From positions 124,001 through 188,000 of the forward strand of contig NZ_PWAA01000053.1 of the NCBI RefSeq assembly GCF_003031585.1: DNA of 64,000 nucleotides, written 5' to 3'. This document shows, in pieces, positions 1 through 64,000 of the stretch. The notes under the pieces are model-generated. The model saw nothing but the letters and a program-made list of their open reading frames with translations. It was not told the origin of the DNA and searched no databases. Origin of the DNA: Thalassobius sp. I31.1 (lineage in GTDB: Bacteria > Pseudomonadota > Alphaproteobacteria > Rhodobacterales > Rhodobacteraceae). The position numbers and the translations under genes were made by a program. Each line of letters begins with the position of its first letter. The stretch's first letter is position 1.

Positions 1-1119
1 ACTGGCGACCTGATCAAATGCCCCTCTGTTACGCCTGTGGAAGGCGGTGCGCTGGTGCTGCTGGAAGATATGCTGTCAGCGGCGGGCTTTGAATGTACGC
101 GCATTGATGTCGAAGGCACCTGCAACCTCTTCGCTCGCTGGGGTGCAAAGGGTGCAAACCGGTCTTTCGGCTTTAACGGCCACACCGATGTTGTGCCCGT
201 GGGTGATGCAGACGCCTGGAGCTTCGATCCCTTCAGCGGTGAAGTTGTCGATGGCATTATGCAGGGGCGTGGCGCGACAGATATGAAATCCGGCGTGGCG
301 GCCTTTGTCGCGGCAGCGATTGATCTGGTGCAGGACACACCGCCCGACGGTGCAGTGGTGATCACCATCACCGGCGATGAAGAAGGCCCGGCGCTGCATG
401 GCACCACGGAAATCCTGAAATGGATGGGCGCGCAGGGTGAAGTCATGACTGATTGTCTTGTCGGCGAACCCACCTGCCCGGATAAAATGGGCGAGATGAT
501 CAAGATCGGTCGTCGCGGATCGCTGAAGGCGCATTTTACCGCGCGGGGTAAGCAGGGCCATTCCGCCTATCCGCATCGCGCCCTGAACCCGCTGCCGGCC
601 ATGGCGCGTCTGGTGGATCGCCTGTCGTCCCATCAGATTGACGCGGGCAGTGATCATTTTGATCCGACAACGCTGGTCGTTACCGCGATTGAAACCGGGA
701 ATGACGCCAGCAACGTGATCCCCGCACAATGCCGTTGCGCGATTGATATTCGCTTTTCCGATGTGCAGACCTCCGCGCTGATCATTGCCTGGCTTGAACG
801 CGAGAAAGCAGTGATCGAGGCAGAGACAGGCGTTGAGCTGGAACTGAAGACTAAAGTCACCGGCGAATCTTTTATAACGCCCCCTGGTGCGCTGTCTGAT
901 CTGGTCGCGAAATCCGTGAAGGATGAAACCGGCGTTGATCCGGTGCTGTCCACCTCGGGCGGCACGTCGGACGCACGTTTTGTGCGTGCCCATTGTCCTG
1001 TTGTCGAATTTGGTCTTGTGGGCAAAACCATGCACCAGGTGGATGAACGGGTGGAAGCCGAACAGATCACCCAGCTGAAGGGCATTTATTCCCGTATTCT
1101 GAAGGATTATTTCGCATGA
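1..1119 (+). CDS. dapE: Succinyl-diaminopimelate desuccinylase, 5' end cut by the window edge
   Basis: Zn-dependent M20-family amidohydrolase that removes succinate from N-succinyl-LL-diaminopimelate in the lysine/peptidoglycan precursor pathway; cytoplasmic, dimeric. The frame is open from base 1 and its first codons read [16 protein letters not shown], the usual N-terminal DapE region, so only about 10-15 residues are missing. Visible motifs are GHTDVVP and [10 protein letters not shown] (metal His and Asp), GDEEGPA (catalytic Glu), [13 protein letters not shown] and the C-terminal KTMHQVDE with the last metal His. The GTG at 37 is internal and not the start. The stop overlaps the next ATG (ATGA), so it is translationally coupled to the acetyltransferase that follows. 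Confidence 0.96.
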
Positions 1120-1538
1120 GCCTGATCATCAGCCAGACCATGGACATCGCCACCTGCCACCAGCTGCGCCGCAAAGTGTTTATCGAAGAACAGGCGGTGC
1201 CTGAGGCGGAAGAAGTCGATGGCGAAGACAATGAGGCCCTGCATTTCCTCGCAGAAAAAGAAGGCCTGCCCATTGGCTGCGCGCGCATTCTGCTGAAAGG
1301 CGATGCGGGCAAGATCGGGCGTGTCTGTGTGCTGAAAGAAGGGCGCGGGGCCGGGGCTGGTGCAGCACTGATCAAGGCCTGCGTTGAACATCTTCGCACC
1401 TTAGATGGCATGAAAATTGCTGTATTAGGGTCTCAGTGCCATGCAATCCCGTTTTATGAGGCGTTGGGTTTCACTGCCTTTGGTCCGGTCTATGATGATG
1501 CGGGGATTGATCACCGCGATATGGAACTGACCCTATGA
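1116..1538 (+). CDS. GNAT-family N-acetyltransferase
   Basis: A 140-residue single-domain acetyl-CoA-dependent N-acetyltransferase of the ElaA/YjcF-like type. The N-terminal part ([14 protein letters not shown]) is the typical strand and helix of this subgroup; the acetyl-CoA pyrophosphate loop is seen as [10 protein letters not shown] near residue 77, followed by PFYEALGF, the usual C-terminal signature. The start overlaps the dapE stop by four bases and its end overlaps the next gene start by four bases, so three genes are coupled in one operon. The substrate cannot be read from the sequence. No membrane segment or signal peptide is seen. Confidence 0.88.
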
Positions 1539-2134
1539 TTTCATACCGCCCGCGCCTTGTGGTGATGCTGAAAGAACCACATCCGGGGCGCGTGAAAACC
1601 CGGTTGGGGCGCGACATTGGCCTGACACGTTCCGCCTGGTGGTTTCGTCACCAATCTGCTGCCCTGATCCGTCGCCTGCGTGATCCGCGCTGGGATCTGA
1701 TCCTGGCAGTTGCGCCTGATCAGGAAGGATTGCAAAGCCGCGTCTGGCCCGCAGATCTGCCCCGTGTGCCCCAGGGGGGCGGCGATCTTGGTGACCGTAT
1801 GGCGCAGCAGTTTCACAGCGTTGCGCCCGGTCCTATGTGCATCATCGGCGCGGATATCCCCGACATCAACCGCACGCGTATTGCAGAAGCGTTCAAGGCG
1901 CTGGGCGATCATGATGCGGTTTTCGGCCCTGCGGATGATGGCGGGTACTGGCTGATTGGTCTGAAACGTATACGCCCGGTGCCGCCCGGCCTGTTTACCG
2001 GCGTACGCTGGTCCACCGAAAAGGCTCTGGTGGATACAATGGCGACCCTACCGGATCACCGGATCGCGCAGGTCGCCACGCTGCGCGATGTGGATACCCT
2101 AGCGGATCTGAAGATGCTGCCGCGTTCAGCATAG
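1535..2134 (+). CDS. DUF2064 / TIGR04282-type glycosyltransferase-like protein
   Basis: A 199-residue protein of the DUF2064 family, which has a GT-A nucleotide-diphospho-sugar fold. Seen: VMLKEPHPGRVKTRLG at the N-terminus (nucleotide-binding loop of the fold), GGDLGDRM, then IIGADIPD and FGPADDGGYWLIGL, the most conserved family motifs. Some family members lie in arsenosugar gene sets and carry that name, but no arsenic genes are visible here, so the substrate is open. It is the last gene of the dapE operon and overlaps the convergent GT25 gene by nine bases at the 3' end. Confidence 0.85.
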   Translation: MISYRPRLVVMLKEPHPGRVKTRLGRDIGLTRSAWWFRHQSAALIRRLRDPRWDLILAVAPDQEGLQSRVWPADLPRVPQGGGDLGDRMAQQFHSVAPGPMCIIGADIPDINRTRIAEAFKALGDHDAVFGPADDGGYWLIGLKRIRPVPPGLFTGVRWSTEKALVDTMATLPDHRIAQVATLRDVDTLADLKMLPRSA

Positions 2135-2860
2135 CTTGTCCGAAACGAGCTTCAGGTATTTTCGCCGCCAGTAAGACCGGCGCAGAAACCGCATAGATCG
2201 CAGAAACCGCATAGATCGAACTTTTTTCATATCCAGGCGGGATCCTTCAATGGCAGAATTTGTTAATGTTACCTGCACAGGGCGTGGTTGAAGAATACAA
2301 GCAGATATGCGGGATAGATCAAGGGGCCAGTCTGCAACATATTGAACCGGAGTATTTGCATCTATCATGCGTGCAGCTGCTTCTTGAGTGATATAGTAAG
2401 CAACGGCACCATTAGGATGAAGTGTGATGCGACGTGCGTTGTGCTTTTGTGAGATTGGGCCAGCCCGTCGCCATGCATATCCACCTTGGTGATAAAGCAG
2501 CGTAAGATCCTGTTCTTTAAGGGGTAGAAGTGACACGATGCCGGGAATGCTCTCTGTCAATACTGCATCGTCTTCCAGGATTAACGCGCCAGGCAGTTTT
2601 CGATTCAGGATGGTTTGCTGCATCGCGCGATGGGACAGCGCACAGGCAAATTCTGTATCGGACATATTGCGCCCCATGTGCTGTCTAGTCCGCTCACGAT
2701 CAATATGGCTTTCGTAGTGCCCTGGCAGTCCCTGGCGACCATCAATCGCATTCCAGACTTCATATTTTAGTCCGAACTCCTGCAGTTGTTTCAGCAAGGG
2801 CGTGCGCCTTTCGATGCAGTCGGACAACGATAGGACGAAAATATGGGGTTGATTGAGCAT
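2126..2860 (-). CDS. Glycosyltransferase family 25 protein
   Basis: Probable lipopolysaccharide glycosyltransferase, 244 residues from the chosen ATG. Seen: IFVLSLSDCIERR at the N-terminus, ACALSHRAM, and ALILEDDAVL carrying the acidic metal-binding motif typical of GT25. An ATG 12 codons upstream (2896) is possible, but the GT25 domain begins at MLNQPHIF. The basic C-terminus contains a six-residue duplication (RSMRFL twice) caused by an exact 18-bp DNA tandem repeat. The gene looks more AT-rich than its neighbours and sits alone, converging on the dapE operon, which suggests separate acquisition. The acceptor sugar is unknown. Confidence 0.83.
   Translation of the reverse strand: MLNQPHIFVLSLSDCIERRTPLLKQLQEFGLKYEVWNAIDGRQGLPGHYESHIDRERTRQHMGRNMSDTEFACALSHRAMQQTILNRKLPGALILEDDAVLTESIPGIVSLLPLKEQDLTLLYHQGGYAWRRAGPISQKHNARRITLHPNGAVAYYITQEAAARMIDANTPVQYVADWPLDLSRISACILQPRPVQVTLTNSAIEGSRLDMKKVRSMRFLRSMRFLRRSYWRRKYLKLVSDKLC
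2181..2216. repeat. Exact 18-bp tandem duplication inside the GT25 gene
   Basis: CGCAGAAACCGCATAGAT occurs twice back to back at 2181-2198 and 2199-2216. Because 18 is a multiple of three, it only adds six residues to the C-terminal tail of the glycosyltransferase. Confidence 0.97.
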
Positions 2861-2897
2861 TGGACTTTTAAAATACCTGACATTCAATGCGAACAAT

Positions 2898-2931
2898 ATC
2901 GCAAGAAATAGGTGATCGCAAGAAATAGGTG
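2898..2931. repeat. Exact 17-bp tandem duplication upstream of the GT25 gene
   Basis: ATCGCAAGAAATAGGTG is repeated exactly at 2898-2914 and 2915-2931, in the intergenic DNA between the divergent GT25 and rnr genes. It lies just before the GT25 start region and could change promoter spacing. Confidence 0.97.
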
Positions 2932-3014
2932 AAAAATTCTGGTTTCAGGCTCTGGCAGATCCCTGGCGCAATAAGCAGCGTGACGGGAAATGGGTGACAT
3001 GGTAGGGCATACGT

Positions 3015-5324
3015 ATGAAAACGCATATTCCATCTAAAGCAGAGATCCTGAACTGGATATCCGAAAACCCGGCCCGTACCGCTAAGCGGGACATTGCACG
3101 TGCTTTTGGTATCAAAGGAGCTGCCCGTATTGACCTGAAACGCATCCTGAAAGAACTGGAAACGGAAGGGCATCTGCGCAAACGCAAAAAGACTTATCGC
3201 GAACCGGATAAGCTGCCGCCTGTTGCGATGCTGAAGGTCGAAGGGCCGGATGCAGATGGCGATCTTTTTGCCTATCCCGTCGACTGGCAGGGCGAAGGTG
3301 CCGCGCCGCGTGTTCTGATGCTGGAAAAGCCTGACACACCCGCATTGGCGAAAGGCGCACGTATTCTGGCGCGCCTCCAGGAGGTGGAGGGTGAAGATTA
3401 CGCTTATAACGGCGTTCTTATTCGTCAAATAGGCTCTAATCCGCAGCGAATCCTTGGTATTTACCGCCGTGGCCATGAAGGTGGGCGGATTGTGCCGGTT
3501 GAAAAAGGGTCTGACAAAGAATGGAACGTGCCCGCTGGCGCGACGCTGGATGCGAAAGACGGCGAACTGGTTGAAGCAGAACGCACGGGGCCGAAATCCC
3601 GCATGGGTCTGCCTTCGGCGCGTATTGTTGATCGTCTTGGCGATCCGACCGCGCCAAAGGCCGTTTCCCTGATTGCGATCCACCAGCATGGCATTCCCGA
3701 TGCTTTTCCGGATGGGGTCGTGGCAGAGGCCGACGCCGCAAAACCTGCCCCGCTGGATGGGCGCGAAGATCTGCGTGATATGCCTTTGATCACCATCGAT
3801 CCCCATGACGCGCGTGACCATGACGACGCCTGTTTTGCGCACGTCGACAGTGACGCGGAAAATCCCGGCGGTCACATCGTCTGGGTCGCGATTGCCGATG
3901 TGGCGCATTACGTGACGCCCGGTTCAGAACTGGATCGTGAAGCCCGCAAGCGTGGCAATTCATCTTATTTCCCCGATCGCGTAGTGCCGATGTTGCCGGA
4001 TCGTTTGTCCGGGGATCTGTGTTCCCTGCATGAAGGGGTGGATCGTGCCTGTATTGCTGTGCGGATGCAGCTTGATGCCGAAGGCAATAAGATCAGCCAT
4101 CGTTTCACCCGCGCGCTGATGAAATCCCACGCCTCCCTGAACTATCAGGAAGTACAACAGGCGATGGATGGCAATCCGAATGATCGCTGCGCAGAGCTGT
4201 TAACACGCGTGTTAGAGCCTCTTTATGCCGCCTGGCACGCGACTTTGAAGGCACGCGATACCCGTCAGCCGCTGGAACTTGATCTGCCGGAACGCAAGAT
4301 CGTTCTGGATGAGGATGGCAAAGTGAAATCGGTCGCTTTTGCGGAACGCCTGGACGCGCATAAGCTGATCGAAGAATTCATGGTGCTGGCCAATGTCGCC
4401 GCCGCGGAAGAACTGATCACGCGGAAGCAAGACCTGCTGTTCCGGGTGCATGAAGAACCGAACAAAGAGAAACTGGATGCCCTGCGTGAAACGGCCCAGG
4501 CCTCTGGTCTGACGCTGGCAAAAGGGCAGGTCCTGAAGACCGCGCATCTGAATCGCCTGCTGAATCAGGCGCAGGACACGGATCATGCGGAACTGATCAA
4601 TATCTCGACACTGCGATCCATGACCCAGGCTTATTACGGCCCGGATAATTTCGGGCATTTTGGCCTGGCGCTGCGGTCATACGCACATTTCACATCCCCC
4701 ATTCGCCGTTATGCAGATCTGCTGGTGCATCGCGCGCTGATTTCCGGCCATAAATGGGAAGGGGCTGCGGATAAGTTTGACGGGATGTCACCCTTTGATG
4801 AAGAAAACCTGCGGGAAACCGGCACGCAGATTTCCGAAACAGAACGGCGTTCCATGACGGCGGAACGTGACACAACCGATCGCTATCTGGCGGCGTTTCT
4901 GTCGGAGCGGGTTGGCAATGAACTGGAAGGTAAGATTTCCGGCATTGCACGGTTTGGCGCTTTTGTGCGGCTTGAAGAAACCGGCGCAGATGCATTGGTG
5001 CCGGTGGCGACGATCGGGCAGGAATATTTCCATTTTGACGCTGATGATCAAAGCCTGACCGGTGATAACAGCGGTTTGCGCCTGGGCATTGGTCAGGCCG
5101 TGACTGTGCGCCTGGCAGAGGCGATTCCGGTAACCGGTGGTCTGGTTGTTGAATTGCTGGCGTTGAATGGTCAGCCGTTGCCACGTGGACGTGGCGGGCG
5201 CGGCAGCCGGTCGTTTTCAAGAAAGCGATCCGGGAAAAAGCCGAAAAGCAAATCCGGCAAGACCCCTGGCACAGCCCCAGCACGTAAAAAAGCACGTAAA
5301 GTGGTGCGCAAACGCAAGAAATAG
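3015..5324 (+). CDS. rnr: Ribonuclease R (3'-5' exoribonuclease, RNB family)
   Basis: A 769-residue processive exoribonuclease that degrades structured RNA, rRNA and mRNA decay intermediates. Domains in order: N-terminal winged-helix-like region (1-70), cold-shock-type OB domains (about 70-240), RNB catalytic domain with ITIDPHDARDHDDACFAH carrying the metal-binding aspartates (about 255-600), an S1 domain (GNELEGKISGIARFGAFVRL, about 635-725) and a long Lys/Arg-rich tail ending KKARKVVRKRKK. The length and basic tail fit RNase R rather than RNase II. The ATG at 3015 starts directly at the winged-helix region. The upstream gene is divergent. Confidence 0.95.
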   Translation: MKTHIPSKAEILNWISENPARTAKRDIARAFGIKGAARIDLKRILKELETEGHLRKRKKTYREPDKLPPVAMLKVEGPDADGDLFAYPVDWQGEGAAPRVLMLEKPDTPALAKGARILARLQEVEGEDYAYNGVLIRQIGSNPQRILGIYRRGHEGGRIVPVEKGSDKEWNVPAGATLDAKDGELVEAERTGPKSRMGLPSARIVDRLGDPTAPKAVSLIAIHQHGIPDAFPDGVVAEADAAKPAPLDGREDLRDMPLITIDPHDARDHDDACFAHVDSDAENPGGHIVWVAIADVAHYVTPGSELDREARKRGNSSYFPDRVVPMLPDRLSGDLCSLHEGVDRACIAVRMQLDAEGNKISHRFTRALMKSHASLNYQEVQQAMDGNPNDRCAELLTRVLEPLYAAWHATLKARDTRQPLELDLPERKIVLDEDGKVKSVAFAERLDAHKLIEEFMVLANVAAAEELITRKQDLLFRVHEEPNKEKLDALRETAQASGLTLAKGQVLKTAHLNRLLNQAQDTDHAELINISTLRSMTQAYYGPDNFGHFGLALRSYAHFTSPIRRYADLLVHRALISGHKWEGAADKFDGMSPFDEENLRETGTQISETERRSMTAERDTTDRYLAAFLSERVGNELEGKISGIARFGAFVRLEETGADALVPVATIGQEYFHFDADDQSLTGDNSGLRLGIGQAVTVRLAEAIPVTGGLVVELLALNGQPLPRGRGGRGSRSFSRKRSGKKPKSKSGKTPGTAPARKKARKVVRKRKK

Positions 5325-5332
5325 CCGGGATC

Positions 5333-5362
5333 AGCGTCTGATTCGTCAGGCGCTTTCCCTTT
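5333..5362 (+). terminator. Rho-independent terminator of rnr
   Basis: AGCGTCTGA and TCAGGCGCT form a nine-pair stem (one G-U) closed by a TTCG tetraloop at 5342-5345, followed by a pyrimidine-rich TTCCCTTTG. Confidence 0.75.
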
Positions 5363-5416
5363 GTGGATGTCCTGGGTACTCTGTCTGAAAAACAGGCAGT
5401 ACATCAGGTGAAAAAC

Positions 5417-6679
5417 GTGCGGATTATTAGTTTTATAGCAGGCATGACGCTGGCAGCGCAGGGGGCTTTTGCCGCTGGCGGTGGCAGCAGTGTGACAGAA
5501 GTTTCGACAGGCGGAGGCATCATGAGCCAGGAAATGACCCCCATTGAGGTCAGCGCAGGCGGGCTTGATCGCTGGGTTCGCGGTTTTGAAAGCCGTGCCC
5601 GGACTGCGGGCATTTCCCAGCGCACGTTCGATGCGGCCTTCCGCAATGTGCGCTATCTGGATGATGTGATTGCGCGGGACCGCAATCAGGCGGAATTCAC
5701 CAAGCAGATCTGGGAATACCTGGATGGTGCTGTGTCTGAACCGCGCATTCGCAACGGTCAGCGCGCCCTGCGCCGTCATGGCAATGTGCTGGAACGGATC
5801 GAAGATCACTACCGCGTTGAGAAAGAAATCGTCGCTGCCGTCTGGGGGCTGGAAAGCGCCTATGGCGAACGTCGTGGTGAGACGCCGGTGATTTCGGCGC
5901 TTGCGACCCTGGCTTATGACGGGCGGCGCGGGCGCTTCTTTGAAGCGCAGCTGATCGCAGCACTTGAGATCATTCAGGCCGGTGACGTGAACGCCCGCAA
6001 TATGACTGGCAGCTGGGCCGGGGCCATGGGGCATACGCAGTTTATCCCGACGTCCTATCTGGCTTTCGCGCAGGATTTCACCGGCGATGGCAAACGTGAC
6101 ATCTGGTCGAATGACCCAACCGATGCGCTGGCGTCTACCGCTTCTTATCTTGCACGCCACGGCTGGACCTTCGGGCAGCCATGGGGTGTAGAAGTCGTTC
6201 TGCCCCAGGGGTTTGATTACAGCCAGACCAGCGAACGCATTAAGAAAACCCCGCAGCAATGGGCTGCAATGGGGGTGCGTGACATCAATGGTCGTGCGGT
6301 GCCGAATCATGGGCGTGCCTCGATCCTGCTGCCGGGTGGTGCCCAGGGCGCGGCCTTTATGATCTTTGACAATTTCCACGTGATTGAACGCTATAACGCG
6401 GCAGATGCTTATGTGATTGGGGTCGGGCATCTGGCGGATCGTCTGGCGGGTGGCCCTGCCATTCAGGCAAGCTGGCCGCGTGGCTATGCGCCGCTGTCTT
6501 TCCGTCAGAAACGTGAATTGCAACGTCGCCTGACGCGGGCTGGCTTTGACACAGATGGTTCTGACGGGATCATTGGGCCAAATACAATTGCCGCGATCCG
6601 GGCTTATCAGGAAAGCATTGGTGTGACGCCAGACGGGTTTGCATCACAGGACGTTCTGAGTCGTCTGCGCGGACGTTAA
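5417..6679 (+). CDS. Lytic murein transglycosylase, MltB/SLT_2 type, with peptidoglycan-binding domain
   Basis: Periplasmic enzyme that cleaves the MurNAc-GlcNAc bond of peptidoglycan to give 1,6-anhydro ends. A signal peptide (RIISFIAGMTLAAQGAFA) opens the protein. The catalytic SLT_2 domain spans roughly residues 40-330, with AVWGLESAYGERRG carrying the likely catalytic Glu and GAMGHTQFIPTSYL typical of the MltB family. A PG_binding_1 domain closes it (LQRRLTRAGFDTDG, GIIGPNTIAAIRAYQ). I chose the GTG at 5417 because AGGTGA lies five bases upstream and the signal peptide then begins at once; a GTG at 5408 and an ATG at 5363 are also in frame. Confidence 0.9.
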   Translation: MRIISFIAGMTLAAQGAFAAGGGSSVTEVSTGGGIMSQEMTPIEVSAGGLDRWVRGFESRARTAGISQRTFDAAFRNVRYLDDVIARDRNQAEFTKQIWEYLDGAVSEPRIRNGQRALRRHGNVLERIEDHYRVEKEIVAAVWGLESAYGERRGETPVISALATLAYDGRRGRFFEAQLIAALEIIQAGDVNARNMTGSWAGAMGHTQFIPTSYLAFAQDFTGDGKRDIWSNDPTDALASTASYLARHGWTFGQPWGVEVVLPQGFDYSQTSERIKKTPQQWAAMGVRDINGRAVPNHGRASILLPGGAQGAAFMIFDNFHVIERYNAADAYVIGVGHLADRLAGGPAIQASWPRGYAPLSFRQKRELQRRLTRAGFDTDGSDGIIGPNTIAAIRAYQESIGVTPDGFASQDVLSRLRGR

Positions 6680-6720
6680 AACCGGCTGTTCGCATGTGCG
6701 GGCATCTACTGACATTTTAT

Positions 6721-6755
6721 AACCGCATCGGACAGTCTCCGGTGCGGTTATTTTG
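6721..6755 (+). terminator. Terminator between convergent genes
   Basis: AACCGCATCGG (6721-6731) pairs with CCGGTGCGGTT (6739-6749), followed by ATTTTG. It lies between the transglycosylase and the convergent secreted protein and could serve both. Confidence 0.75.
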
Positions 6756-6763
6756 TGGCGAGG

Positions 6764-7282
6764 TCAGCAGCCACCGGCATCCAGGCATTGTTGGGCGCGT
6801 GTCAGGTTTTCGTCACTTGCGTCAAATTCATGACTGCCACAACTGCTGATCACCAGCTCATACCCGCCATCTTCAGAAGGTTGCAGGAACATCAGGCGAT
6901 CTTTCAGGGTCTGCCTGCGCACCTCTAGATCACCGGTGCAACTGCCGTGTTCATCGCAAATCAGGCTGTATGTGATGACCTGATCAAAATCCTGCTGCGC
7001 CCCATTGGCCCCGATGACTTGTCCGGTCAGATGTCCCTGCCAGTTGTGCAGGCGCACACGTTCGCGGCGGAAGCGGTGCCAGATGAAGCTGCCAAAACGC
7101 GTCTGTGGGATCTTATATTGCGATGCAATCGACACATCGCCCTGAACCACGATGTAGTTGGACAGATGTTCCTGGCTTAACAAGGGATCCATACCTGTGG
7201 CCTGACAATCCAGCGCAAGCGCCTGGGTGCAGGAGAGAAACCCTGCAGCGGCAGCAGACAACAGAAAACGGTAAGGCAGCAT
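6764..7282 (-). CDS. Secreted protein of unknown function, cysteine-rich
   Basis: I do not recognise this 172-residue protein. It has a clear signal peptide (RFLLSAAAAGFLSCTQALA) and a mature part with six cysteines, two in the stretch SLICDEHGSCTGDL and one at the very C-terminus, so periplasmic disulfides are likely. The middle is rich in aromatic and basic residues (SFIWHRFRRERVRLHNW). No catalytic motif is visible. It is monocistronic, between the rppH terminator and the convergent transglycosylase. It looks like a real gene by its codon pattern and signal peptide, but no role can be given. Confidence 0.72.
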   Translation of the reverse strand: MLPYRFLLSAAAAGFLSCTQALALDCQATGMDPLLSQEHLSNYIVVQGDVSIASQYKIPQTRFGSFIWHRFRRERVRLHNWQGHLTGQVIGANGAQQDFDQVITYSLICDEHGSCTGDLEVRRQTLKDRLMFLQPSEDGGYELVISSCGSHEFDASDENLTRAQQCLDAGGC

Positions 7283-7310
7283 TCGTGACTCCGGGGACGG
7301 TACCCGATCA

Positions 7311-7337
7311 GAATAAAGCCCGCCAAAGCAGCGGGCC
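7311..7337 (-). terminator. Terminator downstream of rppH
   Basis: On the minus strand GGCCCGC and GCGGGC form a stem with a seven-base loop, followed by TTTATTC. It lies just after rppH and before the next minus-strand gene. Confidence 0.65.
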
Positions 7338-7369
7338 AGATCACGAAATGGTCAGGTTGATTCCAGCGA

Positions 7370-7858
7370 TTATCCGCGCAGAACCGTGGCAAATTCGCCA
7401 AACAGCGCGACATAAATATCACGTTTGAACGGAACGATATGTTCCACCAGGGCGTCCGGGGTCATCCAGGCCCATTCGGAAAATTCCGGATGCTCTTTCT
7501 GGATGTCGACATTGGAATCTTCGCCGTGAAAACGCATGACATACCAACGCTGCTTCTGACCGCGGTATTTGCCTTTCCAGAGTTTTGGGATCAGATCATG
7601 GGGCAGTTCATAGGTCAGCCAGTCTGCTGTTTCGGCTTCAATGGTCACCAGATCGCGTGAAACCCCGGTTTCTTCTTCCAGTTCCCGCAATGCGGCTTCG
7701 CGCACATCTTCGCCTTTATCAACCCCACCCTGAGGCATCTGCCAGGCGTTGCCGGGGTTATCAATGCGTTTGCCTGCGAAGATCAGGTTATCCTTATTTA
7801 TAAGGATCACACCTGCATTTTCGCGATAGGGAAGGGTGGAGATTTCTTCAGGGGTCAT
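7370..7858 (-). CDS. rppH: RNA pyrophosphohydrolase (Nudix)
   Basis: A 162-residue Nudix hydrolase that removes pyrophosphate from the 5' triphosphate of mRNA, opening it to RNase E decay. The Nudix box is complete: [20 protein letters not shown] with the REXXEE-type metal Glu cluster at about residues 44-66. [20 protein letters not shown] at the N-terminus and AWQMPQGG just before the box match RppH/IalA of alphaproteobacteria. It ends the minus-strand block gpmI-envC-ctpA-rppH, 48 bases after ctpA, and a terminator follows. Confidence 0.93.
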
Positions 7859-7906
7859 GTTTGGTCCTGTGGTGGTGCCGGCGGGGATTGCCCGCCGGTC
7901 ATTGTT

Positions 7907-9241
7907 TTAGTCGTTGCCGCTAAGTGCGCGCAGACCTGTCAGAAGATCAATCGCATAGGCAAGCTGGTAATCTTCTTCGCGCAGCTGTGCGGCCTCTTCT
8001 ACTCTGGCGCGTTCTTCTTCCAGAAGGCGACGCTCATCCTCGCTGATGGAATCATTATCAAGGCTGCCGCGCAGATCTGCTTCTGTACGGGAGAACCCCT
8101 GGGTTTCTTCCTCAGCTTCGGCGTTTGGATCACGACGCGGTTGTTCCACGACGATATCCGGGGAGACACCCAGCGCCTGAATAGAACGACCGGATGGTGT
8201 GTAATAGCGCGCAGTGGTCAGGCGCATGGCCCCATCGCCACGCAGCGGCATGATGGTCTGAACAGAACCTTTGCCGAAACTGCGGGTGCCGACAACAATC
8301 GCGCGGCGGTGATCCTGAAGGGCACCAGCGACAATTTCAGAAGCAGATGCAGAACCACCGTTGATCAGAACAACAATGGGCAGGCCTTCGGTCAGATCGC
8401 CGTCACGGGCGTTCCAGCGTTCTCCATCTTCCGGGGCACGGCCACGGGTGGATACGATTTCACCGGCATTCAGGAAGGCATCAGACACAGCAATCGCCTG
8501 GTTCAGCAGGCCACCGGGGTTGTTGCGCAGATCCAGAACAAAGCCGTTCACATTTTCAATGCCGCCCAGTTCTTCAACCGATTTGGCAAGCCCTTCGGAC
8601 AGATTGTCATACGTCTGATCGTTGAAAGTGGTCACACGCAGAACCACGGTGGATCCTTCGATGCGGGTGCGGACGGCTGTCAGCTGAATGGTGTCACGGA
8701 TAATGGACACGTCAAAAGGTTCGTCTACGCCTTCGCGCACAACGGTGATCACTGTTTCAGACCCGACAGGTCCGCGCATCAGTTCAACAGCTTCATTCAG
8801 GGTCAGGCCCAGCAGGCTTTCACCATCCACATGGGTGATGAAGTCACCGGCTTCCATACCTGCAACATCGGCCGGGGTGCCATCCATGGGCGACACGACT
8901 TTGACAAAGCCTTCTTCCTGGGTCACTTCAATACCCAGCCCACCGAATTCACCGCGGGTCTGTTCGCGCATGTCGTCAAAATCAGCAGGCGGCAGGAAGC
9001 TCGAGTGCGGATCAAGGGATGTCAGCATGCCGTTGATGGCCGCCTCAATCAGTTCTCCTTCATCGACATCTTCCACATACTGGCTGCGGATGCGTTCAAA
9101 GATGTTACCAAACAGATCAAGCTGTTCGTAAACATCGCTTTGCTGTTGCGCTTCCTGCGCCAGCAGCGGGCCGGTTACCTGCGTTGTTGCGATAACCCCT
9201 GCGAAAGTTCCGGCAATGGCCGCAAAAATAAATTTCTTCAT
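7907..9241 (-). CDS. ctpA: C-terminal processing peptidase, S41 family
   Basis: Periplasmic PDZ serine protease that trims or degrades envelope proteins, often peptidoglycan hydrolases. 444 residues from ATG 9241, chosen because a signal peptide starts there (KKFIFAAIAGTFAGVIATT); an upstream in-frame ATG (9319) adds 26 polar residues and overlaps envC. Order: N-terminal helical part, PDZ (GGLGIEVTQEEGFVKVVSPM, about 80-160), then the S41 domain with GGSASASEIVAGAL (catalytic Ser) and GTRSFGKGSVQT (catalytic Lys). The C-terminus is acidic and coiled-coil-like. Its place directly after envC, whose product activates amidases, suggests a shared role in cell-wall turnover. Confidence 0.93.
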   Translation of the reverse strand: MKKFIFAAIAGTFAGVIATTQVTGPLLAQEAQQQSDVYEQLDLFGNIFERIRSQYVEDVDEGELIEAAINGMLTSLDPHSSFLPPADFDDMREQTRGEFGGLGIEVTQEEGFVKVVSPMDGTPADVAGMEAGDFITHVDGESLLGLTLNEAVELMRGPVGSETVITVVREGVDEPFDVSIIRDTIQLTAVRTRIEGSTVVLRVTTFNDQTYDNLSEGLAKSVEELGGIENVNGFVLDLRNNPGGLLNQAIAVSDAFLNAGEIVSTRGRAPEDGERWNARDGDLTEGLPIVVLINGGSASASEIVAGALQDHRRAIVVGTRSFGKGSVQTIMPLRGDGAMRLTTARYYTPSGRSIQALGVSPDIVVEQPRRDPNAEAEEETQGFSRTEADLRGSLDNDSISEDERRLLEEERARVEEAAQLREEDYQLAYAIDLLTGLRALSGND

Positions 9242-9296
9242 CAGTTTGTCCTGTATGTCGCCAGACCTGCTGTCGCGGGCCGTCGGATCCCCTGTG

Positions 9297-10433
9297 TCAG
9301 TTTCCACTGCCCGGATCAAACCAGGGCGATGGGTCGGTCGGGCTGTCGCCCTGTCTTAGCTCTATATAAAGCGTTTCAGATCGTTCAGCGCCAGTCCCAT
9401 CTGTCGAAAACGGCGAAACAGCGCCTAAAGTGGTTTCACCGCTCATCAAACCCAGGGCTGTACCAGGCTGAACAATCTCTCCTGGTTGACTATACACGGC
9501 CCCTAGGCCTGCCAGAACCAGGAGATGCTGATTATCTGGTTCCAGAATGATCACATTTCCGTAGTCCAGCAACGGGCCTGCGTAACGGATTGTGGCGGCG
9601 ACGGGGCTGGTGACAAGGGCTTCGGGCATTGTGGCAAGGACAATGCCCGGGCGGGTGATGCCCGCAGCGTCAGGTTCATTATAGCCACGCAAAAGCGTGC
9701 CATTTACGGGCAGCGCTAATGCGCCGATCAGATCTTCAAGACGGCCATACCCCCCGGAAAGCGAGCTGCCCTCTGGCAGAGAGTTCAGGCCATCAGCAAA
9801 AGCACGCAGAGTTTCGCTGTTGTTCAGAAGGGCCTGCATCGCTTCGGGGTCCGCACTGAACTGACGCGGCAGGTCAATACGGTCGGCGCGGGCTTCGGAC
9901 AGGCGGGCACGGGCCGTCTGCACGCCAGCCAGGCCTTCGCGCAAAGCATCTGCCGCACCGGTCTGAATGGCTTGCAGCAGATTCAACTCATCTATCTGGC
10001 GCTTCAGAGATTCGGCCTGGACTTGCAGCGCAGGGGTAACCTCAGCCAGCATCATGGACGACCGTGCAGTGCCTGCCGGACCTGAGGGATGCAACATCAA
10101 CAATGGTGCGGGGCTGCGTTCCATGGCTTGCAGCGCGGCCAGCAGGCGTGAAATTTCCAGGCTGCGCGCATCAAAAATCTGGCGCAGGGCCGATTCACGC
10201 ACTGCCACCTGACGAATGCCCTGACGCAGGGCGATCAGCCCTTCTTCATAGGCGGCGACAGTTTCGGTCAGGGCTTTCACCCGGTCAGTGGCGTTTTCAG
10301 CCTGGATCAGCGCGGTTGCGGCTGTATCCAGTTGCAGGGCGGCGCGTTGTGCGGTGATTTTCGGGTCAGATTGCGCGATGGCCTGGCCGGAAAGGGCAAG
10401 CAAAGCAGCGTATATAAAACCCCGGACCCACAT
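9297..10433 (-). CDS. envC: EnvC-like murein hydrolase activator (degenerate LytM/M23)
   Basis: Periplasmic 378-residue protein: signal peptide (GFIYAALLALSGQAIA), a long coiled coil (about 22-200, rich in Ala/Glu/Gln/Leu), then a LytM-like domain (about 240-378, with LLDYGNVIILEPDNQHLL). The zinc-ligand motifs of active M23 peptidases (HxxxD and HxH) are not visible, as in EnvC, which activates amidases and does not cut peptidoglycan itself. The start overlaps the gpmI stop (TGATG), so the genes are coupled. Function is inferred from the domain order and the missing ligands. Confidence 0.85.
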   Translation of the reverse strand: MWVRGFIYAALLALSGQAIAQSDPKITAQRAALQLDTAATALIQAENATDRVKALTETVAAYEEGLIALRQGIRQVAVRESALRQIFDARSLEISRLLAALQAMERSPAPLLMLHPSGPAGTARSSMMLAEVTPALQVQAESLKRQIDELNLLQAIQTGAADALREGLAGVQTARARLSEARADRIDLPRQFSADPEAMQALLNNSETLRAFADGLNSLPEGSSLSGGYGRLEDLIGALALPVNGTLLRGYNEPDAAGITRPGIVLATMPEALVTSPVAATIRYAGPLLDYGNVIILEPDNQHLLVLAGLGAVYSQPGEIVQPGTALGLMSGETTLGAVSPFSTDGTGAERSETLYIELRQGDSPTDPSPWFDPGSGN

Positions 10434-11950
10434 CAGGAAATCAGGCTTTCGCCGGTCATTTCTTCCGGTTGTTCCAGTTGCATCAGCGTCAACAGGCTGG
10501 GTGCCAGATCGGCCAGGCGCCCGTCGCGCAGCCTTACATCATTGCCGGCGTTAAACAGGGTCACGGGCACAGGATTGGTGGTATGGGCCGTGTGTGGACC
10601 ACCGGTTTCAGGATCGGTCATCAACTCGCAATTGCCGTGATCTGCGGTGACAATCATCACGCCGCCAACGTCTTCCAGCGCGGCCATAACCTGACCCAGG
10701 CCTTCGTCCACCGCTTCGCAGGCTTTCATCGCGGCTTTCAAATCGCCAGTGTGACCAACCATATCGGGGTTGGCGTAATTGGTGATGATCAGATCATACC
10801 CTTTGTGCACGGCCTCTACGAATTTTTCAGTGACTTCCGGCGCGCTCATCTCTGGTTGCAGATCATAAGTCGCAACTTTCGGCGATGCGGGCATGTAACG
10901 GTCTTCACCCGGATAAGGCGTTTCCACGCCGCCGTTCAGGAAGAATGTGACATGCGGGTATTTCTCAGTTTCGGCCAGGCGGAACTGTGTTTTCCCTTGT
11001 TTAGACACCCATTCACCCAGGGTATTCACGATGTTCCGTTTGGGAAACGCGGTGGTCATATAGGCGCTGTGCCCGTCAGAATATTCCACCATGCCCAGCA
11101 GCGCAGCAAAGGCAGGCCGCGTGCCAGCGTCAAAGGCGTCAAAGCCCGGTTCACCAACCGCGCGCAAGATTTCACGGGCGCGATCAGACCGGAAATTCAG
11201 GCAGAAAAACCCGTCGCCACTCTTTGCGCCCTTATATCCGGTCAGGATGGTTGCCGGGAAGAATTCATCGGTTACGCCATCCTGATAGGCTTTGCAGATG
11301 ACAGAGCCGGTATCAGCGGCCTCGGGGCCTTCGCCTCTGATCATCGCGTTATAAGCAGTCGCCACACGTTCCCAGCGATTGTCACGATCCATCGTGTAAT
11401 AGCGCCCGGTGACAGTGGCAATCTTCGCGCTCTCCGGCAGGCTGCCACACAAATCCGCCATATAGCCCATGGCAGATTTCGGCGCGACATCACGCCCGTC
11501 GGTCACCGCATGGAAAGCAACGGGCACGCCCGCGTCTGTCACAGCTTTGATTGCGGCTTTGATATGGTCGATATGTCCGTGCACGCCACCGTCAGACACA
11601 AGCCCCATCAGGTGCGCGGTGCCGCCGGTTTGCTTCAGTTTCGCAATGAATGCCTGAAGCGCGTCATTGTCAAAGAAAGACCCGTCTTCAATCGCCAGAT
11701 CAATCTGCCCCAGATCCATCGCCACAACCCGGCCTGCGCCGATATTGGTGTGACCGACTTCAGAGTTCCCCATCTGCCCGGTTGGCAGCCCTGCATCGCG
11801 CCCATGCGTCAGCAGCTGCGCATGGGGGTAATTGCGCATCAGACGGTCAAAATTGGGGGTGTTCGCCTGGACCGGCGCGTTGGCCATGGCATCGCGTGAT
11901 GCGCCCCATCCATCAAGAATACAAAGGACGACAGGTTTCGGAATGGACAT
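10433..11950 (-). CDS. gpmI: 2,3-bisphosphoglycerate-independent phosphoglycerate mutase
   Basis: Mn-dependent glycolytic enzyme that interconverts 3- and 2-phosphoglycerate through a phosphoserine. Length 505 fits the family. Seen: VVLCILDGWG with the first metal Asp, MGNSEVGHTNIGAGRVV with the nucleophilic Ser of the NSEVGH motif, AVTDGRDVAPKSA, and the C-terminal metal cluster in NYANPDMVGHTGD and VTADHGNCE. First gene of a gpmI-envC-ctpA-rppH run. The 162 bases before it are non-coding and lead into the RES pseudogene. Confidence 0.96.
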   Translation of the reverse strand: MSIPKPVVLCILDGWGASRDAMANAPVQANTPNFDRLMRNYPHAQLLTHGRDAGLPTGQMGNSEVGHTNIGAGRVVAMDLGQIDLAIEDGSFFDNDALQAFIAKLKQTGGTAHLMGLVSDGGVHGHIDHIKAAIKAVTDAGVPVAFHAVTDGRDVAPKSAMGYMADLCGSLPESAKIATVTGRYYTMDRDNRWERVATAYNAMIRGEGPEAADTGSVICKAYQDGVTDEFFPATILTGYKGAKSGDGFFCLNFRSDRAREILRAVGEPGFDAFDAGTRPAFAALLGMVEYSDGHSAYMTTAFPKRNIVNTLGEWVSKQGKTQFRLAETEKYPHVTFFLNGGVETPYPGEDRYMPASPKVATYDLQPEMSAPEVTEKFVEAVHKGYDLIITNYANPDMVGHTGDLKAAMKACEAVDEGLGQVMAALEDVGGVMIVTADHGNCELMTDPETGGPHTAHTTNPVPVTLFNAGNDVRLRDGRLADLAPSLLTLMQLEQPEEMTGESLIS

Positions 11951-12112
11951 GCGGTGTTCCTGTATAGTTCAGGGAATATTTATGGTGTTTGGAGGCAGGG
12001 CGCAACCGGATGCGAAGTTGTGTGTCGGGCACGTCACGGACCTGGTCCGGAACCTCTGTTGTAGGATATTCGGGGATTACTTATAGCATGGATGCAAGCT
12101 CTCCCTTGTCGG

Positions 12113-12984
12113 TCAGAGCCACCTGATAGTTCCCTCGGATACTTCGCTGCTCCTCACCAAACTCCAATTGTACATGCCAAACCCAAGATTTCTATCTATT
12201 CGAATGAGTTTTATGGAGGATACTTCAAGGTGTGTTGAAACCAGATCTGGGCGGATCGCGACGTTCCAACCGCCGTAGTTGGCTACGCTAGGATAAAGAA
12301 ATTGTCCAACAGAGCCTGCGCTCAGAATTCCACTACTATAGTAGGCTGTGGTTCTATACTCGAGATCATTATTTACACTTCTTCTGAACTGCTCTGAAAT
12401 AAACGCGTCCACCAGAAAAAGGCGCGTTATTTTCTCATTATCAAACTCAGAAAACCATTCCTTAATCGCTTTCTCCTGATCTGTACGCAAGTGCATCAAA
12501 ACAGGAGGTGGGCATTTGTGGCGCCGATAGTAATCGATCCAGCCAGCAACCACGGTAGTTAAAAAGGAGCCTTCCTTTGGTGACATTTCAAGAACTTGAT
12601 AGAGTTGCCCTTCGCGGGCGTTGACTTCTAACAAAGCAGTCTCGATGTCTGTGGAGGCGCAATATGCTGAGGCAGTCTTAGTATTGCACCTGTTAAAATT
12701 GTCGTGCGGGGGGGCTTTGCAGTTAGGTCACTTATATGTGTCTGCAGCTCGCCGTCTACTGCATGACGGATTCTGAAGTTATTTGTGTTCAGATTCCAAG
12801 TCCTAAACTCAGTTCCATTCACCATTCTCATGATGTGTGAATTAACTTGTGAATCTGAAAGCGAAGCTGAGTTGCTTTCTTGGATCTGTTCGATAGCTTC
12901 TCTGATCTCATCTATCGAATAAGGACTGTAATCTGCTTTTTCTTCGGCTGTCATTGCGCTTGTCACTTGAGATGTTTTCCTCAT
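12113..12984 (-). pseudogene. RES-domain protein, broken by a frameshift in a C7 run
   Basis: Two overlapping frames are one gene. The upstream part starts at ATG 12984 and runs to a run of seven C (12708-12714 on the plus strand); adding one base keeps the frame open into the downstream part, giving about 290 residues. Across the joint the protein reads NRCNTKTASAYCASTDIETA and then LLEVNAREGQLYQV, which fits the RES domain core (GRCNPPG... then ETAL-E-). RES domains act as NAD-degrading enzymes, often as toxins. No Xre-type antitoxin gene is next to it. It looks AT-richer than its neighbours and is inserted between rlmH and gpmI. Family call moderate; frameshift clear. Confidence 0.7.
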
Positions 12985-13057
12985 GATACCTATCAGGCTA
13001 GAGGGTTGTAGTCTTTACCTTTCAAAGATGTTGCGCTTTGCAAATTTCTGTGGCGTA

Positions 13058-13528
13058 TCACACCCGGTGATACGGACTTCCGGCCAGGATGGATGCCGCA
13101 CGGTAAAGCTGTTCTGACAGCATTACGCGCGCAAGCATGTGGGGCCAGACCATTTTACCAAGGCTGATGGAAAAATCAGCCTTTGCGCGCAGGGCAGGGT
13201 CAATACCGTCAGCCCCGCCGATGATAAAACACAGATCCTGCGCGCCCTGATCGCGCCAGGTTGCCAGCTTCTGTGCAAAATCAGGGGACGACAGCAATTT
13301 CCCGCGTTCATCCATGGTGCAGATCACCGCACCTTTGGGAACACTGCGTTCCAGCAGGGTCGCTTCTGCGCCCATGCCGCCGCCTTTTTTGTCTTCAGCC
13401 TCATTCACCGACAGCGGACCAAGCCCATGGGCGCGGCCCGTTCGGTCAAAACGGGTCTGATAGTCGTCAAAAAGCGTGCGCTCCGATCCGGGGCGCATGC
13501 GGCCAATGGCAGAAATCGAAACGCGCAT
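13058..13528 (-). CDS. rlmH: 23S rRNA (pseudouridine1915-N3)-methyltransferase RlmH
   Basis: SPOUT-fold methyltransferase that modifies helix 69 of 23S rRNA on assembled ribosomes. 156 residues, the normal length. Seen: RVSISAIGRMRPGSERTLFDDY at the N-terminus in family style, LCFIIGGADGIDPAL (SAM-binding knot) and SLGKMVWPHMLARVMLSEQL followed by a C-terminal SPYHRV, both hallmarks of RlmH. The start is three bases after the rsfS stop, a usual operon in this group. Confidence 0.95.
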   Translation of the reverse strand: MRVSISAIGRMRPGSERTLFDDYQTRFDRTGRAHGLGPLSVNEAEDKKGGGMGAEATLLERSVPKGAVICTMDERGKLLSSPDFAQKLATWRDQGAQDLCFIIGGADGIDPALRAKADFSISLGKMVWPHMLARVMLSEQLYRAASILAGSPYHRV

Positions 13529-13531
13529 GGA

Positions 13532-13960
13532 TCAGGCGGTGGTATCCGGACCAGCCGTCGGGTCGAGCCACATTTTTTCCAGCTGATAGAATTCACGCAC
13601 TTCCGGGCGGAAGATATGCACGATGACGTCACCGGCATCGACCAGCACCCAGTCACCAGAGCCTTTGCCTTCAGTCCGGCAGAGACGACCGTATTCCTGT
13701 TTCAGACGATCAGCCAGCTTTTCCGCCATGGATGTCACCTGACGGGACGAACGGCCGGAACAGATCACCATGTAATCAGCAATCGCGGATTTCCCGGCGA
13801 GATCGACTTCGACCACGTCTTCGGCTTTGTCTTCGTCAAGTGAGGAAAGGATGCGCGCCAGAAGCGCGTCGCTTGTCAGCGTCTTAGCGTCAGCTTGCGT
13901 TGCGGCGGTTTCGTTGGCCGCAGGTACAGATTCAGACAGGGTCTTCACTCCTTGATACAC
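13532..13960 (-). CDS. rsfS: Ribosomal silencing factor RsfS (Iojap family)
   Basis: Binds L14 of the large ribosomal subunit and blocks subunit joining under starvation. The conserved core runs from about residue 35: DKAEDVVEVDLAGKS, ADYMVICSGRSSRQV, GDWVLVDAGDVIVHIF and VREFYQLEKMW. The start is uncertain: the GTG at 13960 gives a 142-residue protein with a loose N-terminal extension, and AAGGAG follows it closely, so a start a few codons further in is also possible. Cotranscribed with rlmH. Confidence 0.92.
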   Translation of the reverse strand: MYQGVKTLSESVPAANETAATQADAKTLTSDALLARILSSLDEDKAEDVVEVDLAGKSAIADYMVICSGRSSRQVTSMAEKLADRLKQEYGRLCRTEGKGSGDWVLVDAGDVIVHIFRPEVREFYQLEKMWLDPTAGPDTTA

Positions 13961-13965
13961 GCCGC

Positions 13966-13983
13966 AAAAGCCCGGCGCGGGCT
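13966..13983 (-). terminator. Terminator-like hairpin after the amidase gene
   Basis: On the minus strand AGCCCG-CGC-CGGGCT is followed by TTT. It would end the mscS-like/amidase transcript just before rsfS; its closeness to the rsfS start is odd. Confidence 0.5.
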
Positions 13984-14050
13984 CCTCATAAAGCTAACAC
14001 CGGTGGGGCGAAAGCTCAATGTGCAAGTGATACACGATTTTTGGCGGGTT

Positions 14051-15442
14051 TTATGCGGTTTGCGTGGCGTCATGAAAGGCCTGGGCCAGTCCCAGAACCT
14101 GCGCATCCTGTCCGGCTTTGCCGATCAGTTGCAGCCCCATGGGCAGGTTCTGGTGGGACCCGGCAGGGATCGAAACCGCAGGCAGTCCAATAAGCGACGC
14201 CGGGATCACCACTTCCATCCAGCGATGATACGTGTCCATGTCTCGCCCGGCGATGGTCTTGGGCCAATCCAGTTCTGCATCAAAAGGGAACATCTGGGCG
14301 CTGGGCAGGGCAAGCATGTTAAGGTCAAGTTGTGCCACTTCGCGGAACCAGTCGGACCGGATGACACCGGCGTTGTGAGTATCCTGGGCCGTGTAAGACA
14401 GCCCCCGTTCGATTTCCCAGATATGCGCCTCTTTCAACAGGGCGCGTTTTTCGGGATCGGCATAAAGCGGCATCGACGACATGGCGACGGTGTGGCTGCG
14501 CAGAATACACCAGGCATCCCAAAGCGATTCCGGTGCAATGGCTGGCGTATGTTCAATAATGTTGCAGCCCATCTTGCGCAGTGCCGCCAGGGCAGTTTCG
14601 CAAGTTTCCAGCACCCCATCTTCCATCGGATAATAGCCGGACCAGTCTCTGATCCAACCAATAGTGATGTTTTCAGGATTAACCTTTTCGAAACCCTGAT
14701 AAGCAGGCAGGCCCAGGGGTTGCTGTGGATCTGGTTGACCGATCACCTTCAACATCAGATCCATATCCCGTGGACTGCGCGCCATCGGGCCATTGGTGGA
14801 AAGCCCCTGTGACCATGCATCGCCGATCGGATCTTTGGCGACCAGCCCGGCAGAGGGACGGAAGCCATAAACATTATTCCAGCCCGCCGGATTGCGCAGA
14901 CTGCCCATCATATCGGAACCATCCGCAATGGGCAGCATTCCGGTGGCAAGCGCCACAGCGGCCCCACCACTGGACCCGCCGGCACTGCGGTTGTGATCAA
15001 AGGCGTTGCGCGTGACGCCGTAAACTGGGTTGTAACTGTGACTGCCCAGGCCAAATTCCGGGACATTGGTTTTGCCGATGATCAACACCCCGGCGGCGCG
15101 CAGGCGCGACACCATCAGGCTGTCATTTTCCGGGATGTGGCCTTTGAACAGGGGCGAACCTGACGTGCTGCACAGGCCCGCGACCTCTTCCAGGTCTTTA
15201 ATTGCAATCGGCAGGCCCCAAAGCGGCTGATCCTTGCCCGGGCCTTTGGCTTCCATTGCATCGGCCTCTGCCAGGATTTCATCTCTTGGACGCAAAGCAA
15301 CAATGGCGTCTACATCGGGGTTTACGGCCTCGATCCGGTCCAGGCAGGCCTCAGCCAGCTGGCGGACCGAAAGCGTGCCGACACGCAACATCGCCGCCAG
15401 ATCAACGGCATCAAGTTCAGTCAATGATAACGGGTCGTTCAT
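14051..15442 (-). CDS. Amidase (amidase-signature family)
   Basis: Serine amidohydrolase with the Lys-cisSer-Ser triad. Seen: PIAIKDLEEVAG with the catalytic Lys, RSAGGSSGGAAVALATGM (signature with nucleophile region), ADGSDMMGSLRNPAGWNNVYG with the bridging Ser. 463 residues from ATG 15442; another ATG is three codons upstream. It lacks GatB/GatC neighbours, so it is more likely a catabolic amidase than GatA. The start lies inside the 3' end of the MscS-type gene upstream, so the two are transcribed and probably translated together. Substrate unknown. Confidence 0.88.
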   Translation of the reverse strand: MNDPLSLTELDAVDLAAMLRVGTLSVRQLAEACLDRIEAVNPDVDAIVALRPRDEILAEADAMEAKGPGKDQPLWGLPIAIKDLEEVAGLCSTSGSPLFKGHIPENDSLMVSRLRAAGVLIIGKTNVPEFGLGSHSYNPVYGVTRNAFDHNRSAGGSSGGAAVALATGMLPIADGSDMMGSLRNPAGWNNVYGFRPSAGLVAKDPIGDAWSQGLSTNGPMARSPRDMDLMLKVIGQPDPQQPLGLPAYQGFEKVNPENITIGWIRDWSGYYPMEDGVLETCETALAALRKMGCNIIEHTPAIAPESLWDAWCILRSHTVAMSSMPLYADPEKRALLKEAHIWEIERGLSYTAQDTHNAGVIRSDWFREVAQLDLNMLALPSAQMFPFDAELDWPKTIAGRDMDTYHRWMEVVIPASLIGLPAVSIPAGSHQNLPMGLQLIGKAGQDAQVLGLAQAFHDATQTA

Positions 15443-16757
15443 CAGGATCATCTTTCAGAATGCGCACTTCGCGTTGCGGGAAGGGCAGATCAATGCCGTG
15501 TTCTTTAAAGGCGTCCCACAGGGCCAGGTACACATTGCCCCGGATATTGGTCAGCCCGCCGGTCGGATCCTTGATCCAGAAGCGCAGGATGTAATCAACA
15601 GAACTGTCGCCAAAGCCCACAATATGACAAACGGGGGCTTTCGCCGACAGAACCCGGTTGACGGAAGAGGCCGCCTCAATCGCGATCCGGCGCACATCAT
15701 GGGGGTCACATCCGTAAGACGTACCAAAGAAAATATCGAGCCGCACAAGATCATTGGAATGGGACCAGTTGACCACCTGGCCTGTGATCAGGTCTTCGTT
15801 CGGGATCAGATATTCACGCCCGTCGCGGGTGACGACGGAGACATAACGTGCGCCCAGACTGTCGATCCAGCCAAAGGTATCGCCCAGAGAAATCACATCG
15901 CCTGGCTTGATGGACTTATCCAGAAGGATGATCACGCCGGACACAAGGTTTGACACAACTTTCTGCAAACCAAAACCAAGGCCAACACCAATCGCACCGG
16001 ACAGCACCGCAAGCCCTGTCAGATCAAAGCCAACGGCTTTCAACCCGATAAAGAAGGCTGATCCATACAGAACCATCTGAATGAACTTCACCGCCAGCAC
16101 CTGCATGGACGGGGAAATATCTTCGTTCTCGCGAATGCGGGTGGATGTGGTGCCGGAAATCAGGCGGGCGCCAAAGAACAGAACGCCGGTGACAATCACG
16201 GCCTTCAGGATTGCCAGCAAAGACAGGCGGAAATCACCAAATTCAATGGCTGCTTTGTCGAGAACGGCACTGGTCGCCTCAAGGAAGCCGAAATAATACA
16301 GCGTCACCCAGATCCAGCCGGCAATACGAATGGTCCGGCGCAGGGTCTGGTTGCGGATCAGTTGCACCGCAAGGGCAATCGCAAACCAGGCCGCGCTGAT
16401 CGTGCCGATGATTGACAGCAAATAGGTGCGCGACGGGAAGGTGTTCAACACCTCGCGCATGAACCAGATGGTCATCCAGATCAGCAGGATAAACAGCATC
16501 AGATGAATGCGCCGGTGCAGGATCAGAAGCCAGCGCAACTGCCATTTCGGTCGCCCTTCCAGTGTGCGCATCCAGTCATGCAGGCGGGGCCCGACCAGAG
16601 TGTTGATCATCCAGGCGGTGCAGAACACCCCCACAGCAATCGCCACCTGCCACAGCTGATAAGGCCGCAGCAGACCTTCAACAAACATCTGCAATTGAAC
16701 AAGGAAGCCCTGAACTTCGGTTGTCAGTTCGGTGGCGGTACTGAATTCATTCTCCAT
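15417..16757 (-). CDS. MscS/MscK-type mechanosensitive channel
   Basis: Inner-membrane channel that releases solutes on hypo-osmotic shock. 446 residues from ATG 16757 (a GTG at 16805 adds 16 residues). Several hydrophobic segments fill residues 40-260. The pore helix and beta domain follow: GAIGVGLGFGLQKVVSNLVSG, then SIKPGDVISLGDTFGWIDSL and YLIPNEDLITGQVVNWSHSN, all strongly MscS-like. The long N-terminal membrane part is more like MscK/YjeP-class proteins than E. coli MscS (286 residues). The 3' end overlaps the amidase start. Confidence 0.9.
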   Translation of the reverse strand: MENEFSTATELTTEVQGFLVQLQMFVEGLLRPYQLWQVAIAVGVFCTAWMINTLVGPRLHDWMRTLEGRPKWQLRWLLILHRRIHLMLFILLIWMTIWFMREVLNTFPSRTYLLSIIGTISAAWFAIALAVQLIRNQTLRRTIRIAGWIWVTLYYFGFLEATSAVLDKAAIEFGDFRLSLLAILKAVIVTGVLFFGARLISGTTSTRIRENEDISPSMQVLAVKFIQMVLYGSAFFIGLKAVGFDLTGLAVLSGAIGVGLGFGLQKVVSNLVSGVIILLDKSIKPGDVISLGDTFGWIDSLGARYVSVVTRDGREYLIPNEDLITGQVVNWSHSNDLVRLDIFFGTSYGCDPHDVRRIAIEAASSVNRVLSAKAPVCHIVGFGDSSVDYILRFWIKDPTGGLTNIRGNVYLALWDAFKEHGIDLPFPQREVRILKDDPDERPVIID

Positions 16758-16836
16758 ATCCGTACTGTTGCACGGCAAAGCGGGGTGGACAATATCCGGA
16801 CGCACGTGCTTTCTGCCTTTTCAGGGGGAATTACGA

Positions 16837-17586
16837 ATGTCAGAGACCATCCTTTTCATTCTTGCAGGCTTCGGCGCGGGGATCATGAATGCGATTGCAG
16901 GCGGGGGCACCTTTCTGACCTTTCCGGCGCTGGTCTTTGCAGGCATTCCGCCGGTGGCCGCCAATGCCACAAGTGCGGTTGCGGTCTTTCCCGGCTATCT
17001 GTCCGCCGCTATGGGCTTTGGCGATGATATCCGGGCCCTGCCGCGTTCTTCGCTGATGAAAGCCTGTATCGCCGGACTTGCGGGCGGGCTGGTTGGCGGG
17101 CTGCTGCTGCTGGTGTCTTCCAATGACGTCTTCTCCGCCATCGTGCCTTTCCTTCTGTTCGTAGCCACCCTGGCTTTTGCGTTTCAGAAGCAAATTTCTG
17201 CGGCGCTGGCCCGGTCTTCCTGGCAGATGACGCCCTGGGGTGTTCCGGGGATTTTCCTGGTTTCGCTTTATGGCGGTTATTTCAACGGCGGCCTCGGGAT
17301 TGTTTTGCTTGCGCTGTTTGCGCTTTGGGGTTGGGACAATCTGAACGCCATGAACGGGCTGAAAAATGCGCTTAGCTTTGTGATCTCTGCAATTTCTGTC
17401 GCGACATTCGCCGTCGCGGGCATCGTGTCCTGGCCCGCTGCGCTGATCATGGGGGCATCTGCCATCGCGGGCGGTTTTGCGGGCGCGCGCATCGCAAAGA
17501 TTTTGCCGGTTGCACTGGTGCGCCTGGTGATTATTCTGATCGGCCTGATCATGAGCGTGATTTTCTTCGCGCGCCTCTTTACCTGA
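16837..17586 (+). CDS. TauE/SafE-family sulfite/anion exporter
   Basis: Integral membrane protein of 249 residues with about seven to eight hydrophobic segments and no large soluble domain. Seen: GFGAGIMNAIAGGGTFLTFPAL, the first conserved TauE motif, and YGGYFNGGLGIVLLA, its repeat in the second half, as expected for a protein built from two inverted repeats. Family members export sulfite, sulfoacetate or related organic anions. The start at 16837 has AGGGGG a few bases upstream. Divergent from the MscS gene, and 11 bases ahead of the VOC gene, so probably cotranscribed with it. Substrate unproven. Confidence 0.88.
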   Translation: MSETILFILAGFGAGIMNAIAGGGTFLTFPALVFAGIPPVAANATSAVAVFPGYLSAAMGFGDDIRALPRSSLMKACIAGLAGGLVGGLLLLVSSNDVFSAIVPFLLFVATLAFAFQKQISAALARSSWQMTPWGVPGIFLVSLYGGYFNGGLGIVLLALFALWGWDNLNAMNGLKNALSFVISAISVATFAVAGIVSWPAALIMGASAIAGGFAGARIAKILPVALVRLVIILIGLIMSVIFFARLFT

Positions 17587-17597
17587 AAGGTTTCCCT

Positions 17598-17999
17598 ATG
17601 CGCCCGACCCAAAGCCTTGGCCTGATTGCAATTGTTGTCCCTGATTATGACGCGGGCATTGCATTCTACGTTGATAAGATGGGTTTTGATCTGGTCCAGG
17701 ACGAAGATCAGGGTGGCGGCAAGCGCTGGGTCGTTGTGCGCCCGCATGGGGGTGCCGGATCAGATATTTTGCTGGCCCAGGCCAAAGGCGCAGATCAGGA
17801 AGCTGCGATTGGCAATCAGACCGGCGGACGTGTGGGATTTTTCCTGAAAACCGGCGATTTCGCGACTGACTATGCCCGGATGCTGGAAAATGGTGTGACC
17901 TTTGAAGAAGAGCCACGCCACGAAATCTACGGCTCCGTCGCCGTCTTCCGTGACCCATTCGGCAACCGCTGGGATCTGCTGGGGCCTGCGCCGGAGTGA
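17598..17999 (+). CDS. VOC-family (glyoxalase/bleomycin-resistance fold) protein
   Basis: A 133-residue one-domain member of the vicinal-oxygen-chelate superfamily. Seen: the first beta-alpha-beta unit VVPDYDAGIAFYVDKMGFDLV, and the last strand VAVFRDPFGNRWDLLGP, with the typical D-P-x-G-N turn. Whether it is an isomerase, dioxygenase or binding protein cannot be told; candidate metal residues are few. It follows the TauE gene directly. Confidence 0.88.
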   Translation: MRPTQSLGLIAIVVPDYDAGIAFYVDKMGFDLVQDEDQGGGKRWVVVRPHGGAGSDILLAQAKGADQEAAIGNQTGGRVGFFLKTGDFATDYARMLENGVTFEEEPRHEIYGSVAVFRDPFGNRWDLLGPAPE

Positions 18000-18079
18000 G
18001 GCGCCGATTGCGTTGACGAGATGGCTGTCGGAAGTCAGTATGTTTTTATAGACAGGTTTATATTTTCAGGCAGCTTACA

Positions 18080-18574
18080 ATGAAACTCATATTCAGACTG
18101 ATAGCCGTGTCCAGAAGAACTACGGCGCTTGTTTTTCTGTGTGTCAGTCTGGCAATTAGTACAGCAGGGCTTGCGATTAAGGCGACGTTGCTGAGTGCGC
18201 AGGTGGCGACCCTGACTGCGAAGGCCGCTTCGTCAGCAGTTCGAAATCGAAGAGCTGCAACACGGATCAGAGCTAAAGCCCGGCTAAGGCGATTGGTAAC
18301 TGCTATACCGCTCGCGGGAATTGGTGCTGCGATATATTTTGAAAGGCAGGACTTTCAGGGCTGGCAGGAAGAAAACCCGGATAGAAACCTTGGTGATCAC
18401 TCCTGTGAAGTGGCTGGCATCAGCGCAGAAGTGGTGGGTGAGGTCTTACAGGAACTTCCGGAACTGATCAGGCCGGGACGTGACTTTGTGTTATCGCAAT
18501 TGGATTATGTGCTGTCACAATTGTCTGAATGCACCGAACACGCGACAGATCAATCTGATGTAATCTCAGAATAA
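18080..18574 (+). CDS. Unknown membrane-anchored protein
   Basis: I do not recognise this 164-residue protein. One hydrophobic segment near the N-terminus (ALVFLCVSLAISTAGLAI), then a basic Ala/Arg-rich helix (about 45-75), a second short hydrophobic patch (LVTAIPLAGIGAAIYF) and an acidic C-terminal half with repeated FVLSQLDYVLSQL. A possible topology is two membrane helices with both ends on the same side. It stands alone before the leu genes. Base composition seems lower in GC than neighbours. Confidence 0.6.
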   Translation: MKLIFRLIAVSRRTTALVFLCVSLAISTAGLAIKATLLSAQVATLTAKAASSAVRNRRAATRIRAKARLRRLVTAIPLAGIGAAIYFERQDFQGWQEENPDRNLGDHSCEVAGISAEVVGEVLQELPELIRPGRDFVLSQLDYVLSQLSECTEHATDQSDVISE

Positions 18575-18713
18575 AGCGACATCACCTTGAATGAATCTTT
18601 CGTCAGGTGTATGTGGGCTTTATGAAACGCATCTACGACATCGATGACCACGCTTTTTTACCATGGCGCTTTTATGGTCAGTCGCTCTCTGTCAACGCCG
18701 ACCTATGATGGTT

Positions 18714-18732
18714 GCGTGCGGCTTTCGCACGC
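18714..18732 (+). other. Hairpin in the leuC leader region
   Basis: GCGTGCG (18714-18720) and CGCACGC (18726-18732) form a perfect seven-pair stem with a GCTTT loop, about 50 bases before leuC. No T-run follows, so it is not a classical attenuator. Its role is unknown. Confidence 0.4.
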
Positions 18733-18785
18733 GCATTTGCAGCATTCGCCACATCTGAAAACCAATGATACGGGAGAGGACCAAC

Positions 18786-20192
18786 ATGTCCCCCAAAACA
18801 CTCTATGATAAAATCTGGGATGCGCATATCGCGCATGAGGCGGAAGACGGCACCACACTGCTGTATATCGACCGTCACCTGGTGCACGAAGTAACCTCTG
18901 CACAGGCGTTTGAAGGTCTGCGTATGACGGGCCGTAAGGTGCATGCGCCGGATAAAACCATCGCGGTTCCGGATCACAACGTGCCAACAACAGCTGGCCG
19001 TGAAGACCCGGCACAGATGACCGAAGAAAGCCGCATTCAGGTGGCTGCTCTGGACACAAACGCCAAAGAATTTGGCGTGCATTACTATCCTGTGTCTGAC
19101 GTGCGTCAGGGCATCGTGCACATCGTTGGCCCGGAACAGGGCTGGACCCTGCCAGGGATGACTGTTGTTTGTGGTGACAGCCACACAGCGACCCACGGTG
19201 CATTTGGTGCGCTGGCCCATGGGATTGGTACGTCTGAAGTAGAACATGTTCTGGCGACACAGACCCTGATCCAGAAGAAGTCCAAGAACATGAAAGTGGA
19301 AATCACCGGCAAGCTGAAGCCAGGTGTGACCGCAAAAGACATTACCCTGGCTGTGATCGGTGAAACCGGCACCGGTGGTGGTACTGGTTATGTGATTGAA
19401 TATACCGGTGAAGCGATCCGTGATCTGTCCATGGAAGGCCGTATGACCGTCTGTAACATGGCGATTGAAGGCGGCGCACGCGCTGGCCTGATCGCACCGG
19501 ATCAGACCACATATGATTATGTGAAGGGCCGTCCACACGCGCCAAAAGCTGCCCAGTGGGAAGCTGCTCTGAACTGGTGGAAGACACTCTTCACCGATGA
19601 AGGCGCGCATTTCGACAAGGTCGTCACCCTGAAAGGCGAAGACATCGCACCGGTTGTGACCTGGGGCACATCCCCAGAAGACGTTCTGCCAATTTCCGGC
19701 GTGGTTCCGCACCCGTCCGATTTTGAAGGCGGCAAGGTTGATGCGGCAGCACGTTCCATCGAATATATGGGCCTGACCGCCGGTCAGAAACTGACCGACA
19801 TCGAAATCGACACCGTGTTCATCGGGTCCTGCACCAACGGCCGGATCGAAGATCTGCGCGCTGTTGCAGAAGTTGTTGAAGGCAAGAAGATCAAAGACGG
19901 TATGCGTGCGATGATCGTGCCTGGTTCCGGCCTTGTGCGTGCGCAGGCGGAAGAAGAAGGTCTGGCAAAGATCTTTGAAGATGCCGGTTTTGAATGGCGT
20001 CTGGCCGGTTGTTCCATGTGTCTGGCGATGAACCCGGATCAGCTGTCCGAAGGGGAACGCTGCGCGTCTACCTCTAACCGGAACTTCGAAGGTCGTCAGG
20101 GCTATAAGGGCCGTACGCACCTTGTATCCCCTGGTATGGCTGCCGCTGCTGCGCTGACCGGTCGTCTGACCGATGTTCGTGATCTGATCTGA
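18786..20192 (+). CDS. leuC: 3-isopropylmalate dehydratase, large subunit
   Basis: Fe-S hydro-lyase of leucine synthesis that isomerises 2- to 3-isopropylmalate together with LeuD. 468 residues from ATG 18786, which has GGGAGAGG upstream; seven in-frame codons before it are not needed. [4Fe-4S] cysteines are visible in [13 protein letters not shown] and in [33 protein letters not shown] is the aconitase-family substrate motif. It is followed by a 91-base structured gap and leuD; leuB lies about 2.3 kb further on, separated by two other genes. Confidence 0.97.
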
Positions 20193-20201
20193 TGTGAGGT
20201 C

Positions 20202-20265
20202 GGGGCTGCTTATCCATCCTGTCGGATGTCTTCGCGAAGACGGACCGAAGGGACGGATGAGCCCC
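20202..20265 (+). promoter_or_regulatory. Structured RNA element in the leuC-leuD gap
   Basis: GGGGCT (20202-20207) pairs with AGCCCC (20260-20265); inside, ATCC-A-TCC (20212-20219) pairs with GGA-C-GGAT (20251-20258) with one mismatch; at the tip is the perfect hairpin GTCTTCGCGAAGAC (20228-20241). The three stems stack into one long folded arm that ends 18 bases before the leuD start. It may guard the leuD mRNA or set the LeuC:LeuD ratio. Confidence 0.5.
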
Positions 20266-20283
20266 CGCCTGAAAGGAATAAAA

Positions 20284-20889
20284 ATGGAAAAGTTTGAAAA
20301 ACTGACCGGAATTGCGGCGCCTATGCCGCTGGTGAATATCGACACCGATATGATCATCCCAAAGGTCTTTCTGAAGTCGATCGCACGCACCGGCTTTGGT
20401 AAGAACCTGTTTGACGAAATGCGGTTCAACCGTGATGGCAGCGAGATCCCTGATTTCGTTCTGAACAAGCCGCAGTATCGCAAAACAGAAATCCTGGTGG
20501 CAGGTGACAACTTTGGCTGCGGGTCTTCCCGCGAACATGCGCCATGGGCGATTGCGGATTTCGGCATCAAATGTGTTGTGTCCACAAGCTTCGCTGACAT
20601 CTTCTTCAACAACTGCTTTAAGAACGGCATCCTGCCAATCGTTCTGCCGCAGGAACAGGTTGATCTGCTGATGGCGGACGCGGAAAAAGGCGAAAACGCC
20701 CGGATGACCGTAGATCTGGAAGCCCAGGAAATCACCACATCTGACGGTGATGTGATTTCCTTCGAAGTTGACGCTTTCAAAAAGCACTGCCTGCTGGAAG
20801 GTCTTGATGACATTGGTCTGACCATGGAAAAGAAATCCTCCATCGACGCATTTGAAGCGCAGGCATCACAGGCACGCCCCTGGGTGTGA
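20284..20889 (+). CDS. leuD: 3-isopropylmalate dehydratase, small subunit
   Basis: Swivel-domain partner of LeuC. 201 residues from ATG 20284, preceded by GAAAGGA at the right distance; the longer frame upstream covers the structured gap and is not coding. Seen: [12 protein letters not shown] near the N-terminus, and [18 protein letters not shown], the small-subunit signature. Complete and of normal length. A strong terminator follows. Confidence 0.97.
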
Positions 20890-20909
20890 TCTGAATATGA
20901 AATTTGAAA

Positions 20910-20943
20910 AGGCCCGGTGGAAGTGATTCTACCGGGCTTTTTC
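20910..20943 (+). terminator. Rho-independent terminator of leuCD
   Basis: GCCCGGTGGAA pairs with TTCTACCGGGC around a short loop, followed by TTTTTC. Confidence 0.9.
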
Positions 20944-21171
20944 ATTCATCTATCGGTTGCGCCGGGCCAGATTTTATAAAATTAACCAGCATGTCAGATA
21001 ATCTGTCTTTAGATTCAGGTGTTTATTAATGAATGCTTAACTGGTGCTTGCTGAATCGATTAAAAAGCGTCAAAAACAAGATAGTTATTTTGTTCTGTTG
21101 TTACCAGTATTTGTGCGAATCCGGCGAACTTAACGTTTTCTTTGTCCGGGCCGATAACAGGGTAAATTAAA

Positions 21172-22011
21172 TTGATTACACAATTTGCAGGCGCAATGAC
21201 CAGGGCGGTCGCAGTGATGTTGTTAATCGCAACTCCTACGCTTATTTTGCCTGGGCAAAGTCAGGAAACGGCACAGATCGTGACACTGATTGCTTTGTTT
21301 TCTGCAGTTTTGATCATGACCGAATATGCATCAGTATATCCCAGCCTTGTCGAATTCCGTGATGCCCCGCCATTCAACCGTGTCCGGTTTATGTCGCTGT
21401 TTCTGACGGTTCTCTTGTGTTCCATCGTGGTGCGTGGGCAGTTTGAAACAACCTCTCTGACTGGATTTATGACAGCAATTGGCGCGTTGACCGGATATGC
21501 GATGGACTTCCCCTGGAGCCCTGTGCGCCTTGTGACAGAGATGTTCCCGGAAGACAGCGATGCCTCCAGCCTGTTCCTGATCCGGACGCTGACGGGCCTG
21601 GCCTATCTGATTTCTCTGCTGTCCCTTGCGGTTTTCGCCATTCTGATGCGCCTGCAAGGCTGGCCAGCCCGTGATCGCGTTTTTAATGTCTGGGTGAACC
21701 TGCCGACATTTGATCCAACCGCGGGCGGTGATGTTGTATCCCGTCTGATCCGGGATGCACGTGTTAACATTTCATTAGGGTTTATCCTGCCATTCTTGAT
21801 CCCGATGACGATGAAATCTGCGGCCATACTGTTTGACCCGGCCGCACTGTCGTCTTCGCAAACCCTGATCTGGATGGTGGCCATATGGGCGTTTCTTCCG
21901 GCAAGTCTGTTTATGCGCGGCATGGCAATGGCCCGCATCGCCGAAATGATCCGCGAACAGCGCCGCCTGTCTTACGAACGCGCGGTCGAATCCGGTTACG
22001 TGCCGGCCTGA
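21172..22011 (+). CDS. Unknown multi-pass membrane protein
   Basis: 279 residues, no recognised family. Five to six hydrophobic segments: AVAVMLLIATPTLIL, IVTLIALFSAVLIMT, LFLTVLLCSIVV, LISLLSLAVFAILM, ISLGFILPFLIPM and [16 protein letters not shown]; the C-terminus is charged ([20 protein letters not shown]). The best start is TTG 21172 with AGGGTA upstream; ATG 21196 is the alternative. It overlaps the following hydrolase-like gene, suggesting coupling. The 280 bases before it (20890-21171) are AT-rich and hold only the leuD terminator and probably its promoter. Confidence 0.72.
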   Translation: MITQFAGAMTRAVAVMLLIATPTLILPGQSQETAQIVTLIALFSAVLIMTEYASVYPSLVEFRDAPPFNRVRFMSLFLTVLLCSIVVRGQFETTSLTGFMTAIGALTGYAMDFPWSPVRLVTEMFPEDSDASSLFLIRTLTGLAYLISLLSLAVFAILMRLQGWPARDRVFNVWVNLPTFDPTAGGDVVSRLIRDARVNISLGFILPFLIPMTMKSAAILFDPAALSSSQTLIWMVAIWAFLPASLFMRGMAMARIAEMIREQRRLSYERAVESGYVPA

Positions 22012-23087
22012 TCTTTCTTCTTCTGCTGGCCTCCCCGGCCGCGGCAGATGAAACAATCCGCATCGCAAGCTTCAATGTTGGCCTTGATCGCGACGGGCCA
22101 GGGCTGTTGTATCGTGACATTCTGCGTGGGGAAGACGCGCAGATCGCGGCGATCATTGACGTGATAACCGCCGTTTCCCCCGATATTCTTGTCTTGCAAA
22201 AGTTTGATTTTGATCACGACCTTCTGGCGCTCAAGGCTTTCGCGGCGCAGTTAAAACAAGATGGGCCGAACTATCCCCATATCTTCGCGACACTCCCCAA
22301 TTCGGGAATGTTCACTGGCCTCGATATGGATGGTGATGGTTATCTGGGGGATCCTTCCGATGCCCAGGGCTTCGGGTCTTTTGCGGGCAGTGGGGGGCTG
22401 GCCATTCTGTCGCGTTTCCCCATCGCGCAAGCAGATGTGAAAGATTTTTCCGCCTTCCTTTGGGCCGATCTGCCTGGGGCTATTCCATCGCATACCGATG
22501 CGGGCGTCTTTCCCTCTGATGCTGCATTCGCCATTCAACGCCTTTCCACCACCTCCCATCTCGACGTGCCGGTACTGCTGCCGGGTGGCGGCAGATTGCT
22601 GCTGTGGACGATGTATGCGACGCCGCCGGTGTTTGACGGGCCAGAAGATCGCAACGGTCGCCGCAATCATGATGAAACGCTGTTCTGGCTAAAATATGCA
22701 AATGGCGAACTGCCCTGGCAGCCGGATGATTTCCCCTTCGTCCTGTTAGGGGGGCTGAACCTGGATCCGGTTGATGGGGCAGGGCGCAGTGATGCCTTGT
22801 TGCGCCTGCTGTCTGATCCACGCGTTCAGGATGTGCAACCCGCAAGCAGCGCGGGACGTCAGGTCAGTGAACAACAGGGCGGCGTCAATAACACCCATCG
22901 CGGCGATCCGGCGCTTGATACCGCAGACTGGCCGGATCAGCCGGGTCGTCCTGGGAATATGCGGGTTGATTATGTTCTGCCCTCCGCCGATCTGACAGTG
23001 ATAAACAGCGGCGTTCACTGGCCAGCTGATGGCACTGCCGATGCAGCTTCGACCCATCGTCTTGTCTGGGTGGATATCGCTTTTTGA
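21885..23087 (+). CDS. Secreted endonuclease/exonuclease/phosphatase-fold protein with degenerate active site
   Basis: A signal peptide ([14 protein letters not shown]) leads into an EEP-fold domain: [45 protein letters not shown] and [10 protein letters not shown]. Active EEP enzymes have Glu in LQE, Asp in GDxN and Asp-His in the last motif; here these read LQK, GGLN and STH, so catalysis by the usual metal mechanism is doubtful. The start is uncertain: ATG 21885 is the only standard in-frame start before the signal peptide and overlaps the upstream gene by 127 bases; a CTG at 22008 is possible. About 75 bases precede leuB. Confidence 0.75.
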
Positions 23088-23160
23088 TCGCTGTTTCTTG
23101 ACCCTTCGCGGCACAAAAGGTACTCGGGTGCAACGAAGTTTCAAACGATCGGATACCCCA

Positions 23161-24264
23161 ATGAGCAATCCCTCTGTTCTTATTCTTCCCGGTGATGGCA
23201 TCGGTCAGGAAGTCATGGCTGAAGTGCGCAAAATTATCACCTGGTTTGGCGATAAACGCGGCCTGAATTTTGATGTGTCAGAGGATCTTGTCGGCGGTGC
23301 GGCCTATGACAAACATGGTGTGCCTCTGGCCGATGAAACCATGGCAAAAGCCCAGGAAGCAGACGCTGTTCTGCTGGGCGCTGTGGGCGGTCCGAAATAC
23401 GATGATCTTGATTTTTCTGTAAAACCTGAACGCGGCCTGCTGCGCCTGCGTAAGGAAATGGATCTGTATTCCAACCTGCGCCCGGCCCAATGTTTTGACG
23501 CGCTGGCAGAATTTTCTTCTCTGAAGAAAGAACTGGTTGCTGGCCTGGATATCATGATCGTTCGCGAACTAACCTCTGGTGTTTATTTCGGTGAGCCACG
23601 CGGTATCTTCGAAGAAGGCAATGAGCGTGTGGGCATTAACACCCAGCGTTACACCGAATCCGAGATCGAACGCGCAGCCCGTTCCGCGTTTGAACTGGCG
23701 ATGCGCCGCAACAAAAAACTCTGTTCCATGGAAAAAGCCAACGTCATGGAAAGCGGCATTTTGTGGCGCGAAGTGGTGACTGAAGTTGCGAAGGATTATC
23801 CCGAAGTCGAACTGTCCCACATGTATGCCGACAATGGCGCGATGCAGCTGGTCCGAGCACCAAAGCAGTTTGACGTCATCCTGACTGACAACCTGTTTGG
23901 TGACATCCTGTCTGATTGCGCTGCGATGCTGACTGGCTCCCTCGGTATGCTGCCATCCGCGTCCCTCGGTGCGCCAATGGAAAACGGTCGTCCCAAAGCA
24001 CTGTACGAACCGGTACACGGTTCCGCGCCAGACATCACAGGTCAGGGCAAAGCCAACCCATGTGCCTGTATCCTCAGCTTTGCGATGGCTCTGCGTTACA
24101 GCTTTGACCAGGGTGACGAAGCAACACGTCTGGAACAGGCTGTTGAAAAAGTGCTGGCAGATGGCGTGCGCACAGGTGACCTGATGCAGTCAGATGGTGG
24201 AACACCTGTCTCCACGTCTGAAATGGGCGATGCCGTGGTCGCCGCACTGGAAGCCAGCCTGTAA
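23161..24264 (+). CDS. leuB: 3-isopropylmalate dehydrogenase
   Basis: NAD-dependent oxidative decarboxylase, third enzyme of leucine synthesis. 367 residues from ATG 23161; the in-frame DNA upstream belongs to the previous gene and spacer. Seen: [15 protein letters not shown] at the N-terminus, [14 protein letters not shown] (substrate Arg and loop), [11 protein letters not shown], and [10 protein letters not shown], the metal-binding dehydrogenase signature, then [18 protein letters not shown] for NAD. Complete. Confidence 0.97.
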
Positions 24265-24292
24265 TTCAGGCGTCCTGACGAACCAATCTTAA

Positions 24293-24320
24293 AGCCCGGG
24301 CAAATTGCCCGGGCTTTTTT
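24293..24320 (+). terminator. Terminator of leuB
   Basis: GCCCGGGCAA and TTGCCCGGGC form a perfect stem followed by a run of T to about 24320. It lies between convergent leuB and the chemoreceptor remnant. Confidence 0.93.
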
Positions 24321-24424
24321 TGTGTCGATCAGGTCGGGTTTACACAATTTGCACATTCGCCTTCTCTGGTCGACTGCTTGCACGTTCGGCGCCTCCAGGG
24401 GCAGCCCGGACCAGGCATAAGATC

Positions 24425-26569
24425 TTACGAACTCAGACGCTGCTGTATCCCGGATTGTTCCGTCATCTCTGATGTATCGCCCCACTGACCTGACATATGG
24501 TCGGTTTCATGCGGATCGATCTGAAACGCAGAGGTGTTTTCTGCCAGCGTGTTGATCGCATAACTCAGGTTTTGTGTGGCTGCATTGCTTTCTTCGAACA
24601 TGGCGGCATTTTCCTGGGTGACCTGATCCAGCTGATTGATGGCGGTGTTGATCTCTTTCAGCGTGGTCGATTGTTCCCGGGAAGAACTTGAGATTTCTTC
24701 AACACGTTCGCTGATTGTAAAGATCAGATTTTCGACCTCTGAAATACTGGTGTTCGCATTGCCCACCAGTTCCACACCGCTTTTGACTTCATCCGCGGAG
24801 GCTGAAATCAGTTCTGCGATTTCCTGGGCTGCGTCTGAGGATCGCTGCGCCAGGGCCCGTACTTCTGCGGCGACCACAGCAAATCCCAGGCCGGCTTCAC
24901 CCGCGCGGGTGGCTTCGACACCTGCGTTCAGCGCCAGCAAGTTGGTCTGGAAGGAAATTTCATCAATCACACCGATAATCCGTGAAATCTTTGATGAACT
25001 TTCTGAGATTTTTTCCATGGCCTGGCGGGTTTCATTCATCACGCCGGCACTTTTCTGAGCAGAAGATTTCGTGTCCATGGACATCTGCTTGGCTGCTTCT
25101 GCAAGTTCCGTCGCGGACAGCACAGATGCGGTGAGTTCATCAACGGCAGCCGCAGTTTCCTAAAGGGCCGCAGCTTGTTTTTCGGTGCGGGTCGCAAGAT
25201 TGGCGGAGGCAGAGGAAATTTGTGTGACATCTCCGCGAATGGATGATGTATTTTCAACAATGGCCTTCATGGCGGCAAGCAGGGCAGAGGTCGCCGCATT
25301 GAAATCCTGCCGGATGCGTTCAAATTCGGGGGGAAAGCTTCAGACATATCAATGGACAAATCGCCACTGGACAGCTTTTGCAGAGACTGCGCGATCGTTT
25401 CAACGACCCGTACCCGCTGCGTAATATCCGTCGCAAACTTCACAACTTTATAGGGATTTCCCGACGCGTCAAAGATCGGGTTATAGGTGGCCTGTATCCA
25501 GATTGGTTCACCAGATCGGGTGAGACGCATAAATTCCCCGCCCATGAATTTACCCTGTTTCAAGTCGGCCCAGAACGTTTTGTATTCGTCTGAGTTTCCA
25601 TAGTCGGGGTCAACAAACATGTGGTGGTGCTGGCCCTGAATTTCATCCAGCTGATAGCCAAGCGCATCCAGGAAATTCTGATTTGCCGTCAGAATATGTC
25701 CGTCCAGATCAAATTCGATCACAGCCTGCGATTTCGAAATGGCAGAAAGCTGCCCCTGTGCATCCGCGGAAAATGTTTTTTCAGCGGTAATATCAGCAGC
25801 GAATTTGACGATTTTCAGAACATTCCCATGCAAATCGGTAATTGGGTTATAGCTGGCCTGAAGCCAGACTTCCCGCCCGCCCTTTGCCTTGCGCCGGAAT
25901 TCACCGGCTTTGAATTCCCCCCGGGCAAGGTCTTTCCAGAAAGACGCATATTCGGCGCTGGCAGCGTCTTCTGACATGACGAACATCGAATGATGTTTCC
26001 CGACGATTTCATCGCAGGAATATCCCATAGCCTGTTCAAAGTTCAGGTTTGCGTTCAATATCTTGCCGTCAGGTGAAAATTCAATGACCGCCTGCGATCT
26101 GGAAATTGCATTCAGTTGCCCTGTCGCGCTTTGTTCGGCCAACCGGGATGCGGTGACATCTGTTGCAAATTTTACGATTTTTACGACTTCACCTTCCGTG
26201 TTCAGGATCGGATTATATGATGCTTCGATCCAGATCGGGGCGCCGTTTTTACGCACTCTTTCAAATGTATCACTGCACAAGGTTCCATTTCGCAGTTCTG
26301 CCCAGAAGGTTGCATATTCTGGTGAATCCGCCGTTTCCGGGCGTACAAATATCCGGTGATGTTCCCCTCTGACCTCTTCCAGAGAATATCCCATAGCCTG
26401 CAGAAGAATATCCCATAGCCTGCAGAAAATTGTCATTGGCATCCAGAACATTTCCATTCAGATCAAACCAGATGATCGCCTGTGCCTTATTAAGTGCTGC
26501 GATCAGTGCCGAATTTTCCAGGATGGCGTCCTGATTACCTGTACCTGAATTAAACCGAAAAAAACCCAT
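24425..26569 (-). pseudogene. PAS-PAS-PAS methyl-accepting chemotaxis protein, inactivated by three lesions
   Basis: A soluble chemoreceptor gene with three tandem PAS repeats (each about 120 residues, with IVKFATDVT, IVKFAADIT and VVKFATDIT at their ends) and an MCP signalling domain (ISFQTNLLALNAGVEATRAG, 24425-25130). Start ATG 26569 (MGFFRFNSGTGNQ). Lesions: (1) exact 22-bp tandem duplication at 26384-26427, a frameshift inside PAS1; (2) a G6 run at 25328-25333 where one more base restores the frame from AFPP into EFERIRQDF; (3) a TAG stop at 25162-25160 inside KQAAAL-ETAAAVDEL, where Glu or Gln is expected. The first two together restore the original phase. No transmembrane segment is seen. 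Confidence 0.9.
26384..26427. repeat. Exact 22-bp tandem duplication that frameshifts the chemoreceptor
   Basis: The 22-base unit beginning GAATATCCCATAG and ending CTGCAGAA is present at 26384-26405 and 26406-26427. Removing one copy rejoins NDNFLQAMGYS to LEEVRGEHH in one frame. Confidence 0.97.
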
Positions 26570-26814
26570 GCGCCGTATCCTTTTGCGTCGTCGTGGCACA
26601 GGTCTAATAGAAAAGGCTTAAGCAAAGGTAAGTTGGATTTGAAATGTTGGTTTGTCCTGGAAAACAAAGCCGAAACGCACAGGGTTGATTGGTGAAATAT
26701 ATGCGCAAAGAAACAGAAGCCAGCCCCGCTGTTACATTGATTTAGCCTTAATTTAGCCTGAGTTTTCAAGTTTTTGACGCGTGTTTAGAAACTTTTAAAT
26801 TTTGTGGGGACAAA

Positions 26815-27605
26815 ATGAAATCTTTTGCTCTTGTATCTACTTTTGTAATTTGTGCGGCCACTTCGGCCACTGCGTTTGAACTGAAGGGGTCGACCTCAGT
26901 CTTGGCGCGCAAAACTTTGACATGCCATTCGGCGGCCCAACACTGAACGGGTCTCTGATGGGTGTTGGCGGGCGTTTTGGGGTGACTGAAAACCTCAGCT
27001 TCGAAGCAGGCTATCAGAAGGTAAACTTCGATAGTCTGGTTGATGGTTTTGACATGTACCAGATTGACCTGAGCGCAGCTTATGCCATCGGTGGTGGTTT
27101 CTCTGCAGGTGTCTTCTTTGACATGGGCGAACAGAGCTTTGGTTCGAACGGTATCGATTATCGTCTCTATGGTCTGGAAGGTATGTATGAAAACGGTCCG
27201 TTTTCTGCGTCAGCTTATATTGGTCAGGGTAAAGCGGATATCGCTGGTGCACCTTTTGATCCGACAAGCGACATTTATGGGCTTTCGGTTGGTTATGAAT
27301 TTGCCAATGGCATCGACATTGGCGCGTTCTACAATCGTGAAAGCACCGATGACTTCGGAGATGACAGCGATGAGAAGGGCATTCATGCCGGTTACGACCT
27401 GAGCAATGCTCTGAATGTGCCGGTCTATGTGACAGCCTCTTACAGCAGCATTGACGTGGGCGGTGGTGATAGTGTCGATCGCATGACACTGGGGCTGACC
27501 TATACATTTGGGGGCAAGCCTGCGAACTCCCGTGTGGGCCTGACACGCCATGGTGTGAATCCGAACCTGTTCAGCGGGCTGCCGTTCATTGGTGGACCGA
27601 TCTGA
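26815..27605 (+). pseudogene. Outer-membrane porin-like beta-barrel protein, one-base frameshift after the signal peptide
   Basis: ATG 26815 (GGGGA upstream) opens a signal peptide (SFALVSTFVICAATSATA) and FELKG, then the frame breaks at a run of four G (26886-26889). With five G the reading continues VDLSLGAQNFDMPFGG and on through a barrel-like protein with alternating hydrophobic residues (SFEAGYQKVNF, IDLSAAYAIGGG, IYGLSVGYEF, RMTLGLTYTFGG) of about 263 residues. The downstream part is intact to the stop at 27605. It is divergent from the broken chemoreceptor. Could be a sequencing error, a recent pseudogene or a slippage switch. Confidence 0.82.
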
Positions 27606-27636
27606 TTTTCTGTAGTCAGGCTAAGAACAGACAGCA

Positions 27637-27667
27637 GGTCGCGCAAGAGATTGCGCGGCCTTTTTTA
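27637..27667 (+). terminator. Terminator of the porin-like gene
   Basis: GGTCGCGCAA-GAGA-TTGCGCGGCC (27637-27660) followed by TTTTTT. Confidence 0.92.
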
Positions 27668-27729
27668 TACCTGCTCTTTTCTGTGCCGGTTTTTCCCGTT
27701 AAAGACAGTCGAAGAGCAGGAGCAGCGCC

Positions 27730-28830
27730 ATGAGCATGAACACATTCGGACATCTTTTTCGTGTGACCACCTGGGGTGAAAGCCACGGGCCTGCGCTCGG
27801 TGCGACTGTCGACGGCTGCCCGCCGAATGTGCCGGTGGACGAAGCGTTTATTCAGCAGTTCCTTGATAAACGCCGCCCGGGTCAGAATAAGAACATGACC
27901 CAGCGCAATGAACCGGATCAGGTGCGTATTCTGTCCGGTGTGTTTGAAGGCAAGACAACCGGTACTTCCATTCAGCTGATGATCGAAAACACCGATCAGC
28001 GCAGCAAGGATTATGGTGACATCGCCAATACCTTCCGTCCGGGTCATGCGGACATCACCTATCACCAGAAATACGGCAATCGCGATTATCGTGGTGGTGG
28101 GCGTTCTTCCGCACGCGAAACCGCTGCCCGTGTTGCGGCGGGTGGCCTGGCGCGTGCTGTCCTGAACCATCTGCTGCCTGAAGTGAAGATCGTCGGTTAC
28201 ATGACCGCCATGGGCGCGATGGAACTGGATCGCTCAAAGATTGATCTGGATGCAATTGAAGGCAATGATTTCTGGCTGCCGGATGCGGATGCCGCACCAG
28301 CCTGGGAAGATTACCTGCAGAAGATCCGTAAGGAACACAATTCGGTTGGCGCAACGGTTGAAGTCATCGCGCAAAACCTGCCTGCGGGCCTTGGCGCACC
28401 GATTTACGCCAAGTTAGACACTGATCTGGCCGCTGCGATGATGTCGATCAACGCTGTGAAAGGTGTTGAGATCGGCGAAGGCATGGCGGCATCCCGTCTG
28501 ACCGGCACCGACAATGCGGATGAAATCTTCATGGGCGAAAACGGCCCGGAATATTCCTCAAACCATGCCGGTGGCATCCTGGGTGGCATTTCCACCGGGC
28601 AGGACGTGGTTGTGCGGTTTGCGGTTAAGCCAACCTCATCCATCCTGACCCCGCGCCAGTCCATCCGCAAAGATGGCAGCGCGATTGAGGTCGTCACCAA
28701 AGGCCGCCATGATCCCTGCGTCGGCGTGCGTGCGGTGCCTGTGGGCGAAGCGATGATGGCCTGCGTTGTGCTGGACCATCTGTTGCTGCACCGTGGACAG
28801 GTGGGCGAAAACCAGGGTACTATAGGCTGA
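27730..28830 (+). CDS. aroC: Chorismate synthase
   Basis: FMN-dependent lyase that turns 5-enolpyruvylshikimate-3-phosphate into chorismate, the last common step of aromatic amino acid synthesis. 366 residues. Family signatures: [15 protein letters not shown] at the N-terminus, [20 protein letters not shown] in the middle, and [17 protein letters not shown] with the FMN and substrate contacts. GGAGCAGCGCC precedes the ATG. Stands alone with its own terminator. Confidence 0.97.
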
Positions 28831-28836
28831 TTTTCC

Positions 28837-28856
28837 GGCCACCCTGGCCTGTTTTT
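28837..28856 (+). terminator. Short terminator of aroC
   Basis: GGCCA-CCC-TGGCC followed by TGTTTTT, a few bases after the aroC stop. Confidence 0.75.
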
Positions 28857-28937
28857 GAATAACAAAGCATTTTTTGTAACCCTGGAATTATTCCGGGGTG
28901 TGTCTGCATTCTGAATCTAATTTTATCGGAGAATACT

Positions 28938-29903
28938 ATGAGTGATTTTTCTTTTTCGACGTCTGTGGCGGTCATGCGTAAGACCGCGCCCTTCCTTTTG
29001 TTCCGCATGGTGGTTTATTTCGGCATTGCCGTTGCCTGGATCCTGGCCACGGGCACAGGTGCTGGCATTGGCTGGGGTGTTGGCGCGATGGGTGACAGCG
29101 ATTTTCAGGCCTCCAGCACCATCTGGGGCGGGCTTGGCGGCTTTGGCCTTGCGGGGGCTGCGCTGTTTTTCCTGCGGGATTACATTCTTTACATGGTGAA
29201 GGCGGGCCATATCGCCGTGATGATCGAACATCTGGAAGGGCGTGAGATCCCGGGCGGCAAAGGGCAGATTTCCTATGCGCAGGGAATCGTGAAAGAACGC
29301 TTTGCGCAGGCGAATGTGTTGTTCGCGATTGACCGGCTGATCAAGGGCGTCATCCGCGCGGTGACCGGGCTTGTGGAAGGCATCGCATCGCTTCTGCCCA
29401 TTCCTGGCCTTGATGCTGTGATGAAATTCGTGCGGGCCTTTCTGAAGGTCGCCGTGGGCCTGATTGATGAGGTGATCCTTGCCCATCTGATCCGTGAAAA
29501 AGCAGAAAACCCCTGGACCGGCGCGCAAGAGGCCCTGGTGCTGTATGCCCAGAACGCCAAACCCATGCTGAAGAATGCCGCGCTGATCACCATCGTCAGC
29601 TATATTCTGGCCTTTGTGGTGTTTCTGATCATGCTCGCGCCAGCGGGTGCGGTGGTCTACATGATCCCCGGCGCCTGGTCTGCGGGTGGGTTCGTCTTTG
29701 CCATCATCTTTGCCTGGGCCGTGAAAGCCGCGCTGATCGAACCTTTTGCGATTGCCTGTCTTCTTCAGGCGTATTTCAAAGTGACCGACGGCCAGACACC
29801 TGATCCGGTCTGGATGGGCAAGCTGGAAAGCACATCGGGCAAATTCCGCAGCCTCGGTGAAAAGGCTGCGGGCTGGGTCACGGGCGGTGCGCGCGCGACT
29901 TAA
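28938..29903 (+). CDS. Unknown integral membrane protein
   Basis: 321 residues; I do not recognise the family. Hydrophobic segments near 20-42, 60-85, 215-245 and 250-275 flank a Gly/Ala-rich amphipathic middle (IDRLIKGVIRAVTGLVEGIA, LPIPGLDAVMKFVRAFLKV), which may lie in the plane of the membrane. No catalytic motif. GGAGAAT precedes ATG 28938. The 3' end overlaps the convergent thioredoxin gene by four bases. The clean codon pattern and length support a real gene. Confidence 0.8.
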   Translation: MSDFSFSTSVAVMRKTAPFLLFRMVVYFGIAVAWILATGTGAGIGWGVGAMGDSDFQASSTIWGGLGGFGLAGAALFFLRDYILYMVKAGHIAVMIEHLEGREIPGGKGQISYAQGIVKERFAQANVLFAIDRLIKGVIRAVTGLVEGIASLLPIPGLDAVMKFVRAFLKVAVGLIDEVILAHLIREKAENPWTGAQEALVLYAQNAKPMLKNAALITIVSYILAFVVFLIMLAPAGAVVYMIPGAWSAGGFVFAIIFAWAVKAALIEPFAIACLLQAYFKVTDGQTPDPVWMGKLESTSGKFRSLGEKAAGWVTGGARAT

Positions 29904-30307
29904 GCTTTTGCAGCAGTCAGAGCCGTGTCCATCAGGGCCTGGATCTGGCTGCGCGACGTACCTGCAACAATACGGCCTAGTTCTTCCTCGCCTTTCAGCA
30001 CCACAAGGGTGGACCGGCGGGGAATGCGCAGACGAATGGACAACTCATCATTGGCGTAATTGTCCCAGTTCACATTCACAAAGGCGATGTTTTCCGCATA
30101 TTCGGGATTGTCAGACTTCAGCCCACCAATCACCCGTTCCTGCGCCGCGCATGTGGTGCACCAGTCGGTTTTGAAATCAATGAAAACGGTTTTGCCTTCG
30201 GCCAGCAGTTCATCCACCAGGCCTGGCGTATAATTCTGCGTGGCAGAGGCCAGGGCAGGCATCAAAGCGGCAGCAGCAGTTGTCATCAGGAAAGTACGAC
30301 GGTTCAT
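29900..30307 (-). CDS. Periplasmic thioredoxin-fold protein
   Basis: 135 residues with an RR-containing signal (NRRTFLMTTAAAALMPALASA), possibly Tat-dependent. The thioredoxin motif is WCTTC in FIDFKTDWCTTCAAQERV at about residues 48-53, and the cis-Pro region is IPRRSTLVVLKG. It follows ccdA by 15 bases on the same strand, so it likely receives electrons from that membrane protein and reduces periplasmic disulfides, for example in cytochrome c maturation or repair. The exact client is unknown. Confidence 0.88.
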   Translation of the reverse strand: MNRRTFLMTTAAAALMPALASATQNYTPGLVDELLAEGKTVFIDFKTDWCTTCAAQERVIGGLKSDNPEYAENIAFVNVNWDNYANDELSIRLRIPRRSTLVVLKGEEELGRIVAGTSRSQIQALMDTALTAAKA

Positions 30308-30322
30308 ATCAGTGTCCTTTTC

Positions 30323-31036
30323 TTAAAGAGAGACGGAAAGATCAGTAAGCCAGTATGGCAGGTTCTGCAGGGCCCAGGCTTCGGCAATGTGATGCCATTT
30401 CAGCAGGATCGCGGTGCCAACAAGGATGAACACCACACCCATCAGCGGTTTGGAAACGGCCGCAATCCGGCGCAGCGTTGCCTGACGGCGCATCAGCGCG
30501 GCCCGTGCGCCATAGCCCATGGCAAGGATCAGGGTTGAAACACCAAGGGCAAAGAAAATCATAATAACGCCCGCCCGCATCAGGCTTTCACCCTGCGAGG
30601 CCAGGGCAATTGCACCACCAAGGGTTGGGCCGATACAGGGGCTCCAGACTGCGCCTAGCAGGGCACCGCCAAGGATCTGCCCGCGCAAACCGCTTTGTGC
30701 GACCTGATCAAGCTGACCATCAGCTTTTGCGGCAAGGCCCGACGTTGCCCCGGTAAACACATCGCCCAGACGCGGCGTCAGCAGGACCACGCCAAAGGCA
30801 ATCATCGCCATGGCACCATAACGCGCAATGTCATCCGGGCGGATGCCCAGAGAAAAGCCCAGCGTCGCCACCAGCATCCCCAACACCACAAAGCTGATGG
30901 ACATGCCCAGGGCAATCGCAGCCGGGGCGTGACGGTGGCTTTGTAGCCCGCTGGCCAGAACAATCGGCAGAACCGGCAGAACGCAGGGGTTAATCAGGGT
31001 CAGAAGGCCCGCGCCATATGCAAAGATAAATTCCAT
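30323..31036 (-). CDS. ccdA: CcdA/DsbD-type transmembrane thiol-electron carrier
   Basis: Inner-membrane protein of 237 residues that moves electrons from cytoplasmic thioredoxin to periplasmic thioredoxin-like proteins. About six hydrophobic segments. The two redox cysteines lie in the inverted-repeat positions INPCVLPVLPIVLASGL (segment 1) and VWSPCIGPTLGGAIALA (segment 4), exactly the CcdA pattern. Cotranscribed with the thioredoxin gene downstream. Confidence 0.92.
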   Translation of the reverse strand: MEFIFAYGAGLLTLINPCVLPVLPIVLASGLQSHRHAPAAIALGMSISFVVLGMLVATLGFSLGIRPDDIARYGAMAMIAFGVVLLTPRLGDVFTGATSGLAAKADGQLDQVAQSGLRGQILGGALLGAVWSPCIGPTLGGAIALASQGESLMRAGVIMIFFALGVSTLILAMGYGARAALMRRQATLRRIAAVSKPLMGVVFILVGTAILLKWHHIAEAWALQNLPYWLTDLSVSL

Positions 31037-31104
31037 GCGCCTGTTGTGGCCTGCATGGATTGTAATGTCATTTCACGTTGCCGTTAGCAGAGTTACGCCC
31101 GTGT

Positions 31105-31974
31105 TCAGGCCGGGGACTTTGCCCGCTGCACCACAATGATCGCCCCGGTGATCACCGCAACGCCGATCACATCCAGCAGGCCCAGGCTTTCGCCCAGAAT
31201 GACCGCCGCAACTGCGACACCCAGAAACGGGTTCAGGAAATGAAAGACCGATGCGCGCACAGCACCGATGCGGGATACAAGCGCAAACCAGATGAAGGTC
31301 GCGGCAAGCCCCGGAACCAGCGTTGTATAGGTAAAGGCCGTGACCAGGGACCAGTTCCAGATCACGAACTGTTCTTCTGTCGCCAGACCAATGACACCCA
31401 GCACCACAGCGCCAATCCACATCTGCAACCCGACAATCATCATCATATTGCCACCGGCCAGGGCCCCGCGCACAGAAAGCGTGGCAATCGCCAGCCCCAG
31501 CGCGCCGATAAAGCAGAAGATCACGCCGGTTATGTCGATACCATCCCCGGAAATCCGCCCGCTCATGATAATTGCAACACCAATGACCCCGGCCAGAAGA
31601 CCCAGGATCGCCAGAGGGGCCAGCTTTTCACGAAAGACCACCCAGCCCAGGAAAGCCGCCATCAGCGGCATGGTGGATGCAATGATCGCGGCAACAGATG
31701 CTTCAATCCACTGCATCGCCACAAAGTTCAGCCCCAGATAAAGCGCGTTCTGGCAGATGCCGAAAACAATCGTCGCTTTCCATTGGCCGCGGGTCAGCTG
31801 AAAGTTCTGCCCCATGAACCAGGCAATGATCATCGCCAGCGCGCCGGATGTGGCAAAGCGCACCGCAAGCGCTGTCAGGGGCGGGGCGTATTCCACAAGG
31901 ATCCGGGCCGATGTAAAGGCCGACGACCACATAAAGGCAAAGGCCAGCCCCATCGCAATTGCGCGCAGATCCAT
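31105..31974 (-). CDS. EamA/DMT-family transporter
   Basis: Ten-helix drug/metabolite transporter with two EamA repeats (about 5-135 and 150-285). 289 residues from ATG 31974, which has GGGAG seven bases upstream. Seen: FAFMWSSAFTSARILVEYAPP in repeat one and the second-repeat equivalent near ALVSRIGAVRASVFHFLNPF. The substrate is not predictable. It lies just after the hup terminator on the same strand. Confidence 0.9.
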   Translation of the reverse strand: MDLRAIAMGLAFAFMWSSAFTSARILVEYAPPLTALAVRFATSGALAMIIAWFMGQNFQLTRGQWKATIVFGICQNALYLGLNFVAMQWIEASVAAIIASTMPLMAAFLGWVVFREKLAPLAILGLLAGVIGVAIIMSGRISGDGIDITGVIFCFIGALGLAIATLSVRGALAGGNMMMIVGLQMWIGAVVLGVIGLATEEQFVIWNWSLVTAFTYTTLVPGLAATFIWFALVSRIGAVRASVFHFLNPFLGVAVAAVILGESLGLLDVIGVAVITGAIIVVQRAKSPA

Positions 31975-31994
31975 GTCATATCTCCCGGAAAGCA

Positions 31995-32020
31995 AAAAGG
32001 TCGCCCATGGGCGACCTTTT
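31995..32020 (-). terminator. Terminator of the HU gene
   Basis: A perfect palindrome AAAAGGTCGCCC-ATGGGCGACCTTTT; on the minus strand it ends in TTTTTG 37 bases after the HU stop. Confidence 0.9.
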
Positions 32021-32056
32021 CACTATTATCCTCAGACCCGGGGCCTGCAAGATCAA

Positions 32057-32344
32057 TTATGCGTTAACGCTGTCTTTCAGCGCTTTTGCGATGGTCATTT
32101 TCACAACCTTATCCGCATCTTTTTTGATCTGTTCGCCAGTAGCAGGGTTGCGCACCATGCGCTCTGGGCGCTCACGGCAATAAATTTTGCCAACGCCAGG
32201 AAGAGTAACGGCACCGCCGCCGGAAACTTCATTGGTAATAACTGCAATAACAGCATCCAGCGCGCCAGAAGCAGCTTTCTTGTCTGCACCCATTTCTTCT
32301 GCAAGTGCAGCAACCAGCTGGGTCTTTGTCATCGGCTTCGTCAT
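32057..32344 (-). CDS. hup: HU-family nucleoid DNA-binding protein
   Basis: 95 residues, the normal HU length. Basic, with the DNA-binding arm visible as RPERMVRNPATGEQIKKDADK after GVGKIYCRE, and an N-terminal helical half (TKTQLVAALAEEMGADKKAA). Bends and compacts DNA, as homo- or heterodimer. GAGGAG precedes the ATG. Single gene with its own promoter region and terminator. An unusual Cys is present just before the arm. Confidence 0.95.
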   Translation of the reverse strand: MTKPMTKTQLVAALAEEMGADKKAASGALDAVIAVITNEVSGGGAVTLPGVGKIYCRERPERMVRNPATGEQIKKDADKVVKMTIAKALKDSVNA

Positions 32345-32388
32345 TAATGTTCTCCTCGTTATTGCCCTGTTGGGACGTGATTGCAGGC

Positions 32389-32417
32389 ATTTAAAGGGAT
32401 TGTGTCAGGTGACACAA
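32389..32417 (-). promoter_or_regulatory. Candidate hup promoter overlapped by an 18-bp palindrome
   Basis: On the minus strand TTGTGT (32417-32412), a 17-base spacer and TTAAAT (32394-32389) resemble a sigma-70 promoter. The perfect palindrome TTGTGTCA-CC-TGACACAA (32417-32400) covers the -35 element and most of the spacer, a good place for a repressor to bind. Confidence 0.55.
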
Positions 32418-32484
32418 CGATTTCCCTACTAAAAAGCCAGTTTTTTCAGGGATTTTGGCGAAAAATCGCCCAATTTCCTGATAT

Positions 32485-33966
32485 TTACAGGAATGCAGTC
32501 TCCTCAAAGCTGCGCAACTTACGCGAATGGATCCGTTCAAGTGGCATTTCGCGGATCATTTCCATCGCCCGAATTCCGATTTTCAGATGTCTTTGCACCT
32601 GTGTTGTGTAGAAATCAGATGCCATGCCGGGTAATTTTAGTTCTCCGTGCAAGGGCTTATCACTGACACACAGCAGCGTGCCGTAAGGTACCCGGAAACG
32701 AAATCCGTTGGCCGCGATGGTTGCGCTTTCCATGTCCAGTGCCACAGCCCTGGATTGTGACAGGCGCTGCACCGGGCCGGACTGATCGCGCAACTCCCAG
32801 TTCCGGTTATCAATGGTGGCAACCGTGCCGGTCCGCATCAGACGCTTCAGCTCATACCCTTCCAGCTGGGTCACATCCGCAACCGCCTGTTCCAGGGCCA
32901 CCTGAACTTCGGCCAGCGGCGGGATTGGCACCCAGACGGGCAGGTCATCATCCAACACGTGATCTTCGCGCAGATAAGAATGCGCCAGTACAAAATCACC
33001 CAGCGCCTGGGTGTTCCGCAGACCGGCACAATGCCCCACCATCAGCCAGGCATGCGGGCGCAAGACAGCAATATGATCGGTCGCGGTTTTGGCATTCGAC
33101 GGCCCAACGCCGATGTTCACAAGCGTAATGCCACCGCCATCCGCACGTTTCAGGTGATACGTCGGCATCTGCGGCAGTTTCGCGGGATGCGGGCAGTCTT
33201 CATCCGCTTTGGTGATCTCGATATTCCCGGTGGAAACAAAGCTGGTATAACCGCTGTTGGGATCCGCCAGCATTTCGCGGGCGTAGGCTTCGAATTCCGA
33301 CACATAGAACTGATAGTTCGTAAACAACACGTGGTTCTGAAAGTGTTCCGGATCGGTGGCTGTATAATGTGAAAGACGCGCCAGGGAATAATCCACACGC
33401 TGTGCCGTGAAAGGCGCAAGGGGCAGGGATCCGTCGGCATGCGGGCTGCTGGTCCCGTTCACGATGTCATCATTGGTGGTGGACAGGTCCGGCACATCAA
33501 AGATATCGCGCAGCGGATATTCCATGGCCCCGCCCTGTGGCACAGAAACATTCGCGTCATTCACCACAGCGAAATGCACGGGGATCGGCGTATCAGACAC
33601 CGCAATCGTGACCGGTACATCATGACTGCACATCAACAGATCAATCTGATGTTCCAGATAAGCGCGGAACAGATCAGGACGGGTGACAGTTGTGGCATAT
33701 TCCCCCGGATTAGAGACATGTCCAAAGGCAAGACGGGTATCGGCCTGGGCGTAACTTGTCGTCTTGATCCGGATCTCGGGGTAAAAGGCGCGAAAGCGTT
33801 CCTGCGGGCGCGGACCAGCCACGCAGGATGAAAAGCGTTCGCACAGGAAATTGGTGGCCGTCGTGTAAAGGTCACACAGATGCGCGACGGCGGCTTTGGC
33901 GTCGGTAAAGACCTTTGGGGCGGGTGTCGGTGGCGATTGCACCGAAAGTTCAGGATCGGCTGTCAT
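32485..33966 (-). CDS. amn: AMP nucleosidase
   Basis: Splits AMP into adenine and ribose 5-phosphate. 493 residues, the length of E. coli Amn. N-terminal regulatory domain, then the phosphorylase-like catalytic domain with GGITLVNIGVGPSNAKTATD and RPHAWLMVGHCAGL, and VALDMESATIAANGFRFRVPYG near the end, all nucleosidase/phosphorylase signatures. Two bases after ade on the same strand; Amn makes adenine, Ade deaminates it, so they form a two-step AMP-to-hypoxanthine route. Confidence 0.95.
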   Translation of the reverse strand: MTADPELSVQSPPTPAPKVFTDAKAAVAHLCDLYTTATNFLCERFSSCVAGPRPQERFRAFYPEIRIKTTSYAQADTRLAFGHVSNPGEYATTVTRPDLFRAYLEHQIDLLMCSHDVPVTIAVSDTPIPVHFAVVNDANVSVPQGGAMEYPLRDIFDVPDLSTTNDDIVNGTSSPHADGSLPLAPFTAQRVDYSLARLSHYTATDPEHFQNHVLFTNYQFYVSEFEAYAREMLADPNSGYTSFVSTGNIEITKADEDCPHPAKLPQMPTYHLKRADGGGITLVNIGVGPSNAKTATDHIAVLRPHAWLMVGHCAGLRNTQALGDFVLAHSYLREDHVLDDDLPVWVPIPPLAEVQVALEQAVADVTQLEGYELKRLMRTGTVATIDNRNWELRDQSGPVQRLSQSRAVALDMESATIAANGFRFRVPYGTLLCVSDKPLHGELKLPGMASDFYTTQVQRHLKIGIRAMEMIREMPLERIHSRKLRSFEETAFL

Positions 33967-33968
33967 TA

Positions 33969-35777
33969 TTATTTTTCCTCGTGAAACAGCGGTATCAGTT
34001 CAAATGTGCGCACATCCACAAGGCCCAGATCAGAAATCCGCATCTCGGGGATAACGACAAGCGCCAGCAGTGAATGCTGCATATAGGCGTTATTCAAGGT
34101 GCAGCCACAGGCGCGCATGGCGTCGCCCAGGGCATCAGCTTTCGCGGCAACCTCATGGGCCGGGCTGTCAGACATCAGGCCTGCGATTGGCAGTTCCACC
34201 AGCGACAATTCCTGACCATCTTTAAAGATCACAACACCACCGCCGACTTCGCGCAGACGGTTCGCAGCACGCGCCATGTCATCCTGGCTGGTGCCGATGA
34301 CAATCATATGATGGCTGTCATGCGCCACGGTCGAAGCCATCGCCATATTGCCACTGTAGCCAAAGCCAGACACAAGCGCATTGGTCACGCCCCCGGTTGC
34401 GCGGTGACGTTCCACAAGGGAAATCTGGCAGACATCCTGTTTCGGGTCGCCTTTGACTTCACCATTCACCACGGGCAGTTCCATCTGCAACGCTTTGGTG
34501 GGGGCCTGATTTTCGACCACGCCAATGATATTGGCCGTGACGTGATTTGCACCCTCTGGTGCTGTGATCACAAAGTCACCTGCTGACAGGTCCCGCGCCA
34601 TATTCACGGTGTTCCGCGCGTGGTCCGGCCACGTCAAATGTGGGCATTCTGCCTGCATTAGTCCCTGTTTCGCGATCATTTTGCCGCGTGCAATGACGGT
34701 GTCAATCGGCAGGGCCTTCAGGTCAGATGTCAGGATCATATCGGCGCGACGCCCCGGCGCGATAGACCCCAATTCACGTTCCAGACCAAAATGTGTCGCC
34801 GTGTTGATCGTCGCCATTTGCAGCGCGATCAGAGGATCACAGCCGCATTCAATCGCATGACGCACCACCCGGTTCATATGGCCGTCGTTGACCAGCGTGC
34901 CGGAATGACAGTCATCGGTACACAGAATGAAATTGCGCGGGTCCAGACCCTTTTCCGTCACCGCCGTAATCTGCGTTTCCACATCATACCAGGCGGACCC
35001 AAGACGCATCATATGGCGCATCCCCTGGCGCGCGCGGGCGATGGCGTCGGCTTCACAGGTGCCTTCGTGATCATCCGCAGGACCACCGGCAGCATAGGCG
35101 TGGAACGGCAGGCCAAGATCAGGGCTGGCGTAATGACCGCCCACGGTTTTGCCTGCACGTTGTGTTGCGGCAATCTCTGCCAGCATCTTCGGATCACCAT
35201 TGATCACGCCGGGGAAGTTCATCATTTCCCCCAGGCCAATGATCCCGGGCCAGTGCATGGCCTCAGCCACATCATCCGGGGTGATCTCAAAACCGGTGGT
35301 TTCAAGCCCGGGGGCGGAAGGCGCACAGGACGGCATTTGCGTGTAGATATTCACCGGCTGCAACATGGCTTCGTCATGCATCAGCCGTACGCCCTCAAGC
35401 CCAAGAACATTGGCGATCTCATGCGGGTCGGTGAACATGGTTGTCGTGCCGTGGGGGGCAACGGCGCGGGCAAATTCCGCAGGCGTTAGCATCCCGCTTT
35501 CGATATGCATATGCGCATCACACAGCCCGGGGATCATATAGGCGCCATTCGCCTCGATCACTTCGGTGTCCGGCCCGATGCAATGGCTGGCATCCGGCCC
35601 GCAATAAGCAAACCGCCCTTCTGCAATGGCAATATCGTGGTTTTCCAGCACCTCGCGGGTGTGCACATTCACCCATTTGCCGCCTTTTACAACGGTATCA
35701 GCGGGTTCGCGTCCTGCCGCAACAGCAACAAGACGGGGGGCGACATCGGGCCATGAAGGGAATGATTGCGTTACCAT
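33969..35777 (-). CDS. ade: Adenine deaminase
   Basis: Metal-dependent amidohydrolase that turns adenine into hypoxanthine and ammonia. 602 residues. The amidohydrolase HxH is in PGLCDAHMHIESGMLTP; later metal residues in FTDPHEIANVLG and FILCTDDCHSGTLVNDGH; the C-terminal Ade domain carries VAHDSHHMIVIGTSQDDM. Its start is 19 bases after the LysR stop, so lysR-ade-amn may be one transcript. Confidence 0.94.
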   Translation of the reverse strand: MVTQSFPSWPDVAPRLVAVAAGREPADTVVKGGKWVNVHTREVLENHDIAIAEGRFAYCGPDASHCIGPDTEVIEANGAYMIPGLCDAHMHIESGMLTPAEFARAVAPHGTTTMFTDPHEIANVLGLEGVRLMHDEAMLQPVNIYTQMPSCAPSAPGLETTGFEITPDDVAEAMHWPGIIGLGEMMNFPGVINGDPKMLAEIAATQRAGKTVGGHYASPDLGLPFHAYAAGGPADDHEGTCEADAIARARQGMRHMMRLGSAWYDVETQITAVTEKGLDPRNFILCTDDCHSGTLVNDGHMNRVVRHAIECGCDPLIALQMATINTATHFGLERELGSIAPGRRADMILTSDLKALPIDTVIARGKMIAKQGLMQAECPHLTWPDHARNTVNMARDLSAGDFVITAPEGANHVTANIIGVVENQAPTKALQMELPVVNGEVKGDPKQDVCQISLVERHRATGGVTNALVSGFGYSGNMAMASTVAHDSHHMIVIGTSQDDMARAANRLREVGGGVVIFKDGQELSLVELPIAGLMSDSPAHEVAAKADALGDAMRACGCTLNNAYMQHSLLALVVIPEMRISDLGLVDVRTFELIPLFHEEK

Positions 35778-35796
35778 ATACCAATATTTCCCGGTT

Positions 35797-36681
35797 TCAC
35801 AAAAGCTGCAACCCCTCGATTTGTTCTTTCAGCCAGTCCGCGAAAATCCCCGCTGCCGGGTTTGCCACCTGACCGGACGGATGGATCAGATAATAGGCCT
35901 CTGTCATCGGTTCCATTTCCTCAAACGGCAACGTCAGGCGGCCTTCGCGCACAAGATCTGCCACCAGAATATCATGACCAATCGCCAGCCCGCTGCCCGC
36001 CATGGCCGCAGCAAAGCTGACAACATAAGTGCTGGCCCAGGTCAGATGCGCATTTTTCGGCAAAGCCATCTGCCGCGCATTCAGCCAGCTTTCCCAGCCA
36101 CATGTCAGCCCGGCGCAATCAAACAGCGGGTGATCAAACAGGGTGTCCAGGCTGACATCCGTGCCGGGTTTGGCGACGGGAAAATACTGCGGGTTGAACA
36201 GGGTTTCACATTGCGTGGTGTCCGCCGGATGCCGGTCAAAACGGATCTCAAGATCAGCGGCAGAGGACGTGTGATCATGGTGCCAGATTGGCGTCGTGAA
36301 ATTCAGCCGGATATCCGGATATCTTTGGTGAAAATCCGGCAGGCGCGGGGTCAGAAAATGCACCGTAAAGGCAAGGTTAGACACGATTTGCAGGGTTTTC
36401 TTGCGCGCCGGACCAATCACTGCGCCGGTCCCCTGTTCCAGCACCCGGAAACTGTCCTGCACCCAGGGCAGATACAGCTTGCCGGCCTCTGTCAACTCCA
36501 GCCTGCGCACATGGCGGTAAAACAGTGGTTTGCCCAGGAAGCCTTCCAGCGATTTGATCTGCTGGCTGACCGCAGATTGCGTCATATTCAATTCCTGCGC
36601 GGCACTGGTAAAAGACAGATGCCGGGCCGACGCTTCAAACGCGCGCAACCAGTTCAGCGGGGGCAGTTTCTGATGTTCCAT
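35797..36681 (-). CDS. LysR-family regulator, GcvA-like
   Basis: 294 residues from ATG 36681. Helix-turn-helix: PLNWLRAFEASARHLSFTSA and LNMTQSAVSQQIKSLEGFLG; then the LysR substrate-binding domain with FYRHVRRLELTEAG and a periplasmic-binding-like fold. The subfamily resembles GcvA. The earlier GTG/ATG starts (to 36717) would place the inverted repeats inside the gene, which argues for 36681. Sits between the ade-amn pair and the divergent aldolase operon and probably controls at least one of them. The inducer is unknown. Confidence 0.9.
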   Translation of the reverse strand: MEHQKLPPLNWLRAFEASARHLSFTSAAQELNMTQSAVSQQIKSLEGFLGKPLFYRHVRRLELTEAGKLYLPWVQDSFRVLEQGTGAVIGPARKKTLQIVSNLAFTVHFLTPRLPDFHQRYPDIRLNFTTPIWHHDHTSSAADLEIRFDRHPADTTQCETLFNPQYFPVAKPGTDVSLDTLFDHPLFDCAGLTCGWESWLNARQMALPKNAHLTWASTYVVSFAAAMAGSGLAIGHDILVADLVREGRLTLPFEEMEPMTEAYYLIHPSGQVANPAAGIFADWLKEQIEGLQLL

Positions 36682-36684
36682 GAC

Positions 36685-36712
36685 GCATAACTCATGCATT
36701 AGTCGGGCTAAT
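36685..36712. promoter_or_regulatory. Two adjacent inverted repeats, likely LysR operator
   Basis: GCAT-AACTC-ATGC (36685-36697) is directly followed by ATTAG-TCGGG-CTAAT (36698-36712), the second fitting the LysR T-N11-A pattern. Both lie in the 110-base gap between the divergent lysR and aldolase starts, touching the lysR start. Confidence 0.6.
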
Positions 36713-36791
36713 ACCATGGCTGCTTTTTTTTTCGCTGGTAAAGATGTCGCAGGATGATCAGGCTGAATTATCAGAATTCAGGGGATCAGCG

Positions 36792-37547
36792 ATGAGCGTC
36801 ACACAGCTAAAACAGAACATGGATCACTGGCAGGAGCGGGTCGAAATGGCCGCCGCCTTCCGCTGGACAGAACGCCTGAACATGCACGAAGCTGTGGCAA
36901 ACCATTTCAGCCTGGCGGTGAATGACGATGGCTCACAATTCCTGATGAACCCGAATCAGATGCATTTCGCCCGCATCAAAGCATCCGATCTGTTGTTCCT
37001 TGATGCCAATGACCCTGACACGATGGACAAGCCCGGCGCACCGGACCCCACCGCCTGGGGGCTGCATGGTTCCATCCACCGTCTCTGTCCGCAGGCGCGT
37101 TGCGTGATGCATGTGCATTCGATCCACGCCACCGTTCTGGCCAGCCTTGCCGACAGCAACCTGCCACCGATCGACCAGAACACCGCGACCTTTTACAACC
37201 GCTATGTGATTGACGAGGAATTCGGTGGTCTGGCATTTGGTGACGAAGGCGCGCGTTGTGCATCCATGCTGACCGACCCAAAGGTTAAAACCATGATCAT
37301 GGGCAACCACGGCGTTTTGATCATCGGGGACAATCCGGCAGATACGTTCAACCGTCTCTATTATTTTGAACGCGCCGCTGAAACCTACATTCGCGCCCTG
37401 CAAACCGGGCAAAAGCTGCGGGTTCTGTCGGATGAAATTGCAGAGAAAACTGCGCAGGAACTGGACGATTACCCCGGCCAGGCCGAAGCCCATATGCGTG
37501 AAATCATGGCTGTTCTTGACGCCGAAGGCTCTGACTACGCCTCCTGA
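36792..37547 (+). CDS. Class II aldolase/adducin-family protein
   Basis: 251 residues from ATG 36792, chosen for AGGGGA seven bases upstream; ATG 36744 would add 16 polar residues. Zn-dependent aldolase fold: CVMHVHSIHATVLASL with the HxH metal pair and MGNHGVLIIGDNPADTF with the third His. The adducin-like subgroup acts on small sugar phosphates or ketoacids; the substrate here is unknown. First gene of a four-gene run (aldolase, PanB-like, DddP-like, desaturase-like), 17 bases before the PanB-like gene. Confidence 0.88.
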   Translation: MSVTQLKQNMDHWQERVEMAAAFRWTERLNMHEAVANHFSLAVNDDGSQFLMNPNQMHFARIKASDLLFLDANDPDTMDKPGAPDPTAWGLHGSIHRLCPQARCVMHVHSIHATVLASLADSNLPPIDQNTATFYNRYVIDEEFGGLAFGDEGARCASMLTDPKVKTMIMGNHGVLIIGDNPADTFNRLYYFERAAETYIRALQTGQKLRVLSDEIAEKTAQELDDYPGQAEAHMREIMAVLDAEGSDYAS

Positions 37548-37564
37548 ACCCTGCGGGACTGACA

Positions 37565-38404
37565 ATGAAAAATATCTACACATACGGCGGCCGCCCGGCC
37601 CGCCGCAACCTGACTGTTGCCTGCCTTCAGGCGAATAAAGCCGCTGGCCGCAAGATGACGCAGGTGTCGGCGATCAACGGGGATGAGGCCGGGGCCTGTG
37701 CGGCCATGGGCATTGATCTGATCACCATCGCAGATCACGACATCGAAGACGTGCGTGCCGCCGCGCCTGAAACCTTTGTCACCGGGTCTCAGACCATGGT
37801 GCAATATATGACCGAGGACGAAGCCCTTGCCGCCGCGATCCGCTGTGCGGAAAAAGGCGCGGATGCGATTTTTACGCCGCGTGGTCTGAAAACCATCGAA
37901 CGCCTGTCTGGCGAAGGCCTGGCGGTGCAGGGGCATGTGGGGCTTGTGCCGCGCAAATCCACCCTGATCGGCGGGCTGCGCACCTTTGGCAAGACGGCCG
38001 AAGAAGCCATGCAGCTTTTCCAGGATTTCAAACGTCTGGAAGATGCCGGTGCCGTTGCAGCCGAAGTCGAATGCGTTGCGGTTGAAGCTTTGCAGGAAAT
38101 CGGCCCGCGCACATCCATTGTCACACATTCCATCGGTGCCGGATCTGGCGGGGATATCATCTTTTCCTTTATGGAAGACATCTGCGGCGATGTTGAAAAC
38201 CCGCCACGTCACGCCAAAGCCTGGGGCGATGTTCTGTCGATTCGCAAGCAGATGCAGGCCGAACGTGGCCGCGCGCTGGGCGGGTTCCGCGATGACGTAA
38301 CATCCGGTGCCTTTCCCGATGCCGCCCATACCGTGCCGATGACTGCGGGTGAGCAGGAAAAACTGCAGGAAGCCCTCGATAAATGGAGCCCGACCCACCA
38401 ATGA
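37565..38404 (+). CDS. PanB-like (ketopantoate hydroxymethyltransferase family) TIM-barrel protein
   Basis: 279 residues with the PanB barrel layout: LITIADHDIEDV, GLAVQGHVGLVPRKSTLIGG (compare VCGHLGLTPQSVNIFGG) and VAAEVECVAVEALQEI with the catalytic Glu. Compared from memory with E. coli PanB, the Asp of GDS is kept but its Ser is His, the Asp of ADLPFM and the Lys of MVKIEGG are not found. It is therefore unlikely to be the normal pantothenate enzyme. Stop overlaps the next start by ATGA. It may add or remove a one-carbon or short unit in the pathway of this operon. Confidence 0.8.
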   Translation: MKNIYTYGGRPARRNLTVACLQANKAAGRKMTQVSAINGDEAGACAAMGIDLITIADHDIEDVRAAAPETFVTGSQTMVQYMTEDEALAAAIRCAEKGADAIFTPRGLKTIERLSGEGLAVQGHVGLVPRKSTLIGGLRTFGKTAEEAMQLFQDFKRLEDAGAVAAEVECVAVEALQEIGPRTSIVTHSIGAGSGGDIIFSFMEDICGDVENPPRHAKAWGDVLSIRKQMQAERGRALGGFRDDVTSGAFPDAAHTVPMTAGEQEKLQEALDKWSPTHQ

Positions 38405-39699
38405 ATGACGCCACCGACTACAGCAAGGCCTTTGCCGCCAGGCCACAGCCTATGACGCTGACGGAAGCCGCCTGGAAGACCCCGCCAATGCAGCTGACCG
38501 ATACGGAAGGCATGATTGATGTGCCCCGTATGCGCCGCTATCGACAGAATCGCCTGCGCGAACAGATGAAGGCCCATGGCCTTGCCGCGGTGATCCTGAC
38601 CGATCCGCTGTCCATTCGTTACGCCACCGGCGTGCGCAACTGCACCCTGTTTCAGATGCATATTCATGCGGGCTATCTGTTTATGCCCGCAGAAGGCCCG
38701 GTGATTTACTTTGACAGCGAACCTGGCCGCGAAACCGGGGGGCAGCTGGAAACCATTGATGAGATCCGCGAAGATCTGATGCCGCTGTCCTATATGTTCG
38801 CCGGTTATCGTCACCAGGAATGGTGCACGAAATGGGCGAAACAGATGAAGGCGCTGGTGGATGAACACTGCGGCGGCGAAACCCGTGTGGGCGTGGAACG
38901 CACCGCCCCCCTGCCGCATATGGCGCTGGAAACAGAAGGGCTGACACTGGTGGATGCCGGCGAAGCCCTGGCCCATGCCCGCAAGATCAAATCCCCCGAA
39001 GAAATCCTTTGCATGAACCAGACCATCGCCGTGGCCGAAGACGGGATGACCCGGATGCGCAATCACCTGGTCAACGGGATGACGGAACAGGCGCTCTGGT
39101 CGCATATGTGGGCCGCGAATATCGAAGGGGGCGGCGAATGGATTGATTACCGTTTGCTGGCGTCAGGTGAACGTACGAACCCCTGGCAGCAGGAAGCCTC
39201 TTCGCGCACGATCCGTGCCGGTGATCTGGTGGTGTTTGATTGTGGCATGGTTGGCCCCTGGTCTTACGGGGCCGATATTTCCCGTGCCTATCATTGCGGT
39301 CCGGGCCGTCCGACGGATGAACAATGCCGTCTCTACCAATACGCCCATAATGAAATCATGCATAACGCCCGGCTGCTGCGCCCCGGCGCATCCTTCCGTG
39401 AACTGATCGACGGGCGCTACCGCCAGCCGGATGGATACAATGACCAGACCTATCCCTGCATGATGCATGGCCTGGGCATGGCGGATGAATATCCGGTGAT
39501 CTACTACCCCGAAGACGAAGAATTCTACTACGACGGCGAACTTGAAGTCGGCATGGTCATTTGTGTGGAAAGCTATGTCGGCAAGCTGGGCGGCCATGAA
39601 GGCGTGAAGCTTGAGGATCAGTATCTCATTACAGAAACCGGCGCGATTTGCCTGTCGCGCTACCCGTTTGAAGACGCGCTTTTGTCGCGCGAAATCTGA
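38401..39699 (+). CDS. DddP-like M24-family metalloenzyme
   Basis: 432 residues from ATG 38401 (ATGA overlap). A creatinase-like N-terminal domain and a C-terminal pita-bread domain. Close to the DMSP lyase DddP: GGGEWIDYRLLASGERTNPW, then D280 and D292 in FDCGMVGPWSYGADISRAY, Y351, H356 and D362 in YPCMMHGLGMADEYP, E390 in CVESYVG and E405 in KLEDQ, with the same spacing as in DddP. The one difference is Gly282 where DddP has a third Asp. It may be a DMSP lyase variant or a peptidase/lyase for another substrate; operon context does not match known DMSP gene sets. Confidence 0.82.
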   Translation: MNDATDYSKAFAARPQPMTLTEAAWKTPPMQLTDTEGMIDVPRMRRYRQNRLREQMKAHGLAAVILTDPLSIRYATGVRNCTLFQMHIHAGYLFMPAEGPVIYFDSEPGRETGGQLETIDEIREDLMPLSYMFAGYRHQEWCTKWAKQMKALVDEHCGGETRVGVERTAPLPHMALETEGLTLVDAGEALAHARKIKSPEEILCMNQTIAVAEDGMTRMRNHLVNGMTEQALWSHMWAANIEGGGEWIDYRLLASGERTNPWQQEASSRTIRAGDLVVFDCGMVGPWSYGADISRAYHCGPGRPTDEQCRLYQYAHNEIMHNARLLRPGASFRELIDGRYRQPDGYNDQTYPCMMHGLGMADEYPVIYYPEDEEFYYDGELEVGMVICVESYVGKLGGHEGVKLEDQYLITETGAICLSRYPFEDALLSREI

Positions 39700-39725
39700 G
39701 CCTTTGGCAAAGAGGAGATGCCAGA

Positions 39726-40721
39726 ATGACTGACAACACCGAACACATGGAAGATATGACCCGTGAGTGGAATTATCATCCGGATCTGCCGCTTGATAAT
39801 CCGTCGGTTTTTAAGTGGCCCCCGAACCCGGCCTATCTTGCGGGCTGGCTGGCACGCAACTGGCTGACCCTGTCAGAACGTGTGATGATGGCGATTGCTG
39901 CTGTCGCGCTCTGGTTCTTCTTTTACCCTGCAATTGAAGCCGCGCAGACATTTGCCTTTGGCTGGATCTTCCAGGTCTGGCTTGTGAACTTTGTCATGAT
40001 CGTTGTCGTGGCGGGTGGCCTGCACTGGTATTTATACATGCGCAAAGGCCAGGGTAAAAAGCTGAAGTTTGAACGCCGGGATCAGGGCACGAACAATGCG
40101 CTCTGGAATTTCAAAGATCAGGTACATGATAATATGTTCTGGTCGCTAGGGTCCGGCGTGTTTCAACTGTCCTTCTTCCAGGTGATCAGCATGTGGCTGA
40201 TGGCAAATGGCTATGTGCCGATGATCACATTTGCGGAAAACCCGGTGTGGTTCCTCGCCTTCCTTGTGATCATTCCGATGTGGTCGGCTTTCCACTTCTA
40301 CTGGGAGCACCGCCTGCTGCATCAGCCGTTCCTGTATAAGCGTGTGCATGCGCTACATCATCGCAATGTGAATATCGGTCCCTGGAGCGGATTTTCCATG
40401 CACCCGATTGAACATTTCATCTATCTGACGACGCTGTGCATTCACTGGATCCTGCCAAGCCACCCGATCCATCTTTATTTTCACATCATCTTTCAGGGCC
40501 CGGGTGCTGCCATGACCCATACCGGTTATGAGGATCTGCTGATCAAAGATAAACGCAAACTGGCGCTGGGCACGTTTTACCATCAGCTGCACCACCGGTA
40601 TTATGAATGCAACTATGGCAACCAGGAAATGCCATGGGATCGCTGGTTCGGGACATTCCATGATGGATCTTCTGAGGCAACCTCTGAAACCCGCGCACGC
40701 AAGAAACGGATGTACAGCTGA
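39726..40721 (+). CDS. Sterol desaturase/fatty acid hydroxylase-family membrane protein
   Basis: 331 residues, di-iron membrane enzyme family. At least four hydrophobic segments (about 55-78, 83-100, 140-160, 170-195). Histidine boxes: HFYWEHRLLH, VHALHHRNVN, and TFYHQLHHRYYECNYGN, plus MHPIEHFIY, matching the HxxxH/HxxHH pattern. AGAGGAG precedes the ATG. Last gene of the four-gene run; a terminator follows. The enzyme would hydroxylate or desaturate a lipid or other hydrophobic molecule; the substrate is unknown. Confidence 0.88.
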   Translation: MTDNTEHMEDMTREWNYHPDLPLDNPSVFKWPPNPAYLAGWLARNWLTLSERVMMAIAAVALWFFFYPAIEAAQTFAFGWIFQVWLVNFVMIVVVAGGLHWYLYMRKGQGKKLKFERRDQGTNNALWNFKDQVHDNMFWSLGSGVFQLSFFQVISMWLMANGYVPMITFAENPVWFLAFLVIIPMWSAFHFYWEHRLLHQPFLYKRVHALHHRNVNIGPWSGFSMHPIEHFIYLTTLCIHWILPSHPIHLYFHIIFQGPGAAMTHTGYEDLLIKDKRKLALGTFYHQLHHRYYECNYGNQEMPWDRWFGTFHDGSSEATSETRARKKRMYS

Positions 40722-40752
40722 TCTGCGACAGATCTGATCTCTCTCCTGAAAG

Positions 40753-40776
40753 CCCCGGTTCGCGCCGGGGTTTTTT
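40753..40776 (+). terminator. Terminator of the aldolase-to-desaturase operon
   Basis: CCCCGG-TTCGCG-CCGGGG (40753-40770) followed by TTTTTTC. Confidence 0.93.
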
Positions 40777-40808
40777 CTTGCTTACATCTTACCATACCGT
40801 TCTGTGTG

Positions 40809-40900
40809 TATGCATAAGATGTGCATAGAAAGTGCATGGATTGTGCATACGGATATTCAAGGATTTCCGTCGATTTTTCTGTTCACATCAAGGTGTGCAT
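40809..40900 (+). promoter_or_regulatory. Helically phased TGCAT repeats
   Basis: TGCAT occurs at 40811, 40822, 40833 and 40844, exactly 11 bp apart, within units TATGCATAAGA, TGTGCATAGAA, AGTGCATGGAT and TGTGCATACGG. A fifth copy (TGTGCAT) is at 40894-40900, 52 bp on, about five helical turns. All sites face the same side of the helix. It lies in the 315-base gap before the small secreted gene at 41037, which otherwise holds only the upstream terminator and a short frame at 40903. Confidence 0.75.
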
Positions 40901-40902
40901 AT

Positions 40903-41040
40903 ATGAACACCAAAAAGGCGATTATCACGGTTCTGTGTCTTGAAGGTTGGGCAGTTTACCCCCAAATCAATCACATCGGAAGCAACAAGACTTCCACCAA
41001 AATTCAAAACACCCAGACCCTTGAAAGGTTAACGCTATGA
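40903..41040 (+). CDS. Possible 45-residue leader peptide
   Basis: ATG 40903 with AAGG nine bases upstream opens a 45-codon frame (MNTKKAIITVLCLEGW...) whose TGA overlaps the ATG of the next gene (ATGA). The overlap would allow translational coupling. The peptide has no family I recognise and the next gene has its own ribosome-binding site, so this may be only 5' leader RNA. Confidence 0.3.
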   Translation: MNTKKAIITVLCLEGWAVYPQINHIGSNKTSTKIQNTQTLERLTL

Positions 41041-41333
41041 AAACTGTAATCGCATCCATCCTCGCCCTGACTGTTGCTGCTCCTGCTTTTGCTGGTGCCA
41101 AAGATGTTGAAGCTCACTTCGCCCAGGACAACACCGGTATCGAAAGCGTTGTTGCTGAACGCGCTGCTCCGGTAACTGCAGAAGCTGTTGTAATCTTTGC
41201 TGATCTGGCTGCAGAAGCTGGCACAGGCATCGAAACACAAGCTAACCCTGTTGTGGGTGCAACCCTGTCTTCCAAAGGCGGCGTGAACCCTGTGGCAGCG
41301 GCATGGATTGCTGAACAGGTTGCTTCTGAGTAA
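41037..41333 (+). CDS. Small secreted protein of unknown function
   Basis: 98 residues. A signal peptide (MKTVIASILALTVAAPAFA) with an AFA cleavage site, then a 79-residue mature part rich in Ala, Val and Glu, without cysteine: AGAKDVEAHFAQ, VVAERAAPVTAEAVVIFAD, GGVNPVAAAWIAEQVASE. AAAGG lies before the ATG. Strong codon regularity, own terminator and elaborate upstream DNA suggest a well-expressed, regulated gene. Function not known. Confidence 0.75.
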   Translation: MKTVIASILALTVAAPAFAGAKDVEAHFAQDNTGIESVVAERAAPVTAEAVVIFADLAAEAGTGIETQANPVVGATLSSKGGVNPVAAAWIAEQVASE

Positions 41334-41368
41334 TCTGTAAAAGGTTAACAAAACCTCGATAAATCGCA

Positions 41369-41397
41369 AAAGGCCCGGAATGTTTTCCGGGCCTTTT
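41369..41397 (+). terminator. Bidirectional terminator
   Basis: AAAGGCCCGGAA (41369-41380) and TTCCGGGCCTTT (41385-41396) form a perfect stem with T-rich flanks on both strands, between the small secreted gene and the convergent kdkA-like gene. Confidence 0.93.
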
Positions 41398-41407
41398 TGT
41401 GTGCGTC

Positions 41408-42160
41408 TTACTGTTTCTGGTACTTGTGATACCCGGTCATAAAGCATTCCCAGTCCGCTTCTTCCCAGTGCAGAGAAGCCTGTTTGGTTTTCTCTTTGAC
41501 AAACGATCTGTGCAACCGCGCCAGATTGTCATCCCGCCAGTCCCCGTTACCCCGTCGTTCACATTTGTCGAAATCAATAATCCAGATCTTAGATGATTGA
41601 TCTATAAGGATATTCCGGCAGTTCAGGTCGGAATGCAAAACGCCCGCACCGTGGATTTTCGCAACAGCTTCCCCAACAGAATGCCATGTGTTTTCGTCCA
41701 AAGGTGCATGCAAAAGCCGATCCGCCAGGGTTTCACTTGCAGGGATTGTCTGCGTCAGAATATCCGCCCGATAAAAAATTCCAACCGGCGAAAACCGCGC
41801 CGCCACCGGACGCGGAACAGGCAGGTCTTGTTCGTACATCCATGAAAGCAAAGAGAATTCTGCCATGGCCCGGCTTTTCCCAACCGGCTGACGCAGGAAC
41901 AGATCTTTGTTCACACGACCAATCAACCCACCGCGATAATAGTGCCGCAGCACCATATCGACACCATCGTGATGAATAAACCAGGCCGCATTGCGCCCTT
42001 GCGATGTGGCGCGTAACTTGCCTTCCGCCTGCAACCATTCCGGACTGAACAGGTTGATTTCAAACGTGGAAATCAGCACTGGGTCATACCAGAGAACCTG
42101 CTTTCTATCTTGTAGGGTCTTGAAACCCTGACCTGTGCTTGGCATCCGTTCTGTTTCCAT
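41408..42160 (-). CDS. 3-deoxy-D-manno-octulosonic acid kinase-like protein (KdkA/InaA family)
   Basis: 250-residue small-molecule kinase of the LPS kinase family. N-lobe with WFIHHDGVDMVLRHYYRGG (Lys-poor nucleotide site typical of the group), catalytic loop GVLHSDLNCRNILID, and metal motif IWIIDFDKCERR. KdkA phosphorylates Kdo in the LPS inner core. Third gene of a minus-strand run with two glycosyltransferases, divergent from waaA (Kdo transferase), which supports this role. Confidence 0.82.
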   Translation of the reverse strand: METERMPSTGQGFKTLQDRKQVLWYDPVLISTFEINLFSPEWLQAEGKLRATSQGRNAAWFIHHDGVDMVLRHYYRGGLIGRVNKDLFLRQPVGKSRAMAEFSLLSWMYEQDLPVPRPVAARFSPVGIFYRADILTQTIPASETLADRLLHAPLDENTWHSVGEAVAKIHGAGVLHSDLNCRNILIDQSSKIWIIDFDKCERRGNGDWRDDNLARLHRSFVKEKTKQASLHWEEADWECFMTGYHKYQKQ

Positions 42161-42190
42161 TGGTGCTAGATTTCCGGCCAGGGGCGAATG

Positions 42191-42934
42191 TTACTTACCA
42201 CGTCTGAGTTTGAGATTCTTACGCGCCCTCAGTTTGTTCGTAGCTATGCGGCGTATTCTTGAAATAATACCCTTTAGGCCAGACCCGCCAGACTTCCTCT
42301 TGTTGGATTTGATGGTGCTTTCTCCATCTCTGGCCGCGAAGACAGGGTTCTCAAATGCCAGAATGCGATCTGTCTGAGAGCCCCAGTTTTGCATCGCCAC
42401 ATCAACAGGTAAAACGGGTTCTGAATACAGGCGGCGAAATGCTATGGCACCTGCACGGCTCCACAAGATAGCTGTTGTTGTGACGGGCGGATAGTGGGCA
42501 TGACAAAGGCCAAGAGAGGCGTTGCAATACGCACTGTCCACAGGGGTCATCAGAGATTTTGCAGGTTTGCCCAGGTTAATCAGATCCCACTCTGGCAACT
42601 TGTCCAGCGATTGAACAAGGTCTTTCAGGCGCTGTTCGGCGTCCAGACCTGGGACAGCGTCGTCTTCCAGAACGATCCCATAAGGGGCATCTGTTTCAAG
42701 AAAAAGATCAATGGCGCGAAGGTGGCTGGCGTAGCACCCCAGTTCACCCGGATACAGCGCACGTCCCAGCAGTTTCAGAGATTCGGCACGATGATTGTCT
42801 GCGACGTCAGTGCCGATCACAGCGGGCAAGCGATTAAACTGCAAACCGATCGCCGAAAGAGCGTCTTCAGACTGACGAAGCCTTTCGGTGTCACGATCCA
42901 GATTTATAAGTTGAACAAAAGGTTGTGTTGTCAT
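42191..42934 (-). CDS. Glycosyltransferase family 25 protein (LPS core)
   Basis: 247 residues. Seen: VQLINLDRDTERLRQSEDAL at the N-terminus, GELGCYASHLRAIDLFL, and YGIVLEDDAV with the acidic metal motif, all GT25. The basic C-terminus ends KLRARKNLKLRRGK. It is a different copy from the GT25 gene at 2.1-2.9 kb. Between a glycosyltransferase gene and kdkA on the same strand. Confidence 0.87.
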   Translation of the reverse strand: MTTQPFVQLINLDRDTERLRQSEDALSAIGLQFNRLPAVIGTDVADNHRAESLKLLGRALYPGELGCYASHLRAIDLFLETDAPYGIVLEDDAVPGLDAEQRLKDLVQSLDKLPEWDLINLGKPAKSLMTPVDSAYCNASLGLCHAHYPPVTTTAILWSRAGAIAFRRLYSEPVLPVDVAMQNWGSQTDRILAFENPVFAARDGESTIKSNKRKSGGSGLKGIISRIRRIATNKLRARKNLKLRRGK

Positions 42935-42976
42935 GATCTCACGCTGAACAGGTTTTGCGGTAATATGTACGAAAGC

Positions 42977-43798
42977 TTAGTCTTTCGGACGACCACGCCA
43001 GTCGCGCATGGGGCCGATGCCTTCAACATCCTCACGGCCACCATTGTTCATCCAGTATTCACGGAACCAGGGCACAGCACCTTTGCCGGAACGCCAGAAA
43101 TCACCCCAGCGCTGACCTGAGTCAGGTACAATTTCCGCCGGGCGCGGGCGGCCGTGGAAGGCCAGGATTTTTGTGCCTTCTGGCGGGGATTTGGGCGGAA
43201 GAACCCGGTTGACCAGAGGTGCGCGCAGCAGATGACGTTTGAAGGAAATCACCCATTCATCGGGCCAGAAGGACACGTCCTGATGAATTTTCCAGATGAA
43301 ACGCTGATCATTGCGGATTTCATTTGGCCATTCATCGGGGCGCGCGATCAGTTCGTCATAAATATGCGTGAGCTCGTCAAAATCGAAGGCCAGCACGCCG
43401 GATGCACCACGTACCGGGCGATTGACGCGCAGGTTATCAATTGGGCGACGCCATTCTTTGATCATCAACAGGCTGCCCGGGTGATCAAACATCGGGGCCA
43501 GATCATCGCAGATCATGGAATCCAGATCGATAAACAAAGCACGGCCTTTCAGCCCGTAAAGATCTGGCTTGAAAAGAGAAATCTTTGGCCAGGCTCCGAA
43601 TTTATATGCACTTTGCGCCAGTCCCATATCCGGGATCGGATAGGTTTCCACATCTGGCGAAATCCCTTCGGCATCATCTGTGATACAGACAAAGCGATGC
43701 GGTTCCTTCAGGTGTTGTTTGACTGCAGAGGCCAGAACGTTGACGTAATCAGGGGCATAAGCCGGCCCCCATTTCATGCATATTACAGTCTTTTCCAA
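42977..43798 (-). CDS. GT-A-like glycosyltransferase, probable LPS core
   Basis: 273 residues from TTG 43798, which has GAGGAAG nine bases upstream; this removes a Cys-rich stretch of 47 codons that overlaps the divergent waaA control region. Seen: TVICMKWGPAYAPDYVNVLA at the N-terminus, RFVCITDDAEGI, and GRALFIDLDSMICDDL with a D-x-D metal motif. Downstream residues (GVLAFDFDELTHIYDELI) fit a nucleotide-sugar transferase. Sugar and acceptor unknown. Confidence 0.78.
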   Translation of the reverse strand: MEKTVICMKWGPAYAPDYVNVLASAVKQHLKEPHRFVCITDDAEGISPDVETYPIPDMGLAQSAYKFGAWPKISLFKPDLYGLKGRALFIDLDSMICDDLAPMFDHPGSLLMIKEWRRPIDNLRVNRPVRGASGVLAFDFDELTHIYDELIARPDEWPNEIRNDQRFIWKIHQDVSFWPDEWVISFKRHLLRAPLVNRVLPPKSPPEGTKILAFHGRPRPAEIVPDSGQRWGDFWRSGKGAVPWFREYWMNNGGREDVEGIGPMRDWRGRPKD

Positions 43799-43917
43799 GG
43801 CTTCTTCCTCTGAACCGGTTTTCGGGTTTGCGCGATGTTCCACAGGCCGTTGCCTTTCGCGTGCGCAGCAGGCAACGTCATAACAATTGCGTCGACTTTC
43901 TGCAATCGCCGCGCTAC

Positions 43918-45198
43918 ATGAGCCCTGAAATGACATCAATCCCCTTCATATTGAAAGCCTGGCTTGCGCTGACCCGTTTGTTTGCGGGGCCGATTGCATG
44001 GTTTTCGGCCTATTTTCATCGGCGAATGGGGGCTGATCCATTGCGGTTTTCCGAACGCCTGGGTAAAGATCTGCCGGATGATCAGGAAGAAATCATCTGG
44101 TTTCATGCCGCCAGCCTGGGCGAAGTCCGGCAAATTGGCCCTCTGGCAGCGCAAATTTCCCAGGCGAATAGCGCCGGAATACTGATCACCACCACAACTG
44201 TTGCGGGTGCAGACTGGGTCGTGCAGGAAATGCCATATGCCGTTCATCGCTATGCGCCGCTTGATACGCCGTCGGCCGTCAAAGGTTTTATCAGCGGCTG
44301 GTCATTTTCCGCCGCTGTTTTTGTTGAAGGTGATTTGTGGCCGCGCATGTTGCTGGAGCTGGAAAAACAAGGTGTTCCCCGGATCCTGTTGAATGCCCGA
44401 CATTCGAAAACACGGCTGCGTTTCCAGGCTGCGTTTGCCCGGCTTTTGGGGTCATTTGCCTGCATTACCTGCCGTTCGCAGGGCATCAAAGATGGTATGC
44501 TTGCGCTGGGGCTTCCGCAGGATCGCGTGCATGTTTTGCCTGATCTCAGAACCACGCTGCCCCAGTTACCTGTGAACCCGGATTTCTCCCGGATGCTTTC
44601 GCAGGCCATCGGGGACAGGGCAAACTGGTTGGCGGCCTCTACCCATCCTGCGGATGAAGAAGCCGTTCTGAGCGCACATACAGAAGTTCTTGCGTCACAT
44701 CCTTCTGCGCTGCTTATCCTTGCGCCCCGTCATCCCCGGCGGGGGGGGGATCTGGCGAACATGGCGCGTGAACGGGGGCTTCAGGTTGCCCGACGCAGCC
44801 TGCAGGATGATGTGACCGCCGAAACCCAGATTTACATCGTGGATACTCTGGGCGAGATGGGCAGTTTGTTTGATCAGGCATCCGTGGCCTTTCTGGGGGG
44901 GTCAATCGGCAAAGAAGGCGGGCATACGCCCTATGAACCCGCAAGCTTTGGAACAGCGATCTTGTATGGGCCAAATGTAAAGAATTTTGCGGATGCTTTT
45001 GCCGGGCTGTCTGACATTGGTGCCGCTGTCCAGGTGCCAGAGGCTGACCAGCTTGGCACAGCGCTGAACAGCCTGATGGAGGGAGCGTGTGTTCGGGAAA
45101 TGGGGCAGGCGGGGCTGAAATACACCGAAGACGGGCAAGGTGCGCTGGCACGATATGTTGACCTGCTGTCCGATGCTGTGGACGCGGGCAGGAAATAA
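43918..45198 (+). CDS. waaA: 3-deoxy-D-manno-octulosonic acid transferase
   Basis: Inner-membrane-associated GT-B (GT30) enzyme that adds Kdo to lipid A precursor. 426 residues from ATG 43918; ATG 43930 is also possible. Seen: N-terminal membrane anchor (ILKAWLALTRLFAGPIAWFS), WFHAASLGEVRQIGPL (catalytic Glu), VFVEGDLWPRMLLELE, and FLGGSIGKEGGHTPYEPASFG, the WaaA signature. A run of nine G at 44741-44749 lies inside the coding region in frame. Divergent from the other core genes. Confidence 0.93.
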   Translation: MSPEMTSIPFILKAWLALTRLFAGPIAWFSAYFHRRMGADPLRFSERLGKDLPDDQEEIIWFHAASLGEVRQIGPLAAQISQANSAGILITTTTVAGADWVVQEMPYAVHRYAPLDTPSAVKGFISGWSFSAAVFVEGDLWPRMLLELEKQGVPRILLNARHSKTRLRFQAAFARLLGSFACITCRSQGIKDGMLALGLPQDRVHVLPDLRTTLPQLPVNPDFSRMLSQAIGDRANWLAASTHPADEEAVLSAHTEVLASHPSALLILAPRHPRRGGDLANMARERGLQVARRSLQDDVTAETQIYIVDTLGEMGSLFDQASVAFLGGSIGKEGGHTPYEPASFGTAILYGPNVKNFADAFAGLSDIGAAVQVPEADQLGTALNSLMEGACVREMGQAGLKYTEDGQGALARYVDLLSDAVDAGRK

Positions 45199-45277
45199 GG
45201 CCTCTCGGCAGGGTCGCTGGCCCTTGACGGTGATGCGGCCCGGTGCGACTTTCCTGCAAACAGCGCGTGAGGCCCCC

Positions 45278-46039
45278 ATGACAAAAATCGACATCAACGC
45301 AGACCTTGGTGAAAGCTTCGGGCCCTGGCAGATGGGCAGCGATGCTGAGATGATGGATGTGATCACTAGCGCAAACATCGCGTGTGGCGGACATGCGGGT
45401 GATCCGTCGGTGATGTTGCAATCCGTTGAAATGGCGAAGGCGAAAGGCGTTTCTATCGGGGCGCATCCGGGCTTTGAGGATAAAGAAGGCTTCGGTCGTC
45501 GTCGCCTGCCGTTGACAGTGGAAGAGGTCGAACGGCTTGTTGCCTATCAGACCGGTGCGCTGTGTGGTGTGGCCGCGCTTGCCGGTGCAGATGTGGACTA
45601 TGTCAAAGCCCATGGCGCGCTGGCTAACTGGGGCGCTGAAAATGCCGATATCGCGGGGGCTATCGTGCGTGCGACCCGCGCTGTTCTGGGCGAAGACGCC
45701 GTTCTGTTGACCATTTCCGGGACGCAGCTGGAACGTGTTGCACGTGAAAATGGCGTAAAATATTGTTCAGAAATTTTTGCAGATCGTGGCTATCAGCCAA
45801 ATGGTCTGCTGGTTCCGCGCGATCAGCCCGGCGCAATGATCCATGATGCGGATGAGGCGACGGCGCGCCTGGTGGAATTTGTGCAGACCGGAAAGATGCC
45901 GACGGTGGGCGGTGATCCGATTGCTCTGGAGGCTGGTTCAATCTGTGTGCATGGGGATGGCCCAACTGCGGTGGAACTGGCGAAGGATCTGCGTAAAGGG
46001 CTTGAGATCGCAGGCGTGAAGATCGGGGCTTTCGCATGA
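45278..46039 (+). CDS. pxpA: 5-oxoprolinase subunit PxpA
   Basis: LamB/YcsF-family subunit of the ATP-dependent 5-oxoproline hydrolase. 253 residues from ATG 45278. Seen: TKIDINADLGESFGPWQMG at the N-terminus, ANIACGGHAGDPSVM, GAHPGFEDKEGFGRR and YVKAHGALANWG, all strongly conserved. Stop overlaps the pxpB start by four bases. PxpABC recycles 5-oxoproline to glutamate. Confidence 0.94.
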   Translation: MTKIDINADLGESFGPWQMGSDAEMMDVITSANIACGGHAGDPSVMLQSVEMAKAKGVSIGAHPGFEDKEGFGRRRLPLTVEEVERLVAYQTGALCGVAALAGADVDYVKAHGALANWGAENADIAGAIVRATRAVLGEDAVLLTISGTQLERVARENGVKYCSEIFADRGYQPNGLLVPRDQPGAMIHDADEATARLVEFVQTGKMPTVGGDPIALEAGSICVHGDGPTAVELAKDLRKGLEIAGVKIGAFA

Positions 46040-46713
46040 TTGCACCTCAGTTTCAGCCTGTGGGCGACAGTGGTGTGATGATCCGCTTTGGCGATGAGAT
46101 CACCGATGAAATCCATGCAGGCGTGCTGGCGATGGACCAGGCAATCACTGCCGCTGAATTGCCTGGGGTGCGTGAACTGGTGCCGTCCTTCACCGGACTT
46201 CTGGTGGTCTATGATCCGCTGGAAACAGAATATCAGACCCTAATTCGGGGCATTTCAGGGCTGTCGGCCAAAAGTGGTACAAGCCGTGAGGCCCGGGAAT
46301 GGGTGCTTCCGACCTGTTATGAAAGTGACTTAGCACCGGATCTGCAAGCGGTGTGCGATCAGACGGGCCTGTCGTCTGATGCTGTGATCAACGCCCATAC
46401 CTCTGCCAGCTACAAGCTGTTCATGTACGGATTTGCGCCAGGCTATGGTTACCTGGGTGGCACACCGGAAAGCATTCAACTGCCTCGCAAAACAGCCCCT
46501 GTACGCGATATTCCCAAAGGCGCTGTGATGATCGCCGGGCCGCAGTGTATTGTCACAACCATGGTGATGCCCACCGGTTGGTGGGTGATCGGACGGACGG
46601 ATTTTGAGGTGTTTCAGCCCTTTGCAGATAACCCGTTCCCCGTTGCGGTTGGGGATACGATCCGGTTTCAGCGGCTTTCCGTGGATGATTTCATGAAAGG
46701 GCAAAAATCATGA
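46036..46713 (+). CDS. pxpB: 5-oxoprolinase subunit PxpB (KipI family)
   Basis: 225 residues with the allophanate-hydrolase subunit 1 domain: QPVGDSGVMIRFGDEIT, VPSFTGLLVVYDPL, and FMYGFAPGYGYLGGTPESIQ with PRKTAPVRDIPKGAVMIAG. Overlaps pxpA and pxpC by four bases each, so the three subunits are made together. Confidence 0.94.
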   Translation: MIAPQFQPVGDSGVMIRFGDEITDEIHAGVLAMDQAITAAELPGVRELVPSFTGLLVVYDPLETEYQTLIRGISGLSAKSGTSREAREWVLPTCYESDLAPDLQAVCDQTGLSSDAVINAHTSASYKLFMYGFAPGYGYLGGTPESIQLPRKTAPVRDIPKGAVMIAGPQCIVTTMVMPTGWWVIGRTDFEVFQPFADNPFPVAVGDTIRFQRLSVDDFMKGQKS

Positions 46714-47720
46714 GCCTCGAAGTGAAATTCGCCGGCCCCCTGTGTTCCCTGCAGGACAGTGGGCGCATAGGGTTTCTGCGATACGGTGTGACCGAAAGTG
46801 GCCCGATGGATCGCCAGGCCTTCCGCATTCTTGCGGAAATGCTTGAGACGGAAGAGGAATTTAACGCGATTGAGGTCTCGCTTGCGGGCATGGTTATTCA
46901 GGCTGAACAGACCCTAACGCTGGGGTTTTGCGGGGGTGAGTTCGCTTTGTCGATAGATGGCGAAGCCCTTCCACCCTGGGGTGTCTTTACCTTGCCTGCC
47001 GGGAAAATCCTGACAATCCGCGCTGGTGAAAGTGGCAGCTGGGGCTATCTGTCCTGCCTGGGTGGGTTTGCGACCGATGCCTGGCTGGACAGCACATCGT
47101 CACATCTGCCTTCTGGCCTTTGTGGTGGATATTTGCAGGCGGGCGATGTGCTTGTACCTGGGGCCACATCTTTGCGCGAGGATCTGAACTGTGCCCTGCC
47201 AATCCCGGATTTCAGCAGGTTTACCGGCAGCGCCCGCATTGTGCCCGGCCCGCAGGATCACCTGTTCCCGGATGGTGCAAAGCAGGCTCTGTTTCAGGGG
47301 GGGTTCACCGTAACGCGCGAATTTGACCGTATGGGAATGCGACTGTCAGGTGCGTCTCTGGCCCCTGAAGATGCGCTGTCAATTCCATCAGAAGCTATCA
47401 TTCGCGGATCGCTTCAGGTGCCCGGGCATGGTGACCCGATTGTCCTGCTGGCGGATCATCAGACGACCGGCGGCTATCCCAAGATTGCCACGATGATCAC
47501 CTGTGATCAGGATACAACCGCCCAGGCCCGTGCCGGGGATGTGGTGCGTTTCACAGCAGTCAGCGCAGAAGAGGGCACGCAGGCCACCCGCGAACGCGCG
47601 CAGCAGGTGGCAAACTGGATTGCGGAAATTCCGTCCCATCGCGGCAGCCTTGCGGATAAGTTAAACCGGGTGAACCTGATCAGCGGCATTGTCGGCCCCG
47701 ACGGAACGCCGCATCATTAA
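46710..47720 (+). CDS. pxpC: 5-oxoprolinase subunit PxpC (KipA family)
   Basis: 336 residues, allophanate-hydrolase subunit 2 domain: LCSLQDSGRIGFLRYGVTES with GPMDRQAFRI, FCGGEFALSIDG, and the C-terminal GDPIVLLADHQTTGGYPKIA. Complete. Last gene of pxpABC; RNase D follows after a short gap with an inverted repeat. Confidence 0.94.
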   Translation: MSLEVKFAGPLCSLQDSGRIGFLRYGVTESGPMDRQAFRILAEMLETEEEFNAIEVSLAGMVIQAEQTLTLGFCGGEFALSIDGEALPPWGVFTLPAGKILTIRAGESGSWGYLSCLGGFATDAWLDSTSSHLPSGLCGGYLQAGDVLVPGATSLREDLNCALPIPDFSRFTGSARIVPGPQDHLFPDGAKQALFQGGFTVTREFDRMGMRLSGASLAPEDALSIPSEAIIRGSLQVPGHGDPIVLLADHQTTGGYPKIATMITCDQDTTAQARAGDVVRFTAVSAEEGTQATRERAQQVANWIAEIPSHRGSLADKLNRVNLISGIVGPDGTPHH

Positions 47721-47757
47721 GCGCCATTAACTTGAACCGTATCGCAAGACCTTCTAA

Positions 47758-47784
47758 CTGTCAGGAAACCCGCATTCCTGACAG
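47758..47784 (+). other. Inverted repeat before rnd
   Basis: CTGTCAGGAA and TTCCTGACAG type arms (47758-47767 and 47775-47784) around ACCCGCA. No T-run follows; it ends 9 bases before the rnd start, so it could act on rnd translation or end pxpABC transcription weakly. Confidence 0.4.
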
Positions 47785-47792
47785 GACACCCT

Positions 47793-48404
47793 ATGGCGAA
47801 CCACCTTTATAAAAACGATCTGCCTGACGGGCTTTCAATGGGCCCGATCGTGGCGATTGACTGTGAAACCATGGGGCTGAATCCGCATCGCGACCGTCTG
47901 TGTCTGGTGCAGATGTCTGGTGGTGACGGGAATTCACATATTGTGCAGATCGTAAAGGGCCAGACAGAGGCGCCGAACCTTTGCGCGATGCTGACCGACC
48001 CGGATGTGTTGAAACTGTTCCATTATGGCCGTTTTGACATCGCAGCCATGTATAACGCATTTGGTGCCCTGACTGCGCCGGTCTATTGCACCAAGATCGC
48101 GTCAAAACTTATCCGCACCTATACGGATCGTCATGGGCTGAAGAACCTGCTGCAGGAAATGCTGGGTGTGGATATTTCCAAGCAGCAACAGATGAGCGAT
48201 TGGGGTGCTGCGGAACTGACCAATGCGCAGCTGAATTATGCGGCTTCGGATGTTCTGCATCTGCATGCGCTGCGCGAGAAGCTGAATGATCGGCTGGAAC
48301 GTGAAGGGCGTATGGGCATTGCGCAGAACTGCTATGATTTCCTGCCAACACGTGCGCTTCTTGATCTGGCGGGCTGGCCAGATCAGGATATTTTCGCACA
48401 TTAA
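47793..48404 (+). CDS. rnd: Ribonuclease D (3'-5' exonuclease, no HRDC domain)
   Basis: 203 residues, DEDDy exonuclease: IVAIDCETMGLNPHRDRLCL (first Asp and Glu), LFHYGRFDIAAMY (Asp), and NYAASDVLHLHAL (Tyr and last Asp). It stops after the catalytic domain; E. coli RNase D (about 375 residues) adds HRDC domains. Short forms like this are common in alphaproteobacteria. Processes tRNA and other RNA 3' ends. It lies directly before the lpt genes. Confidence 0.92.
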   Translation: MANHLYKNDLPDGLSMGPIVAIDCETMGLNPHRDRLCLVQMSGGDGNSHIVQIVKGQTEAPNLCAMLTDPDVLKLFHYGRFDIAAMYNAFGALTAPVYCTKIASKLIRTYTDRHGLKNLLQEMLGVDISKQQQMSDWGAAELTNAQLNYAASDVLHLHALREKLNDRLEREGRMGIAQNCYDFLPTRALLDLAGWPDQDIFAH

Positions 48405-48483
48405 TCTGCATGTTCGGGCGGATCATTGCTGACAGTGAAAGCGGTGCTTTGCTGTCACGGGTGATCTGATAGGTTGTATAGAA

Positions 48484-49089
48484 ATGAGCAACGTCTACAC
48501 ATATTCGCGTTTTATCGCCTGGGTGAAGTTTATTCTGCCCCTGGCGGCGCTTGCGCTGTTGTCGACCTTGTTCCTGTTTTCCCGGGGCAGCGGCACCGGC
48601 GGCGCAATCCCGTTTTCTGAACGCGAAATCGAAGAACGTGCGCAGACTCCGCGTGTGACTCGTCCGAATTTTACCGGTGTCATCGGTAATGGCACGGCCC
48701 TGTCTGTGCAGGCCGAAACGGCCACCCCTGATCCGGAAGATGCCGGGCGGCTGGATGCGGAAGGGCTGCAGGCGTCAATTGAGACGCCGGGGGGAACACG
48801 GTTTGAAATTGTGTCTGATAGTGGGCAGATGAACAATGCGGATCAGATGTTTTCCCTGTCCGGTGATGTGCGTATTGAGAGTTCCGAAGGCATGCAGATG
48901 ACAACGTCTGAAATTGAAACCGCGCTGGATGGTTCGATCCTGACGGCGCCGGGTGCTGTATCGGTGACGGGACGTTTCGGAAGCTTTGATGCAGATTCAA
49001 TGCTGCTGGAACTGGCAGAACCTGACAGCAATACCTATGTTCTTGTTTTCAAGGGCGGGGTGAAGCTGGTATACACGCCGGTGAACTGA
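48484..49089 (+). CDS. lptC: LPS export protein LptC
   Basis: 201 residues, bitopic inner-membrane protein: one N-terminal helix (FIALVKFILPLAAL type, about 12-30) and a periplasmic beta-jellyroll (VISNGTA-like strands, FEIVSDSGQMNNADQMFSLS, GDVRIESSEGMQMTTSEI). Links LptB2FG to LptA. The adjacent lptA and lptB make the call secure despite low sequence conservation. Confidence 0.9.
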   Translation: MSNVYTYSRFIAWVKFILPLAALALLSTLFLFSRGSGTGGAIPFSEREIEERAQTPRVTRPNFTGVIGNGTALSVQAETATPDPEDAGRLDAEGLQASIETPGGTRFEIVSDSGQMNNADQMFSLSGDVRIESSEGMQMTTSEIETALDGSILTAPGAVSVTGRFGSFDADSMLLELAEPDSNTYVLVFKGGVKLVYTPVN

Positions 49090-49098
49090 GAGGTTGGT

Positions 49099-49599
49099 AT
49101 GAAAAAATTTCTGCAGACGATTGTTCTAAGCGCTTCTGTTGTTGGCTTTTCCGGCGCTGCTTTTGGGCAGGCCCAGGTTGCATTTGGCGGCCTGCAACAT
49201 GATGCCAGCCTGCCTGTGGAAGTCACCGCAGATCAGCTTCAGGTGAACCAGCAAGATGGCAGTGCTGTTTTTCAGGGCAATGTGGTGATTGGCCAGGGCA
49301 CTATGCGCCTGTCCGCCGGTCGTGTGCGTGTGGAATATCAGACAGGCGCAAATACCACCGGTGAAATTTCACGGCTTCATGCGACCAATGGTGTGGTTCT
49401 GACCAATGGGGCCGAAGCCGCCGAAGCAACCTCTGCGATTTATACAATCGGATCTGGTCAGATCGTCATGCAGGGTGGTGTGATCCTGACCCAGGGTGAT
49501 AATGCGCTGGGCGCCAATCAGATGACGGTAAATCTGGGCACTGGGCAGGCAGAACTGTCGGGCCGCGTGCATACGATTTTGCAGACCGGGGGCAACTGA
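49099..49599 (+). CDS. lptA: LPS transport periplasmic protein LptA
   Basis: 166 residues: signal peptide (FLQTIVLSASVVGFSGAAFG) and an OstA/LptA jellyroll: LPVEVTADQLQVNQQDGSAV, FQGNVVIGQGTMRLSAGRV, ATNGVVLTNGAEAAEATSAI. Forms the periplasmic bridge for LPS. Its last base overlaps the lptB start. Confidence 0.93.
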   Translation: MKKFLQTIVLSASVVGFSGAAFGQAQVAFGGLQHDASLPVEVTADQLQVNQQDGSAVFQGNVVIGQGTMRLSAGRVRVEYQTGANTTGEISRLHATNGVVLTNGAEAAEATSAIYTIGSGQIVMQGGVILTQGDNALGANQMTVNLGTGQAELSGRVHTILQTGGN

Positions 49600-50357
49600 T
49601 GGCTGCACCGGATCTGAAAGTAACCGAAGGCAGCAGCGGTCTGTCGATTCGCAATCTGCGCAAAAGCTATCGTAAACGCGTGGTGATCCGTGATGTTTCG
49701 ATGGAATTGTCCCGTGGCGAAGTCGTTGCTTTGCTTGGGCCGAATGGGTCTGGGAAAACGACCTGTTTCTATTCCATCGCCGGTCTTGTGAACGCCGAAG
49801 GCGGCCAGGTTGTGATTGATGGCACCGATGCCACGACATTGCCGATGTATCGCCGGGCGCGTCTGGGGATCGGGTATTTGCCGCAGGAAATGTCGATTTT
49901 CCGTGGTATGAGCGTGGAAGACAACATTCTGTCGATCCTGGAAATTTCCATTAAAGACCGCCGTAAGCGTATGGAAAAACTGGAAGAACTTCTGTCCGAA
50001 TTTTCCATTGAACACCTGCGCCGCGCGCCTGCGCTGGCGCTTTCCGGTGGTGAACGCCGTCGTGCGGAAATTGCGCGTTGCCTGGCCTCTGGTCCGAAGT
50101 ATGTTCTGCTGGATGAACCCTATGCCGGTGTTGATCCGATTGCTGTGGGTGAAATCAGAAACCTCGTGGCTGATCTGAAATCGCGCGGCATTGGTGTGCT
50201 GATTACGGATCACAATGTGCGCGAAACACTGGAAATTGTGGACCGGGCCTATATTCTGCATGACGGTAAAGTGTTGATGAGTGGGACGGCAGATGAAGTC
50301 GTGCAGGATGAAAATGTGCGTAAAGTGTATCTTGGACAAAGCTTCCGTATGTCCTGA
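49599..50357 (+). CDS. lptB: LPS export ABC transporter ATPase LptB
   Basis: 252 residues. Walker A GPNGSGKTTCFYSIAG, Q-loop LGIGYLPQEMSIFRGM, signature LSGGERRRAEIARCLA, Walker B YVLLDEPYAGVDPI and H-loop LITDHNVRETL. Powers LPS extraction with LptFG, which are not in this window. Directly followed by rpoN. Confidence 0.96.
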   Translation: MAAPDLKVTEGSSGLSIRNLRKSYRKRVVIRDVSMELSRGEVVALLGPNGSGKTTCFYSIAGLVNAEGGQVVIDGTDATTLPMYRRARLGIGYLPQEMSIFRGMSVEDNILSILEISIKDRRKRMEKLEELLSEFSIEHLRRAPALALSGGERRRAEIARCLASGPKYVLLDEPYAGVDPIAVGEIRNLVADLKSRGIGVLITDHNVRETLEIVDRAYILHDGKVLMSGTADEVVQDENVRKVYLGQSFRMS

Positions 50358-50378
50358 TCTTTGTCGCAGGGCGACGGT

Positions 50379-51662
50379 ATGGTAAATCCATCCACGCCCC
50401 GCACACAGCTTTCAACCTCTCAGCGACAGACCCTGTCAGCGGGCCTTACCTATTCCCTGGGCATCTTATCTCTGAGCAGTGTAGATCTTGCACGTCGTAT
50501 CAGTGAGGAGGCAGCGGAAAATCCCCTGTTGCGGGTGCGTGGTGGCAGCCGGGTCAATCCGATGGAATTGTCAGAGACGCTGGAAAGCCGGATTTCACTG
50601 TCAGAGCATCTGCACAGGCAATTGATGGCGAACAACCCGCCAGGCCGTAAACGAGACATCGCGCAATATCTGATCGGTGATCTGACGGAAGAAGGTTATA
50701 TTCGCAGTTCAGTGGCAGAACTCACCGGCGAATTACGCTGTTCTTCCGCTGAGGTCGATCATGCCGTCAGATTGATCCAGCAGTGCGAACCTTCGGGTAT
50801 TGGTGCGCGGAACCTGGCGGAATGCATCGGAATTCAGCTGACGGATGACGGTTTGAGACAAAAGGATGTGGATGTTGTTCTGAAGCACCTTGATCTTTTT
50901 GCGACGGAGAACTGGGGAAAACTTCGTAAAGTCAGTGGGATGGGGGAAGAGCTTGCCCGTTCTATCGCTGTGAAAATCCGGGGGCTTTCGCCTTACCCGG
51001 CAGAACAGTTCCGGCCATTGGCAGAAGAAGTGCTTCCCGATGTTTGTATCAGGAAAGCCGACAGCGACGAAATCATCGCCTATCTTTGCAGGGATGTAAT
51101 GCCTGAGCTGAGTCTGGAAGAAGACCTTATGCGTCGGGCGATGAAGGATGAGGCTGCGCAGGATTATATCCGGGAATGCCGGCGGCGCGCAGATGCCTTG
51201 ATACGTGCGGTTAACTTTCGCGGTAAAACATTGCTTCAGATCGCGCACCTGCTTGTCGAAGTGCAGCGGTCCTTCTTTATGGGCGACGTGAGCGAACTGA
51301 AGCCCGTGACCCGCGTTGATATCGCCCGAAAGCTAAAGGTGCATCCTTCGACTGTCGCCCGGGCGGTTGCAGGAAAGTTTGCACAGGTGAACGGGGTCAT
51401 GTACCCGCTGTCTGTTTTCTTTCAGCGTTCGGTGCAAAGTGGCGATGGGGAAACTACGTCTGCCTATACGGTTCAGCACAAGCTTAAGGCTATGATTGCT
51501 GCGGAAAATAAGGACAATCCGCTTTCGGATTTAGAAATTGTTGATCAATTATTGCAGGAAGGCGTTGACATTGCACGTCGAACTGTCGCCAAATACAGGG
51601 GATGTCTGAAGATTCCTACATCGTACGACCGGAAACGGAAGTACCTTTCCCAGCGGCCCTGA
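50379..51662 (+). CDS. rpoN: RNA polymerase sigma-54 factor
   Basis: 427 residues from ATG 50379. N-terminal activator-interaction region (SQRQTLSAGLTYSLGILSLS) with fewer glutamines than usual, core-binding domain (about 60-300), the HTH VTRVDIARKLKVHPSTVARA and the RpoN box ARRTVAKYRG. In the canonical box the last residue is Glu; here it is Gly. Controls nitrogen and other genes with bacterial enhancer-binding proteins. lptB-rpoN-hpf-ptsN is a usual order. Confidence 0.93.
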   Translation: MVNPSTPRTQLSTSQRQTLSAGLTYSLGILSLSSVDLARRISEEAAENPLLRVRGGSRVNPMELSETLESRISLSEHLHRQLMANNPPGRKRDIAQYLIGDLTEEGYIRSSVAELTGELRCSSAEVDHAVRLIQQCEPSGIGARNLAECIGIQLTDDGLRQKDVDVVLKHLDLFATENWGKLRKVSGMGEELARSIAVKIRGLSPYPAEQFRPLAEEVLPDVCIRKADSDEIIAYLCRDVMPELSLEEDLMRRAMKDEAAQDYIRECRRRADALIRAVNFRGKTLLQIAHLLVEVQRSFFMGDVSELKPVTRVDIARKLKVHPSTVARAVAGKFAQVNGVMYPLSVFFQRSVQSGDGETTSAYTVQHKLKAMIAAENKDNPLSDLEIVDQLLQEGVDIARRTVAKYRGCLKIPTSYDRKRKYLSQRP

Positions 51663-51785
51663 ACCTTAGTCAGGCTTGGCGACCGCCCGGAAAAACACAA
51701 CCCAAACAGATTAGTCATTTTCTGAACCAGATCCGTTTGGCTGTGGGGAACGCAGCATCCGTATACTTAAACTTCAGGAGGTTAC

Positions 51786-52352
51786 ATGCGGTACCAGATC
51801 ACTGGAAAGCAAATTGATATTGGTGAAGCACTTCAGGTGCACGTGAAAGACGGATTGGGCGTTGTCGTCGATAAATATGCTGAACGACCGACAGATGCAC
51901 AGGTGGTTTTCTCGCGCAATGCCCATGAATACGTCTGTGAAGCAACTGTTCACCTTTCCACAGGACTGACCGCCCAGGCAAAGGCACATGCCACAGAAAT
52001 CTACGCAGCCTTCGATTCTTGCTGTGATAAAATGGAAAAACAGCTGCGTCGATACAAGCGCAGGTTGAAGAATCACCATAATGAACGGGCGCAGCCTGTT
52101 GAACATTTTGGCGCTTCCTCGTATATCCTTGCCGGAGGAGATGACACAGACGCGGACGAGCCCGAAACTCTGCAGCCGATGATCATCGCCGAAATGGAAA
52201 CAAAAATACCATCTCTGTCAGTTGGCGAAGCGGTGATGCAGATGGAACTGGCTGGTGCTCCGGCGCTGGTATTTCGTAATGAAGGACATGACGGCGTAAA
52301 TGTTGTCTACCGGCGCGATGACGGAAACATCGGCTGGATCGATCCGAAATAA
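51786..52352 (+). CDS. hpf: Ribosome hibernation-promoting factor, long form
   Basis: 188 residues: N-terminal RaiA/YfiA fold (YQITGKQIDIGEALQVHVKD, VVFSRNAHEYVCEATVHLST) and C-terminal dimerisation domain (SVGEAVMQMELAGAPALVF, GVNVVYRRDDGNIGWIDP). Pairs ribosomes into 100S dimers in stationary phase. AGGAGG lies six bases before the ATG, a strong start. Cotranscribed with ptsN. Confidence 0.95.
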   Translation: MRYQITGKQIDIGEALQVHVKDGLGVVVDKYAERPTDAQVVFSRNAHEYVCEATVHLSTGLTAQAKAHATEIYAAFDSCCDKMEKQLRRYKRRLKNHHNERAQPVEHFGASSYILAGGDDTDADEPETLQPMIIAEMETKIPSLSVGEAVMQMELAGAPALVFRNEGHDGVNVVYRRDDGNIGWIDPK

Positions 52353-52391
52353 AAGGCAGGGGCTGTTACAGGCCTGTGATCAGGTAGCACG

Positions 52392-52856
52392 ATGGATTTT
52401 ACAACAATTCTTAAGCCCGATGCCATCAAGGTGATCGGAAGTGCGACCAGCAAAAAACGCCTCTTCCAGTCTTTGGGAGAGGTTGCCTCTGATGCCTATG
52501 GAATCCCCGTATCGCGCGCGATGGAAGCTTTGCAGGAACGTGAAAACCTTGGTCCGACCGGTGTTGGTAAAGGTGTTGCCCTGCCGCATGCACGTCTGAG
52601 CGGGCTGACCGGTGTTTCAACCGTTTTTCTGCGCGCAGAAGCACCGTTGGATTTTGGTTCTGTTGATCGTCAGCCGGTTGATCTGTTCTTTGCACTTTTT
52701 GCGCCGGAAGACGCAGGTGTTGAACATCTGAAAGCGCTTGCGCTGGTGTCCCGCACAATGCGGGATCCCGGGATTTGTGCAAAACTACGCGCAAACACAG
52801 GTCCGGCGACGCTTTATACGATCCTGACAGAAGAGCTGCCCAGTCAGGCGGCCTGA
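52392..52856 (+). CDS. ptsN: Nitrogen-regulatory PTS protein EIIA(Ntr)
   Basis: 154 residues, PTS IIA mannitol/fructose-like fold. The phosphorylated His lies in GKGVALPHARLSG. Also seen: ERENLGPTGVGKGV and LFFALFAPEDAGVEHL. Signals through the nitrogen PTS to potassium uptake and sigma-54-linked processes. Converges on the sulfotransferase operon with a six-base gap. Confidence 0.94.
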   Translation: MDFTTILKPDAIKVIGSATSKKRLFQSLGEVASDAYGIPVSRAMEALQERENLGPTGVGKGVALPHARLSGLTGVSTVFLRAEAPLDFGSVDRQPVDLFFALFAPEDAGVEHLKALALVSRTMRDPGICAKLRANTGPATLYTILTEELPSQAA

Positions 52857-52862
52857 CCCGGT

Positions 52863-54290
52863 TCAGGCCTGTTTGTTCCAGCGATCCCAGCGTGGAAAAC
52901 CGAAATTGATATAATCTTTTTTGTAGCAGGCCTTCACGGCGCTTTCGACTTTGCCGTTGTAAACATCAGCCAGAGAAAAAGGATGATCGGCTTCGGTATG
53001 GATGGCTGTGTTTTCGGCTGTACCAAAAACGACTTTCATCCCTTCAGTTAAACGGTTGCTGCGCAGGATGTGATCCGGGAAGGCGAAACTGCTGATGCCT
53101 TCCAGCAATGATGTCTGGCTGGCCCAGGTGTTTTCCGCATGCAAGGCGGTCTGACCCGTCAGATTGTTGTGCACAAAATCCATGAACGCGATAAATGCTG
53201 TGCGATGCTGGTCGATGTCCCAGCCTGTGCCTGGCGCGCCGACGGGGATTGGCAGATCAAACTGACGACGTAACAGATCCCGGGTTTCGGTGAATGTGTC
53301 AGGCCCGATATTCAGGATATGCCGGCAGAATGTGGTATGGGCCCGTTCAACAGGATGAGACACCACAGTAAAGCTGATGTGCCCCGGATGATCTTTCTTC
53401 CATTCGCGCAGGGTTTTCTGATTGTACCTCTGGGCAAGCGGAAGGTCAGGGCAATTCTGCGCCATCATATTTTCAATTGGCGCATGTTCCATGCCACGCA
53501 GGGGCATATAGAGAAGCGCAGGTTCATCGGTGGTCACGCAAGAGGGCACATTCGCACCGCGGGAGGGTTCATAGCCGGGCAGTTCGGAAAGCTCAAAGAA
53601 ATCGGACCGCGCCAGGGCCTGTTCCATTTCATCAAAGTTCAGAACTTTTTCGCTCAGATGGCCGGGGTTTTGTTTTTTGATGTTGATCTGGATCTGTTCC
53701 TGTTGGCTGTCAACGCCCAGGAACCGGGCAAGCCCGTTGATGATCTCAGGGTTCTGAAGATCGGTATAGCTGACGTAGAACCCTGTCTGACCTGAGATCT
53801 GCAGTTGCTGCTGGATCCGGGCGCGGAAATTGCGCTGTGCCGCAAGCATCTTTTCAAACTCAACGGCATCAAATGAAATCTGCGCAGATTTGCGTTTGCT
53901 GTGGTTGGTCAGCTTCCACTGATCAGTTTCCCGGGCGATTTTCCAGGACACATAGCTTTCCACCGGGTTACGCGACAAAATGATCTTGGCGCAGGCCGGG
54001 TCGGTCAGGCAGTGATCGGCTGCGCGCATGTCATGATTGTGAAACAGGCGAAACCCGCCAATGCCGTTTGATTTATTCTTGATTGTGCGGATAAGCCTGA
54101 TCGGGTTCTGATCACGTTCCTGCGCGGTAATCCCCAACAGATCATCCTTTTTCGGGTAACCGATAAACGCCGGATTGAAGGCTTCGCCATGGCACTGAAT
54201 GCCGTCAAAGCTGTTCAGGCTGGCTTCCAGCAGATTAGATCCCGTGCGCATTTCAGCGAAAATTACGAAGTAGTTAAATGCTTTGGTCAT
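52863..54290 (-). CDS. Two-part sulfotransferase-family protein
   Basis: 475 residues. N-terminal half: FVIFAEMRTGSNLLEASLNS, the PAPS 5'-phosphosulfate loop of Stf0-type sulfotransferases, and AKIILSRNPVESYVSWKIA, the 3'-phosphate site. C-terminal half (about 280-470) looks like a second, more distant sulfotransferase domain with ISFTVVSHPVERAHTTFCRH. Probably sulfates a cell-surface glycan. Last gene of a three-gene operon with two glycosyltransferases; start overlaps the GT14 stop (ATGA). Second-domain call tentative. Confidence 0.75.
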   Translation of the reverse strand: MTKAFNYFVIFAEMRTGSNLLEASLNSFDGIQCHGEAFNPAFIGYPKKDDLLGITAQERDQNPIRLIRTIKNKSNGIGGFRLFHNHDMRAADHCLTDPACAKIILSRNPVESYVSWKIARETDQWKLTNHSKRKSAQISFDAVEFEKMLAAQRNFRARIQQQLQISGQTGFYVSYTDLQNPEIINGLARFLGVDSQQEQIQINIKKQNPGHLSEKVLNFDEMEQALARSDFFELSELPGYEPSRGANVPSCVTTDEPALLYMPLRGMEHAPIENMMAQNCPDLPLAQRYNQKTLREWKKDHPGHISFTVVSHPVERAHTTFCRHILNIGPDTFTETRDLLRRQFDLPIPVGAPGTGWDIDQHRTAFIAFMDFVHNNLTGQTALHAENTWASQTSLLEGISSFAFPDHILRSNRLTEGMKVVFGTAENTAIHTEADHPFSLADVYNGKVESAVKACYKKDYINFGFPRWDRWNKQA

Positions 54291-55987
54291 TTGCCTGCCA
54301 TATAGGAACGGGGTTCACGCGGGGTGGGCTTGCCTGGGGCCGTCGGTGCCTGGAAGTCCCCTGTCAGCCAGGGGTGCATTCCCTGATCGCGCAGGTCTTG
54401 CAGAAACTCCCGAAATCCGGGCAATTCGGTCACTTTAACAGCAGGGGCGGGTTTATGGGGCAGATGCGCGCCCATTTCATCGACGATGCTTTGCAGGTTC
54501 TCAACCGGTGCTTCCATGAAATCCGCCAGCGTCCAGATCCGGACCTGCGCCTTCACCCAGCTTGCGCGCAAAATATCCAGATGTTTGCTTTCAGTTTTTT
54601 GCAGCCGGGCCGCTTCTGTCCGGATCTGACCAAAGCTTCGCCCTGACTTAAACAGGGGAATGATCCAGGCACCGGAAATAACAGATATCCGGGCGTTCGG
54701 ATCGGTGGCCAGTTGCTTGCTGATTTTCTGATTGTCAGCAGGTCCGAACTGGAAACATTGCCGTTCCCCGCGGGTATTCCAGATCAGGCTGGAAAGAAAA
54801 CCTTCCGGGTTATAGTCCCGAATGGCTGCATTGCCTGATATGGCGCCACAAAAACAATCCTGATCGTCTGCAAACTGAACGCGATCCCGATCAAACAGGT
54901 GGCCATGGACGTTCGCCCCGGTGGCTTTGCCAAGCCATGAATCGAAGTTTTCAAAGACATCCCCGAAGCCTTCGAAAACGGAATAAGGTGCAGATGTCAG
55001 GTGGTGGTCCCAGGTATTTCTGGGAAAACGGCTTTGCATATATAAACCGGCACGGCCCCGGATACGGCGTTCTGTTGCATTGCTGAACAGGCGGGCGATC
55101 CGTCCCGGATTGGGTTCCACATCTGAATTTCCCTTACTCTGTTTGCGCAGGAAGGTATTGTAAAGCGTGTTGGAGGCTGGCCAGATTTTGCGGGCAATAA
55201 AGCAATTAGATCGTTTCAGAAGTGGCAGGTGGTCGTCATAAAAGATGTAAGGTTTTCCCTGATAGTCAAACTGCGCAAGCGTCAGGGACTGGCTTCGGAT
55301 TTTGCGGGCATAGACGCGCGCCAGGGTCTGAAAATAACTTTCATCAGGGATCCAGACTTTACGGAAATAGGCATCATGTTCCGCCCGGTCCGGACTGTTC
55401 AGGATCGCGTCCAGCGTATGCCGTGTCAGGCACCACCACTGTGATCCCATATGGGGCGTCAGATCGTTTGGGATCTTACGTCTGAAGCCAACACGACGTT
55501 GCAGCCGGACGTACCGGTCAAACAGCCAGCGATGTTTTTTCCAGGAAAAGGGAAATCGCAGTGTAAATCGTTCCTGATCAAGACCTCCGACAGTCCAGGG
55601 AACGTCTTCGGTGGTCGCGGATTCGATGAAATCTGTGTCCGGATGGCGTTTCAGAAAGCTTTCAAGTTCCTGCACAGGCCGAAGGGGCAGACATGATCCG
55701 GAAGTCAGCAGAACATGATCAACCTCACGGAACTCAGCCAACATCATTTCAGATGCGCTTTGTGTGGCCGCAACCATGCCCCAGGTTCCCCATTCGCAGG
55801 CGTGACGGGCACAGAATTTCACATTGGTAAGGTCGGACAGTGCTTGTGTGAATTTCAGAAAGGCATTCTCAGATACGCGATTGTCAACATGGATAACAAC
55901 GGGGCAGCCCTTTTCCGACCAGTGCCGCGCGACCTGAGCTGCCCGGTTGAAAGCCGTATGCGCAAGCATCACGATGCCAGTACTCAT
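54287..55987 (-). CDS. Core-2/I-branching-type glycosyltransferase (GT14) with C-terminal extension
   Basis: 566 residues. N-terminal GT14 domain (about 1-280): MSTGIVMLAHTAFNRAAQ, VVIHVDNRVSE, VDHVLLTSGSCLPLRPVQEL, FIESATTEDVPWTVGGL and WIPDESYFQTL. The C-terminal half fits a DUF5927-like extension, function unknown. Homologues branch glycans with beta-1,6-linked GlcNAc. Overlaps both neighbours by four bases, so all three proteins probably act on the same glycan. Confidence 0.83.
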   Translation of the reverse strand: MSTGIVMLAHTAFNRAAQVARHWSEKGCPVVIHVDNRVSENAFLKFTQALSDLTNVKFCARHACEWGTWGMVAATQSASEMMLAEFREVDHVLLTSGSCLPLRPVQELESFLKRHPDTDFIESATTEDVPWTVGGLDQERFTLRFPFSWKKHRWLFDRYVRLQRRVGFRRKIPNDLTPHMGSQWWCLTRHTLDAILNSPDRAEHDAYFRKVWIPDESYFQTLARVYARKIRSQSLTLAQFDYQGKPYIFYDDHLPLLKRSNCFIARKIWPASNTLYNTFLRKQSKGNSDVEPNPGRIARLFSNATERRIRGRAGLYMQSRFPRNTWDHHLTSAPYSVFEGFGDVFENFDSWLGKATGANVHGHLFDRDRVQFADDQDCFCGAISGNAAIRDYNPEGFLSSLIWNTRGERQCFQFGPADNQKISKQLATDPNARISVISGAWIIPLFKSGRSFGQIRTEAARLQKTESKHLDILRASWVKAQVRIWTLADFMEAPVENLQSIVDEMGAHLPHKPAPAVKVTELPGFREFLQDLRDQGMHPWLTGDFQAPTAPGKPTPREPRSYMAGK

Positions 55988-56994
55988 GCCCAGTTCCCTT
56001 TCGACATAAGCCCAAGCATTTCCAGTTGTCGCCAGTTGATGTAGCGTTCAGACCATTTGCACCAGAAGTCCGGCTCAGTCCCATCCCCGCTAGCATAAGA
56101 GATATATTCACGGCTGCCGGCGTAATGCTGTTTCCGGACAAGTTCTTCCGCGGCCTTTTCTGCAAAACCTTCGAGAAATTTGGCATGTAGCAGACAACCA
56201 GAGGCCTTTTCCCCGCCAGTCTGATCATAGACTTTGTTCAGTCCTCGCGGCAGCAGAGCATGCGTAGAGCTGACATAAGCATATCTGCGGTTCCAGCGTA
56301 CCAGCGGGATTTTGTTCAGTGCGGGCGCTTGTTCCGGTGTGTCGGTGAAGAACTGACGGGCACGGGGCCCGCCCTGGATCCACAAGTTGTCATACATGGG
56401 GTTTAGCGAAAGCGTGTAGTTGCCGCTGTCGAACCAGGACGCAATTTCAAACGGGTTCTGACCTTCGGTGTAATGAAAATGGTCAAGCGGCCCTTTGGGG
56501 TACATGTCCAGCAGCATCGCGCCAAAGCTGGTGACATCAGATGCATCCAGCCAGTCGGTCAATGCCCGTAAAGAACGGGTGTCACAGAAGGGGAAGACCA
56601 GAAATTCATCAACATCCACGGTCAGAGCCCAGTGATCATGCGCATAGCGCATTTGCAGCCATGTCAGCCAGTCAACGCCAAACCTTGAATTTTTGTAACT
56701 GTGCTTTGCTGTCCAGACGGACACATCGTCCTGTTCCGCAAGATATTCAAGCGACCCATCAGTGCTGTTGTTGTCAACAAACAGAAAATGCTGAACGCCC
56801 ATATCCCGATAGTATTTCAGGAAATAGGGCAGGCGAAACCGTTCGTTGCGCAGAGTGGAGAAAAGCAGAATATCATTGCGTTTGATCTTCTTTGTGCGCT
56901 TTGCAACAGCGCGCAATTCCCGGCGTTTGCGGATCGCCCGTAAAAGAAAGCGCCTGCGCCGTACGCGCAAACGATATGTTCCAAGAACGCCCAA
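55984..56994 (-). CDS. GT2-type (Glyco_tranf_2_4-like) glycosyltransferase
   Basis: 336 residues with a very basic N-terminus (RVRRRRFLLRAIRKRRELR). Then RNDILLFSTLRNERFRLPYF, GVQHFLFVDNNSTDGSLEYL and WALTVDVDEFLVFPF with the metal DxD, the usual signature of this group. First gene of the glycosyltransferase-sulfotransferase operon. Substrate unknown. Confidence 0.85.
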   Translation of the reverse strand: MGVLGTYRLRVRRRRFLLRAIRKRRELRAVAKRTKKIKRNDILLFSTLRNERFRLPYFLKYYRDMGVQHFLFVDNNSTDGSLEYLAEQDDVSVWTAKHSYKNSRFGVDWLTWLQMRYAHDHWALTVDVDEFLVFPFCDTRSLRALTDWLDASDVTSFGAMLLDMYPKGPLDHFHYTEGQNPFEIASWFDSGNYTLSLNPMYDNLWIQGGPRARQFFTDTPEQAPALNKIPLVRWNRRYAYVSSTHALLPRGLNKVYDQTGGEKASGCLLHAKFLEGFAEKAAEELVRKQHYAGSREYISYASGDGTEPDFWCKWSERYINWRQLEMLGLMSKGNWA

Positions 56995-57070
56995 ACCTGT
57001 TCCTCTTCACGGTTTACTGCTGTCCGGCGCTGTTGTTGCAATATTTTACCAGACAATAGCTGCACATTAT

Positions 57071-57095
57071 GGGTTGCCTGCGGTCCGGGCAACCC
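57071..57095. other. Inverted repeat between the EEP gene and the GT operon
   Basis: GGGTTGCC (57071-57078) and GGCAACCC (57088-57095) with a nine-base loop. It may end the ugp transcript, but no T-run follows on either strand. The rest of 56995-57135 is AT-rich and probably holds the GT operon promoter. Confidence 0.4.
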
Positions 57096-57135
57096 GTTGT
57101 GCCGGATTGAGAAGAGGTTTGATCCAATTTTTCCT

Positions 57136-58140
57136 TCAGATACTGAACTGTCCGACAATAAGTTCATGATCCGACAGGGGCGTCTTTGTTGGATCAAGCG
57201 CGGGGATGATGTCTGCACCGTGTTCTTTCAGGCCCCGGCAGGCAAACCAATCCAGCTTCATGGCGCGGGCCGGCCAGCGGGTGATGCGGCTTTTGCGGGT
57301 GGTCATGTCGTCTGCGTTGTTATGCCAGGAAAAACCCTGACGCTTTGCGCTGTCAAAAAGCGTTTCAAGCCGCCAGTCGGCGTTTGGCAGGTGATTTCCT
57401 GTGTTCAGATCGCCGCCAATGACCACCGGAAGATCCGGCGCGAAAGCATCAGCCGCCGCGATCAGCCGATCCATCTGGCTTTGGCGGTGTGGGGCGTCTG
57501 TGGCGCTTTCCAGATGGGTGGAAATCGCGCAGACGTCGCCGCCGCCGGTTGATATCACCGCCATGACTGCCATACGCCCGCCGACGCGGGGTTGTGCGGG
57601 ATCATCGGAGGTTTCCGGGCAGAACCAGTGGCCGTGATCATCCAGCCGCACGAGTGCGGTTTTCAGGGGCTTGGTACGCGATAACAGCGCGTTTCCATGC
57701 CAGCCAAAGGCGTTGTAATCATCCGTGCTGAATTCACGTTCAGTTTCGCCGCCCAGATCCATTTCATGGAACTCTACGCCGTAAGCATACCCCATCCCCA
57801 TTTCCCGGGCGAGATCGGCCGTTGTGTTGCGCTGGGCGGTGCGGGCCATGCCGGCGTCCATTTCAGACAGCAGGATGATGTCGGGCTTGTGTTGCTTCAG
57901 CAGCGCCGCTGATCCTTCCGGATCAAGGCAGCGTTCCAGGTTCCAGGCGGCCACAGTGAACTCTGCGGGCAGGGGGCTGGCGGCAGAGGGCCAGCGTTCT
58001 TCCAGCAGATGCATGGCCTCCATCTGTGCCATCAGTTCACGGTGTGTTTCTGAGTTGCGGGGTGCCGACAGGATCTGGTCACGCAGCTCAGCAGACACCG
58101 CTGGCAAGGCGGTGCAGCTTGCCGTTTCGAACAATTTCAT
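57136..58140 (-). CDS. Endonuclease/exonuclease/phosphatase-family hydrolase in the ugp operon
   Basis: 334 residues, cytoplasmic (no signal peptide). The EEP active-site set is intact: [10 protein letters not shown] (Asn), [11 protein letters not shown] (Glu), AISTHLES (His), [12 protein letters not shown] (Asp, Asn), KLDWFACRG (Asp) and LSDHELIVG (Asp-His). The start overlaps ugpC by four bases. In E. coli this last position is ugpQ, the glycerophosphodiesterase; this protein is unrelated in fold, but could do the same job or release phosphate. That is inference from position. Confidence 0.85.
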
Positions 58141-59186
58141 CGCTTCTGGCCTGTCGCCTGATCAAAGATATTCACGTTTTCCCCTGAAACAGAGACATAT
58201 AGCGGCCCTTCAGGCAGTGGCGCGTCGTCGTGGCGATGTACGACAAAAGGTGTATCCCGAAGGTGCCCGTGCACCAGCCGGATCGCGCCAAGTTCTTCGG
58301 TGAAATCATGGGTGAACGGCAGTGTCACCCCATTGGCCTGGTCAGTGATCACGGCTTTCTCAGGGCGGATACCGATGGTGACCGGGCCGTGCACTTCATG
58401 ATCCAGGGGCAATGACCCACCCGGCAGTGCAATACTGTCCCCATCGGCCACAGCATCCATCAGGTTCATGGGGGGCGCACCCATGAAAGAGGCAACAAAG
58501 ACGCTGGCCGGGCTGTTGTAGATTTCCGCCGGTGTGCCAATCTGTTCGATCTTGCCACCGTTCAGCACGACAATCCGGTCGGCCATGGTCATGGCTTCCA
58601 CCTGATCATGGGTCACATAGATCGACGTCACGCCAAGTTCACGCTGTAGTTTGCGAATTTCGATGCGCATCTGGCTGCGCAGTTTGGCATCCAGGTTGGA
58701 CAGCGGTTCATCAAAGAGAAACAGATCTGGCGAACGCACAATCGCACGCCCCATGGCAACGCGTTGGCGCTGACCACCAGAAAGCTGGCTTGGTTTCCGG
58801 TCCAGATGTTCCGAAAGTCCCAGCATTAGTGCCGCTTTTTGCACCTGTGCGTCAATCTGATCTTTGGGCAGTTTGCGGTTCTTCAAACCATAGGCCATGT
58901 TTTTGTACACGGTCATATGCGGGTAAAGTGCGTAGTTCTGGAACACCATCGCGATATTCCGATCGGCGGGGTCGACGTCATTGACCACGCGATCCCCGAT
59001 GCTGATTTCACCGGAAGATGCCTCTTCTAGGCCCGCAATCGTCCGTAACAGGGTCGATTTTCCGCAACCTGACGGGCCAACCAACACGATGAATTCGCCC
59101 GGTTCAATTTCCAGATTTGCCCCTTTGATCGCGTGGAACCCGTTGGGGTAGATTTTTTCAACGTCTTTGACGGATACATTTGCCAT
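58137..59186 (-). CDS. ugpC: sn-Glycerol-3-phosphate ABC transporter, ATPase
   Basis: 349 residues. Walker [19 protein letters not shown]-loop [20 protein letters not shown], signature [17 protein letters not shown], Walker [18 protein letters not shown]-loop [14 protein letters not shown], then the TOBE domain (about 240-345) typical of MalK/UgpC. Energises uptake with UgpA and UgpE. Confidence 0.94.
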
Positions 59187-59198
59187 TTTACCGGCTCC

Positions 59199-60095
59199 TT
59201 ATTTGTCGGATTCCACAAGGCCCTTTACGAACCAGGACTGGAAGAAGAGAACGATCAGCACGGGCGGCAGCATGGCGATGATCGCCAGTGCCATTGCCAC
59301 GCCAAATTCCGGAATTTTATTGTTGTCGGCGATCACCAGCATGATCTGCTTGATCCCACGCACGAGGGTAAACAGCCCCTCATCGGTGGTGATCAGCGTT
59401 GGCCAGAGGTACTGATTCCAGCCGACGACAAACATGATGATAAAGATCGCGGCGATCATGGTTTTGGACAGAGGCACCAGAATATCGATGAAGAATTTCA
59501 CCGGACCAGCACCATCAATACGCGCGGCTTCAACCAGTTCTTCGGGCACAGACCGGAAGAACTGACGGAAGAAAAACGTGCCGGTGGCAGAGGCGATCAG
59601 CGGGATGATCAGGCCGGAATAGGTGTTGATCATGCCCAGGCCCTGCACGATTTCGTAGGTCGGCAGAATACGCACCTCAAGTGGCAGCAGCAGCGTTGTG
59701 AAAATCAGCCAAAAAGCAAAAGTTGCAAAGCGCAGGCGGAAGTACACAATCGCATAAGCCGCCATCATGGAAATCGCGATTTTGCCGATGGCAAAGCCTA
59801 TGCCCAGGATCAGGGAGTTCATTAGCATGGTGAACCCATCCACCGTCCCGGTGAAGCTTGTGCTTTCAAACATCGCCATGCGGAAGTTTTCCGCCATCTG
59901 ATCGGAAAACGTATATTGCAGCCCTTTGCGTGCTACAGTGATGCGATCAAAGCTGGATGTTGCGATGATCAGATAAACCGGCACCAGCATGAACAGTGAT
60001 CCCAGGATCAGAATGCTGTGATCCAGCAGATGTTCCAGCTTAATGCGGCGCTTGCGTGGGGCATTTTGCCCTTTGTTAGTCTCTGTTTTTGTCAT
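59199..60095 (-). CDS. ugpE: sn-Glycerol-3-phosphate ABC transporter, permease
   Basis: 298 residues, six hydrophobic segments; a charged N-terminus (about 1-25) with HLLDHSILILGSLFMLVPVY. The permease EAA motif is EELVEAARIDGAGPVKFFID. Second of two MalG-like permeases; 12 bases before ugpC. Confidence 0.91.
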   Translation of the reverse strand: MTKTETNKGQNAPRKRRIKLEHLLDHSILILGSLFMLVPVYLIIATSSFDRITVARKGLQYTFSDQMAENFRMAMFESTSFTGTVDGFTMLMNSLILGIGFAIGKIAISMMAAYAIVYFRLRFATFAFWLIFTTLLLPLEVRILPTYEIVQGLGMINTYSGLIIPLIASATGTFFFRQFFRSVPEELVEAARIDGAGPVKFFIDILVPLSKTMIAAIFIIMFVVGWNQYLWPTLITTDEGLFTLVRGIKQIMLVIADNNKIPEFGVAMALAIIAMLPPVLIVLFFQSWFVKGLVESDK

Positions 60096-60105
60096 TTTCA
60101 GCGCC

Positions 60106-60987
60106 TCAGGTGTAGTGAATGCGTTTTTCGATCGGGCGGAACTGGAACACGGTCAGGGCCAGGACCAGAACCATCAGAACCACCGATTGCGCGCTTGATC
60201 CGCCAAGGTCATTGCCGCGGAAACCATCGACGTAAACTTTGTAAACAAGCGTCAGCGGGTTGTTCCCCGGTTCGCCCTTAATCACCACGTCGATGATGCC
60301 GAAAGTGTCAAACAGCGCGTAGGTGATATTGGTGATCAGCAGGAAGAAACCGGTTGGGGCGAGCAGCGGAAACGTGATCGTCCAGAACCGGGATGTGCCG
60401 GATTTATTGTCGATCTTTGCCGCTTCGCGCAGGGATACCGGGATGGATTGCAGGCCGGACAGGAAGAAGATGAAATTCACCGGAATCTGCTTCCAGATCG
60501 CAACCAGGATCATGGTGAACGCCGTGTCGCTATAGTTCAGACCATTGCGGAATTCATAACCGGCGGCCCCGAACAGATGGGTGATCATGCCGTTGGAATG
60601 ATTGACCAGCATCGCGCCCATCAACCCGGCCACGGGCGGCGCAATCGCGTACACCCACATCAGCAGCGTCTTATAGGTGGTCGCGCCGCGCAGTACTTTA
60701 TCGGCTTTTACCGCCAGCAGCAGGGCGATGGCGAGGGAAAAGAAAGTGACGCAAAGGGTGAAAAACAGCGTGAACAGGGCAACGCGGCGGTATTCGCGGC
60801 TTTCCAGCAGGATCTGGTAGTTTTCCAGACCGACAAAACTGGAACCGAACCCAAATGGGTCTTCAAGGTAGAAGGAAGAACGCACGGCCTCAAGCGCGGG
60901 CCAGTAGAAGAAAATTACAATGATGGTCAGCTGGGGCAGCAGCAACAGCATAGGCAGCCAGGGCTGCGCAAATCCGGCGCGTTTCAT
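60106..60987 (-). CDS. ugpA: sn-Glycerol-3-phosphate ABC transporter, permease
   Basis: 293 residues, MalF-like with six hydrophobic segments. EAA motif: VSLREAAKIDNKSGTSRFW. Seen: PWLPMLLLLPQLTIIVIFFY at the N-terminus. Between ugpB and ugpE, ten bases before ugpE. Confidence 0.91.
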   Translation of the reverse strand: MKRAGFAQPWLPMLLLLPQLTIIVIFFYWPALEAVRSSFYLEDPFGFGSSFVGLENYQILLESREYRRVALFTLFFTLCVTFFSLAIALLLAVKADKVLRGATTYKTLLMWVYAIAPPVAGLMGAMLVNHSNGMITHLFGAAGYEFRNGLNYSDTAFTMILVAIWKQIPVNFIFFLSGLQSIPVSLREAAKIDNKSGTSRFWTITFPLLAPTGFFLLITNITYALFDTFGIIDVVIKGEPGNNPLTLVYKVYVDGFRGNDLGGSSAQSVVLMVLVLALTVFQFRPIEKRIHYT

Positions 60988-61068
60988 GGGCAGGGCTTCT
61001 CGAAGGTGTCGTCAGAATACAACCGGAGGCCCTGCAAAAGGGCCCCCGGCACGTGTCAGGCGGTGGGG

Positions 61069-62370
61069 TTAACCGGCGCCTTGTGTGCGTGCGAAACGGG
61101 ACAGCAGTTCGTTCGCTTCGGTCTCGATTGTGCTGAACGCGTCTTCCACGGATGTTTCACCAGAGAAGATGCGGCCATATTCGCGGTTCATCACGTCACG
61201 GATCTGAACGTAGAAGCCCATGCGGTAACCGCGGGTGTTGTCACCGGACGCGAGGGACAGTTGTTCCACACCGATTTTCGCGGCTGGGAAGCGGTCATAG
61301 TGGCCGTCGGTTTGCGCCAGTTCATAAGCAGCCTGGGTCACAGGCACATAACCTGTTTCACGGTGCCACATGTACTGAACTTCTTCAGAAGTCAGGTAGT
61401 TGAAGAACGCAGCAGTCGCGGCGTTTTCTTCATTGGACTGACCGGACATGGCAAACAGGGATGCGCCACCGATGAAGGTCTGGGTTGGTTCTGTTGTGAC
61501 AGCTTCCCAATATGGCAGGTAAGTTGCGGAGAATTCGAAATCCGCTTTCTGCATCAGACCACCGAAGGAACCGGAAGACCCCAGCCACATCGCTGTGCGA
61601 CCTTCTTCAAACGGCTTGGCATTGTCGGACCAGTTGGAACCGTAATAGCCCATCAGGCCGTCGTCGATCCAGGATTTTGCAGCAGTGAAGTGATCGCGGA
61701 TCGCTTCATTGTTCACAAGGATCTGTGTGTCGAGACCATCATAACCGTTGTTGTTGGTCGCGAACGGCAGGTTGTGGCGGGACATGAAGTTTTCAGTGAA
61801 AATCCATGGCAGGTGGGATTGTGACAGTGGCTCATACCCGGCCTCTTTCAGGGCAGGTGCTGTCACGGACTGGAATTCTTCCCAGGTTTTTGGCGGGGTG
61901 ACACCGGCAGCTTCCAGAGCTGCTGTATTGTAATACATGATTGGTGTGGACGAATTGAATGGCATGCCGATCATCTTGCCATCGGAATCAGCGTAGAAAT
62001 AACGCACACCGGGGATGTAATCATTGATGTCAAAGCCGCCGTTTTCAGCCAGCAGATCAGCAACCGGGATGGTTGCGCCCTGGGCTGCGATCACGGTGGC
62101 AGCGCCTGCATCAAACACCTGCAGGATGTTTGGCTGTTCGCCTGCGCGGAAGGCGGCGATGCCAGCGGTCAGGGTTTCTTCATAAGAGCCCTTATAGATT
62201 GGCGTGATGGTCACATCGTCCTGGGACGCGTTAAAATCAGCAGCGATCTGGTTTACAGTTTCGCCCAGCTGACCGCCCATGGCGTGCCACCAGGTGATTT
62301 CGGTTTCAGCAAAAGCAACGGAACCACAGAAAACGGTGGCGGTTGCCAAAAGAGTTGTGCGTGTGAGCAT
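61069..62370 (-). CDS. ugpB: sn-Glycerol-3-phosphate-binding periplasmic protein
   Basis: 433 residues. Signal peptide (TRTTLLATATVFCGSVAFA), then a binding protein very similar to E. coli UgpB: TWWHAMGGQLGETVNQIA, IYKGSYEETLTAGIAAFRAG, PFNSSTPIMYYN, IGGASLFAM and WHRETGYVPVTQAAYEL. First gene of ugpBAEC plus an EEP gene. Its ribosome-binding site lies in a long leader hairpin, with a likely Pho box further up. Confidence 0.94.
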   Translation of the reverse strand: MLTRTTLLATATVFCGSVAFAETEITWWHAMGGQLGETVNQIAADFNASQDDVTITPIYKGSYEETLTAGIAAFRAGEQPNILQVFDAGAATVIAAQGATIPVADLLAENGGFDINDYIPGVRYFYADSDGKMIGMPFNSSTPIMYYNTAALEAAGVTPPKTWEEFQSVTAPALKEAGYEPLSQSHLPWIFTENFMSRHNLPFATNNNGYDGLDTQILVNNEAIRDHFTAAKSWIDDGLMGYYGSNWSDNAKPFEEGRTAMWLGSSGSFGGLMQKADFEFSATYLPYWEAVTTEPTQTFIGGASLFAMSGQSNEENAATAAFFNYLTSEEVQYMWHRETGYVPVTQAAYELAQTDGHYDRFPAAKIGVEQLSLASGDNTRGYRMGFYVQIRDVMNREYGRIFSGETSVEDAFSTIETEANELLSRFARTQGAG

Positions 62371-62376
62371 TGGAGT

Positions 62377-62434
62377 ATCCCCAAAGGTAGATGGCGGGCA
62401 TGCGGCCCTGAACGAGAGTGATCTACCTGGGGAT
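62377..62434 (-). promoter_or_regulatory. Leader hairpin that buries the ugpB ribosome-binding site
   Basis: On the minus strand ATCCCCAGGTAGAT (62434-62421) pairs with ATCTACCTTTGGGGAT (62392-62377) with a two-base bulge around a 28-base loop. The 3' arm contains GGGGA, which sits seven bases before the ugpB ATG at 62370, so the folded RNA would block initiation. It could also be a DNA operator. Confidence 0.65.
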
Positions 62435-62446
62435 GTTAACGCTACC

Positions 62447-62464
62447 GTGACGGGTGCATGACAG
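62447..62464 (-). promoter_or_regulatory. Likely Pho box of the ugp operon
   Basis: Minus strand reads CTGTCAT-GCAC-CCGTCAC (62464-62447): two 7-mers with a 4-base gap, the layout of the PhoB site (CTGTCAT twice). First half is a perfect match, second matches five of seven. Known PhoB control of ugp in other bacteria supports the call. Confidence 0.6.
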
Positions 62465-62474
62465 TTGTGTAACA

Positions 62475-62500
62475 GCGGCCACCAGTGGGGTGATGGCCGC
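62475..62500 (-). terminator. Hairpin after the cytochrome b561 gene
   Basis: GCGGCCACCA and TGATGGCCGC (one mismatch) with loop GTGGGG lie just past the stop of the minus-strand gene. On that strand no clear T-run follows, so termination strength is doubtful. Confidence 0.45.
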
Positions 62501-62507
62501 CTGACGC

Positions 62508-63080
62508 TTATTTTTTCAAGGATATACGTGGCAACAGATTATGCCCGTCGATGACTTTGTGTTTCACAACGGCCAGGATGTGCCCAACGACAAGTGCAAG
62601 CATCCCGTAGGCAAGCCAGACATGGGCCAGCTCGGCCAGTTCTTCGGGTTCTGCCACACCGGGCAGTAATGATGCAGGGAAGATTTCCGGCATGGCGATA
62701 CCAAACCATTTCACGCCATGCCCGCCCAGATCGACCTCGGCCCAGCCTGCGGCAAGAACCAGCGCAGATACAAGATACAGCATGATATGCCCGATATGGG
62801 CCAGTTTGCGTTCGACCGCTGGCATATCTGCTGGTTGTTCAGGGTGTTTTGTACGCAGGCGGATGACAAAACGCGCCGCCAGAAAGGCAACCAGTGTGAC
62901 GCCGACAGAAATATGCAGCGCGAACAGGGTTTCTTCCCAGGGGCCGTCTTCCGGCACAAGTTTCGTCATGGCATAGCCACAGGCCCACATGAAGATAAAC
63001 CCTGCGGCCATAAGCCAATGCAGGATACGCAGGGGCAGGGCGTAGCGTTCTACTGGGTCGGAATGTGTTGCTGTGGTCAT
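62508..63080 (-). CDS. Cytochrome b561-family membrane protein
   Basis: 190 residues from ATG 63080 with GGAGATC upstream; a longer frame to 63188 overlaps a hairpin and is less likely. Four hydrophobic segments with haem-ligand His: RILHWLMAAGFIFMWACGY (His), TLFALHISVGVTLVAFLAA (His), LAHIGHIMLYLVSALVL (two His), and LAHVWLAYGMLALVVGHIL (His). Di-haem b electron carrier in the inner membrane; partner unknown. Downstream of the glycerol transporter genes but separated by a hairpin. Confidence 0.9.
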   Translation of the reverse strand: MTTATHSDPVERYALPLRILHWLMAAGFIFMWACGYAMTKLVPEDGPWEETLFALHISVGVTLVAFLAARFVIRLRTKHPEQPADMPAVERKLAHIGHIMLYLVSALVLAAGWAEVDLGGHGVKWFGIAMPEIFPASLLPGVAEPEELAELAHVWLAYGMLALVVGHILAVVKHKVIDGHNLLPRISLKK

Positions 63081-63168
63081 GGGGATCTCCGTCGCGTGGC
63101 TGGTTTTGCCGGAGATCGGGTGCGCGACGCTTTGTTTCAAACGACAATGCGCGGGTGGTGTGTGTTTC

Positions 63169-63197
63169 TGCGCCAGCGGTTGGTTCACGCTGGCGCA
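63169..63197 (-). terminator. Hairpin after the glycerol transporter operon
   Basis: TGCGCCAGCG (63169-63178) and CGCTGGCGCA (63188-63197) form a perfect ten-pair stem. It lies just past the glpU-like stop on the minus strand; no T-run follows. Confidence 0.6.
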
Positions 63198-63210
63198 GGT
63201 GTTTATAAGG

Positions 63211-63489
63211 TCAGACCTTGAGGAAGCAGAAGGTGCCCCAGGCCAGCGCCAGTCCCAGGGGGATCCACAGGGGGGTGCCCACGATTCCCAGCCAGGCCAG
63301 AAAGATCCAGGCGCTGCCCATCAGGCCTAGGAACAATCTGTCACCGCGTGTTGTTACAAGGCCTAATGCGCCTTTGCGGGCGCTGGTGCCGGGTTTCTTG
63401 ATTTCGATCACAGTGATGATCGCCATGGCGGTGAAAACGCCGATGAAAAACAGGCCGGTGGGCCATGTCCATGCCATCCAGGTCAACAT
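63211..63489 (-). CDS. glpU: DUF2160 small membrane protein of a glycerol ABC transporter (GlpU-like)
   Basis: 92 residues from ATG 63489. Two to three hydrophobic segments: LTWMAWTWPTGLFFIGVFTA, LFLGLMGSAWIFLAWLGIVG and LWIPLGLALAWGTFCFL. The family occurs in glycerol uptake operons of the glpSTPQUV type in rhizobia and Rhodobacterales. It begins just after the stop of the permease gene, which fits that order. Role in transport is not defined. Confidence 0.78.
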   Translation of the reverse strand: MLTWMAWTWPTGLFFIGVFTAMAIITVIEIKKPGTSARKGALGLVTTRGDRLFLGLMGSAWIFLAWLGIVGTPLWIPLGLALAWGTFCFLKV

Positions 63490-63490
63490 G

Positions 63491-64000
63491 TTACACTCTC
63501 CCCATTGCAAAGCCTTTGGCGATGTAATTGCGCACAAACCAGATCACGATGGCACCCGGAATGATGGTTAATGTTCCGGCAGCAGCCAGCAGGCCCAGCT
63601 CATACCCCGCACTTGATGCGGTCTTGGTCATGGTTGCGGCGATCGGCTTTGCGGCCACAGCGGTTAAGGTCTTCGCCAGCAGAAGCTCCACCCATGAGAA
63701 CATGAAGCAGAAGAACGCCGCGACGCCCACGCCTGCTTTGATCGTTGGGATAAAGATCGTCATGAAGAAACGGGGGAAGGAATAACCATCGACATAAGCG
63801 GTTTCGTCCAGTTCCTTAGGGACGCCGCCCATGAAACCTTCCAGGATCCAGACCGACAGGGGAATGTTGAACAGGCAATGCGCCAGTGCCACAGCAAGAT
63901 GCGTGTCAAAGATGCCCACAGCGGAATAGAGCTGAAAGAAGGGCAGGGCGAAGACAGCCGCCGGGGCCATGCGGTTGGTTAACAGCCAGAAGAACAGGGT
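63491..64000 (-). CDS. glpQ: ABC transporter permease, GlpQ-like, 5' part cut by the window edge
   Basis: The last 170 codons are visible; the frame stays open to base 64000 (TLFFWLLTNRMAPAAVFALP). The EAA motif is VPKELDETAYVDGYSFPRFF and further segments are AAFFCFMFSWVELLLA and LTIIPGAIVIWFVRNYI. The adjacent DUF2160 gene supports a glycerol (GlpSTPQUV-type) importer rather than another sugar ABC system. The upstream glp genes lie outside the window. Confidence 0.83.
   Translation of the reverse strand, partial: TLFFWLLTNRMAPAAVFALPFFQLYSAVGIFDTHLAVALAHCLFNIPLSVWILEGFMGGVPKELDETAYVDGYSFPRFFMTIFIPTIKAGVGVAAFFCFMFSWVELLLAKTLTAVAAKPIAATMTKTASSAGYELGLLAAAGTLTIIPGAIVIWFVRNYIAKGFAMGRV

Follow-up and report, generated by a model that had tools for sequence, protein, structure and literature searches.

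An array of TGCAT units in exact 11-bp steps lies ahead of a gene for a small predicted secreted protein in the 64,000-nucleotide stretch of Thalassobius sp. I31.1 analysed here (the window), which raises the question of whether the array serves that gene or belongs to a larger system. The features of the locus are as follows.

40809..40849, + strand: four-unit array of the unit TGTGCAT-N4 with an 11-bp period, one of 41 aligned copies in this genome (G000)
40853..40858, + strand: ATATTC word that closes the 11-bp register on its 3' side; the 41-copy alignment is enriched for it at +44 to +49
40881..40908, + strand: separate imperfect palindrome GTTCACATCAAGGTGTGCATATATGAAC, which contains a fifth TGCAT (40896-40900) and is seen in the gene copies
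41037..41333, + strand: gene for a predicted secreted protein of 98 amino acids, multicopy and dispersed according to sequence and genome searches
41370..41398, + strand: intrinsic-terminator-like hairpin and T run, recognized from sequence near the end of the repeated unit

The four TGCAT units start at 40811, 40822, 40833 and 40844. Such a four-unit match occurs once in the window and in none of 60 first-order Markov simulations (64 kb, both strands), with an analytic expectation of about 1e-5 over all periods from 6 to 30, and two-unit matches number 3 against 0.51 expected. Positions and simulations therefore bear out the original prediction of four units at 11-bp steps. That prediction also placed a fifth copy on the same face of the DNA, which does not hold: the TGCAT at 40896 lies 52 bp beyond the start of the last array unit, a distance not divisible by 11, and is out of phase with the array. 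It is instead part of the separate element (GTTCAC..GTGTGCATATATGAAC) in the promoter of the 98-aa gene, a counterpart of which is also present in array-less gene copies of Halocynthiibacter namhaensis RA2-3 (G002), for example L006 and L015. When the 41 copies are aligned, the register of 11 bp runs on into the ATATTC-like word, and similar A/T-rich words with a TTC ending are found beside the arrays of other genera.

The 98-aa protein matches no Pfam family at E<=0.1, and its AlphaFold model (mean pLDDT 37.6) is uninformative. The gene is present in the window's genome as six full copies and two whose contig stops in the 5' UTR, in Paenihalocynthiibacter styelae MYP1-1 (G001) as eight copies and in H. 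namhaensis as nine, two of them partial, with no match in the remaining 58 of the 61 genomes searched. BLAST homology among the dispersed copies stops near the terminator-like hairpin. Absence of the array from homologous genes had been named beforehand as a sign against a local role, and the outcome is split: the array is upstream of 8/8 copies in G000 (two at contig ends) and 8/8 in G001, but of 0/9 in G002. In this genus, an array forms part of the promoter unit of the multicopy secreted-protein gene, and the one in the window is such a case. The signal-peptide DNA of the family (41037-41333 and copies L002-L023) is near-identical across copies and species, synonymous sites included, which suggests gene conversion or a constraint at the RNA level. 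Beyond the terminator, several copies have 8-mers in tandem, for instance GTTTTCTA or GTTTTCCG, some near contig ends (noted in the flanks of L002, L003, L007, L009, L011-L015, L018, L021 and L023, with L003 looked at only roughly).

The check proposed with the original prediction, a search for the same array elsewhere in the genome and in relatives, was answered in the affirmative on both counts. The window's genome yielded 41 arrays, of which 36 are perfect by the four-unit pattern and at least two of the others (L137, L138) are degenerate; they have unit-specific spacers in common, and none overlaps a called gene. With up to two mismatches, a three-unit pattern gave 81+77 matches in G000 (reversed-pattern control 0+0), 74+74 in G001 (control 0+1) and 7+9 in G002 (control 2+1). 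Exact three-unit TGCAT arrays are present in 21 of 394 genomes of the family, some with dozens of matches, and the reversed control is 0 throughout. Each count depends on the exact pattern of a single core, and a genome whose arrays have another core is therefore scored negative. Array numbers per genome are 41 in G000, 23 in G376 and 47 in G325. Sampled sets came from G325, G258, G287, G034, G110, G089, G171, G093, G328 and G075, that of G325 comprising 20 of its 47 arrays, all in the first 2.5 Mb. Only 3 of the 142 arrays examined overlap a gene (two in G258, one in G089) as called by our own crude caller. The arrays are spaced more evenly than chance in G376 (p 0.007) and not clearly so in G325 (p 0.07). 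A scan of viral contigs for the array pattern returned 79 stretches, 12 of which match on both strands.

Array surroundings are varied. Many arrays lie <150 bp from a start codon, and no functional theme was recognized by eye among the flanking genes; array L261 (G287:C18) has a MipZ/ParA-like gene, so named by eye, at a distance of 184 bp. In G000, TTAA or TGAA occurs at -20 in 17/41 arrays and at -31 in 16/41 (background 0.9% per position), words 11 bp apart that we take to resemble the CtrA box. The counts are 4/23 and 1/23 in G376, and neither position has such a word in any of 53 arrays from G325, G258, G034 and G287. A universal CtrA-like TTAA box at the arrays was thus rejected.

A candidate for the protein that reads the arrays emerged from clustering the neighbouring proteins: three genera have the same kind of small protein, with its start at a distance of 44 to 88 bp from an array. 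All five proteins scanned match PF14384 (BrnA_antitoxin; E 5.7e-13 to 4.8e-14), which we take to be a ribbon-helix-helix (RHH) family. In the window's genome the gene lies elsewhere.

G000:C33:84749-85120, outside the window: gene for an orphan BrnA-like RHH protein

An alignment built from three array-bearing genomes finds this protein in 134/394 family genomes at E<=1e-6, and in several relatives without TGCAT arrays the RHH gene is preceded by 11-bp repeats with a different core. Fifty RHH loci were compared, namely the 30 strongest matches and 20 hand-picked ones, seven of the latter chosen for their GTATGG arrays. Among periods of 8-15 bp, the best repeat period upstream of the gene is 11 bp in 41/50 loci, the core varying between genomes, and the repeats reach p<=0.02 against 60 shuffles in 37/50. 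G325 and G376 have no repeat array upstream of the RHH gene despite their many arrays. The best period is 12 bp at L284 (G170) and L298 (G130), possibly a variant phase. A Pfam scan (E<=0.01) of eight RHH-gene neighbours from six loci detected no toxin family; it returned DUF4170 (2), Inositol_P, thymidine kinase, ACP_syn_III (2) and LysR, and one further neighbour has a weak NMN_transporter match below its cut-off. Neither a ParA-type partner among the called neighbours nor an actin-like ParM gene was recognized by eye at eight RHH loci. The alignment matched no PDB sequence at E<=1, and the G258 protein, the one query used, matched no plasmid or phage record at E<=1e-5.

The repeats upstream of the RHH gene predict the arrays of the same genome core by core. 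Arrays of the core GTATGG, which precedes the RHH gene in G075 and G093, occur in 10/394 genomes, these two and eight more; every one of the ten has an RHH match, and TGCAT arrays are absent from all of them (the reversed control gave one match each in G131 and G328 and 0 elsewhere). GTCTTS array matches number 17 in G103 and 9 in G390 (two at its own RHH gene), and the predicted GTCTTS core was not found in G147. GTRCAS array matches number 85 in G212 (two at its own RHH gene), 5 in G257, 3 in G013 (one at its own) and 1 in G223; G356 has 54 matches, counted on both strands as its core is palindromic, two of them at its own RHH gene. In each search, the five non-cognate genomes included were free of matches on both strands, and the reversed controls gave a single match, in G223. 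Overall, the core at a genome's own RHH gene predicts arrays in 7/8 genomes tested, and each of the seven has one or more arrays elsewhere than at that gene.

Arrays and protein also tend to occur together. At E<=1e-20, an RHH gene is present in 21 of the 22 genomes with at least three TGCAT or GTATGG matches, against 65/394 overall (a hand count from the search listing; p 3e-17), and at E<=1e-6 the figures are 21/22 and 134/394 (p 8e-10). Among genomes with any TGCAT array, 14/21 have an RHH match. The seven that lack one at E<=1e-6 are G368, with five array matches, and others with one or two; in G368 the gene may have been lost, have diverged or be missing from the assembly, or the genome may be an exception. 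H. namhaensis has no full-length RHH homologue, only a 38-residue profile match, and one intact array left, at lpdA. This array (L268; G002:C23, contig position 912) is perfect and precedes a gene that resembles dihydrolipoamide dehydrogenase by eye, as does an array at G000:C5:33854.

The predicted contact residues, placed by eye on the strand that presumably corresponds to that of Arc repressor, covary with the core in a manner that is suggestive. All 13 loci with K at residue 1 have GT(A/C)T cores, and 19 of the 21 with R have TRCA/G cores, the exceptions being G103 (GTCTT) and G097 (GTATGA); the association (p 1e-7) is uncorrected for kinship. Among loci with an assigned core, N at residue 2 is confined to the three GTCTT loci, all of which have it. 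Both traits are available for 34 of the 50 loci; 14 are without an assigned core (including G170, G231 and G403), and the table omits G394 (Q) and G100 (K,T,R with GTATGG, missed by the strand pattern). G170 (R, GTATG, 12-bp period), which lies outside the count, would oppose the K/R rule. Across the tree the core switches at least 12 times; given the poor resolution of the tree, with one independent K/R pair on well-supported branches, the covariation, which is not secured against kinship, is suggestive. Taken with the arrays upstream of its gene, it indicates that the orphan BrnA-like RHH protein is probably the reader of the arrays. Cooperative protein binding to phased sites, as originally predicted, accordingly becomes plausible in that a candidate ligand can be named, the binding itself being our reading of the sequences.

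The arrays show replication polarity in six other genera, and a weaker one in the window's genome. In samples of the six, 78/80 arrays lie on the locally C-rich strand. By genome, local GC skew is negative on the array strand in 23/23 arrays of G376 and, in the samples, in 19/20 of G325, 20/20 of G258, 7/7 of G287, 5/6 of G034, 4/4 of G110, 1/2 of G089 and 1/1 of G002; pooled without G002, the polarity is 79/82 (p ~4e-20). The main contig of G376 (2.97 Mb) comprises two skew halves, over both of which its arrays are spread with no concentration near the terminus, and the four arrays at which local skew opposes that of their half still keep to the strand that is C-rich locally. The coding fraction on the array strand averages 0.50-0.58 in G376, G325, G258, G287 and G110, and gene direction therefore fails to explain the polarity in the large sets; it is 0.81 in G034 and 0.84 in G089. 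In G000, raw skew is negative for 32/41 arrays, and 33/41 obey the polarity after correction for gene direction (27/33 away from the 98-aa gene and 6/8 at it). The window array is itself an exception, as it lies on the G-rich strand (contig mean corrected skew +0.03), its skew having been measured on the whole 64-kb window and that of the other G000 arrays on 3-6 kb. Sampled GTATGG arrays have the same polarity in 20/20 cases when read in the frame of the RHH protein, and the palindromic core of G356 has no polarity by itself.

We consider it likely that the arrays are chromosome-wide, mostly four-unit, 11-bp-phased sites of the RHH protein that serve as directional landmarks for chromosome organization or segregation rather than as operators of neighbouring genes. 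Physical binding, its stoichiometry and the biological role are what we infer from these computed patterns. The combination of phased direct repeats and an RHH protein suggests an oriented filament of tandemly arranged protein: one RHH dimer would occupy each 11-bp unit, the dimers would stack along one face of the helix, and a short oriented filament would form on the array. The preferred orientation on the replication strand and the intergenic placement whatever the gene direction make directional landmarks the most likely role, and the same orientation, combined with chromosome-wide spread and indifference to gene direction, argues for an organization linked to replication or segregation. 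Oriented arrays could then mark direction for something that travels along the replichore, be it the fork or a segregation or loop-forming machinery. The system may guide segregation, shape loops or act on forks.

Several other readings account for part of these observations. Presence upstream of every copy of the 98-aa gene in both G000 and G001 is what would be expected of a cooperative transcription-factor site regulating that gene, the local role originally proposed for the array. This we regard as quite improbable, and a simple promoter operator was rejected as the main role: 33/41 arrays lie away from the gene, 12/41 sit between convergent genes, the genes flanking arrays have no theme recognizable by eye, and the gene persists without arrays in its nine H. 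namhaensis copies. A wider regulon, in which an ordinary global RHH transcription factor uses three or four direct repeats as operators and polarity is a by-product, has in its favour that RHH proteins are frequently repressors, that many arrays are close to start codons and that the RHH gene may regulate itself, judging by the repeats upstream of it. It is nevertheless unlikely given the strength of the strand polarity, its independence of gene direction and the share of convergent sites, which is 12/41 in G000 and 7/23 in G376 (where 19/137 intergenic gaps of at least 80 bp are convergent).

The polarity could also have arisen if the arrays were mobile or replicating repeats (MITE- or REP-like) oriented by insertion into the lagging-strand template, as the sporadic distribution, dispersed copies and strand bias would allow. 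Site and orientation are, however, kept between genera at an intergenic site beside cytochrome c/idi-like genes in G258 and G376 and at a gene resembling chorismate mutase in G000 and G034 (gene names assigned by eye), conservation around the arrays is limited to short flanking words, and the core changes in step with the RHH protein, all of which makes this origin very improbable. Polarity across the whole chromosome would equally suit a polar, Ter-like replication-fork barrier in place of an organizing or segregation landmark, but the spread of the G376 sites over both skew halves, without clustering near the terminus, leaves such a barrier rather improbable.

Landmarks for chromosome organization or segregation thus remain our preferred reading. 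Whether they amount to a chromosome-orientation system of the Rhodobacteraceae, in which an orphan RHH protein assembles on dozens of 11-bp-phased arrays, pointing the same way along each replichore, that provide directional marks for replication or segregation, and in which the specificity of protein and arrays switches together across the chromosome in the course of evolution, we judge to be an evenly balanced matter. A literature search, mostly without full texts, found no account of such an orientation system. If it is real, chromosome-wide binding sites have been rewritten several times in one bacterial family alongside a few residues of a single small protein, with the phase and orientation of the arrays kept throughout. 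It would constitute a natural experiment in how a DNA-binding protein and its sites across the genome evolve together, offer a directly testable candidate for the reading of direction on bacterial chromosomes beyond FtsK-KOPS and Tus-Ter, and suggest a role for orphan BrnA-type proteins.

Comparison with known systems sets the arrays apart from two classes of repeated site. The DnaA box consensus is a TTATNCACA-like 9-mer; arrays of DnaA boxes were rejected since the other strand of the unit reads nnATGCACA, with the leading TT not conserved, and the core becomes GTATGG or GTCTT in relatives whose arrays have like anatomy. Operators of the PhoB/OmpR type are 11-bp direct repeats in the promoters of a regulon, and were rejected in view of the mixed contexts of the arrays (12/41 convergent). 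BrnA, the antitoxin of a type II toxin-antitoxin system, has the same BrnA_antitoxin domain (PF14384) as the protein described here, but BrnTA differs in that the eight neighbours scanned at six loci include no toxin family, and in that dozens of dispersed arrays are associated with the protein here. In the ParR/parC centromeres of plasmids, an RHH protein sits on 11-bp direct repeats, one centromere per plasmid, beside parM. The likeness lies in 11-bp direct repeats upstream of an RHH gene (41/50 loci; fold taken from the Pfam family, binding putative), and the difference in the dozens of chromosomal arrays found here. Tus-Ter and FtsK-KOPS share a fixed orientation of sites relative to replication, which here follows local GC skew in 78/80 arrays of six genera and 33/41 of G000; their sites are single short motifs read by other proteins, unlike tandem arrays with lineage-specific cores.

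The nearest precedents, as far as the parts of the sources consulted go, are SegB and CdbA. SegB of the SegAB system of Sulfolobales is an RHH protein with ~46-49 sites scattered over one chromosome, for which a role in chromosome organization has been proposed (PMC12284271). It resembles the system described here in its fold, in its dozens of scattered sites, some of them upstream of its own cassette as the arrays are upstream of the RHH gene, and in its proposed organizing role. The SegB sites are 13-bp palindromes mostly inside genes, the cassette includes the ParA-like partner SegA, and the system is archaeal; the portion consulted makes no mention of polarity (PMC12284271). CdbA of Myxococcus xanthus, an RHH protein that binds globally across the chromosome with a direct-repeat consensus and bends DNA, is important for nucleoid organization and has a minor effect on transcription (PMC7156744). 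It differs in binding c-di-GMP and in that most of its 569 ChIP peaks are intragenic, and neither four-unit 11-bp arrays nor replication polarity is mentioned in the part of that source consulted (PMC7156744). What CdbA has in common with the candidate described here is an RHH protein with direct-repeat sites along the whole chromosome.
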